The translations under genes and the position numbers were made by a program. The notes beneath the pieces are model-generated. The model made no database searches. It saw only the letters and a list, made by a program, of their open reading frames with translations, and was not told the origin of the DNA. From Thraustochytrium sp. TN22 (lineage: Eukaryota; Sar; Bigyra; Thraustochytrida; Thraustochytriidae): a stretch of 39,728 nt of DNA. The stretch is taken from contig JABLUY010000295.1 in the NCBI GenBank assembly GCA_013306675.1, forward strand, positions 1-39,728. Reading direction: 5' to 3'. Numbering within the stretch: position 1 is the stretch's first letter; the number at the start of each line of letters is the position of its first letter. Shown piece after piece: positions 1 to 39,728 of the stretch.

Positions 1-1121
1 GCGTGTGGGACGCTCACACCGGCCAAATGCTGCACGTGCTCGAGGGGCACACTGAATACGTCAACAGCGTGGCTTTGGACGGCGACCGGATCGTGTCTGG
101 GTCGCTCGACAAGACGGTGCGCGTGTGGGGCGCTCACACCGGCCAAATGCTGCACGTGCTCGAGGGGAACACGTCCATAGTCTACAGCGTGGCTTTGGAC
201 GGCGACCGGATCGTATCTGGGTCTTTAGACAAGACGGTGCGCGTATGGGACGGTCATACCGCCCAAATGCTGCACGTGCTCGAGGGGCACACTGGTTCTG
301 TCTCAGGCGTGGCTGTGGACGGCGATCGGATCGTGTCTGGGTCGAATGACCACACGGTGCGCCTGTGGGACGCTCACACCGGCCAAATGCTGCACGTGCT
401 CGCGGGGCGTACGTTCATAAGAGTCAACAGCGTGGCTTTGGACGGCGACCGGATCGTGTCTGGGTCTTGGGATAAGACGGTGCGCGTGTGGGACGCTCAC
501 ACCGGCCAAGCGCTGCACGTGCTCGAGAGGCACACGTTAAGAGTCAACTGCGTGGCTTTGGACGGAGACCGGGTCGTGTCTGGGTCTGACGACCAGACGG
601 CGCGCGTGTGGGACGCTCACACCGGCCAAATGCTGCACGTGCTCGAGGGACACACTGGTCCCGTCTCAAGCGTGGCTTTGGACGGCGGCCTGATCGTGTC
701 TGGGTCTGGCGCTGAAGATTCTTTGGACAACACGGTGCGCGTGTGGGACGCTTACACCGGCCAGATGCTTCACGTGCTCGAGGGGCACACGTCAACAGTC
801 AACAGCGTGGCTTTGGACGGCGGCATCATCACCAGCAAGGACGGGAGCGACACCGTGCTGCACTGGGATCTGCAGACCTACGCGCGAGTCGACGCGCAAG
901 CCGCGGCGGCGCTTCCGGACGGAGGGCACCATGCTCTTCCGGTTGAGGTGACCAACGCAGTCCATATCCTGCTTGGCGATGGCCGGGTGGGCTTCACGAC
1001 CGATCATGCCAACACGCGTTGTATGCGTTGGGGCGCCACCGTCGTTGCTGGCGATGCGTCCGGCATGGTGCACATTCTCAATATGAGTGACGCAGAGTCA
1101 CTCTCTCCTCTGCCGAAGTGA
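1..1121 (+). CDS. WD40-repeat C-terminal part of an NLR-like (NACHT-WD40) protein, cut by the window edge
   Basis: The gene runs in from outside the window; position 3 is in frame and the first complete codon is the Val of a VWD motif. What remains is seven WD40 blades of 40-45 residues, each built as LHVLEGHT-x-x-V-x-x-VALDGDRIVSGS-x-D-x-TVRVWDAHTGQM. A degenerate closing segment follows (VGFTTDHA, then VAGDASGMVHIL) and the stop is at 1119-1121. The repeats are almost identical at the DNA level, with a 120-bp period that two small in-frame insertions (near 418 and 710) lengthen. The C-terminal closing segment matches that of the complete TIR-NACHT-WD40 gene at 2841-6860, so this is very probably a tandem paralogue and the missing N-terminus should carry NACHT and perhaps TIR. 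That last point is inference. All complete linkers read G/A-Q-M/A, unlike the E/D-Q linkers of the neighbour. Confidence 0.9.
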   Translation, partial: VWDAHTGQMLHVLEGHTEYVNSVALDGDRIVSGSLDKTVRVWGAHTGQMLHVLEGNTSIVYSVALDGDRIVSGSLDKTVRVWDGHTAQMLHVLEGHTGSVSGVAVDGDRIVSGSNDHTVRLWDAHTGQMLHVLAGRTFIRVNSVALDGDRIVSGSWDKTVRVWDAHTGQALHVLERHTLRVNCVALDGDRVVSGSDDQTARVWDAHTGQMLHVLEGHTGPVSSVALDGGLIVSGSGAEDSLDNTVRVWDAYTGQMLHVLEGHTSTVNSVALDGGIITSKDGSDTVLHWDLQTYARVDAQAAAALPDGGHHALPVEVTNAVHILLGDGRVGFTTDHANTRCMRWGATVVAGDASGMVHILNMSDAESLSPLPK

Positions 1122-1870
1122 CCGACAATTTATGGATGACTTGAAATGTTGTAGATGCAGGCGCGAATCGAACTCTGGCGTGCAAGCACGCGTCGTGCGT
1201 TCGTAGGCATTCGCCTCTCGCCAGGAATGTTCGCAAGGCCAATGGCGGCGCCGAGCAAGGTCAATGGCGCTCCCTGCAAGGACCTCCCCTCGCCTCGCGC
1301 AGCGGCGTCGCGGTGCAACGTGTCGAGGGGCAGGAGTCCACCGCCGCGAGGGCTGAAGCACGCGCGACGTTGCTCAGTCCGTGCTGGCGCGCGAAGCGCT
1401 GGCAATTGAAAATTTGCTGCACGCCAAGCCGGCCAAATGGGAAGATGATTAACATCATCGTCGAGGGCGTTGCCGTCGTGCACGCGCGCGTTGCGCGCTG
1501 CCAGACCCTGGTCAACACGCTCCTGGGCGCTTGCGTTGAGGCGCACTTTGCTTGGATCAATCTCTTCTGCACCGATCTGGGCGTGCGCAACGCCAGCGGC
1601 GAGCAGCACGAGGCCTGGGAGGGCACCGAGGACGGTGGCATGCACGCCGATCTGGCCCGCCTGAAGGGGTGACTCGCAGCTGGGTGAGACGCCCGCTGTG
1701 GTTAGCGCGCCCACAATTGCTGCCGAGACGCTCTGCTGCTCCGACCACGACGAGGTCGCCGTCTGCGCCGTCAAGCGCGAGCACCCACTTGGCAACGAGT
1801 TCCGACACAGCGCGCCGCAGATAGCCCGCGAGGTGGCACCCCGTGGTGTCCACAGCGCCAAGCCCCGGAG

Positions 1871-1937
1871 CAACGGGTGCAAGCGAATGCCGCCGGATAC
1901 AAGCGAACGCCGCCGGATACAAGCGAACGCCGCCCTC
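1871..1937. repeat. Short tandem repeat, about 20 bp x 3
   Basis: Three consecutive copies of a unit beginning CAAGCGAA[T/C]GCCGCC are visible, the first two separated by exactly 20 bp. The tract lies in the non-genic interval between the two NLR-like genes. Confidence 0.75.
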
Positions 1938-2714
1938 GTTTGCGCGCGCCGCAGCCATCCAGGACGAACTGCCAAGCGTGCCTGCGACGGGGTCCCCCAC
2001 ACCGTGCACCCGTCGTCGGTGAGCACTACGGCGCGGCGCGGCTCATGCTTGGCAAGAACCACGTCGCACGCAGGTGTACGAGGCTCAGGGGACAGCCGCA
2101 CGTGCATCCAGCGCGTCCGCGTCTTGCCCATTTGCGCCCTCCGTTGTAAGCATGCGCCTCCTCAGAGTCAGCGATTACGCTAGCTTGCTAGGGGTCCGCG
2201 AAGCCTCGTCGCGCGCCGTGCGTGCGTGCGTCCGGGGCAGCTCTTTGACAGCAGCGCTTCCGCTGCGCGAGATGCAGGCGCAAGCCCGCGTTGGTCGTCA
2301 GTGAACTTGAAGCACGAGTTCACTCTGGTTGCTCAAAGCTCCCCGCCGCCGCACACGCCACGGCGTGCCGACGGCGGGTAAAGCTGTTGTAGTAACGTTA
2401 GTGCTCCTGCGCTCTCAGGCTGCATTGCACTCGCCGGACGGCCTGGCCTGAGGCCCTGAGCGGCCCTGGTGGGTGGTTGGCCAGACAGCCTGAGCGGGAG
2501 GTAATCGCTCCGCGGACGCAGTGCTTGACGGCCTTGATTGCCGGGGGCCGAGCTTGGCATTGACAGGGCTTGTGCGCAGATCGGCGCACTTGAGGAGCTG
2601 GAGGAGTGGCGCTCTGCACTGACAGTGAACTATGCGCGCGTGCAGTCCCGCGCCACATCCGTCCGTCTCGCCATCGCTGGCGCGCGTGCCTCGAACATAT
2701 AGTCAACCTCCGTG

Positions 2715-2812
2715 TGCGCGGCGCGGCGCGGCGCGGCGCAAGGCGCGGCAGGGCGCAAGGCGCGGAGGCGCGCAAGGCGCGGAGGCGCGCAGGAGCGGCG
2801 CAAGCAGCGCTG
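2715..2812. repeat. GGCGCGG/GGCGCAA low-complexity tract upstream of the NLR-like gene
   Basis: The tract consists of alternating GCGCGGCGCGG and GCGCAAGGCGCGGAGG units. It ends about 30 bp before the start codon at 2841 and so lies in the presumed promoter or 5' leader of the TIR-NACHT-WD40 gene. No function can be read from it. Confidence 0.7.
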
Positions 2813-2840
2813 TGAGTAGCTAGCTAGCTGAGGCGGCGCG

Positions 2841-5800
2841 ATGCTGCGATCGCGGGCAGGGAGGCTGCATCGAGCGCGCGAGGAGCGCGCGGCCAGCAAC
2901 GAGGCGGTGGCGCAGCCAGGGGCGCTCGCGGGCGCGGCGGAGCGCGCAAGGAATCTAGCGAGCTTTGCCAAGGGCTGGCTGGCGCAGCTGGTGCGCGAGG
3001 CGCTCACCGCCGAGGAGCCTGGCGCGCCTTCGAAGCTGGACGACGGCGACTCGCAGCGCGTGACGGTCTTTGTGTCGCACAAGTGGGGCGAGGACGAGGG
3101 GGGGCGCAATGTGCTCAATCGTCTCGGGGCAATCGCGGACTGGTTTGACGCGCACAAGGAGTATGGCATCGACATGGTCCTCGACAAGCGGCATGCTGAA
3201 GGCGACGTGTTCACGTGGATGACGTCCCAGATTGACACCTGCAGAGTCTTCTTGGCCTGCTTGACGAAGGGTTACTACCTGGCTGTGAACTCTGGAGACA
3301 AGACGGACAACTGTCAGAGGGAGTTCGCATATGCCGGGGCCACCAAACCGAACCGCGTGCTCGGGCTCGTGCTCGAGGCTGCTGTGCCGCGAGAAGCCCA
3401 GTGGCGCGGCTCCGTGCTCATGGTCCTCCAGGGCGAGATCAACCACCATCACGAGACGGACGCTGATTTTGACGAGTCGATGCGTGCACTCGCGCAGCTC
3501 ATCCAAAAGAAGTCGGAAGCGCCAATCGCCGCGGAGAATCAGGCTCAAGAGGTTGCGATGGCGCCGCTTTCGCCTCCATTTCCGCTCGGCTATGACTTCC
3601 GCTTCAAGGGCCGCGCCGTGGCGCTCGAGTACCAAGCCGGAACCCGGCTCTGGATTCTTGGCGAGGTCGACGTCTGGGCGAAAAAGTTTCGCTGGGGCTC
3701 GCGGATCATGGCCATGCTCGGCCCTGCGGGCTTCGGCAAGTCCGTCATCATCGCCACGATCTGCGTTGCCTTGCTCGGCTTCCCGACCGTCAAGCCCAGG
3801 CGGTCTATCGCGGCCCGTCTTTCGCAGCGCAAGTCCCGCTCGCAGCCCTACGTCATCGGCGCTGCCCACTTCTTCCGCTACCACGACGACGACGCCAAAA
3901 ATGTGCTCGTGTGCCTGCGCAGTATCGCCAACCAGCTTGTCGTGGCCGTCCCGGGTCTGCGCGCCCTGTACACGCCCGAGCTCATCGCCAACGCTGCCAA
4001 GCAGACCAATCCGCTCACGCTCTTCAAGCGCATCATCGCCGAACCGTGTTCCCTGGTGGACAGGCCGGCGACGCGCGTCATCGTGGCGCTCGATGCCTTG
4101 GACGAGGCCGACCCCGCGCAGCGGGATGATCTCCTTGCCATCATTCGCCGGGAGTGGAGCCGCGGTACGCCTGACTGGCTCGGCCTCATCGTTTCCTCAA
4201 GGCCCGAGGACGAGATCCGCGAGCGCCTGCTCCACTACGTCCCGCTCATCCTCGACCTCGATGACGAGCGCAACAAGGCCGACGTCGCCAAGTTCCTCCG
4301 CGCCAAGCTCAAGGACTTCATGGCCAGCGACGCGGAGCTCGACTTGGCCCTGCCGCAGCTCGAGGAGAGCGCGCAAGGCCTCTTCCTGTACGCCGCCATG
4401 CTCCACAGCAAGCTCAAGGAAGACAAGAAAACAAATCTGACGGCCACCGAGCTGGTCGGCCTCTTCCCCTCCGGCCTCGACGCCATGTACGAGGAGTACT
4501 TCGGGAGGCTGCTCGCCGGCCCGCTGCAGAGAGACGAGGAGCTCTACGGCAACCTGCTCGGCGCCATGTGCGCCGCACGCGACCCGCTGCCCATCACTGT
4601 CGCAGCCATGGTCCTTGAGAGCACCGATCGGCAGACGAAGCGCCTACTCTCTGGTGCCGCGCAGCTTCTCGACGTGGACGCCACCACCGTGCGCTTCATT
4701 CACAAGTCCATGCCGGACTTCCTCACCGATGAAGCACGGGCCGGCTTGAGGCTTCTTGTCGAGCGCGACCATGGCCATGCCAGGCTTGCCAAGGTCCTCC
4801 CTACCGAACGCACCCCCTTCGCGCTCAAGCACGTCATCTTCCACCTCTGCATGAGCGAGCGTCAGGACGACGCCCTCAAGCTGCTCGACGATTTCGAATG
4901 GGTCCACGCGCTCCTCTCGGCCAAGTCCTCGCCCGCCGAACGTCATGCCTTCATCGGGGGCGCCCTGCGTGACTTTCGCCGGGCCAAGCTCGACGCGGAC
5001 AGCGACACGCCCCGACTTCTTAGCAAGGCCATGCTCGCCGTCATTACCGACCCAGACCAGCTTGCCAGCCAGGTCATCGCGCGCATCGCCGACCCCGACC
5101 ACCCCCTGCGACGCACACTTCAGCCGCCGCAAAGGCCATGGCTCTGCCCCGTCAAGCCGACTCTCGCCCCGCCGCGCGATCCGCTCCTGCACGTGCTCAG
5201 GGGGCACACCAGCTGGGTCCTGGGCGTGGCTCTGCACGGCGACCGAATCGTGTCCGGGTCGGACGACAACACGGTGCGCGTGTGGGACGCTCACACCGGC
5301 GAGCAGCTGCACATACTCGAGGGGCATACAGATGTCGTCAACAATGTCGCTCTGGACGGTGACCGGATCGCGTCTGTGTCTCAGGACAAGACGGTGCGCG
5401 TGTGGGACGCGCACACCGGCGAGCAGCTGCACGTGCTCGAGCGCCAGTCCTCTACCGTCTGGTGCGTGGTTTTGGTCGGCGACCGGATCGTGTCTGGAGT
5501 TGGTGATAAGACGGTGCGCATATGGGACGCCCGCACAGGCGAGCAGCAGCTCGTACTCGAGGGTCACACGGATGCCGTCTACAGCGTGGCATTGGACAGC
5601 GACCGGATCGTGTCCGGATCTGAAGACAAGACCGTGCGCACGTGGAACGCTCACACCGGCGACCAGCAACACGTGCTCGAGGGGCACACTGATGCCGTCT
5701 ACAGCGTGGCTTTAAAAGGCGACCGGATCGTGTCTGGGTCTCACGACAAGACTGTGCGCGTGTGGGACGCTCACACTGGCGACCAGCTGCGCGTGCTCGA

Positions 5801-6860
5801 GGGCCACACAGCAAGTGTCTACAGCGTCGATCTGGACGGCGACCGGATCGTGTCCGTATCTCACGACAAGACGGTGCGCGTATGGGACGTCCACACTGGC
5901 GGCCAGCTGCACGTGCTCGAGGGGCACACGGATATTGTCTTTAGCGTGGCGTTGGACGACGACCGGATTGTCTCTGGCTCGTATGACAACACGGTGCGCG
6001 TGTGGGACGCTCGGACCGGCGACCAGCTGCACGTGCTCGCGGGACACGCTGACTTCGTCTGGAGTGTGGCTCTGGACGGCGACCGGATCGTGTCTGGATC
6101 GAACGACAACACGGTGCGCGTGTGGGACGCCCACACCGGCGACCAGCTGCACGACCTCGAGGGGCACACGTCCAGAGTTGACTGCGTGGCTCTGGACGGC
6201 GACCGGATCGTTTCTGGCTCGCAGGACAACACAGTGCGCGTGTGGGACGCCCCCACCGGCGAGCAGCTGCACGTGCTCGAGGGTCACACCGGTGCTGTCA
6301 CAAGTGTGGCTTCGGGCGGCGCATGGGTCGTGTCTGGGTCCTACGACAAGACGGCGCGAGTGTGGGACGCTCACAAGGGCGACCAGCTGCACGTACTCGA
6401 GGGACACACCGACGCCGTCTACAGCGTGGCGTTGGACGGCGACCGCATCGTGTCTGGGTCAGGAGACAAGCTGGTGCATGTTTGGGACGCTCAAACTGGC
6501 GATCACCTGCGCGTGCTTGAAGGGCACACCTCCGAGGTCAGCCTCGTAGTCCTGGACGGGGGCATCATCACCAGCAAGGACTCCGGGGGTAACGTCCTGC
6601 ACTGGGATCTGCACACCTACGCGCGAGTGGACGAGCAAGCCGCAGCGGCATGCCCGGACGCTGGGCGCCGCGCTCTCCCCGTCGAGGTGACGAACGGAGT
6701 CCAGATTGTGCCTGGCGATGGGCGGGTGGGCTTTACGACGGATCATGCCATCAACTATTGCATCCGACGAGGCGGCACCATTGTTGCTGGTGATCAGTCC
6801 GGCATGCTGCACATTTTTAAGATGAAGAAAGCTCACGAGGAGGCCAGGGCCAACGAGTAG
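2841..6860 (+). CDS. TIR-NACHT-WD40 protein (NLR-like STAND NTPase)
   Basis: 1339 aa. Residues 1-72 are basic and helical. A TIR-like domain spans about 73-200: it begins VTVFVSHKW and has NCQREF at 157-162, whose Glu161 sits where TIR NADases and plant TIRs carry the catalytic Glu. A NACHT-type ATPase spans about 285-460: Walker A GPAGFGKS at 294-301, Walker B ALDALDEAD at about 416-424, and sensor-like VSSRPED at 451-457. A winged-helix/helical region (FPSGLDAMYEEYF near 542, VRFIHKSMPDFL near 617) is typical of NACHT-WD40 proteins. From about 784 to the end come 12 clear WD40 blades of exactly 40 residues and a degenerate closing segment, enough for two seven-bladed propellers. STAND proteins of this kind oligomerise on ligand binding to their repeats and activate the N-terminal effector, here probably NAD cleavage or TIR signalling. 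Immune or self/non-self recognition is inferred from architecture. A tandem paralogue lies upstream (1-1121). No introns or breaks are visible. Confidence 0.93.
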   Translation: MLRSRAGRLHRAREERAASNEAVAQPGALAGAAERARNLASFAKGWLAQLVREALTAEEPGAPSKLDDGDSQRVTVFVSHKWGEDEGGRNVLNRLGAIADWFDAHKEYGIDMVLDKRHAEGDVFTWMTSQIDTCRVFLACLTKGYYLAVNSGDKTDNCQREFAYAGATKPNRVLGLVLEAAVPREAQWRGSVLMVLQGEINHHHETDADFDESMRALAQLIQKKSEAPIAAENQAQEVAMAPLSPPFPLGYDFRFKGRAVALEYQAGTRLWILGEVDVWAKKFRWGSRIMAMLGPAGFGKSVIIATICVALLGFPTVKPRRSIAARLSQRKSRSQPYVIGAAHFFRYHDDDAKNVLVCLRSIANQLVVAVPGLRALYTPELIANAAKQTNPLTLFKRIIAEPCSLVDRPATRVIVALDALDEADPAQRDDLLAIIRREWSRGTPDWLGLIVSSRPEDEIRERLLHYVPLILDLDDERNKADVAKFLRAKLKDFMASDAELDLALPQLEESAQGLFLYAAMLHSKLKEDKKTNLTATELVGLFPSGLDAMYEEYFGRLLAGPLQRDEELYGNLLGAMCAARDPLPITVAAMVLESTDRQTKRLLSGAAQLLDVDATTVRFIHKSMPDFLTDEARAGLRLLVERDHGHARLAKVLPTERTPFALKHVIFHLCMSERQDDALKLLDDFEWVHALLSAKSSPAERHAFIGGALRDFRRAKLDADSDTPRLLSKAMLAVITDPDQLASQVIARIADPDHPLRRTLQPPQRPWLCPVKPTLAPPRDPLLHVLRGHTSWVLGVALHGDRIVSGSDDNTVRVWDAHTGEQLHILEGHTDVVNNVALDGDRIASVSQDKTVRVWDAHTGEQLHVLERQSSTVWCVVLVGDRIVSGVGDKTVRIWDARTGEQQLVLEGHTDAVYSVALDSDRIVSGSEDKTVRTWNAHTGDQQHVLEGHTDAVYSVALKGDRIVSGSHDKTVRVWDAHTGDQLRVLEGHTASVYSVDLDGDRIVSVSHDKTVRVWDVHTGGQLHVLEGHTDIVFSVALDDDRIVSGSYDNTVRVWDARTGDQLHVLAGHADFVWSVALDGDRIVSGSNDNTVRVWDAHTGDQLHDLEGHTSRVDCVALDGDRIVSGSQDNTVRVWDAPTGEQLHVLEGHTGAVTSVASGGAWVVSGSYDKTARVWDAHKGDQLHVLEGHTDAVYSVALDGDRIVSGSGDKLVHVWDAQTGDHLRVLEGHTSEVSLVVLDGGIITSKDSGGNVLHWDLHTYARVDEQAAAACPDAGRRALPVEVTNGVQIVPGDGRVGFTTDHAINYCIRRGGTIVAGDQSGMLHIFKMKKAHEEARANE
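5190..6560 (+). repeat. Tandem 120-bp WD40-coding repeat array (about 12 units)
   Basis: From about 5270 to 6490 the unit beginning TGTGGGACGCTCACACCGGC recurs every 120 bp without any length change. Most units differ from each other at a few codons only: two positions after GHT, two before VAL, and the residue between GS and D. The array is coding (WD40 blades of the gene at 2841-6860). Its regularity implies recent duplication or gene conversion. Confidence 0.95.
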
Positions 6861-6960
6861 TTTGAACATGAAAACGTTTGCTCCAGGCGCCATTGGGATC
6901 TGCGTTGGTTAGTAGGCAAGCAGTAGGAGTGGCGCAGGCCACTTGGCTCATCGGCTGGTA

Positions 6961-7134
6961 GGCCCGCGGCGGTGCTGCTTTTCTTTGTTGATTTGTAGAA
7001 GCTGCTGCGGCGCTCCGCGAAAGCCCAAGGCGCGGTCTTGGGGCGCAGCAGGGTTGGCCCGCGGCGGTGCTAGATTCTAAAAGCTGCTGGAGCGCTCCGC
7101 GAAAGCCCAAAGCGCCGCGTGGGACGCAGCAGGG
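6961..7134. repeat. 95-bp imperfect tandem duplication (about 1.8 copies)
   Basis: The 16-mer GGCCCGCGGCGGTGCT starts at 6961 and again at 7056. Both copies continue through an AAGCTGCTG stretch and GCGCTCCGCGAAAGCCCAA to GCAGCAGGG. The copies differ by a few substitutions and an internal deletion of about 15 bp in the second. Confidence 0.85.
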
Positions 7135-7597
7135 CGGCGAAGGAGCAGCTGGTCTCGCGCCATGCACTGTTTTTGTCGTATTGCACCGGCACTGGGCAAC
7201 AATCAGCACGGCGCGATTTGCCGCGCTTCTCTCTCGCTCACGCTCCTCTGACCCACGCTTCAACTGCGTCTGGCTGGCAGCAGATCCAGGACGTTTCTGA
7301 TCCATAGCTTCTTTTCCGCATCTCCGTCATTCACGCTCAAGAGCTGCTCATTACCTTGCATGTTGCTCTGGTCTACGAAAGCTTCTCCAGGTCAAACGCA
7401 GAGAAACTTGAACGGCCAGCGGACGAAAGTCAGCTGCTCAGGTCGACAAGTGCGCCTGGGTCGTTTCATCCAGATCGTCCAAGTCGTCCGTCTTCACGTT
7501 TCGCACGTCACCGGCCGCGCGATGCTCTTTTGGCTCTGGCTCCGCTCGCCGTCGCTGCTACGGCGAACAAACACGCTAGCGAGCGAGCAGCGCTGAC

Positions 7598-7598
7598 C

Positions 7599-7636
<38 letters not shown>
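7598..7636 (+). repeat. (CGG)n trinucleotide repeat at the 5' end of the RRM gene
   Basis: About 12-13 uninterrupted GGC/CGG units lie 8 bp upstream of the ATG at 7644. If translation began further upstream they would encode 13 alanines. With the preferred start they are a 5' leader CGG repeat. Confidence 0.85.
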
Positions 7637-7643
7637 TGGCAGG

Positions 7644-8576
7644 ATGGGGGAAAACGCAAAGCTGATGGTGCGGTCGCTGCCGTACGCCGCGCGCGACGCA
7701 GACCTGGCGGCGGTCTTCGGCAAGTATGGCGACATGCTGGAGTGCAAGGTGGTCATGGAGCGCGACCAGCCCGACCGGTCGCGCGGCTTTGGCTTCGTGA
7801 CGTATCGGGACAGCGCAGATGCGGCGCGCGCGCTGCAGGCGCTCGACATGTACGAGCTGCAGGGAAGGAGCATCCGCGTGCTCTTTTCGGACCACGGCGG
7901 CGGCGGCGGCGGCGGGGGCCGCGACCGCCATGGCGGTGATCGGCATGGCAGCGACCGGCATGGCGGCGATCGCTACGGCGACCGGCATGGGGGCGATCGC
8001 TACGGCGACCGTCACGATCAGCGCCACGAGCGTCGCGAGCGCAGCCCTGGTCGAGACCGCGACCGCGACCGCGACTACCGCGACAGCCGGGACGACCGCG
8101 ACCGCCACCGGTCTCGCGACTCTCGTGACGAGCGAGATTCTCGCGACAGGTCGTCCTCGCGCCGGCCGTCGCCCCATCGGTCGTCGTCGCACCCGTCGTC
8201 GTCATACTCTTCCTCGTCGCGTCGCGAGGACGACCACGTGCGCAGGCCAGGGGCGGGGAGTGAGGCGGCGCGGGACCCAATGGACGACAACACGCGCATC
8301 TACATCTCGGGACTGCCGGCTGGTACGACAGAGGAGGACCTGGTGGCGCACTTTGGCGGAATCGGCGTGATCGCGCGCAAGAAGCAGAAGCGGGGCTACC
8401 CGGACCAGTGGCCGTACAAGGTGACAATTTACATGGACGACCAGGGCAAGCCCAAGGGCGACGCGGTGCTGGCGTACGAAGACCCGAACGCGGCGCAGTG
8501 CGCGCCGGAGTTCTTTCATAACTCCGAGTTCAAGGGCAGCAAGATTAGTGTAGAGTCCGCGGCCAAGTCGACCTAA
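7644..8576 (+). CDS. RNA-binding protein with two RRMs and an Arg/Asp-Arg/Ser linker (FET/TAF15-like second RRM)
   Basis: 310 aa from the ATG at 7644, chosen because RRM1 begins immediately after it; an in-frame upstream extension to 7356 is low complexity. RRM1 spans residues 5-82, with RNP2 LMVRSL and RNP1 RGFGFVTY. A low-complexity linker of about 130 residues follows, first RDRHGGDRYGD repeats and then RD- and RS-rich. RRM2 spans about 215-303 (TRIYISGL; the RNP1 position reads KGDAVLAY). Its sequence pattern, with TIYMDDQGKPKGDAVLAY, a following DP pair and EFKGSKISV, resembles the RRM of the FUS/EWSR1/TAF15 family. No RanBP2 zinc finger is present. A nuclear role in splicing or transcription-coupled RNA processing is likely. 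Its stop lies only 36 bp from the stop of the convergent gene at 8613, so 3' ends must overlap or abut. Confidence 0.85.
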   Translation: MGENAKLMVRSLPYAARDADLAAVFGKYGDMLECKVVMERDQPDRSRGFGFVTYRDSADAARALQALDMYELQGRSIRVLFSDHGGGGGGGGRDRHGGDRHGSDRHGGDRYGDRHGGDRYGDRHDQRHERRERSPGRDRDRDRDYRDSRDDRDRHRSRDSRDERDSRDRSSSRRPSPHRSSSHPSSSYSSSSRREDDHVRRPGAGSEAARDPMDDNTRIYISGLPAGTTEEDLVAHFGGIGVIARKKQKRGYPDQWPYKVTIYMDDQGKPKGDAVLAYEDPNAAQCAPEFFHNSEFKGSKISVESAAKST

Positions 8577-8612
8577 TAGTGCACAATGGTGGTTGCAAAG
8601 GGAGGGCCTCGT

Positions 8613-10661
8613 TCACGCGGCGGGTAGGTGCGCGAGTCGCTGGAGGCCGGCCGCGGCAACGTGCTGCTGGAGCTTGGCCAGTCTCTGTGCGGGCTCCTTG
8701 AGTCCGTGCAGCTGGTAGACGCGCGCGGCCTGCGTCAGCTTGCCTCGGCACTCGAGCCAGAGGCCGAGACGTAAGGCGTCTGCGCCTTCCAGCAGGCCCT
8801 CGGCCCTGTGCGCGCCCTGGCTGCCATGGTCAGCGCCGTCATCATCATCATCATCATCGTCGTCGTCGTCGACCAGACTCACGGGGCTGGCAAGCGGATT
8901 AGCGCGCGTGGCCTCAAGCCGACGCCACTCGCGCCAAAGGGCGTCCATCTTGCGGCCCGCGCGTTGACCGTCCCTTTTCGCGTCATGATCCGCTTTTTCG
9001 TCCTCGTGTGGCGCCCCGGTGCTCGTGCGGAGCGCCGCGGCGCGGGCCGCGCGGCCGAGCGTGGACGCCTGGCCCAGGGCGTCCGACCACGCGGCGATCT
9101 GGTCAAAGAGGCGCGGCGCCAAGGCGGGTCGCGCCGAGGCCGCCACCTCGTGCGCGAACTGGCAGGCGCGCTCGAGCTGTCCGAGGCGCACGCGGTCCGC
9201 AACGTAGCGCAGCCGGGCCGCGTCCACGGCGGCTAAGGCGTCCTCGGGCACGGGCTCGGAGGCGCAGGCGTCCTCCATGCCGCGCAACGCGTCCAGCAGC
9301 CACGCGTGCAGGCGGTCCTGATCGCGGACGCGCAGCTCGCACTGCGCCAGCTTGCCGAGCTCACGCGCCACCAGGCAGAGCGCAGCGAGCTTGCGCGTGG
9401 CCGGGGCGCCCAGCGCCAGCGCAAGGAGCACGGCACGGCGTGCGCGCCGCAGGCGCGTCGCCTGCTGCCTTCGAGCGGCAACGCCGTCCAGGTGGCGCCC
9501 CACGACCGCGTGCCAGTGGGGCCGCACCGGGACGCGCACCGCCACGGGCAGGCCGTCACTCTTGCAGACCGCGGCCCACCGCGGGTCCCGTGCCTCAGAC
9601 CCGGGGTCCGCCCAGAGGCCGCCGAGGATGTGCGAGGCGTCCAAAACGTGCGGCGGCAGGCCCAGGCTCACGCGCGCCAACGGCTGCAGCACGCGGTCCA
9701 GAATGGTGACGGAGTCTTGCTCCACGCTTGCGGCCGCCAGAAGGAGCGAGCTTGCGTCCCACTCCAGGAGATCCGCGGCGTGCGCAAGGTCGGCGCGGTG
9801 CCACGGCCGCGGTGCTGGCAGCCAGTACGGCGCGAAGAGGACGAGGTGATGGCGGGCCTCGCCCGCGGCCAGCACCAGCGCGCTGCCGTCCGCGGTCCAC
9901 GTGCCGTGCGCGAGCGCGTGCTGCGCCTCACTGTCAGCGTGCTCTTTCTGCAAGCGGCCCTCCACCTGCCGCACGACCTCGGACCGCGCGAGCTTGAGCA
10001 CACCGGCCTCGACGCGCGCTGGCGCTGCCTGCTCCCAGGCGCACAGCACCTCGTGCGACTCGCCCTGGCGGAAGCGCAGCGTACCGGGCACGGCCAACAC
10101 GTAGGCGCTGCTGAGGAAGCGCACTGTCTCGAGGCGCAGCTGCCAGCCGCCGGGCCCGGTCGCGCCCGGCTGCCGCACCTTGCCCACGGCCACAACGGCG
10201 GCCGCGACGCTCGGGTCGGCCGCTGCATAGGGGCCGAAGGCTGCCAGCACTAGCGCACCGTCACAGCTCACGCACAGCGTCTGCGTGCAGCACGGCAGCT
10301 GGAGGCGCGAGGCGCCCGTCTCGCGCTCGGCAATGCGCAGGCTCCGGTGCACGCCTTCGGTCTCCACCGCAAAGCCCACCAGCGCGCCGTCTTCGAGCGC
10401 CGCTACCGCAAAGCCATGCTCACGCGCGAGGGCCACGGCGACCGCCAGCGGCAGCTTCTCGCCCCGTACACGCGCTGCGCATGTCACGGCTGTGTCCGTG
10501 TCCACCTGCACGAAGCCGCCCTTGCCGCCCTGCCACGTCCTGGACGTGAGCGCCGTGTCGAACGTCTGCACAAGGCCATTCTCGGCGTCCAGGACCGTGG
10601 CCAGCACGCTTGGCTCTCGCCTAGCCTCCGCGTCCCACTGCTCTCCTTGGCCGCCGGCCAT
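8613..10661 (-). CDS. 682-aa protein with beta-propeller-like N-terminus and helical C-terminus; weak resemblance to Fritz/WDPCP
   Basis: The N-terminal 400 residues have alternating hydrophobic strands and motifs such as FAVAALEDGALVGF, compatible with a degenerate WD propeller. Residues 430-680 are helical, with TPR/COPI-like turns (LGQLERACQFAHEVAASARP; LGLWLECRGKLTQAARVY). A run of 12 Asp (from GTC/ATC on the plus strand, near 8836-8871) separates two helical parts. The helical stretch recalls the 'RLGxxExAxxLAxDxxAxxLF' region of the planar-cell-polarity and ciliary protein Fritz, but this is a pattern impression and the assignment is weak. Other coatomer-like or IFT-like scaffolds are equally possible. 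It is convergent with the RRM gene (36 bp gap) and divergent from COQ10 (356 bp). Confidence 0.6.
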   Translation of the reverse strand: MAGGQGEQWDAEARREPSVLATVLDAENGLVQTFDTALTSRTWQGGKGGFVQVDTDTAVTCAARVRGEKLPLAVAVALAREHGFAVAALEDGALVGFAVETEGVHRSLRIAERETGASRLQLPCCTQTLCVSCDGALVLAAFGPYAAADPSVAAAVVAVGKVRQPGATGPGGWQLRLETVRFLSSAYVLAVPGTLRFRQGESHEVLCAWEQAAPARVEAGVLKLARSEVVRQVEGRLQKEHADSEAQHALAHGTWTADGSALVLAAGEARHHLVLFAPYWLPAPRPWHRADLAHAADLLEWDASSLLLAAASVEQDSVTILDRVLQPLARVSLGLPPHVLDASHILGGLWADPGSEARDPRWAAVCKSDGLPVAVRVPVRPHWHAVVGRHLDGVAARRQQATRLRRARRAVLLALALGAPATRKLAALCLVARELGKLAQCELRVRDQDRLHAWLLDALRGMEDACASEPVPEDALAAVDAARLRYVADRVRLGQLERACQFAHEVAASARPALAPRLFDQIAAWSDALGQASTLGRAARAAALRTSTGAPHEDEKADHDAKRDGQRAGRKMDALWREWRRLEATRANPLASPVSLVDDDDDDDDDDDGADHGSQGAHRAEGLLEGADALRLGLWLECRGKLTQAARVYQLHGLKEPAQRLAKLQQHVAAAGLQRLAHLPAA

Positions 10662-11017
10662 GCCGCCGCTCGCTCGCGTCGACCGGGACGAACTACTGCT
10701 ACTGCTTGCTCGCTCGCCCGCGCTCCAACGTCTTCTTCACTCACCATGCCAGAGCCCGGGAGCCGCGATCGCTGACAGTGAGGCACATCGTGGCCATTTC
10801 TCCATCAGGACTACCTCGGGTTCGCGCGCGTCCCGACTCTGAGCGCGCGCGCGCGCTCTCTCTCTCTCTCCGCGCCTGCGGCCGACAGCCGGCCTCTTTG
10901 CGCAGGCGTGAACTTGGTCGGTCCCAAGCTTTGAGGCGCTCTGAGCTCACGCGCCTGATCTGTGAGCGTCAAGCATCGGGCGGAGCAGAGCTCGTACCTT
11001 GCTTTGCTCTCGAGGCC
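10662..11017. promoter_or_regulatory. Divergent intergenic region between the WD/helical gene and COQ10
   Basis: This 356-bp head-to-head interval must hold both promoters. It contains an alternating GC tract running into a pyrimidine run (GCGCGCGCGCG followed by CTCTCTCTCTCTC, about 10842-10872). No TATA box is evident. Confidence 0.5.
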
Positions 11018-11575
11018 ATGGCTTCGGCTGTCGCGCTCTCGCGCCGCGCCGGCGCCGTGGCGCGCCTCGGTGGCGCGAGCCCGGGGAGGCGAAGTCTCTT
11101 TGGTGGCGGCGGTGGCGGCCATCTGCAGCGACACGTCAGCTTGCAGCGCGTGCTGCCCTTTGCGCAGCTGGACGTCTTCAAGGCCGTGGTGGACGTGGAA
11201 AAGTATCCCGAGTTTCTGCCGTACTGCCGCGCGGCCTCCATCAAGAGTTTCGGCAACCAGAAGATGCATGCCGAGGTCGTCTTCGCGCACAAGCTCTTCC
11301 AGGAGCGCGTCCCATACGAGATCACCTGGCAGTCCCCCAGCTCAGTCGTGTCGGTGGCGCAGGACCTCAAGCTGGCCAAACGCATCGAGTACCGATGGGC
11401 CTTTGCGCCGGCGTCGCCCACCTCTACCCTCGTGGACCTAGACCTGTACGTGGGGTTTTATTCGACCAGCAGCGCGCTGCTCTTTGATATGTTTGCGGAC
11501 CGCATCCAGGATCGCGTCATGAAGGCCTTCGCGGCACGCCTCCAGCAGGCCAGCACCGCTCGCTCGCCTCTGTAA
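11018..11575 (+). CDS. COQ10: Coenzyme Q-binding protein COQ10 (START/polyketide-cyclase family), mitochondrial
   Basis: 185 aa from the ATG at 11018, which sits in the context GGCCATGG; the open frame continues upstream but with low-complexity sequence. The first 35-40 residues are rich in Arg, Ala and Ser without acidic residues, a mitochondrial presequence. The rest is the COQ10 START-like domain: LPFAQLDVFKAVVDVEKYPEFLPYC, VPYEITWQSP, a Tyr/Trp strand pair (IEYRWAFAP), LDLYVGFYSTSSALLF and the C-terminal helix DRIQDRVMKAFAARL. COQ10 binds ubiquinone and is needed for its delivery and for efficient respiration on the inner membrane matrix side. The length is close to that of fungal and animal homologues. 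The gene is convergent with the ArfGAP gene (201 bp between stops). Confidence 0.92.
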   Translation: MASAVALSRRAGAVARLGGASPGRRSLFGGGGGGHLQRHVSLQRVLPFAQLDVFKAVVDVEKYPEFLPYCRAASIKSFGNQKMHAEVVFAHKLFQERVPYEITWQSPSSVVSVAQDLKLAKRIEYRWAFAPASPTSTLVDLDLYVGFYSTSSALLFDMFADRIQDRVMKAFAARLQQASTARSPL

Positions 11576-11686
11576 TTGATCGCTCTGCACAAATATAGGT
11601 CTCACGTTTTCTCCAATTCTACGAGCCCTCGGGTGGGCCGCCATGCTCGCTGCTACGGCCGCTCATGGCGGCCCTTTGGTTTCTGT

Positions 11687-11690
<4 letters not shown>

Positions 11691-11720
<30 letters not shown>

Positions 11721-11748
11721 CTGTCAGTCTGTCAGTCTGTCAGTCTGT
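11691..11748. repeat. (CT)13 followed by (CAGTCTGT)4 microsatellite
   Basis: Twenty-six bases of pure CT dinucleotide (11691-11716) run directly into four copies of an 8-bp unit CAGTCTGT (11717-11748). The compound microsatellite lies between the stop codons of the convergent COQ10 and ArfGAP genes, so it would be in one or both 3' untranslated regions. Confidence 0.95.
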
Positions 11749-11776
11749 CTGTGCCGCTGGCGCGAGAAGACTCGAA

Positions 11777-12982
11777 TCAGAGCCCGGCAAAGGGGTCGTT
11801 GGGGTCCACGGGCCGTGCGGCACTGGCCCCGACGAACTGGGCGTTGTTCATCATGGGCATTGACATGGGCACGGCACGGGGCGCAGCTTGCTGCGGGTAG
11901 AAGTGTTGTTGTTGGTGTTGTTGTTGGTGGTGGTGCTGCTGCTGGGGCACACGCTGCGGCGCGGGCATACGCGGAGCCATCATGTGAAGGCTCGCGAAGG
12001 GGTCGTCCGAGGCCTGCATGTTCATTGGGGCAGCATAGGCGTGCTGCGGCGCAGACTGTTGCTGCTGCGGCACCGGCGGTACCGGCTGCTGTGGCATGGG
12101 CCGGTGCTGGGCAGGAGGAGCGCGCGGCTGGTGGAGCATGGCAAAAGGGTCGTCGCCTCCACCATTGCTGGTGCTGACAGGCATCATGCCAGGCAGCGAT
12201 GGCGCCGGAGCCGGCGCGGAGGCCTGCATAAAGCCAAAGCCCGAGCCAGCTGACGCCTTGGCTTGCTGCGGCGGGCCAGAGTTTGTGGAGGAGCTGCCAA
12301 AGAGGTCCATCAGTGCGTCCGCCGAGGAGGCAGCCGATGGCGCCGGCGCCGGTGCCGGCGCACTGCCAAAGTCGCCGAAAAGGTCGACCTCGGAGGCGGC
12401 CACGGCCACCTCGCGCGCAGTGGACGGCCCGTCGAAAAGGTCCACGACGGGCTCTGCGCTGCCCTTGATGGTAAGCGAGCCAAAGAGGTCCGACGTAGCG
12501 CCGACAGCGGCCGCTGCTGGCGCTGGCGCGGCGCGGGGCTTGCGCGCGGGCTTGCGCGCCACCTCGGCGTCGGCCGGCACCTCAGCGTCTGGATCGTACC
12601 AGCGCTTCTGCTCATAGACCATGTGGATGAGCTCCTTCCACTTGTCGATCTTGTCGCCGTCGCGCGGCATGAAGCGCGCCTCGTCGTCGGACGTCCACTT
12701 CGCGTACCACTTGGCGCGCGCCACTTCGTTGCCGCCGCCGTTGCGCTTGCGCAGAGCCTCGACCTCGTCGGGCGTCCACGTCGACATGGTCGCGGACTTG
12801 ACGCGGTGCGAGTACGCCTGGTGCGAGGTCTTGCAGTAATCGCACACGAAGGTGCCAAACTTGACGCAGATGGCCCCAAACCCGAGCCTGCTCTGCTTCT
12901 TACAGTTCACGCACTCCCTGTTGGGCGCCATCTTGCGCAGCTTGCCCAGCATGGCCTCGGCGTCCTTGCCGCCGCCGCCCAT
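11777..12982 (-). CDS. ArfGAP-domain protein, AGD14/AGFG-like, with the arginine finger replaced
   Basis: 401 aa from the ATG at 12982 (context GACCATGGG). The ArfGAP zinc finger is at residues 25-51: CVNC, 19 residues, then CDYC. It continues SHRVKSATMSTWTPDEVEAL and a helical part (ARAKWYAKW, IDKWKELIHMVYEQKRWYDPD). These match the plant AGD14 and animal AGFG branch better than ArfGAP1. In active ArfGAPs the residue after the His following CxxC is an Arg that enters the Arf active site. Here the stretch reads CKTSHQAYSH, so that Arg is Gln, and the inter-cysteine loop is three residues longer than usual. The C-terminal 270 residues are low complexity with repeated DLFG/DLFD and DPFA motifs of the kind that bind AP-2 ear and EH domains, then Gln/His/Pro-rich. 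A scaffold in clathrin-linked trafficking, possibly without GAP activity, is inferred. Confidence 0.87.
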   Translation of the reverse strand: MGGGGKDAEAMLGKLRKMAPNRECVNCKKQSRLGFGAICVKFGTFVCDYCKTSHQAYSHRVKSATMSTWTPDEVEALRKRNGGGNEVARAKWYAKWTSDDEARFMPRDGDKIDKWKELIHMVYEQKRWYDPDAEVPADAEVARKPARKPRAAPAPAAAAVGATSDLFGSLTIKGSAEPVVDLFDGPSTAREVAVAASEVDLFGDFGSAPAPAPAPSAASSADALMDLFGSSSTNSGPPQQAKASAGSGFGFMQASAPAPAPSLPGMMPVSTSNGGGDDPFAMLHQPRAPPAQHRPMPQQPVPPVPQQQQSAPQHAYAAPMNMQASDDPFASLHMMAPRMPAPQRVPQQQHHHQQQHQQQHFYPQQAAPRAVPMSMPMMNNAQFVGASAARPVDPNDPFAGL

Positions 12983-13439
12983 GGTCGTTTCGAGCGTCCC
13001 GCTCGCTGCCTCGCTTCGCCTCCGCCTCGGGCTCTTGCCTGCTCCGGCGCGGCGCCCGCCGCGGGCCGCGGCCCGCCGCCCGCCGCCCGCCGGCCTCGCT
13101 CGCGCGCGCGGCGGCCCCGGCGCCGGTGAAGCTCGCGCGCGCGGGCCTGGGCGCTCAGCTCTTTTGCTCTGCTCTGCTCTGCTCTGCTCCCGGCCATGAT
13201 GTGCAAGCTGGCAAGGCGCGGCCGCGGCGCCTGGCCCCGTTAGGGCGCGGCCCATTTGAACGACCCTCGGCGGCGCCGCGCCGAGGGGGCGCCGCCGCGG
13301 CGCCGGGCCGCGTCGAGCGCGCAAGAACTCGCGCAAGCTCGCAAGCCGGGCCGGCTCGGCGTGCGTGCGTGCGCCCGGCCCGCGCGCCGGCGGCCCGGCT
13401 CTGACTGGAGGCTGGTGCTTCCTTTCGCCTTCTCCTCCC
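12983..13439. promoter_or_regulatory. Divergent promoter region between the ArfGAP and PX-PH-kinase genes
   Basis: This 457-bp head-to-head interval is extremely GC-rich. It contains CGCGCG runs and a CTCTG pentamer repeat (TGCTCTGCTCTGCTCTGCTC, about 13165-13186). No TATA box is seen. Frames remain open on both strands, but only in low-complexity Arg/Ala/Pro sequence. Confidence 0.5.
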
Positions 13440-16400
13440 ATGGCGAGACGCGGCGATGAGGTCATTTGGGCCAACGTGGAGGACGGCCAGGGCTGCGCGC
13501 TCGTCGGGGGCCTGCGCATCAAGTTCGCAATCCCGCTGACGCAAATGGCCACGCGCAATGCGTCGTCCTTTGTCAACTATTGCATCGTGGTTCAGGTCCG
13601 CAGTGCGCACCCGGTCGAGGAGCATAAAGATGACCAGGATCTGGACCAGGACCAGGACCAGGACCAGGAAGAGCGCTGGATGGTCAAGCGCAGCTCGCGT
13701 CAGTTTGAGAGCCTACACAAGCTGGTCAAGCGAACGCTTGAAGAAAAGGGCGCGAGCTACCGACCCTTTTTGCGACCGCTGCCGCGGCGGCGCTACTTTG
13801 AGTCGAGCGCTGGGCCAGCACTTCAGCTGCGCAAGAAGCGCCTCAAGGAGTACCTGGCCGACGTACTGGCGCTGGCGCAGACCGACACCGACGTCTGCCA
13901 CCTGGCGTGCGCCTTTTTGGATCTCGATGAGGATGCCGTGGCCCAGCCGGCGCAGGCGCCGACCATCAATCCAGGCTCGCTGCCGCCCTTGCCCCCGACG
14001 CCGTCCGGAGCTGGCAGTGCAAGAACCAAGCACCGCCGCGCCGAGCCGGTCTTCACGGAGCGCCGCACTGCACTTGACTCCGTCGTCGGCGTTTTGCGCA
14101 AGGGCTGGAAAGCCGGCGTCGGCCGGCCCACACCGCGTCGCGAAAGCGCCGCCGCTGCCACTGAAGAAGGAGCTGTAGCCGCAACTCCAGTCTCGACAGC
14201 AACGGCAGCGGCAGCGGCAGCAGCAGCAGGAGAGGCAGTCGCAGACGGCACTCCAACTCCACTTGAGGGGGCTGGCGTGCTCAAGGCCGGCTTTCTGGGC
14301 AAGCGCGGCGGGTATCACGGCGGGCTCAAGTCGTGGAAACGGCGCTTCTTTCGGCTCACGCCGTCCGGGCTCGCGTACTACTCGAGCACCACCATGACGC
14401 TGCTGGGCGTCATCTCCCTGAGCGAGTCCACGGGCGTGGTGATGCTCTTGGACGCGGAACAGGGCCGCTTGCAGCGTGTGCCAGCCGGCAAGTTCGGCTT
14501 TCTGGTCAGCACCGAGGAGCGCGAGCTGCTGCTATGTGCCGACACCGAGTCGGACCGTGTCTCGTGGATGCGTGCCGTGCGGGTGGCCATGGGCGAGCGA
14601 GTCAAGGCGGCGCGCCACCATCAACACCACCAACACCAGCATCAGCACTCGCGCTCGCGGTCCTCAAACGGAACCGACGATTGGTGGGACGGCGGCCAGT
14701 CGCCAACACCCTTTGTGATGGCGTCCGCTGCCTCGCAACAGCAGCGCTCCGCAATGAAGTCAGCGGCACCAGCACCAGCACAAACAGCAGCAGCAGCAAG
14801 CGCAACAGCAACGACAACAACCGCTGCGGCGGCGGCGGCGGGGACGAGGACGCCGACGACAGCGTCTGCGGCGGAGGAGGCGCCGGGTCGCAAGTCGGGC
14901 TTTGCAGCCCGGCTGCGGCGGCGTGCCTCATCTGGCGGGCCGCTACTCGTGGACCCGTGTGACGCGTCAAAGCAAACGAGCAAGTTCGTCAAGGAGGAAG
15001 CAAGCTTCGACGCGCCAGACCTGTGGCGCAAGGACCCGTGGGAAGTGGACTGGGCGCAGGTGGATCTGGGCGTCAAGGTGGGCGAGGGCGCAGCCGGCGA
15101 GGTGTTCCGCGGGTCCCTGTGGGGTTCGGAGGTGGCCATCAAGCGGATGCACTGCGCTGAGATCACGCCCGGCATGCTGCGCGCCCTGCGCAAGGAGGTG
15201 ACCATTTTGAGTCAGTTGCGGCATCCGAATGTCGTGCTGTACATTGGCGCCTGCACCGTACCGCCGAATGTGTGCATGGTCACGGAGTGGTGCTCGCGCG
15301 GCTCGCTCTTTGACGTCTTGCACTCGAGCTCGATTCTGCTCGCGACACGCCGCCGCATCGACCTGGCGCTCCAGGTGGCTCAGGGCATGTCGTACCTGCA
15401 CGGGCGGCCGAAGCAGATCATCCACCGCGACCTCAAGTCCATGAACGTGCTGGTGACGCAGGGGTGGCAGGCCAAGGTGGCCGACTTTGGGCTCACCATT
15501 GTGCGGCGCGCCTCGGAGCAGCCATCCTCAAAGGCTACGGAGTCATCCGCAGGCCGTGACGACGCGCGGGAGGACGAGGACGGTGAGAGCGCGCACTTTG
15601 GCATCCAGGGCACGCCGCAGTGGATGGCGCCCGAGGTCATGGAGGGCAACAAGTACAATGGCAAGGTGGACGTGTACGGCTTCGGCATTGTGTTGACGGA
15701 GTTCTTTACGCGCAAGATGCCCTTTGCGGACCGCTACAAGCAGTTCGACTTTGTAGACGCTGTTTTGGAGGGCGCCACGCCAACCATCCCGGTCTGGGCC
15801 AGCGACGCAGCCACCTACGGCGAACTGGAAGAGCTCGAGGGACGGCCCGAGTCCAAGAGCCGCTTCCGCCGCAGGAGCTTGCTTTTCGACCGCCAGGCCC
15901 ACACGGGGCCTAGAGACGAGAACCACAAGGACGGCGAGAACGACGGCGTCAATGAAAATGATAACGACGACGAGGAGGAGGAGGAGGAGGTTGACGAGGA
16001 GGACGAGGACGTGGAGGACGAAGGCGAGGTTGAGGACGAAGACGAGGCTGGCGACGAGGAAGCGGACCCGCTCGCGCTGGCGGCCGCCACGGCGCGGCGC
16101 GTGCACGCGGTCAGCGGGCCGCGCGCTCGCGGCGGCACCTCGGGGAGCGGTCGCGGCAGCGGCAGCGCGCTGGCGCGCGAGCTGCTCGGGCCGGCCAACA
16201 TCCAGCGACTGACGCTGGACTGCCTGAGCCGCGACCCGCGCGCGCGGCCGAGCTTCCAGGAGATTGTGGCACGCCTGAGCAAGCTCTTGGAGAACTCGCC
16301 CGAGGAGCTGCTGGAGCATTTTGACCTCCCGCGCCTGCACGAGATGCTCGAGGTCGGCGGCCTCTTCGACCTGAGCCTGGCGGCGCGTGAGGTGACGCAG

Positions 16401-17249
16401 GTCGTGCACCAGGTGCGCTCGCGCAGCCCGCTCGCAGGCGTGGCGGACGAGCACGAGGCGTGCGAGGACAGCGTCGCGGGCACGGACGACCTCGCCTCGG
16501 TCTCGTCCGTGGCGCGGCCCGCCAAGGCGCTCCTCTTGCACTGGGTGTGTCCGCTCGTGGTGCGGCTCGTGGACCGCCTGACGCGCGAGACGGACTTTAT
16601 CCTGACCTGCGGCGGCGAGCGCGTGCAGCTGCACATTCCGGAGCGCGTCCTGGCCGAGGTTGCCGTGGCGATCCACAACCTGCTGCAGGTCTGCGCCTCG
16701 GACGAGGGCGTGACGCTGCAGGCTGCCAACGTGCTCGTGGACCAAGGCGCGCTCCCGGTCCTGGCGCGGCTCTTCCTGTTCGCAGACGCGGCGCGCGAGG
16801 CGGAGCGCGTCGAGGTCAAGCCATCCGCGTACGACACCGAGGCGGAGATACAGCACGTTGTCAAGAACCGCGCTCCGGACTTTGCCAGCCTCCTCCACGC
16901 TGGCCTGGTGCTCTCGTACCTGGGCTCTGCGGCGCAGGGGCCTCGAGTCGCTGGCGCCGTGGAGCTCGCCATTCGCGACCAGTTCGCCGCTGTGGACGGC
17001 TCCTCGCATCTTGCGTCCCGCGCTCGCTCTCGCTGTCAGTCGGCCGGCATTTTCCTTGTCCACGGCGCACAAGGGGCCGTCGTGCATCGCGTGGAATTTC
17101 ATTCTCCCGGCTCGCAGCCTGTCTCCGGACCTGCAGCTCCGCAGGACTACGACCTCTTGCGCCAGGAGAACCTCCGCCTGCGCCGTGAGCTCGACCTCTT
17201 GCGCCGCGAGCTGGACGATGCCAAGCATCACGCATTGGCCAAAAAGTAG
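13440..17249 (+). CDS. Multidomain PX-PH-TKL protein kinase with armadillo-like C-terminus
   Basis: 1269 aa from the ATG at 13440 (CCCATGGCG). A PX domain spans about 22-160: RSSRQFESLHKLVKR corresponds to the phosphoinositide-binding RRxxxF motif, and FLRPLPRRRYF to the PX proline loop. A PH domain spans about 275-385 (AGFLGKRGGYHGGLKSWKRRFFRL). The TKL-type (Raf/CTR1-like) kinase starts near residue 540: glycine loop VGEGAAGEVF, VAIK with Lys568, HRDLKSMN with Asp664, DFG with Asp682, APE with Glu732, and DPRARPSFQEIV in the C-lobe. All catalytic residues are present. A very acidic insert of about 130 residues (rich in Asp/Glu, about 15900-16080) splits the C-lobe. The C-terminal 300 residues contain armadillo/HEAT-like helices (VAVAIHNLLQV, VLVDQGALPVLARL) and a final leucine-rich coiled coil. 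A phosphoinositide-recruited MAP3K-like kinase at endomembranes is inferred. Confidence 0.9.
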   Translation: MARRGDEVIWANVEDGQGCALVGGLRIKFAIPLTQMATRNASSFVNYCIVVQVRSAHPVEEHKDDQDLDQDQDQDQEERWMVKRSSRQFESLHKLVKRTLEEKGASYRPFLRPLPRRRYFESSAGPALQLRKKRLKEYLADVLALAQTDTDVCHLACAFLDLDEDAVAQPAQAPTINPGSLPPLPPTPSGAGSARTKHRRAEPVFTERRTALDSVVGVLRKGWKAGVGRPTPRRESAAAATEEGAVAATPVSTATAAAAAAAAGEAVADGTPTPLEGAGVLKAGFLGKRGGYHGGLKSWKRRFFRLTPSGLAYYSSTTMTLLGVISLSESTGVVMLLDAEQGRLQRVPAGKFGFLVSTEERELLLCADTESDRVSWMRAVRVAMGERVKAARHHQHHQHQHQHSRSRSSNGTDDWWDGGQSPTPFVMASAASQQQRSAMKSAAPAPAQTAAAASATATTTTAAAAAAGTRTPTTASAAEEAPGRKSGFAARLRRRASSGGPLLVDPCDASKQTSKFVKEEASFDAPDLWRKDPWEVDWAQVDLGVKVGEGAAGEVFRGSLWGSEVAIKRMHCAEITPGMLRALRKEVTILSQLRHPNVVLYIGACTVPPNVCMVTEWCSRGSLFDVLHSSSILLATRRRIDLALQVAQGMSYLHGRPKQIIHRDLKSMNVLVTQGWQAKVADFGLTIVRRASEQPSSKATESSAGRDDAREDEDGESAHFGIQGTPQWMAPEVMEGNKYNGKVDVYGFGIVLTEFFTRKMPFADRYKQFDFVDAVLEGATPTIPVWASDAATYGELEELEGRPESKSRFRRRSLLFDRQAHTGPRDENHKDGENDGVNENDNDDEEEEEEVDEEDEDVEDEGEVEDEDEAGDEEADPLALAAATARRVHAVSGPRARGGTSGSGRGSGSALARELLGPANIQRLTLDCLSRDPRARPSFQEIVARLSKLLENSPEELLEHFDLPRLHEMLEVGGLFDLSLAAREVTQVVHQVRSRSPLAGVADEHEACEDSVAGTDDLASVSSVARPAKALLLHWVCPLVVRLVDRLTRETDFILTCGGERVQLHIPERVLAEVAVAIHNLLQVCASDEGVTLQAANVLVDQGALPVLARLFLFADAAREAERVEVKPSAYDTEAEIQHVVKNRAPDFASLLHAGLVLSYLGSAAQGPRVAGAVELAIRDQFAAVDGSSHLASRARSRCQSAGIFLVHGAQGAVVHRVEFHSPGSQPVSGPAAPQDYDLLRQENLRLRRELDLLRRELDDAKHHALAKK

Positions 17250-18064
17250 GCTAGGCCTTGCTAATGAACATGCGCTCACTGGCTTGCACTGTTGTTCTTG
17301 TTAGGGCTGCGACGCTCGACCTGGGAGCGGCCACGCATGGCTCCCTCGAATCGGAGCGGGCGAGCGACCAGCGTGAGAGCGTAGTAGCCCGGGCCAGCCA
17401 CTGGCAAGGCTCAGCTGGCAGTGGCAGTGGCAGTGCAGTCGCGGTGAGCCTTGCTCATCAGCAACGCGCCTGCAGTGGCGACTCGCGACCATGCTGGTGG
17501 CGATCTTTCCATTGCACCTTGTTGCCAGTTGCAAAGTGGCGGGCAAGACACAAGTGCAAGAAGCAGGTCTGGCGCCTTTGCGCGCAAGTGGCGCGCCGCG
17601 CAAAAGAAAGCTGGCTGCTCTCGGAAAAGCTATAGCTCTAGACCTGCCGATGCCCAGCAGCCCAGGCAGGCAGGCAGACCGGCAGCGGCGCTGCGCGGCG
17701 GGCGGCGGCGCGCGCGCGGCAGCGGCGGCGGCAGCAGCGGGGGCGGCCGAGCGCGCGTCAACACAGCGCAGCGCAGTGTAGCGCGAGGCTGGCCGGTTGG
17801 GCGGGCGCGCGACCGCCTGACAAGGGCCCGAGGCACGGCCCGAGCCACCTCCATCGCCAAGCGCGAGTCGTATCTAGGCCGCCCGGCCGACGGGCCCCGC
17901 GCGCGCGCGAAGGCAGCGGCGACGGCAGCAGCACGCGCGTGTCCTCCCGCGTCGGCCTGCGGTCCTCTTCGCGGCCTCGTCGTAGATCTCGCGCAGGGTG
18001 TCGACGGCCGCTCCACGCGCACGCAGGCGCGGGGAAAAGCGCGCAGCAGTGCCAAAAGCAGAGC
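17250..18064. other. Intergenic and leader region upstream of the GNAT-like gene
   Basis: An 815-bp same-strand gap. It contains a GGCAGT repeat (TGGCAGTGGCAGTGGCAGTG, about 17417-17436), a short CAGG run (about 17664-17682) and a very GC-rich stretch of GGCGGC/CGCGCG (17690-17780 and 17895-17940). Frames are open but low complexity. I see no gene. Confidence 0.5.
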
Positions 18065-19165
18065 ATGTCGCACGTGAGCAAGGAGGCCGGTGCGGCGAAC
18101 ACCTTAGAGGTGCAGAAGAACGCGATTGCGAGCTTTTTGACGCAGTGCGAGAATGAGGTGTGGGAGCGGAATCGGGACGGCGCCATTGTGAACCTGGAAA
18201 AGGCGTCGAAGCGCATCAACGAGCTGGCCGAGGGGACGCCGCTGCGCAAGGAGTTCGAGACTCGGCTGCGCGCGCTCAAGATCAATGTGCACCTAATGCA
18301 GCTCTTCCCAAAGGACGTAAAGCCCTTCGAGCGGAGAACGAAGATCTACACCAAGGATACCATGGACCCCAAGGCATACCAGTGCTTTCACCAGCTGAGC
18401 CATTTCATGCGTACGAACGTGTTTTGCAAGGAGCTCAACATCCCCTGGCAAATCGAGTTCGACGAGCGCGATGATAAGGCACTGCATGGCATCGTGCTCG
18501 TGGGCGACGCGCCGCAGACGTACTCGCGCGTGTGGATCGAGAAGGGCGGCGACGGCACGCGCTGGGCCGTGCTGGACCGTATGTGCACGCTCGACTCGCC
18601 TCACGTGGTGCGCCGCCGGGGCTCGGCTGTCTACATGCTCAACAGCTTGGTTTACTACCTGGACAGCGTCGCCACCAAGGCGAAGCTGCGCGTGCTCGTG
18701 GTGCATGTGCCCATCCGCTCGGCTCTGCCCATTGTCGACCGCCTGCTCGCCAAGAAGTTCCGCTTTGTCCTCTCTCACGAGGCCTATCAGCAACGCAAGG
18801 AGGCCGACAAGGCACTCTTTTACTTTGACGGCGATCAAATGCGCCTCAATACTGTGCACCTATACTTTCCGCTGCCTCATGTGCCGGAGGACCAGGTGCA
18901 GGCTGATCTCGTGGAGATTCGAAAGGCCGAGCAAAGGCAAATCGCCCTCACCCAGGACCCAGACAATGTCAAGAGACAGCATGAGGTCAAGATGCGCGCG
19001 CGCCGCCGATTCCAAGAGCAGCAGCAGCAGCAGCAGCAGCAAGAGCAGCAGCAAATGCACATGCAGCAGCAGCAGCAGCAAATGCAGCAAATGCAGCAAC
19101 AACAGCAAATGCACATGCAGCAGCACGACTCCGCCGATAACCAGCTCATGCAGGACCATGACTAA
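18065..19165 (+). CDS. Conserved-looking protein with possible GNAT acetyltransferase fold and C-terminal polyglutamine
   Basis: 366 aa from the ATG at 18065. Residues 1-110 are helical. Residues 130-265 alternate strands and helices: the stretch ending in RRRGSA followed by a helix fits the GNAT acetyl-CoA motif A (R-x-x-G-x-A). The later segment ALPIVDRLLAKKFRFV resembles the GNAT motif B region, where a helix precedes 'k-GF'. This is a fold-level guess without a family name. Residues 300-360 are Gln-rich (CAG/CAA tracts at 19016-19125) with interspersed Met and His. Coding periodicity, balanced composition and the long uninterrupted frame leave little doubt that it is a real gene. It is convergent with the zinc-finger gene at 19644 (478 bp apart). 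Confidence 0.75.
   Translation: MSHVSKEAGAANTLEVQKNAIASFLTQCENEVWERNRDGAIVNLEKASKRINELAEGTPLRKEFETRLRALKINVHLMQLFPKDVKPFERRTKIYTKDTMDPKAYQCFHQLSHFMRTNVFCKELNIPWQIEFDERDDKALHGIVLVGDAPQTYSRVWIEKGGDGTRWAVLDRMCTLDSPHVVRRRGSAVYMLNSLVYYLDSVATKAKLRVLVVHVPIRSALPIVDRLLAKKFRFVLSHEAYQQRKEADKALFYFDGDQMRLNTVHLYFPLPHVPEDQVQADLVEIRKAEQRQIALTQDPDNVKRQHEVKMRARRRFQEQQQQQQQQEQQQMHMQQQQQQMQQMQQQQQMHMQQHDSADNQLMQDHD
19016..19125 (+). repeat. CAG/CAA polyglutamine-coding repeat
   Basis: CAG runs interrupted by CAA, ATG and CAC codons encode Gln-rich tracts with QMHMQ spacers near the C-terminus of the protein at 18065-19165. The unit CAAATGCACATGCAGCAGC occurs twice, suggesting expansion by slippage plus local duplication. 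Confidence 0.9.
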
Positions 19166-19643
19166 ATTTCACCCTTGTACCGAGAACTGATTGATTGTGT
19201 GTTGTTGCCTTGTGCATTCCTTGGGTCGCCTGGTCGGCGGTTGATTCGTCGCAAAGCCAAGATTCGCAAATTTGGGAGAGAGAAAAAGGCTACAGATGAT
19301 ACACACGGCGAGTTTCCGCCGTACTACGAAGTAATCTACTACAAAAAGGGACAAAAGAATGACAGGAGCGTAGCACCAGGCGCGGCGACGACACAGAGGA
19401 AACAAAGGAGCGTGCGCGAGGCAGCTGCGAACCAGAGGAAAAGAGACGGGACCCCCAGAAGCATGCAGACCGCCTGAATAATTGTGCCTTGCGCGCACCA
19501 TGCGCACATTGCATTGGTGCTCACAGTCAGGTCCAGCTTTGCGCGAGAGGGCGAGAGACGGGCCCCCACTGGCGCATGGTTTTGTTGATTATGTATAGCC
19601 GCGAGCCGAGGCGGCGGCATGGCGGCGACCTCCACGCCATGGC
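19166..19643. other. Tail-to-tail intergenic region, AT-richer than its surroundings
   Basis: These 478 bp separate two convergent stop codons. The section 19170-19480 is visibly richer in A and T than the flanking coding DNA, as expected for 3' untranslated and termination sequence. No gene or RNA signature was recognised. Confidence 0.5.
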
Positions 19644-21296
19644 TCAGGCCGTGGAACCAGGAGACGAGACAGCAGCAACGCCAGCGTAGTGCTGCTTGCA
19701 GTAGCCGTCAATGGTCGGGCAGCGCAGGCAGTCGCGCGTCGCGCAGCGGCGGCCGCCGCCGTGGGTCCAGCAGAGACCGCGGCCAATATCGCGGCGCTGG
19801 CAGCCCTGGAAGCTGCAGCGGCGGCCGCCGCCGTGCGCAGCGCAGTAGCCGCCGCCCTGATCGCCCTTTTCGCACTCCGGCACGGAGCACTTCTTCTTGC
19901 GCGTGCCACCGTGCTTGGAGCAGAAGCGCAGGCCGGCCACAATCTTGTTGCAGCCGTCAAACTTGCAGGGACGCCCGCCGCCGTGCTTGGCGCACAGGCC
20001 GCCGCCCTTGTCGCGAGTGGTGCAGCCCTCCACGGAGCACATCTTGCCAGCGCGCTTGGACCGCTTGGCGGCCGGCGGCGACTCGGGCGACCGATCGGGG
20101 GAGGCCAGCGGCAAGGCTGATGACAGCGCGGCCAGCGGCGGCGGCGGTGGCGGCGGCACCTGCCGGTACTGCTGCTGCTGCTGGGCGAAGCGCGAAAAGT
20201 GTTGCAGCAGAGCATCGTTGGACAGCAGGCTGTTGTGGCGCGAAAGTTTGCGCGGCGACTCAGGGCTATGCTCCAGGCTGAGGCCGACGGGCGCCGGAGC
20301 CGAGTACACGGAGCCGGCGGAGGATGCGCCGGACCTGACCGAAGCGGCAGAGGAGGGCTCCAGGTCCGAGAGGCGCTGGCCGGCGATCCCCGCCAGGCTT
20401 GAGCTGCGGCTCTGCTGCGACTTGGTCGAGGACAGCAGCGCGGCAAAGTCCACGACGCTGCGCGAACCCGGGCTGCCCTCGCCGTTGGCTGCCAGCAGCG
20501 CGGCCGACTGCAGGTGCGAGTCGCTCGCCACGGACGAGGCCTCCTCGGTGCTGGACCGCGCCGAGAGCCGTGACGACAGCAGCATCTCCTCGAAGCTGCG
20601 CTTGGACCCGACCGACTCGCGACGCTCTGACGTGCTGGCGCCCGCTTCCAGGCTGCCACTGCTGCCGCGCCGCATGTTCGACGGCCGCCCGTCCAGGCCA
20701 AGGCCCAGGAGCAGCCCCTGCGTGTACCGCGGGAACATGGACTGCAGCTGCGCGCTGCTCTGCGCCGAAAGGGCATGCTGTGCGCCTTGGCTGCTGGCGC
20801 TGCCGACGCTCGCCGCGCTGCTCAGCGCGCCCACCTCGTGCGCCGGCGCCGCCGGCAACGCGGGCGCGGGTGCGGGCGCCGGTGCCGGTGCGTACGCCGG
20901 GAGCGCCAGCTGCGCGCTCGAAGCACTGCCTGTGCTGCAGTTGCTTGAAGGTGCTGGCCCGAGCAGGTCCAGGTACGAGAGCGTCGACCGCGTCTGCGGC
21001 GCCGCGTTATGCATCAGCGAGCCCAGCGGCAGCTCCGCATGGTGCGTCTGCGTCTGCGCCTGCGTCTGCGTCTGCGTATGCTGCTGCACCTGGTGTGAAG
21101 GGTACGGCTGGTGGTGGGGGTGGGGGTAGTGGTGGTGGTGCGGGTACGGGTGGTAGCCGCCACCGCTGCTACCGCCCCACTCGTCGCCGCCCAGCGCGAA
21201 CTGCTTCGGCAGGCGCGTCTCCATCATCTCCAGACGCGCGCGCCCGCGCGCGCGCAGCCGATGCAGGTCTGCCTGCTTGCCTTGGCGCGCCTGCAC
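19644..21296 (-). CDS. WRKY19-like zinc-finger protein with five tandem C-x4-C-x9-C-x2-H fingers
   Basis: 550 aa from the ATG at 21296; in-frame Met codons at 21227 and 21224 are equally plausible starts. The N-terminal 400 residues are low complexity: His/Pro/Tyr-rich, then Ala/Pro- and Ser-rich, with several RRxS and SP sites. A basic PPAAKRSKR stretch that could be a nuclear signal precedes five zinc fingers at about 415-535. These start CSVEGC, CKFDGC, CSVPEC, CSFQGC and CATRDC, each followed by nine residues, Cys, two residues and His, mostly with a GG(G)R linker. These fingers are the repeat found beside WRKY domains in plants and in large families of stramenopile nuclear proteins. There is no WRKY domain here. 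A role as a nuclear DNA-binding or regulatory factor is inferred from the family. It is convergent with the GNAT-like gene. Confidence 0.88.
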   Translation of the reverse strand: MQARQGKQADLHRLRARGRARLEMMETRLPKQFALGGDEWGGSSGGGYHPYPHHHHYPHPHHQPYPSHQVQQHTQTQTQAQTQTHHAELPLGSLMHNAAPQTRSTLSYLDLLGPAPSSNCSTGSASSAQLALPAYAPAPAPAPAPALPAAPAHEVGALSSAASVGSASSQGAQHALSAQSSAQLQSMFPRYTQGLLLGLGLDGRPSNMRRGSSGSLEAGASTSERRESVGSKRSFEEMLLSSRLSARSSTEEASSVASDSHLQSAALLAANGEGSPGSRSVVDFAALLSSTKSQQSRSSSLAGIAGQRLSDLEPSSAASVRSGASSAGSVYSAPAPVGLSLEHSPESPRKLSRHNSLLSNDALLQHFSRFAQQQQQYRQVPPPPPPPLAALSSALPLASPDRSPESPPAAKRSKRAGKMCSVEGCTTRDKGGGLCAKHGGGRPCKFDGCNKIVAGLRFCSKHGGTRKKKCSVPECEKGDQGGGYCAAHGGGRRCSFQGCQRRDIGRGLCWTHGGGRRCATRDCLRCPTIDGYCKQHYAGVAAVSSPGSTA

Positions 21297-21650
21297 GGCG
21301 TGAGGGAGCCCTTTGTCGCTCGCCGTGCTTGAGTCACCCTGCCAGCGCCCCAGCCTCTGGGCCCGCTGCCCGGCGAGCGCGCGACCGGCGGCGCGAGAGC
21401 TCTCGCGCGCGTGAACGACCGCGCCGCGCCGCCCGCGCCGTGCCGCGCCGCGCCGAGCCGCGCCGAGCCGAGACGAGACAGAGCTTTGCAGCCTGCCTGC
21501 CCGCGCTCGCTTGTTGCGCTTGTTGGCACCACCAAGGTGCGGTCAGGCTCGGCAGGTGCCGTGGCCGGGCCCGGAGGAAGGAAGGGGCTGCGAGACAGAT
21601 GGGAGGAAGGCGAGCCCGCCCGGCTGCGAGCCGCGCGCGCGGGCGCCGAG

Positions 21651-21690
21651 GCGGGGCGGGGCGGGGCGGGGCGGGGCGGGGCGGGCGCGG
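21651..21690 (+). repeat. (GGGGC)7 repeat, potential G-quadruplex / GC-box cluster
   Basis: Seven consecutive GGGGC/GCGGG units on the plus strand lie about 350 bp upstream of the minus-strand zinc-finger gene. The runs of four G at 5-bp spacing meet the usual G-quadruplex pattern. They could equally be GC boxes of a CpG-rich promoter. Confidence 0.85.
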
Positions 21691-22363
21691 CGGCGCGGCG
21701 GGCGGCGCAGGCCGGCGCTGGCCAGGCAGGCAGCCTGGGCGCTCGGGGGCAGGCGCGGCGCGGCGCGGCGGGGCCACCCTGCGGCGCGCTTCCCAAAGCG
21801 AGATTCGCCGCCCCCCGCGCGCGCCGCCGCCCTCTGCGCGCGCCCCCCGCAGCGGCCGCCGCCGCCCCCCGCGCCTCTGGGCGCCGCGCCTGCTTGCGCC
21901 GCGGCCGCCGCCCAGTGGGCGCGGGGGGCGGCCGCCGCGCGCCGCGCGCCGAGGTGCGCCGGGGCCGGGGTAGATTCCGCGCCACCCTCCGGAGCGTGCA
22001 TCACCCTAGCTGCTGGAGGCGGCCGCTGCGCGCGCGTGGCCGCGGAAAGATTCCGCTCATCGTGAGCGTGAAGCGCGTCAAGCGCGTCAAGCACGAAGCA
22101 CGAAGCACCTGCCTGGTGGCAGCGCCACTGCCAGCGCTGCGGCCGCGCCGGCAGCGGTGATGGCTGGCCACGGTCGCGCGGCCGCGAAGCGCAGCGCGCG
22201 ACGAGAGCGATGCCGCTGCGGCGGCCGCGCGCGGGAAAGTGGGCCGTGCTGCGACGGGCCGGCGGGCCGCACTGCACTGCTGCCGCGCGCATAAATCAAA
22301 GTTTAGCACTGGCACTGGCGTCAGTGGCGGGCAGGGCCTGCAGGCAAGTTGTGCGTGCGTGCA

Positions 22364-22398
22364 GCACGTGCAGCGAGCGAGCGAGGAGCTGCACGTGC
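22364..22398. promoter_or_regulatory. Perfect 11-bp inverted repeat containing two CACGTG (E-box/G-box) cores
   Basis: GCACGTGCAGC at 22364-22374 and its exact reverse complement GCTGCACGTGC at 22388-22398 flank a 13-base GAGCGAGCGAGGA spacer. Each arm contains the palindrome CACGTG, the core bound by bHLH and bZIP factors. The location in a divergent intergenic region fits a regulatory site, but chance in GC-rich DNA is possible. Confidence 0.5.
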
Positions 22399-23103
22399 AC
22401 GGCGTGGCGTGCGACGACGACTGGTTGGTTGCCGAGGTAGAGAAAAAGGGTGGTCCAGCCCTGGACCACGAGGCAGCCACGCGTCGCAGATTCGCAATGA
22501 ATGGTGGGGTGGCCGCAGGCCGTGGCCCGAAGGCCCCGAACGGAGATCGCGCCGCCGCTGGCAGGCTGCCAGCAGCCGCCTCGGCGCACAAGTGGCACGG
22601 AAACGTGAGTTGGAAGAACCCAAGGCTTGCTAGGGTGCTGGCGCCAGTGGCGCGGTTGACGTGGCTTTTGGCTTCAGGATCACCCTGGCAGCACTCCTCG
22701 GCCAACCGACCAGCCACGTTGTGCAGTGCAGTGTGCATCGGCCAGCACAAGGCTTCTGCGGACGCTTCGCGACGCTTCGCGCGTTTCGCGGCCACCCTTG
22801 CTTGCCAGAAAGCTGGCTGGTCCGGGGGGGGGGTCGTACAGGTGCTGAGGTACAACTGAAGGCCACCCCCTTGTCAAAGACGTTCTCGGGGCCGTGCTCG
22901 AGACGGCCTCCTCCTGGTTGTCAACGACGCTTGATTGCTTTTTTGCTGCACTTGACATTCGCCGTGATGCACCGGTCGACCCGCGTCAGGCCAACTAAGG
23001 TCTTTTTGGCGCCTAATCAAGCACAGTTCGGTGGTCAGCGGGAGATGCAAGTTACTTTCACTGTCAGGAGAAAGTTCTCCTTCATCAAGAAAAGGCCAAG
23101 GAG

Positions 23104-23178
23104 TTGCTGAGCGCTGCGGACTTGCTGAGTGCTGCGGAGCTGTTGAGCGCTGCTGAGCTGTTGAGCGCTGCTGGCTTG
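23104..23178. repeat. Four-copy 18-21 bp tandem repeat
   Basis: Units of the form TTG(CTG)AGCGCTGC[G/T]GAGC recur at 23104, 23122, 23143 and 23161. The tract lies about 350 bp upstream of the JmjC gene in non-coding DNA. Confidence 0.8.
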
Positions 23179-23531
23179 AGGTTCTGTGGAGTAGCGAGCT
23201 AGCTAGCCAGTAGCTGGAGTATCACTTGACACGCAACTGCTGCGTCGTTGCACAGACAATGATGTCGGAGTCGCTGCCCTTGCAGTGGCAGCCTTTCTTC
23301 TTACAGTTAAGTTAGGTCGTTTGGCGGCTTTGGCCCACACGCACGAAGACGCGCCAACCAACTCACAGTCAGCCACCGTTTTCAAGTTCCTCGGGCAAGG
23401 CGCCGCTTGCTCCTCAGCTGCCAGGCGCTGCCAGTGCCCTCTCACAGTCAGGCTGCCGCGCCTGCGAGCGGCGCGCACGCCACGCGCGCAAGCACCGGAC
23501 CGCGTCGAATGCTCAGACGGTTGCGGCCACG

Positions 23532-24977
23532 ATGCCTCGCGAGCGCCAAAACAGGATGCTGCTGCTCACGGCTTACTTGCTCGCGGCGCTGGTCGTGCTC
23601 GTGGACGCGGCAGATGAGGGCCCGGGCGTGCCGGCGTGGGCCCACGTGAGCGGCCACGTGATGGAGGCCCGCTTCGATGAGCTGCGTAAGCTGCCCGAGT
23701 CGAGGCGGCCTGCTGTGGTGCGCGATGCGCCAACGCACAAGTGGCCGGCGCTGGAGCGCTGGCGGGACCTCGTGTACCTGGCTGCGCGCACGGGCGAGCT
23801 CGCCACGGTCGTGAGCACGTCGCCCGTCAATATCCACCGCAACCTAGGCCGTGCCATGGGCCAGTGGGCCGAGGATCACAATGCGACGGGCTTCGCGGCG
23901 ACCGTGCAGACCAAGACGCTGCAGAACATGAGCGTGGCCGACCTGCACCGCGAACTCTCTGAGGAGCCCCAAAGCCGGTTCCTCTACAGCACGTCTGACT
24001 TTGTGCCACTCTGCGAGACCGGGCTGTGCGCGGATCTCTCGTCCGAGACGGCAGACCACACGCTGTTGTGGGCGCCGGATGACCGCGTGCGCATCGCGCT
24101 CGACGAACAGCGCAAACTACACATGTGGGCCGGGCGCGAGGGCGTGGTCTCCGGCACGCACTACGACGTCTTTCACAATGTCTTTCTGCAGGTGACGGGC
24201 CGCAAGCGCTTCCTCGTCATGGCGCCAGCTGCCGCGGAGCAGGTGCGGCTCTTCCCGTACCTGCACCCGCACTCGCGCCATGCGCAGCTCGAGATGGACG
24301 CGCTGCGCGACCCGACGCTGGACCCGCAGGACGCGGTGCCCATGTTCGTGGCCGACCTCGCGCCCGGCGACCTGCTCTACGTGCCACCGCACTGGCTGCA
24401 CCGCGTGTTGCCGCTCGACAGCGGCCCCGAAGAGCTGTCCATCAGCGTCAATGGCTGGACCGTTAGCGCCGAGACCCTTTTCGCTCAGCACCTGCGCGGA
24501 ATTCGCCTGCCCGCCTTCATGACGGCTCGCAGCGAGGCGTCGTCCGCGGCACGGCGCACCGCCGCGCTGCGGGAGCTCGTTCTGGAGGCGGCCTACAGCG
24601 CGCTCAAACTCGGTGGCGAAGACCTGGCGGTGACGTTTGTCCGCGACGTCCTTTGGACGCAGCGATACGCGGGCCCCATCGCGGACGCGCTGGGCTGCGC
24701 TTGCCTGCCGGTGGAGCCCCTCGACAACGCGGACCTCTTTGAGATCGCTCGCACCGTGAACGCCTTGACAATCGCCTTTGAACAGGCCCGAACGATCTCG
24801 CGCCTCGATGACGTCGTGCTGCGCGTGCTCTTTACGGACCACGTCGAGGTACTGGCCCACTCCGCGTTTGGCTACCCTGATGCGTGCGGCGCGCTACGGG
24901 CAGTTTGGGACAAGGAGGGCGCTTCGGCCGCCGCGGCATCCGTGGAGGCATGCGAAGTGACCGATGTCCATGTCTAG
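23532..24977 (+). CDS. JmjC/cupin-8 family Fe(II)/2-oxoglutarate oxygenase with signal peptide
   Basis: 481 aa. The N-terminus is a short basic segment followed by LLLTAYLLAALVVLVDAAD, a signal peptide or signal anchor, so the enzyme enters the secretory pathway; Met9 is an alternative start. The JmjC domain core has the iron ligands H-x-D at His210/Asp212 (GTHYDVFHNVFLQVTGRKRF) and a distal His, most likely His290, in LLYVPPHWLHRV, which aligns with the 'WWHxI' His of FIH-type enzymes. SISVNGW ends the core. The C-terminal 140 residues are helical and unassigned. Family members hydroxylate proteins, and animal JMJD8 is lumenal in the ER. A lumenal protein hydroxylase is the best inference, with unknown substrate. 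It is convergent with the TPR-headpiece gene (252 bp). Confidence 0.88.
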   Translation: MPRERQNRMLLLTAYLLAALVVLVDAADEGPGVPAWAHVSGHVMEARFDELRKLPESRRPAVVRDAPTHKWPALERWRDLVYLAARTGELATVVSTSPVNIHRNLGRAMGQWAEDHNATGFAATVQTKTLQNMSVADLHRELSEEPQSRFLYSTSDFVPLCETGLCADLSSETADHTLLWAPDDRVRIALDEQRKLHMWAGREGVVSGTHYDVFHNVFLQVTGRKRFLVMAPAAAEQVRLFPYLHPHSRHAQLEMDALRDPTLDPQDAVPMFVADLAPGDLLYVPPHWLHRVLPLDSGPEELSISVNGWTVSAETLFAQHLRGIRLPAFMTARSEASSAARRTAALRELVLEAAYSALKLGGEDLAVTFVRDVLWTQRYAGPIADALGCACLPVEPLDNADLFEIARTVNALTIAFEQARTISRLDDVVLRVLFTDHVEVLAHSAFGYPDACGALRAVWDKEGASAAAASVEACEVTDVHV

Positions 24978-25229
24978 CTAGAGACAGACTCTCGCGCCTC
25001 GATGGCGTCGTGCTGCGCGCGCTCTCGGCATGCTGACCCACCCACTTCGCCTCTGGCTATCCTGTGCGGCACACGTGTAGGGCGATTCGGCCGCTGGAAC
25101 GGTGAAAGCATGCGGAGCAACTGATGTTCAATAAGTCAAGACTAATCCTACTAACGCCTCGGACCGCCCAGCGGGCTGATTGTCGTCACGGTGCGGTACC
25201 TGGTACAAAGAAAAGGAAGAGAAATGGGG

Positions 25230-26552
25230 TCAAAAGAGGCGGTGCTTCTTGCGCAGGTCCTGTTGCCTCCAGAGCTCGAGCTTCTGAAATTCTTCCGGAG
25301 ACATGCCAAAGACCGTGCGGAATTCGGTGGGATCCAGGTACCGCTCGCGCTGCGTAGCGTCGACGCCCGACGGCAACGGGTTGCCCTGCAGCTGCTTGAG
25401 CGAGTAGTACCTGCGGCGGCGCGACGATGACGCCCTGCTCGCCGAACGCTTCGACGAGACGGCGGAGCTGCGCGAGCTAGACCGCGCGCGCGAGGACGAC
25501 GAGGACCTGCCGTTGGCCGCCGCGCCACCGCCAGTGCTGCCGCCGCTGCCACCGCCGCCGCTGCCGCCCAGCTTGGCGCGCAGCAACTGCACGGCGTTGC
25601 GCGCGTCCTCGTTGTCGCGGTCGAGCTTGGTGAGACGCTTGAAAGCGCGCAGGGCGTCCTCCTCCTTGCCCTCCTTCAGATAGGCAATGCCCAGATTGTA
25701 CAGGTTCTCAGTGTTCTTCGGATCCAGCTCGTACGCCTTGCGCAGGCACGGGAGCGCCAGGTCATAATTGCCCTCGCGCGCGTGCAGCACGCCGAGCGCC
25801 GCGGTTGACTCGAAAAACGCCGGCTCGCGCTTGATGGCCTTAATGAAGCACGCCTTGGCCTTGGACGCCTGTCGCATCTTGAGGTACAGAATGCCCAGGT
25901 TATGCAGCGCAAGAGGCGCGTCCGAGAGCTCCAGCGACTGCTCGTACAGCTGCTGCGCGCGCTCCACGTCATTCTTCTTATGGTGCGCCAGCGCCAGCTC
26001 CGACAGCGCCAGGGCATACAGTCGCGTGGTCTCGGGCGACCGGTCTTTGAGCGCCAGCGCGTTCTCGTAGCACGTGACCGCGTCGTCGAAACGCTTCAGC
26101 TTCAGGTACGCAAAACCCAGGTCCGCGTGCGCGATGGGCTCCTTGGGCTCCTCACGGATGCCTTCCAGCGCCGCGGCCTTGGCCTCCTCGAAGCGCCCCA
26201 GGCTGGCCAGCGCCTCGCTCTTGCCGCAGTACGACGCGTAGAACTGTGGCGCGTACTCGATCGTCTTCTCAAAGCACTCCAGCGCCTTTTTGAACTGTTT
26301 CAGCGCCGCAAACGCCACGCCCATGTTGTGCATGCTCTCAAAGTGCTCCGGGTTGAGCTCTAGGGCGCGCCGGAAGCACTTGATCGCGTCTTTGGCGCGC
26401 CCCGTGTTCATCAGCGCCGCGCCCTTGTTCGAGTACGCCACGAAGAGCTGGTCCTCTGGCAGCTCTTCCAGCGCACGATCATAGTTCGAGATTGCGCCGC
26501 GGAAGTCGCGCACGATGAACGCCTGCTTCGCGCGCTCGATGTGGTCCGCCAT
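25230..26552 (-). CDS. TPR protein with C-terminal villin headpiece domain
   Basis: 440 aa from the ATG at 26552 (GCCATGGCG). Residues 1-325 are about nine tetratricopeptide repeats with the usual W/L-G-Y-A-F-A-P pattern (for example AYSNKGAALMNTGRAKDAIK, HNLGILYLKMRQASKAKACF, YNLGIAYLKEGKEEDALRAF). A Gly/Ser-rich linker with an RS-rich basic stretch follows at about 330-380. The last 59 residues (382-440) are a complete villin headpiece: YSLKQLQGN, ERYLDPTEFRTVFGMSPEEF, then LELWRQQDLRKKHRLF ending in the canonical Leu-Phe. The cap Trp, the basic crown (RKK) and the core Phe residues for F-actin binding are present. Headpieces usually end gelsolin-type or other actin-binding proteins; I do not know a TPR-headpiece fusion as a standard family. 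A scaffold linking TPR partners to actin is inferred. Confidence 0.92.
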   Translation of the reverse strand: MADHIERAKQAFIVRDFRGAISNYDRALEELPEDQLFVAYSNKGAALMNTGRAKDAIKCFRRALELNPEHFESMHNMGVAFAALKQFKKALECFEKTIEYAPQFYASYCGKSEALASLGRFEEAKAAALEGIREEPKEPIAHADLGFAYLKLKRFDDAVTCYENALALKDRSPETTRLYALALSELALAHHKKNDVERAQQLYEQSLELSDAPLALHNLGILYLKMRQASKAKACFIKAIKREPAFFESTAALGVLHAREGNYDLALPCLRKAYELDPKNTENLYNLGIAYLKEGKEEDALRAFKRLTKLDRDNEDARNAVQLLRAKLGGSGGGGSGGSTGGGAAANGRSSSSSRARSSSRSSAVSSKRSASRASSSRRRRYYSLKQLQGNPLPSGVDATQRERYLDPTEFRTVFGMSPEEFQKLELWRQQDLRKKHRLF

Positions 26553-27573
26553 GGCGATGGCCTAGAGCGCGCGCGCCTGTGGAAAACTGGATTTGGCTCC
26601 GCGCGCGAGGCAGACGACGATGCCCGCGCCGACGAACGCCGGTGGCCACGGCCGCGGCCCGCAGACCTGCCGGCCTGTCCTGGCTGGCAGCCAGCCGCCT
26701 CGCCCTCGCCGTGCGGCTCCAGGCCGTGCGTGCGCCGTACCGAGTCGTGCCGTGCCGTGCCGTGCCGTACGAGACCGAGCCGCAGACTGGATCCACTTGA
26801 CCTCTGCCGCCGACGCTTTTCCTCGCAGCGCTCCGCGTCCTCCCGGGCCGCGCCTGGCGCGCGAGCTCCTGCTCCCTCCCGCGCGCGCCTGCGCTCGGCT
26901 CGGCCGCGCGCCGCCAATTTGAATTGCCCACGCCGCGCGCCTCCGCTCGCTCCCTCTCTCACTCTTAGCACAGGCTCTGGAGTCTGGCCCCACCGTGGCC
27001 GTGCACCTGTTGCCGCGCGCAACGCGAAACGGCGTCCGAATCGCGCGGGACGCGTCCGCGACCGTCCGCGACCGTCCGCGACGGGGCAAACCCAGGCACT
27101 GCAGTGCAGGCGCGACGCGAGGGCAGACAGAGCCTGACCAGAGCAGAGCACGCACGCAGACCGACGGCGTGCCAGCCAGGCGCAGACTCGGACGAGTCTC
27201 GCTGAGAGTTAATTTAGATCGTGACGGGCTCTCCGTGACACTTGCGCCGCCACGCCGGCCCGGCGGTCGCGAGACAAATAGTTAGTTCGTTCGCCCTGAG
27301 AGTCTGAGTCGAGTCTGAGACAAACAGGCAGGCAGGCAGGCACTGCAGGCAGGCAGGCAGGCGGGCAGGCCCCAAACCCGAGACGCGCGAGCAGATCAAT
27401 TCTCTCACAGCGCGCCCCGCGCCGGGCACGCAAGGCACGCAGGCGCGCTCGCCCGGCAGGCGGGCGAAGGCGGCGCAGCGCAGCGGCAGGCGCGCCGCGG
27501 CAGGCGCGCGGCGGCTCGCAGAGCGAGCGAAGCAGACCAGGCCAGACAGGCAAGCGAACCCGCCGCTCCAGGA
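26553..27573. other. 1-kb divergent intergenic region (TPR-headpiece gene / HMG-CoA lyase)
   Basis: It contains a CGTGC pentamer repeat (26746-26768), three copies of a 10-bp CCGTCCGCGA unit (27054-27083) and a CAGG tetranucleotide tract in two blocks (27325-27370). No gene is supported. A 449-codon minus-strand frame that extends into HMG-CoA lyase is an antisense shadow. Confidence 0.5.
27325..27370. repeat. (CAGG)n tetranucleotide microsatellite
   Basis: Two blocks of CAGG/GGCA units are separated by CTG. The same motif recurs at 34865-34882 (complement phase) and forms the right window edge. Confidence 0.9.
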
Positions 27574-28587
27574 ATGCGCGCGGCGGCGGCGCGGGTGCGG
27601 CGCGCGTGCGGCGCGGCGGCCAAGCGCCCGCGGCTGCTGAGCTCCATGGCGGCGAGCCAGGGCGGCTTGCCCGCGCACGTGCGCATCGTGGAGGTGGGCC
27701 CGCGCGACGGGCTGCAAAACGAAAAGACCATCATCCCGACCGACGTCAAGGTGGATTTCATCGACCGCCTCTCGCACACGGGCCTGCAGACCGTGGAGGC
27801 GACGAGCTTCGTGTCGCCCGACTACGTGCCGCAAATGGGCGACCACCGGCAGGTCATGGAGCGCATCCAGCGCCTGCCGGGCGTGAGCTACCCGGTGCTG
27901 ACGCCCAACATGAAGGGTTTCATGGGCGCGTTCGAGTCCAAGGCCGAGGAGGTGGCGGTCTTCGCGGCCGCGTCCGAGAGCTTCTCCAAGAAGAACCTCA
28001 ACTGCGACATCGCCAAGAGCCTCGACCGCTTCAAGCCCGTCTGCGAGGAGGCGCAAAAGCACGGCATCCGCGTGCGCGGCTACGTGTCCTGCGTGCTTGG
28101 CTGCCCGTACGAGGGCTACATTGCACCCGAGAAGGTGCTTGAGGTCTCGCAGCGCCTCATCGACCTCGGCTGCTACGAGGTGAGCCTGGGCGACACCATC
28201 GGCGTCGGCACGGCCGGGTCCACGCATGCGCTGCTCGACTGCATCCTCCAGCACATCCCCAAGGAGATGGTGGCCGTACACTTTCACGACACCTACGGCC
28301 AGGCGCTCACCAACATCTTTGTTGCGCTGCAGCACGGCATCTCTGTCGTGGACAGTTCCGTCGCGGGCCTCGGCGGCTGCCCCTTTGCCAAGGGCGCCAC
28401 TGGCAACGTTGCAACGGAGGACGTCGTCTACATGCTGCATGGGCTCGGTATCTCCACGGGCGTCGATTTGCAGATGCTCACCGAGGTCGGCGACTACATG
28501 TCGCAGTACCTGGGCCGCCTCAACCACGCCCGCGCTGGCCGCGCCATGCTCACCAAGGGCCACTTCGCGCCGCTTGCTGCTCCATGA
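27574..28587 (+). CDS. HMGCL: Hydroxymethylglutaryl-CoA lyase, mitochondrial
   Basis: 337 aa. It cleaves HMG-CoA to acetoacetate and acetyl-CoA, the last step of leucine degradation and of ketogenesis. From the ATG at 27574 the first 25 residues are Arg/Ala-rich without acids (mitochondrial targeting). A second ATG at 27646 in a CCATGG context (residue 25) could give a cytosolic or peroxisomal form. The TIM-barrel signature is complete: GPRDGLQNE with the catalytic Arg and Asp, the metal His pair in HFHDTYGQ, and GLGGCPFAKGATGNVATED with the catalytic loop Cys. The protein is full length and ends GHFAPLAAP. No peroxisomal C-terminal tripeptide is visible. It is convergent with the sulfotransferase gene (391 bp between stops). 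Confidence 0.95.
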   Translation: MRAAAARVRRACGAAAKRPRLLSSMAASQGGLPAHVRIVEVGPRDGLQNEKTIIPTDVKVDFIDRLSHTGLQTVEATSFVSPDYVPQMGDHRQVMERIQRLPGVSYPVLTPNMKGFMGAFESKAEEVAVFAAASESFSKKNLNCDIAKSLDRFKPVCEEAQKHGIRVRGYVSCVLGCPYEGYIAPEKVLEVSQRLIDLGCYEVSLGDTIGVGTAGSTHALLDCILQHIPKEMVAVHFHDTYGQALTNIFVALQHGISVVDSSVAGLGGCPFAKGATGNVATEDVVYMLHGLGISTGVDLQMLTEVGDYMSQYLGRLNHARAGRAMLTKGHFAPLAAP

Positions 28588-28978
28588 GCGTGCGCGCCAT
28601 GCATTGCTCCTATTCTTTTCCCTTTCCTCATCTCAGGCTGGGCCACTTTTCTCGACGATGAATCGACTCGAGTCGACTCGGCTCGACTCGACTCGAACAA
28701 CGACGACGACGACGCACCAAGCCGCACGGCGACCTCAGGACAACCCTTTTAGTTTACTTTGATGGATAGCGCGAGAGCGAGAGCGATACAAGAGTTGATT
28801 GCTGTGTCATGATCCATGCTCAAACCACTCTGGCGAAGCTCCATCGTTTTGGTGGCTTTGAGGGAGGATTCACTTCATAGCTCACAGTTAGGATGTTACC
28901 AGGTAGGCACGAGCAACCCACCGACCTGCTCCCCCCTACCTGGTACACTCTCTTTCCCCCCTTCAACAGAGACGCAGG
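28588..28978. other. Tail-to-tail intergenic region with CTCGA repeat and a hairpin
   Basis: These 391 bp separate the HMGCL and sulfotransferase stop codons. They contain a CTCGA/GACTC pentamer tract (28665-28696), a short (CGA)n run after it and the inverted repeat at 28897-28945. No gene is seen. Confidence 0.5.
28897..28945. terminator. Perfect 11-bp inverted repeat in the shared 3' region (possible RNA hairpin)
   Basis: TACCAGGTAGG (28897-28907) is exactly complementary to CCTACCTGGTA (28935-28945) across a 27-base loop. It lies 34 bp beyond the stop codon of the minus-strand sulfotransferase, so it would sit in that 3' untranslated region or in the read-through end of HMGCL. A role in 3' end formation or mRNA stability is a guess. 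Confidence 0.4.
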
Positions 28979-30169
28979 TCAGTCTTCGGTGGGGTAACCG
29001 AGCCGGTCCGCAAGGGCGCGCATCTCGCGCTGCAGGCCCGCAAGTCTGTCGAAGTCGCCCCATGCGAGCTTGACGTAGCCCTTGTTGTTGCTGTTGCGAC
29101 GCGCTGACGAGGGCCGCTCGGCGTGCTCCGCGCAGGCGCGCTGCGCGCGCTCGCGCGTGGGGCCGTAGGCATAGTCCGTGGTGCCCGGAATGGGCTCCAG
29201 GAAACCGCCCAGGCGGGCCACCTCGCATGGCGAGGTGTCCTCGATCCGGTACCATGCGAAGCCCGCGTCGTCGGCTGGCCAGGCGTCAAGCACGCGCCGG
29301 TTGTACTCGACCCAGTACCGGCCGAAGACTTCCTTGCAGCCGCCCTTTAGGGTGCGCCACGGCACGTCCGCGAAGAGGCCCTCCAGCGTGGCCAGCTTGA
29401 GCGGGTGCGGCAGCGTGCCGGGCTCCGCGTCGCGGCAGTACTTGACGATGAGCGAAGCCACTGAGCGCAGCGGGTCGCGCACCTGCAGCAGTACGCGCCC
29501 AAAGGCCGGCGGCCGCGCGCAGTGCGGGTGGCAGCCGAAGTTGCGCCCGAAAACGTCGCGGCACGTCAGCTGCCAGCAGCGGTCCCACTCCACGCGGTAC
29601 GAGCACTTATCGGACGGCTCGAACTGCGTCGAATGCATGATGCGCAGCAGCGGCTCGTGGCAGAGGCGGTCCAGGTCGAGGCGCGCCGCCCGTGTCTGCG
29701 CCGCCTCCGCCTCGCCCTCTGCCCACGCCGGGGCGCCCAGGTAGCGTATGCCCTGGGCCCAGCCAACCGTGCCGTCGCGTGCAAAGTTGTCCTGCGCGTC
29801 CAGGCCTTCATGTGATACCTCGATGCCCAGCTCGTTGAGGGCCTCCGCCACGAAGGTCGTCCCGGAGCTCTGAGTGCCCACCACGAGCAGCTGGCGCGGG
29901 TCCTCCAGGCGCACCACCGGCCTGAACCACCCGGACGAGAGCATCACCCACACGTACGCCAGGTACGCCGCGTACGGTCCCACCACCACCACGCAGATGA
30001 TGAGCACGTTGCGCACAAACACGAGCACCTCCTCTGCCTGCGTGGCCTTGGCCTTGGGCGCCGCCGTCGACCTGGCCTTGGCCGCATCCTCCTTGCTTGC
30101 CGCGGCCTCGGCCGCCTTTTTCTCGGCGCCCGCCGCGCCGCGGGCTCGCCGCCTCGCCTCCTTCGCCAT
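28979..30169 (-). CDS. Type II membrane sulfotransferase-like protein (Golgi)
   Basis: 396 aa from the ATG at 30169; an upstream in-frame ATG at 30274 would add an Arg/Ala-rich extension encoded by CGCT repeats and is unlikely. A basic Ala/Lys-rich cytosolic tail (1-46) is followed by one membrane segment, about 49-77 (VLVFVRNVLIICVVVVGPYAAYLAYVWVML region). The lumenal domain starts with LLVVGTQSSGTTFVAEAL (98-106 P-loop-like 5' phosphosulfate loop binding PAPS) and later has VRDPLRSVASLIVKY, which fits the 3'-phosphate loop. Six or more Cys in the middle (CSYRVEWDRCWQLTCRDVFG, CHPHC) suggest disulfides. The acceptor could be a glycan or a lipid and cannot be predicted. It is head-to-head with RPN8 (413 bp). 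Confidence 0.85.
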   Translation of the reverse strand: MAKEARRRARGAAGAEKKAAEAAASKEDAAKARSTAAPKAKATQAEEVLVFVRNVLIICVVVVGPYAAYLAYVWVMLSSGWFRPVVRLEDPRQLLVVGTQSSGTTFVAEALNELGIEVSHEGLDAQDNFARDGTVGWAQGIRYLGAPAWAEGEAEAAQTRAARLDLDRLCHEPLLRIMHSTQFEPSDKCSYRVEWDRCWQLTCRDVFGRNFGCHPHCARPPAFGRVLLQVRDPLRSVASLIVKYCRDAEPGTLPHPLKLATLEGLFADVPWRTLKGGCKEVFGRYWVEYNRRVLDAWPADDAGFAWYRIEDTSPCEVARLGGFLEPIPGTTDYAYGPTRERAQRACAEHAERPSSARRNSNNKGYVKLAWGDFDRLAGLQREMRALADRLGYPTED

Positions 30170-30582
30170 TGCTCCGCTCGCTCGCTCGCTCGCTCGCTCG
30201 CACGCGCGCGCGCGCGAGGCTCGCTCGCAGTCTGGCGCACGCAGGCACGCAGGCACAGCGCCCGCCGGCACCACTGGCCGGTCGGCACCGCTGGGCCACT
30301 GGAACGCCGGAACCGCTGATCCGGATGAAGCTTCGCTCTCTTTGCGGGCGCCGCCTCGCGCGCGCGGGCGCCGAGCGGGCAGGCGGGCGGGCAGACCGCG
30401 GGGCTATCGGCGGCTGGCGCGCGGAGCGGCGGCGGCGGCGGCGGCGGCGGCAGCTCGCGCCCGGTCCGAGCTCGCTCTGGCCAAGAGGAGGCCCGAGGGC
30501 AGGCAGAGAGAGAGAGAGAGAGGCAGGCAAGGCTCGCTCGCCGTTGCGGTCTGCTGCGTCGGCGCGCCCCAGCGCGAGCACC
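30170..30582. promoter_or_regulatory. Divergent promoter region between the sulfotransferase and RPN8 genes
   Basis: This head-to-head interval carries a (CGCT)n run passing into (CG)n (30176-30222), a GGC run (30425-30452) and an (AG)n run of about 20 bases (30500-30521) upstream of RPN8. Purine/pyrimidine tracts of this kind precede several genes in the window. No TATA box is evident. Confidence 0.5.
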
Positions 30583-31527
30583 ATGCCGGCGCCCCTGGAG
30601 CCGGAGACGACGGTGGTGCACCCGCTGGTGCTGCTGAGCGTGGTGGACCACTACAACCGCGTGGCGCGCGACACCAAGAAGCGCGTGGTGGGCGTGCTGC
30701 TGGGGTCCACGCACAAGGGCCGCGTGGATGTCTCGAACTCCTTCGCCGTGCCGTTCGAGGAGGACCTCAAGGACCCAAGCATCTGGTACCTGGACCACAG
30801 CTTCCTGGAGAACATGTTCGACATGTTCCGCAAGGTGAACGCGTCGGAGCGCATCGTGGGCTTCTACTCGACCGGCCCCAAGATCCGGCAAAACGACCTG
30901 CAGCTGGACGTGCTCTTCCGGCGGTACTGCTCGAACCCGGTGCTGGTGATCGTGGACATCCGACCAGAGGTGCAGGGCGTGCCGACGCAGGCGTACTACT
31001 CGATCGAAGAGGTCAACGACAAGAAGGAGACCGTGCGCACCTTCAAGCACATTGACTCCCAGATCGAGGCATACGAGGCCGAGGAGGTCGGTGTCGAGCA
31101 CCTGCTGCGCGACATCAACGACCCGACTGTCAGCACGCTCGCCTCGCGCGTTGCGCACAAGATGGAGGGCCTGCGCGGGCTCAAGTCGCGCCTCGAGGAG
31201 GTCCATGCCTACATGGACGCTGTCGTCAAGGGCGAGCTCCCGGTCAACAACCAGGTCATCTATAACCTGCAGGACATCTTCAACCTCCTGCCAAACCTGA
31301 ACATTGAGGCTCTTGTCAAGAGCTACTTTGTCAAGATCAACGACATGCACCTCGTCGTCTACCTCTCGGCGCTCGTGCGCTCCATCATCGCGCTCCACAA
31401 CCTCCTCAACAACAAGCTCAAGTACAAGGACTACGAGAACAAGAAGACCTCCTCCGTCGTGCACGGCTCCAAGGACGCCGCGCACTCCGACAACGCCGCC
31501 GAGGCCAAGCCAGACAAGAAGAAGTGA
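30583..31527 (+). CDS. RPN8: 26S proteasome regulatory lid subunit Rpn8 (PSMD7)
   Basis: 314 aa from the ATG at 30583 (CACCATGCC), close to the human subunit in length. The N-terminal MPN domain begins VVHPLVLLSVVDHYNRV and continues KRVVGVLLG, FAVPFEEDL, ERIVGFYSTGP and NPVLVIVDIRP. The JAMM metal ligands (E, H-x-H, D) are absent, as expected for Rpn8, which pairs with the active deubiquitinase Rpn11. The C-terminal helices (VEHLLRDIND to YLSALVRSIIALHNLLNNKL) form the lid helical bundle. Very strong conservation makes this one of the safest calls. The last 25 residues are charged and variable. The function is structural, in proteasome lid assembly. Confidence 0.96.
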   Translation: MPAPLEPETTVVHPLVLLSVVDHYNRVARDTKKRVVGVLLGSTHKGRVDVSNSFAVPFEEDLKDPSIWYLDHSFLENMFDMFRKVNASERIVGFYSTGPKIRQNDLQLDVLFRRYCSNPVLVIVDIRPEVQGVPTQAYYSIEEVNDKKETVRTFKHIDSQIEAYEAEEVGVEHLLRDINDPTVSTLASRVAHKMEGLRGLKSRLEEVHAYMDAVVKGELPVNNQVIYNLQDIFNLLPNLNIEALVKSYFVKINDMHLVVYLSALVRSIIALHNLLNNKLKYKDYENKKTSSVVHGSKDAAHSDNAAEAKPDKKK

Positions 31528-31958
31528 GAGCGTGTGACTCGACTCTTCGTCAGACAAGGGGCGCCAAGCCGGACAGCAGCACAAAGAGAAAACCACCGTA
31601 GCCTATGTGATGATGATGATGATGATGAAGACGATGACGATGTCGATCACCATGACCATGGCGATGAGAATGACAAGGCAGGAAGACACGATCACCTCGG
31701 CCCAGCTAAGCTGGCTACTCGGACTCGAGGCCTATTCCGCCGAGGAGGCGGAAAATGGTCCACTTGTCCGTTGATGGGAGACCGCGCGCGAGCGTCCTCG
31801 GTGCTTGCGCGGCGGCTCGGCAGTCGTACGAGCGCGGCTGCCGCAGGGCGCGGCGCGGCGCAGCGCAGGGAGGACGAAGACGCGCGCGGGCGCGCGCGCG
31901 GGATAAGAGAGCGGGCGCCGCTGTGGCTCGCACGGCCGCGCAGGCCCGGGCCGGCACA
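31528..31958. other. Intergenic region with a GAT repeat
   Basis: A 431-bp same-strand gap between RPN8 and the IQ protein. It contains (TGA)7 with interrupted continuation (31608-31660) and, further on, GC-rich leader sequence that remains open in frame with the downstream gene from 31755. Confidence 0.5.
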
Positions 31959-33984
31959 ATGAGCCTGGCGCGCAACCATGTCTTCGGCATGTACCGCGAC
32001 ACGTCGCTGGAGGGCGAGACGCGGCGACGCGCGCTGGAGCGCAAGCGCGCGGCGGTCGAGGAGCGGCGCCTCGAGGAGGCCGAACGGCGTCTGCGCGAGA
32101 AAGAGCGCGAGGAGCGCGAGGCCAACGCGCTGGCGCTCAAGATGAAGCTGCGCCAGCTGGACCGCCAGCAGCGCGCCATGGAGGCGGCCGTGCGCAAGGA
32201 CGCAGCGCGCCTCGTGCAGCAAACCTGGCGCGCCTGGCGCGACTGGAAGGCAATATGCCTCGCGACGCTCGTGCTCGACTCCGTGCTCGTGCTGCAGCGC
32301 GCCGCGCGCGGTCGCCAGGCGCGCCGCGAATTGCAGCTGCGCGTGCTCGTGCGCCAGACGCGGTGCGCCGTGCAGGCGCAGCGCCTGGCACGGGGCCGAC
32401 TTGCGCGGCGCTGGCTGGCCCATGCGCGTGCAAGACGGCGCGGAGCTGCCACGCGTGTGCAGGCCTGGGCCCGCGGACGTAGCGCCCGCATGCTGGCCGC
32501 GGCACGACGCGCGACCCAGGCTGCCACGCGCTTGCAGTGCGCCGTGCGTAGCTTCCGCGCGCGAGAGAGGGCGAGTGCCATGCGCGTGTACGTGGAGCGC
32601 CGCCGTGCCGAGGCGCGCGAGCGCGCGTGTATGGCGGTCGAGGACGCCGCCTCGACGGCCATGGAGCACGAGGAGCGCGAGCGCGCGCTCATGGCCGAGG
32701 AGGACGCCGAGAGCCGCCGCTGGCGCGCGCATCTGCGCAAGGTACAGGCTGAGCAGGATGGTATCCCGCTGTTGCCGTGGCGGCGGCGCAAGAGTGACTT
32801 TGGCGGCCTGGTTGCGGAGCAGCGTCGTGAGCGCCGTCGCGCTCGGGCGCGCTCCGAGAAGCTCAAGGCCGCTGAGGAGGAGCGCCTCGCACAGCAGCGC
32901 CGCGTATCGATGCTTCGTATCGAGAAGGAGCGGCATCTGGCCCTGCGCAAGGCGCTGCGCAACAAGGAGAAGGAGCGTCAGGCGCTGCTTGAGGCGGAGG
33001 CCCGCGAGCGTGCGACGCAGGAGGAGCGCCAGAAGGAGGCCGACCAGCGCCAGCGGGACCAGGAGTCCCAACGGGCTCGTGTTCACCTGCAGCAAGTGCA
33101 GCAGCAAGAGCAGCAGCAGCAGCAGCAGCAGCAAGAGCACGAGCAGCAACCGCAACCGCAACAGCATCAACAGCACCCGCCGACCGAGGTGGGCGACACC
33201 TCGGCGTGCAGTCGCGAGACGCGCAAACGCCTGCAGGCGCTGATTGACGAGAACGAGCGCGAGCAGCGCGAGCTGCGAGCTGCGGCGAAGCGACGCATGG
33301 AAGACTTCAAACAGCGCGACGGCGAGAGGCTGAAGCGCATTCGGGAACGCGCCGCGCGCCGGGCACGCGTGGCCGTGGCCGAGGAGCGCCAGCGGCAGGT
33401 TCAGGAGCAGGAAAAGCACCAGGAGCGTGAGGAGCTCAAGCGCGAGCGCGCCGCCCAGCACGAACGCGAGCGGCAGGCACGCATTGCGCGCGTGCAGCAG
33501 CGCAAGCGCAAGGAGGAGCGCGAGCGGCGTCTGCAGGCACAACAGCAAGTGGAGGAGGAGAAGCGACGGAAGGAGGAGATGCAGCGCAAGGCAGACCGCC
33601 TGCGCCGCAAGTGTGCACGACGTCACATGGCCGAGCCGTCTCCAGGCGGTTCGTCGCGAGTCGTGTCGGTCTCGGTGGTGGCCTTGGACAATGCCGGCGG
33701 CAAGGCACGCTTCACGGGCAGGGCGGCGAAGCAGCAGCAAGGGGTTTTGCCTACGCCTGGGCGCAAGAGCGATGGCACGCGGCGGCGGCCAAGACAGCAT
33801 CCCAAATTGCAGCAATTGGCTGGGAAACAAACTCAGCTCCGTGAGCGGCAGCGCGAGCGCGAGCGCGAGCGCAACGCGAATCAGGTGCTCGACATTTTGA
33901 GCAACGCGCAGGACCTCTCCCTGCCACCTATTGACCAGCTTCGGGGCAAGAACGACCCGCTTGCGCGGGCTCTCCAGTGGAAGA

Positions 33985-34025
<41 letters not shown>

Positions 34026-34817
34026 GAAAAGCAGCGGATGAACGAGAGGGAGCTTGAGGACGACGAGCTCGAGGTCGAGCATGGGCTGTCGCGCGACTCG
34101 CGGTCTGTCCGCACGCCTCTGCTGGCGGCAACGCGGCCCGAGGCGCCGACGGCCGGGCCCGAGGCCTCGCCGAGCCTGGCGTCGTCTCGGTCGTCCTTTG
34201 CTGACGACGCAAGCGCGAGCGCGAGCGCGAGCGGCGCGGGCAGCCTGGCCGGCCAGAGCGCCTCGGGCGGCCTCTTTGAGCGCCTCATCCAGGAGGGCAC
34301 GAGTCCAGTTCGGCAGCGTCGCTTCGGCCACCCGCAGCGCCAGCTGCACGAGGGCTCGGCCTCGAGCGAGGGAGACCGCGATGACTCCAACAGCCACTGG
34401 CAGAGCCCGGGGCGGAAGCAGAAGCGGGATGACGGAGACAAGGCCGCCTTCGACTCTGAATACTCGGAGGACGACGACGGCGAGGCCAGCGCCTCTGCGT
34501 ACGAATCGGACGACTTCGACTCGGACGAGGACATGCAGCAGAGCACCGAGGCCCTCCGTAACGACATCAAACTTACCGTCTTCCGACGCAGCGAGAGCAG
34601 CAGCCAGGGCAGCACAGGTAGTGCTGCAAGCAGGGCGGATGGCTCGCCCCAGCAGGAGACGGACCAGGACGACTTTAACGAGGAGGACGAGGACGATGGC
34701 GCGTCAGACCCAACGGAGACGGACGACTTCAAGCGCAATGCCGCGGCACGCGTCATCCAACTTGCGTTTCTGCGTTATTCACTCGCGACGCTGGAGCTGG
34801 AGGACGACGATGACTAA
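31959..34817 (+). CDS. IQ-motif, coiled-coil, polyglutamine protein
   Basis: 952 aa from the ATG at 31959; an in-frame ATG at 31755 would add 68 Arg/Ala-rich residues. Residues 15-80 are a charged coiled coil. About five IQ-like calmodulin-binding segments follow at about 85-210 (LVQQTWRAWRDW, VLQRAARGRQARREL, VQAQRLARGRLARRW, RVQAWARGRSARM, RLQCAVRSFRARE), as in myosin necks. Residues 290-560 are a long Glu/Arg/Gln-rich coiled coil with a polyQ tract. A second polyQ tract precedes an acidic, Ser-rich C-terminus that ends with another IQ-like helix (ARVIQLAFLRYSLATLEL). No motor or catalytic domain is present. Such proteins are often cytoskeletal or ciliary scaffolds, but I do not recognise a named family. 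Confidence 0.85.
33088..33135 (+). repeat. CAG polyglutamine-coding repeat 1 in the IQ protein
   Basis: Mainly CAG codons interrupted by GTG, GAG and CAA encode a Gln run near residue 385 of the IQ/coiled-coil protein. Confidence 0.9.
33989..34030 (+). repeat. CAG polyglutamine-coding repeat 2 in the IQ protein
   Basis: Nine consecutive CAG codons followed by CAA/CAG encode about 12 Gln near residue 680 of the same protein. Confidence 0.9.
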
Positions 34818-36250
34818 TTTAGTCAGCCCAAGAGCCACCTGTCTCCAAGCAGAGAAGTTTTGTACTGCCTGCCTGCCTGCCTGACTGACTTACGGACTGA
34901 CAGATAGAAAAATGTAACACATGCAATCTCTGTGGCCACGCCACCTGCACCTGCACTATGCAGGACCAAGCGAGCCGGCTGCATTTACAGTTAGCGCACA
35001 AGGCTCCCAGAAAGCAGCCCCCCCCCCCCCCCACGGAGGAAGCATGCAGCTTCTTGCGAGGCCTGAGAGGTAGAAGCGTGACATTGGCACGTCTCAGTGA
35101 CATCTACGATGCTCCCTTCCGAGACGGTCGTGCACTCGAAAGATATTCAGGCTGCGGCTCGCGGACCCGAACGGGCCCCAGCTTCCTGCCAGGCGCTGCC
35201 AGGCCCTGCGAGCGCTGCCAGCTGGCCAGATTGGTGGTGGCGGTGACGCGAGAGAGCAAGAAGCACGCAGAAACGAGCGCACGCTTCCGAGCTGGCTGGC
35301 TGGCAGGCTGCCCTCAGGCTGCCTTGAGCGAGCGCAGCGAAGCGAAACGGCACCGCTGCACCGCACACACGTATTCATCTGAACCAATGCAACGCACTGC
35401 ACGGCACTGGCAACGGCCGGCAACGCACGTGAACGCCGTGAACGCGTCACACACGTCACACACGCAAAGATACCAAAGATCGATGGTTGCTGATCAAATC
35501 CCGGCGGCTGCACGACGGCTGCACGGCGATGGAAAGAGTGACGTGCACGGGCTCGGGCGTACTCGAGGCGACAAAAGGCAAGCCCGCCCTGGCTGCGTGA
35601 CCCCTCCTGGTCGTGCGCGCCTGCGTACAGTGCGTAGGCGCCAGAGCGGGTCTGGCGTTGAATTCACAAGACCCCGAGGTCCGCAAGGCAGACCAGACAC
35701 CGCGAGGCGCGGTAAGCCTTGGCTCGTAGGATCTCCAACCCACTGGCAGTCCGACTCGAGTAGTTAGTCCTACGGACCAGGTATCCCCGTTTACGGCGTT
35801 GGCGCGCGGATGTGACTTTGGACTCCCCAGGGTGGTGTCTGGCTGTCACTGCCTGTCAGTTGGGCCGGTGGCCTGATTTGCTGCTTACCTTAGTTACGGC
35901 CCCGTTGTTGTCTTGGCTGCGCTAACATGATCAAACTGTAGGTTGTGTTTGCGTGCGTTGCTTCAAGACGTTTGTGTTTGCGTTGCTTCAAGAATCAAGA
36001 CTGAAGAATCGTAAACTGCGGGATCCTGGGGCGGCCAACTGCATCATGATAGCAGAAGAAACGCAGCCAGGTGAGGTGGTGTTGGGCGCGTGCTCGGCGC
36101 GACTGCGACTACCCACCCGAGCAGCAGCACTGCAAAAGGTGATGTGCCGTCTTGTCAAGACTCGGCGACCACTCGGCGACCACTCGGCGTTCGGCCGCGT
36201 CGCGACGCGCAAGCGCAACATCAGCAAGCACGATGTTTTTGCATTGCATT
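34818..36250. other. Intergenic region between the IQ protein and the transposon
   Basis: About 1.4 kb without a supported gene. It holds a CCTG/CTGA tetranucleotide run (34865-34890), a run of 15 C (35018-35032), a near-perfect 27-bp tandem pair TGTGTTTGCG...TTGCTTCAAGA (35944-35995) and an 11-bp ACTCGGCGACC repeat (36160-36189). A plus-strand frame at 34958-35767 has no recognisable content. Confidence 0.5.
35018..35032. repeat. Homopolymer run of 15 C
   Basis: Fifteen consecutive cytosines lie in non-coding DNA. Together with the G10 run at 22824-22833, it is a site where assembly length may be unreliable. Confidence 0.9.
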
Positions 36251-36252
36251 AA

Positions 36253-37230
36253 GCTCGCGGACGAGCTCGCGGACGAGCTCCCCGCGAAGGAGCGCCGAGC
36301 TACGCGGCGGCTCGCGGGGCAGGGTGGCGGCTCGCGTGCGGCTCAGGCAGACTCTTCCACCAAGGGATCGGAGAAGTTTGGCGTTCGCGCGGAAGGGGGA
36401 GGGACAAGGCGCCCCAGCTGGTGGTCGTTAGGCTGGCGCCGAGCGAGCGCTCCTTCTCCATTGACAATGGCAGCTCGCAGCGGGCAGGCTCTCGTGGTAC
36501 TGGCGGCGCGCGAAAGTGCCAGTGCCTGATTCCATGGTGCAGAAGTCTGCCAGAGCCGCCTTCATCGGTCTTCTCATCGGTGACACGCACGAGCCGGACA
36601 AGCTTCGACAACCCTGAGGACCGCGAGGCGGACCAGGCGGCTCGCGAGTACATCTTCGCAAAGCTTGGTCGGCCTTCCGTTGCAGCAACCACGAACATGC
36701 GATTCAATCAACACCACTTTCACCCGACCTCGTTCGTGGCGATCAAGCACGCCAGGGGCACGAGGCGCTGGAAGCTCAAGCCTGTGCAGCATGTGAGAGT
36801 TTCTGAGACGCGGCAGGCGCCGTTGCCAGCAGAGGAACCTAGCTGGAATGGAGCTCGATGGGTACTGCGCGCCGAGGAGTCTCTTGAGACACCGAACGAG
36901 TTGAGAATGCTCGCTTCACATGTCCAGGAGCCCGCCGCGGTCGAGACCGGCGCGGAGACGGCTCGAAGAGCTCGCGCACGGGCGCAAGACCCTGACAGTG
37001 TCGCAGACGCGGAGCGCCAAGCGGAGTCGCGCGTCAACGCAGTCCGCGCGTTGGATGCTGCGGCTCGGCTCGAGGATTCTCTGGCTGAGCAAAGGCGAAC
37101 TGCCGCACGTGCCGCAAGCGAAGCCACGCATGCCGCTCCGCGGAGGCAGCACTGGAAGACTGCCTGGCCACGACCGCAGCAAGCCTGGGCGCCATGGAGG
37201 CTTCGCATCGCGATGCGATGGTCAACATGA
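36253..37230 (+). pseudogene. Upstream frame of the transposon protein: THAP-like zinc-finger segment and coiled coil, out of frame with the DDE domain
   Basis: The frame is open from the stop at 36250-36252 to 37230, but its first ATG is at 36697, so the true start is unclear. A segment KCQC-LIPW-C, then about 55 residues, then MRFNQHHFHPTSF and RRWKLKPVQHV (about 36517-36800) has the layout of a THAP finger (C..C, W/F core, ..HF, LKP). The usual third Cys position before HF is Asn. After it comes an Ala/Arg/Glu-rich helix (36940-37125). The adjacent frame continues the same kind of helix (SAEAALEDCLATTAASL) directly into the transposase at 37194. The two were therefore probably one protein, broken by a -1 shift around 37120-37145 or joined by splicing. 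Confidence 0.5.
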
Positions 37231-38684
37231 CCAAAAAGCTGTCAGCAGCGGAGACGGTCGCACAACACGCACAGGCCTCAAACAACGACTACAAGGTCGC
37301 GTACCAGAACGCGGCCAAGCTGGCCGCAGATCGGGCCCTCGAGAACAATCGACTTCGTGAGCTGCTCGCGGCCCAGATGGAGTCAGCGCGGGTCCAGATG
37401 GAGTCAACGCGTCGCCTGCAGCAATTGCTGGACGCAACGATGGCTGCAGAGCGAGCCCAAGCGAAGGAGAAGGAGGATTTAAAGGCCGCGGTTGCCGCTC
37501 TGACCGAAAATGAGCACGATCGGCCCCGACTTCGCTGGGAGACCTTCAAGAACAACAAGAAGCTGGTTGCGGGCTTCCGCAATCTCACCGGCCTACCCTC
37601 GGTCACGATTTTAGAGAAGCTCCGCGTTTTGCTGGTTGCAATCGGGGCAGAGAGGGCTGAGCACCTGCCGCAGGCCGAGCGAACCTGGCGGGAATTCGAC
37701 CGCCGTTGCGCAAAAATGAAAACGGACGGCTCGGACTCGGACTTGGACTCGGACTCGGACTCGGCAGAGCCGCCGATCAAGCGCCGTTTGGTGATGAGCG
37801 ACTTTGCATCCAGCTCCACGAGCGTCTCGATGAGCGACCTCTCCACCGCTTCGGACGAGTCGACACGGCTCACCTTCGCCGATAAGCTCCTCGTTGGCCT
37901 GATCACCATGCGAACCGGCCTCGGCCAGCAAGAGGTGGCGTCTTTGTTCGGCATCGATCAAGGTACGGTCTCGCAAGTCTTCGAGATGATCGTGATGGCG
38001 CTCTACACACTCTTCAACCGCTTCGTCTTTCCCCCGCCCACGGCAGAGATGCTCCGGGATACATGCCCGGACAATTTGCGGCAGCGCAACACGAACAGCA
38101 GCTACCTGCTTGACGTGTGCGAACTTGAGGTACAGGTTCCGACCGACCCTGAAGTGCACGCCGCTACATGGAGCAAAGACAAGGCTCGCAACACCGCCAA
38201 GCTCCTCGTGGCTGTCTCCCCAAGCGGACGCATCGCGTGGACGTCTGAAGCCTACCCAGGGCGCATCACTGACGGTGACCTGGCCAGATTGTCCGGCTTC
38301 CATGGAGTCTGTGGGCACCGCGGCCAGTCCGCGATGGCTGACAAGGACTTTCTCATGCAGAACGAGCTCGCGCTTTACGACACATACCATTATGTCCCGT
38401 CGAATCGATCTCACAGGCAGCCCGTCCTGACGCCGGAGGACACGATCATGACTCTCAAGACCGCGAACAACCGTGCACATGCTGAGCGCGCTCTCAGTCT
38501 CGTCAAGGAGTACAAGTGGCTCACCTCGACCATCAGCCTACACCAGCTGGACTTGATCACGCCCGTGTTCTCGGTCGCGAGTTGGTTGGTGTCCTTCGCA
38601 ACATGACCATGAACGGAGGCAGAGGCTCATCTTCATCTTTGTTGTTTTCGCTCATCCACTTGATTATTTTCGGAGGGAGCTCGT
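36272..38684 (+). mobile_element. PIF/Harbinger-like DNA transposon (boundaries tentative)
   Basis: The interval includes the THAP-like segment and the DDE transposase. Candidate terminal repeats are GACGAGCTCCCCGCGAA (36272-36288) and TTCGGAGGGAGCTCGTC (38668-38684), which match in 15 of 17 positions as inverted repeats. Both are flanked by GCG, which fits the 3-bp target duplications of this superfamily, although TTA/TAA is usual. Because the region is GC-rich, the ends are tentative; the transposase itself is certain. Confidence 0.5.
37194..38606 (+). CDS. DDE transposase of the PIF/Harbinger (DDE_Tnp_4) superfamily
   Basis: 470 aa from the ATG at 37194; the coding sequence probably began further upstream in the original element. 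Residues 1-115 are coiled coil. A helix-turn-helix (LTFADKLLVGLITMRTGLGQ, then VASLFGIDQGTVSQVF) at about 222-262 matches the HTH found before DDE_Tnp_4. The nuclease core follows: first Asp in YLLDVCELEV (Asp307), second in GRITDGDL (Asp360 or Asp362), an ADKDF motif, and the Glu in NNRAHAERAL (Glu431), then KEYKWL. All catalytic positions are present and the frame is uninterrupted through the domain, so the element may be young. An Asp/Ser stretch (DSDLDSDSDS) precedes the HTH. It catalyses excision and integration of the element. Confidence 0.88.
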   Translation: MEASHRDAMVNMTKKLSAAETVAQHAQASNNDYKVAYQNAAKLAADRALENNRLRELLAAQMESARVQMESTRRLQQLLDATMAAERAQAKEKEDLKAAVAALTENEHDRPRLRWETFKNNKKLVAGFRNLTGLPSVTILEKLRVLLVAIGAERAEHLPQAERTWREFDRRCAKMKTDGSDSDLDSDSDSAEPPIKRRLVMSDFASSSTSVSMSDLSTASDESTRLTFADKLLVGLITMRTGLGQQEVASLFGIDQGTVSQVFEMIVMALYTLFNRFVFPPPTAEMLRDTCPDNLRQRNTNSSYLLDVCELEVQVPTDPEVHAATWSKDKARNTAKLLVAVSPSGRIAWTSEAYPGRITDGDLARLSGFHGVCGHRGQSAMADKDFLMQNELALYDTYHYVPSNRSHRQPVLTPEDTIMTLKTANNRAHAERALSLVKEYKWLTSTISLHQLDLITPVFSVASWLVSFAT

Positions 38685-39675
38685 CGCGCCGCACGTTTTG
38701 CAGCTGGCGCTCGGCCGAGCTGCGCTCGTGATTAGGGGCTGCTGCGCCGTGGGTCGGGTGTCGAGCGACGCGAAAAGGAAGGCGACAACGGTATGCCGGC
38801 CCGGCACGGACTGGAACTGGTTGCGGCTGGAGATGGCCGCCGCCTGCCAGTGGCACTGGGTCGGCGTAAGCTGAAAAAAATCAAATCAGGAGTGGGTACA
38901 GCTCTGCATTTTCTCTCGCTGCCGCTGCCAGCGTTCCGCAAAAGTCCCAGGTTCATGGCTGGGCAGGCCAGCCTAACTACTTGCCAGTGCCAGTCGCGCG
39001 TGGGTAGCCATCGCCGGCGCTCGCACAGCGTTGCACTGCAGAGTCTCGCAAGTACGCGACGGCGACCTCGTGCGTGCGCAGTGCAGCACTGGCCAAGGCA
39101 GTGCAGGTGGGCAGCCTCGTCACGTCATGCTCACTCCCGCTCTCACTGCAGGCTGCGCCGCGACCCCAGGTCCGTGGTGTGGCGCCACTCGCCCCCTCGC
39201 ACGGGCCGCACCGGGTCGCCGTGCTCGGCACTCCCTCTTGGGACACATCGAGTAGCGTCACTCTGATCTCATCATCTCCAGCCTGAAACTCCAGCCGTCA
39301 CGGTCTGCAGCGAGCTCGCTTCGGCCACGGGCCGGCACGCCGCTGCAGCACTGCAGGCAGCAGGCGCAGCACTGGCGGGCAGCAGGCGCAGCACTGGTGA
39401 TGGCGGGCAGCGGCTGTCTGCGCTCCAGGTCCCGTCCGCCGCACTCCGCGCCCGTCCCGACCGGCCTTGTATACAACGCTGCGGCCTTGTATACAGCGCC
39501 GCGCTCGCCTCGCCTCGCCTCAGGCTTTCTCTCGCAGGTCGCAGAGGCCCTTGCCGCCGCACAATCCGGGCCTCGCGGGTCTTGTCTCGCGCTCGCCTGC
39601 TTCGCCGCGGGGCCGCGCGCGCCGCCGCCGCGCTGGCGTCGTCGGCGTGCTCCGCGCTGCCGCGCTCGCCGCCGG

Positions 39676-39727
<52 letters not shown>

Positions 39728-39728
39728 C
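38607..39728. other. Right-end intergenic region
   Basis: 1.1 kb without a supported gene. It contains GCAGTGCAG-type CAGT/CTGCAG repeats (39000-39120 and 39340-39400), a duplicated GCGGCCTTGTATAC unit (39464-39500) and the terminal GGCA microsatellite. Short frames on both strands show no domain. Confidence 0.5.
39674..39728. repeat. (GGCA)n microsatellite at the window edge
   Basis: About 13.75 perfect GGCA units run to the last base of the window, so its full length is unknown. The sequence may end here because the repeat could not be assembled through. Confidence 0.97.

Follow-up and report, generated by a model that had tools for sequence, protein, structure and literature searches.

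The window, a stretch of 39,728 nucleotides that makes up the whole of contig C216, carries two genes of one family on the same strand (+) according to the open reading frame calls. The second is complete: positions 2841..6860 (+) encode, in one uninterrupted frame supported by family matches, the full-length TIR-NACHT-winged helix-WD40 protein that the earlier note had described, 1339 aa in length. The first (3..1121, +) is the WD40 C-terminal part of a close paralogue (372 aa; WD40 profile, 178.6 bits), whose 5ˊ end is truncated by the contig start; it shares 70% identity with the second gene across that gene's residues 974-1331 and contains a tandem array of 120-bp WD40 units (39..776, +). 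The two genes adjoin in the window and in that respect form the tandem pair of the earlier note; this is a local view only, however, as family members are scattered across dozens of contigs. The window's remaining scanned frames gave no Pfam match pointing to defence, and a search of the window and regions L001-L028 for telomeric repeats (TTAGGG or TTTAGGG in at least three units) found none.

Domain architecture of the window protein

The TIR domain, including its C-terminal part, covers residues 73-235 (3057..3545, +). On its own it scores 22.4-23.6 bits, below the curated TIR_2 cut-off of 28; within the family, each of the 21 aligned TIRs reaches E <= 0.1 with TIR_2 (best 1.8e-13), and two relatives carrying two TIRs each reach 62.5 and 108 bits with the TIR profile. 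The catalytic-type glutamate, Glu161 in the window protein (3321..3323, +), is invariant in these 21 TIRs, the window's included, and is one of only two invariant columns. In six further aligned TIRs (L028, L031, L033, L034, L035 and L039) it is kept in five and replaced by Gln in L034, so that the tally covers 21 + 6 TIRs, a minority of the 123 TIR_2 matches in the genome. When the TIR profile was compared with PDB sequences, the best matches were a SEFIR domain, the plant RPS4 TIR and the Cat1 TIR (E 0.065). The TIR could instead be a scaffold devoid of NADase activity that recruits proteins like the adaptors of Toll receptors; the weak TIR_2 match of the window protein, the altered SHKW start that the domain has in some members and the loss of the glutamate in L034 would suit such a role, but the invariance of that residue in the first alignment and the nature of the top PDB matches argue against it, and we regard it as unlikely. 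NADase activity leading to cell death would be the putative effector step of the TIR.

The TIR is followed by a NACHT-type STAND NTPase (3639..4202, +), which scores 59.2 bits with the Pfam profile NPHP3_N (cut-off 24.8). Its Walker A motif GPAGFGKS occupies residues 294-301 (3720..3743, +) and its Walker B motif LDALDE residues 417-422 (4089..4106, +), both assigned by motif reading and alignment; Walker A and Glu161 thus fall at the residues given by the earlier note, which had placed Walker B near 416-424. Glu161, Walker A (GxxGxGK[ST]) and Walker B (LDA.[DN]E) are all retained in the 18 of 18 members aligned. Comparison of the NACHT profile with PDB sequences yielded a best E of only 0.027, with mostly P-loop matches. 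The family alignment locates a winged-helix motif, RFIHKSMPDFLTD, at 4692..4730 (+); the Pfam winged-helix profile has no match in the window protein itself, and the corresponding region of a bacterial relative, L040, matches HTH_TANC1. Searches with PADLOC and PHROGs assigned no family, and NCBIfam returned only two sub-threshold chance matches.

The sensor region comprises, by repeat analysis, 12 WD40 units of 40 residues (5196..6617, +), of which 11 are canonical with 40 aa each (5196..6515, +) and one is degenerate (6516..6617, +). They are followed by an atypical but conserved tail (6618..6857, +) that has similar counterparts in the family proteins read and probably forms the last propeller blade or blades. 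An effector, a STAND NTPase and a repeat sensor therefore follow one another in a single chain, the order that characterizes NLR-type STAND receptors of the TIR class.

The family, its host and its distant relatives

The genome is eukaryotic and 37.9 Mb in size, and of its 45 open frames carrying a NACHT-type domain, 28 have a TIR as well. The 783-aa TIR-NACHT part of the window protein recurs at 13 places on 12 other contigs, where two thirds or more of it align at 53-73% identity, and 16 of the 21 regions first read (the window and L009-L028) have TIR, NACHT and WD40 in an uninterrupted frame, which indicates that the architecture is not due to chance. Counted genome-wide with the window, there are 64 stretches matching the TIR-NACHT part, 46 matches to NPHP3_N and 123 to TIR_2 (114 above its cut-off). 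L012, L022, L025 and L027 are among several broken, gapped or fragmentary members, which are described as found without repair or joining, and several members lie at contig ends. The TIR tree and the NACHT tree are discordant, but the latter has two of 15 inner branches well supported, too few to base a claim of TIR swapping on. All the family evidence comes from this one genome.

The protist host assumed in the earlier note agrees with the gene content. One frame encodes a PfaA-type omega-3 (PUFA) synthase (PfaA profile, 2539.7 bits), with four and nine acyl-carrier motifs on its two overlapping loci, some of them thus counted twice; the start of this frame appears similar to thraustochytrid PUFA synthase. 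A photosystem II core was not found in the genome. Together, the synthase and the absent photosystem core are indirect evidence that makes a thraustochytrid the most likely host.

Plant TIR-NB-LRR receptors likewise join a TIR effector, a STAND switch and a repeat sensor; they use NB-ARC and LRR where the present family has NPHP3_N/NACHT and WD40, which places it outside the TNL class. Among bacterial and archaeal contigs, the first scan returned no relative and the second three distant ones, including L042 (Streptomyces), while searches of the viral contigs with two protein alignments and one repeat pattern gave none. The bacterial TIR-STAND protein L040, from a Burkholderiales MAG contig, follows the same order of TIR_2, NPHP3_N, winged helix and WD40-like repeats, shares an HKS..D motif and is 28% identical over about 700 aa; it is nevertheless far diverged and sits on a 3.5-kb contig of unproven origin, and of 274 genomes of its class only its own has it at E <= 1e-30. 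Its domain order suggests that the architecture itself is already of a known kind. Amphioxus has TIR-NACHT and TIR-NB-ARC-WD40 genes with nearly the same domain combination (PMC2575513), in an animal lineage and, in the part of that paper available to us, with no mention of hypervariable repeats.

Homogenisation and diversification of the WD40 units

The WD40 units are highly alike within some genes (0.89 in L009, 0.93 in L011 and L021, 0.86 in L022 and L027), whereas the window gene, at 0.72, stays under the level of fungal HNWD genes (about 85% or more). For 67 of 146 units the nearest other unit lies in the same gene, against 7.1 expected; DNA identity outside the variable sites is 0.88 within genes versus 0.75 between genes, and up to six identical 120-bp units occur per gene. 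The family thus displays concerted evolution of its repeats.

The hypervariable residues of the unit are 7, 9, 23 and 25 of 40. According to the parts of the fungal studies available, the diversified codons of the Podospora NWD genes are 7, 9, 25 and 27 (PMC1805685, PMC2873952), in a unit two residues longer; on our alignment the two sets appear to correspond, a correspondence that is new here. The 146 units display 119 different four-residue combinations, and in the window gene the 11 canonical units all differ at the four positions. The set 7/9/23/25 was fixed beforehand from fungi, with the register set by our own alignment, and among the 91,390 possible four-codon sets it ranks first for nonsynonymous differences in 22 independent within-gene pairs. 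Fifteen repeat pairs from eight family frames, picked by amino-acid identity outside the sites regardless of synonymous sites, give a pN/pS of 2.24 at the sites versus 0.28 outside; pN at the sites is 12.0 times pS outside, and of the single-step codon changes at these positions 20 are nonsynonymous and none is synonymous; these values were obtained by counting rather than by a likelihood codon model, and five of the 15 pairs come from L027 and L022, both among the defective members. The site ratio clearly exceeds 1 only in close repeats, being 1.02 when 53 adjacent pairs are taken whatever their divergence; between genes it is 0.62 for L012/L013 and 0.67 for L011/L012, and the recent duplicates L018/L019 have just two nonsynonymous differences in 24 site codons. 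The units of the window's two genes are too diverged for this test, so that they contribute none of the 15-19 selection pairs. The diversifying sensor put forward in the earlier note is hence borne out for the family, where close repeats in eight to nine other frames show positive selection at two flanking position pairs, but the signal does not come from the two window genes.

Proposed mode of action and its alternatives

Read from its sequences, the family combines a TIR, a STAND NTPase and a winged-helix region with intact motifs and homogenised WD40 units diversified at four positions, and we consider it probable that it constitutes intracellular TIR-NLR receptors of a thraustochytrid-like protist working as follows. 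The WD40 propellers would use the four variable positions to bind their target, either a protein of the pathogen or a host protein that they guard, upon which the NACHT domain would exchange ADP for ATP and the protein would oligomerise. The clustered TIRs would then cleave NAD+ through Glu161, and the resulting signal or loss of NAD+ may cause the infected cell to die or arrest. Repeat shuffling and selection would renew the specificities, as in the Podospora NWD genes.

The fungal HNWD/NWD proteins (HET-E, HET-D and HET-R of Podospora anserina), as far as the sources available describe them, are likewise NACHT-WD40 receptors under concerted evolution, with units highly alike within a gene (here in some members only) and selection at two position pairs that flank constrained ones. 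They differ in bearing an N-terminal HET domain in place of the TIR, and in the present genome HET has a single match, in a frame outside the family. They also belong to a fungus and have a role in incompatibility, which would be hypothetical for the present family, whose host is stramenopile-like. The role of the family would lie in either immunity or allorecognition. Should the proteins serve to distinguish strains when cells touch or fuse, in the way HET-E and HET-D act with HET-C, immunity would be secondary; the functional counterpart diversified at these sites indeed serves allorecognition, but the family here outnumbers the incompatibility genes known from fungi, and most fungal NLRs, according to the part of the source at hand, do not act in allorecognition (PMC12881547). 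We hold this role to be improbable. Thraustochytrids are not known for hyphal fusion, which also counts against it, and viruses or other parasites are more likely targets than fusion partners because mostly unicellular osmotrophs have little somatic fusion.

A STAND NTPase joined to WD40 repeats is also the plan of Apaf-1, and the bacterial L040 matches APAF1_C weakly, at 17.1 bits and under the cut-off of that profile, so the proteins might be housekeeping scaffolds for cell death or signalling rather than pathogen sensors; a family with dozens of divergent members, broken ones among them, and with four unit positions under diversifying selection fits poorly with conserved housekeeping, and the idea seems to us rather doubtful. 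That the variable sites are merely unconstrained, with a pattern left by gene conversion or by the assembly of identical 120-bp units, which are difficult to assemble, in members several of which lie at contig ends, is most improbable despite the ratio of 1.02 across adjacent pairs, since neutral drift would bring pN near pS, whereas pN at the sites is 12 times the pS outside them, and assembly errors would not pick out four codons named beforehand from fungi.

Returning to parasite recognition by TIR-NLR receptors, we lean, with some reserve, towards a broader view in which a large and rapidly evolving immune system built on TIR receptors (TIR-NACHT-WD40 and TIR-Roc-COR-TIR) exists in thraustochytrid-like protists, with WD40 sensors that have reached, separately from fungi, the fungal hypervariable face of four residues per blade and its repeat shuffling. 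Non-self recognition in single-celled eukaryotes beyond plants, animals and fungi is, in our judgement, little charted, and a large protist family built like immune receptors, with sensors varying at the fungal self/non-self positions, suggests an uncharted microbial immune system. The host is probably an oil-producing marine protist, and thraustochytrids are a culturable group with known viruses. With a diversifying receptor whose specificity code can be read as four residues per WD40 unit, two questions become open to experiment: whether NLR-style immunity with hypervariable sensors had more than one origin, and whether clonal single cells gain protection from cell death caused by TIRs.

The TIR-NACHT-WD40 family and its host genome

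The contig (C216) belongs to an assembly of 37,891,866 bases in 453 contigs. Its TIR-NACHT-WD40 gene (2841-6860, + strand) is an open frame of 1339 aa, and the paralogue frame (3-1121, +; 372 aa) is open from the contig start. In the 1339-aa protein the Pfam model NPHP3_N, a NACHT-type NTPase, scores 59.2 bits against a cut-off of 24.8, and TIR_2 reaches 22.4 bits, below its cut-off of 28. The TIR domain claimed in the earlier note, a weak call in this protein, was settled through the family: TIR_2 matches all 21 aligned family TIRs at E <= 0.1 (best 1.8e-13), and the family TIR profile matches PDB sequences of a SEFIR domain (E 1.8e-4), the plant RPS4 TIR (5e-3) and the Cat1 TIR (0.065). Only two columns of the 21-TIR alignment are invariant, one of them the conserved glutamate Glu161, which is intact together with Walker A and Walker B in 18 of 18 aligned TIR-NACHT rows. 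Glu161 is not universal, being present in five of six additional aligned TIRs and replaced by Gln in region L034 of the same genome. Elsewhere the contig carries a PX-PH-protein kinase frame (13365-17249, +), a TPR protein with a villin headpiece at its end (25230-26552, -) and, near the far contig end, a DDE_Tnp_4 transposase gene (37194-38606, +; 89.1 bits).

The PfaA omega-3 PUFA synthase model scores 2539.7 bits for a 3044-aa frame in the genome, and a second frame of 2083 aa, nearby on the opposite strand, also matches part of it, which we take to be the thraustochytrid arrangement. Among 14 control genomes, 11 gave some PfaA match and none a match above cut-off. The photosystem II core has no match in the genome, a result that an absent plastid contig would also give.

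Across the genome, with the window counted, 64 stretches match the TIR-NACHT part and 71 the TIR query, and there are 46 NPHP3_N matches and 123 TIR_2 matches (114 above cut-off). Several members lie at or run into contig ends (the start of the window contig, the end of C77, the start of C428, and places in C152, C184, C325 and C110), probably as a consequence of the assembly being broken by near-identical repeats, which would make these copy numbers lower bounds. Pairing frames from different lists whenever contig, strand and length agreed (a label match, genes not being read singly) puts a TIR in 28 of 45 NACHT frames and 34 of 46 COR frames, and TIR-holding frames total 126.

Twenty-one regions were read first (the window and L009-L028), and in 16 of them TIR, NACHT and WD40 share one unbroken frame: the window, L009-L011, L013-L021, L023, L024 and L026, with L021 reaching a contig end. 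L012, L022, L025 and L027 hold broken, gapped or fragmentary members, and the TIR of L028 is shortened. Among eight further regions chosen for the NLR family (L031, L033-L039), no TIR was seen in L037 or L038, the sole TIR-like stretch of L036 is weak (E 3.9e-4), and the WD40 part of L031 holds an assembly gap.

Other TIR architectures also occur. L017 encodes TIR-Roc-COR-TIR (981-4202, +; Pfam), a ROCO-type GTPase flanked by two TIR domains, immediately upstream of a TIR-NACHT-WD40 gene; the same order was read by eye in L032 (1276-4599, -), with a COR match in that frame. COR-A has 46 matches in the genome, 42 above cut-off. In a second subfamily (L026:3221-9364, L034:814-5112 and L039:112-4479) the TIR is preceded by a degenerate TIR-like stretch which by eye lacks the glutamate motif, and L026 matches NPHP3_N twice. 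On another contig, C160:192-5666 is a tandem array of TIR fragments with six consecutive TIR_2 matches spaced by ~1043 bp, four of them with in-frame TGA.

Homogenised repeats and diversification at four positions

A profile made from strict WD40 units gave 269 unit matches; the 151 full insert-free units comprise 127 distinct proteins and 128 distinct DNAs, and 14 intact genes carry 10 to 19 units each. The repeats are homogenised within genes: 67 of 146 units have their closest match within their own gene (7.1 expected), and mean DNA identity outside positions 7, 9, 23 and 25 is 0.88 within genes and 0.75 between genes. Variability is highest at positions 6, 7, 9, 23 and 25, and the 11 canonical units of the window gene all differ at the four sites. 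Passages from two articles on Podospora name unit codons 7, 9, 25 and 27, pairwise flanking the constrained codons 8 and 26, and place them at the propeller top (PMC1805685, PMC2873952). Our unit is two residues shorter with V8 aligned, so the prior set becomes 7, 9, 23 and 25; the register is our own alignment on the flanked conserved residues, aided by a fungal unit, and the variability table and a per-site count were known before the fungal codon passages.

In 22 independent within-gene pairs this set holds 85.5 nonsynonymous differences, unmatched among 91,390 four-codon sets, with pN 0.400 and pS 0.289 at the sites and 0.025 and 0.057 outside. A second test picked pairs by amino-acid identity outside the sites, to avert selection on synonymous likeness, and excluded position 6, also variable, from the outside set. 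At identity >=0.97 (15 pairs, 8 frames), pN and pS were 0.391 and 0.175 at the sites and 0.009 and 0.033 outside; the site ratio was 2.90 at >=0.94 (18 pairs, 9 frames) and 1.92 at >=0.90 (19 pairs, 9 frames). In these three overlapping sets, Fisher's test of N over S at the four positions gave p = 0.013, 0.0016 and 0.018, respectively. The two window genes contribute none of these pairs, so selection applies to the family and is carried over to the window gene.

Some comparisons count against selection. For the 53 adjacent pairs taken with no identity condition, the ratio is 1.02 at the sites and 0.42 elsewhere in the unit; saturation of the sites would produce this, but weak selection would fit it as well. 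Of the paralogue comparisons, L021/L022 gives 1.78, but L012/L013 (0.62) and L011/L012 (0.67) point the other way, as does L018/L019, with just two nonsynonymous differences over 24 such codons.

Relatives and proposed mode of action

No relative was found in viral contigs. Bacterial and archaeal genome contigs gave none in a first scan and three in a second, both scans being pre-filtered by short motifs and therefore missing motif-less relatives. One of the three, L040, is a Burkholderiales MAG contig of 3.5 kb. Its product matches TIR_2 (74.9 bits), NPHP3_N (87.1) and HTH_TANC1 (36), followed by WD40-like repeats known from BLASTP alignments rather than a Pfam scan, and shows 28% identity to the window protein across about 700 aa. 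L040 occurs at E <= 1e-30 in one of 274 genomes of its class, its own, and is thus rare or possibly misbinned. L041, from an Acetobacteraceae MAG, has TIR and NACHT. The domain order of L040 suggests that TIR-NACHT-WD40 is probably not unique to eukaryotes. Thraustochytrid NLR or TIR-NACHT-WD40 genes are unreported among the matches listed in open-licence literature (titles and abstract starts; subscription journals and preprints outside the scope). Excerpts from other articles describe TIR-NLRs for a small fungal group (PMC10197012, PMC9815663), TIR-NACHT for amphioxus (PMC2575513) and, for a green alga, NACHT-WD40 (PMC4773052).

The family combines the TIR-NACHT-WD40 architecture and intact motifs with homogenised repeats and amino-acid diversification at four sites. 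We propose that the propeller top would bind a ligand, that nucleotide would drive oligomerisation and that the TIR would cleave NAD+, the outcome of which may be cell death or arrest.
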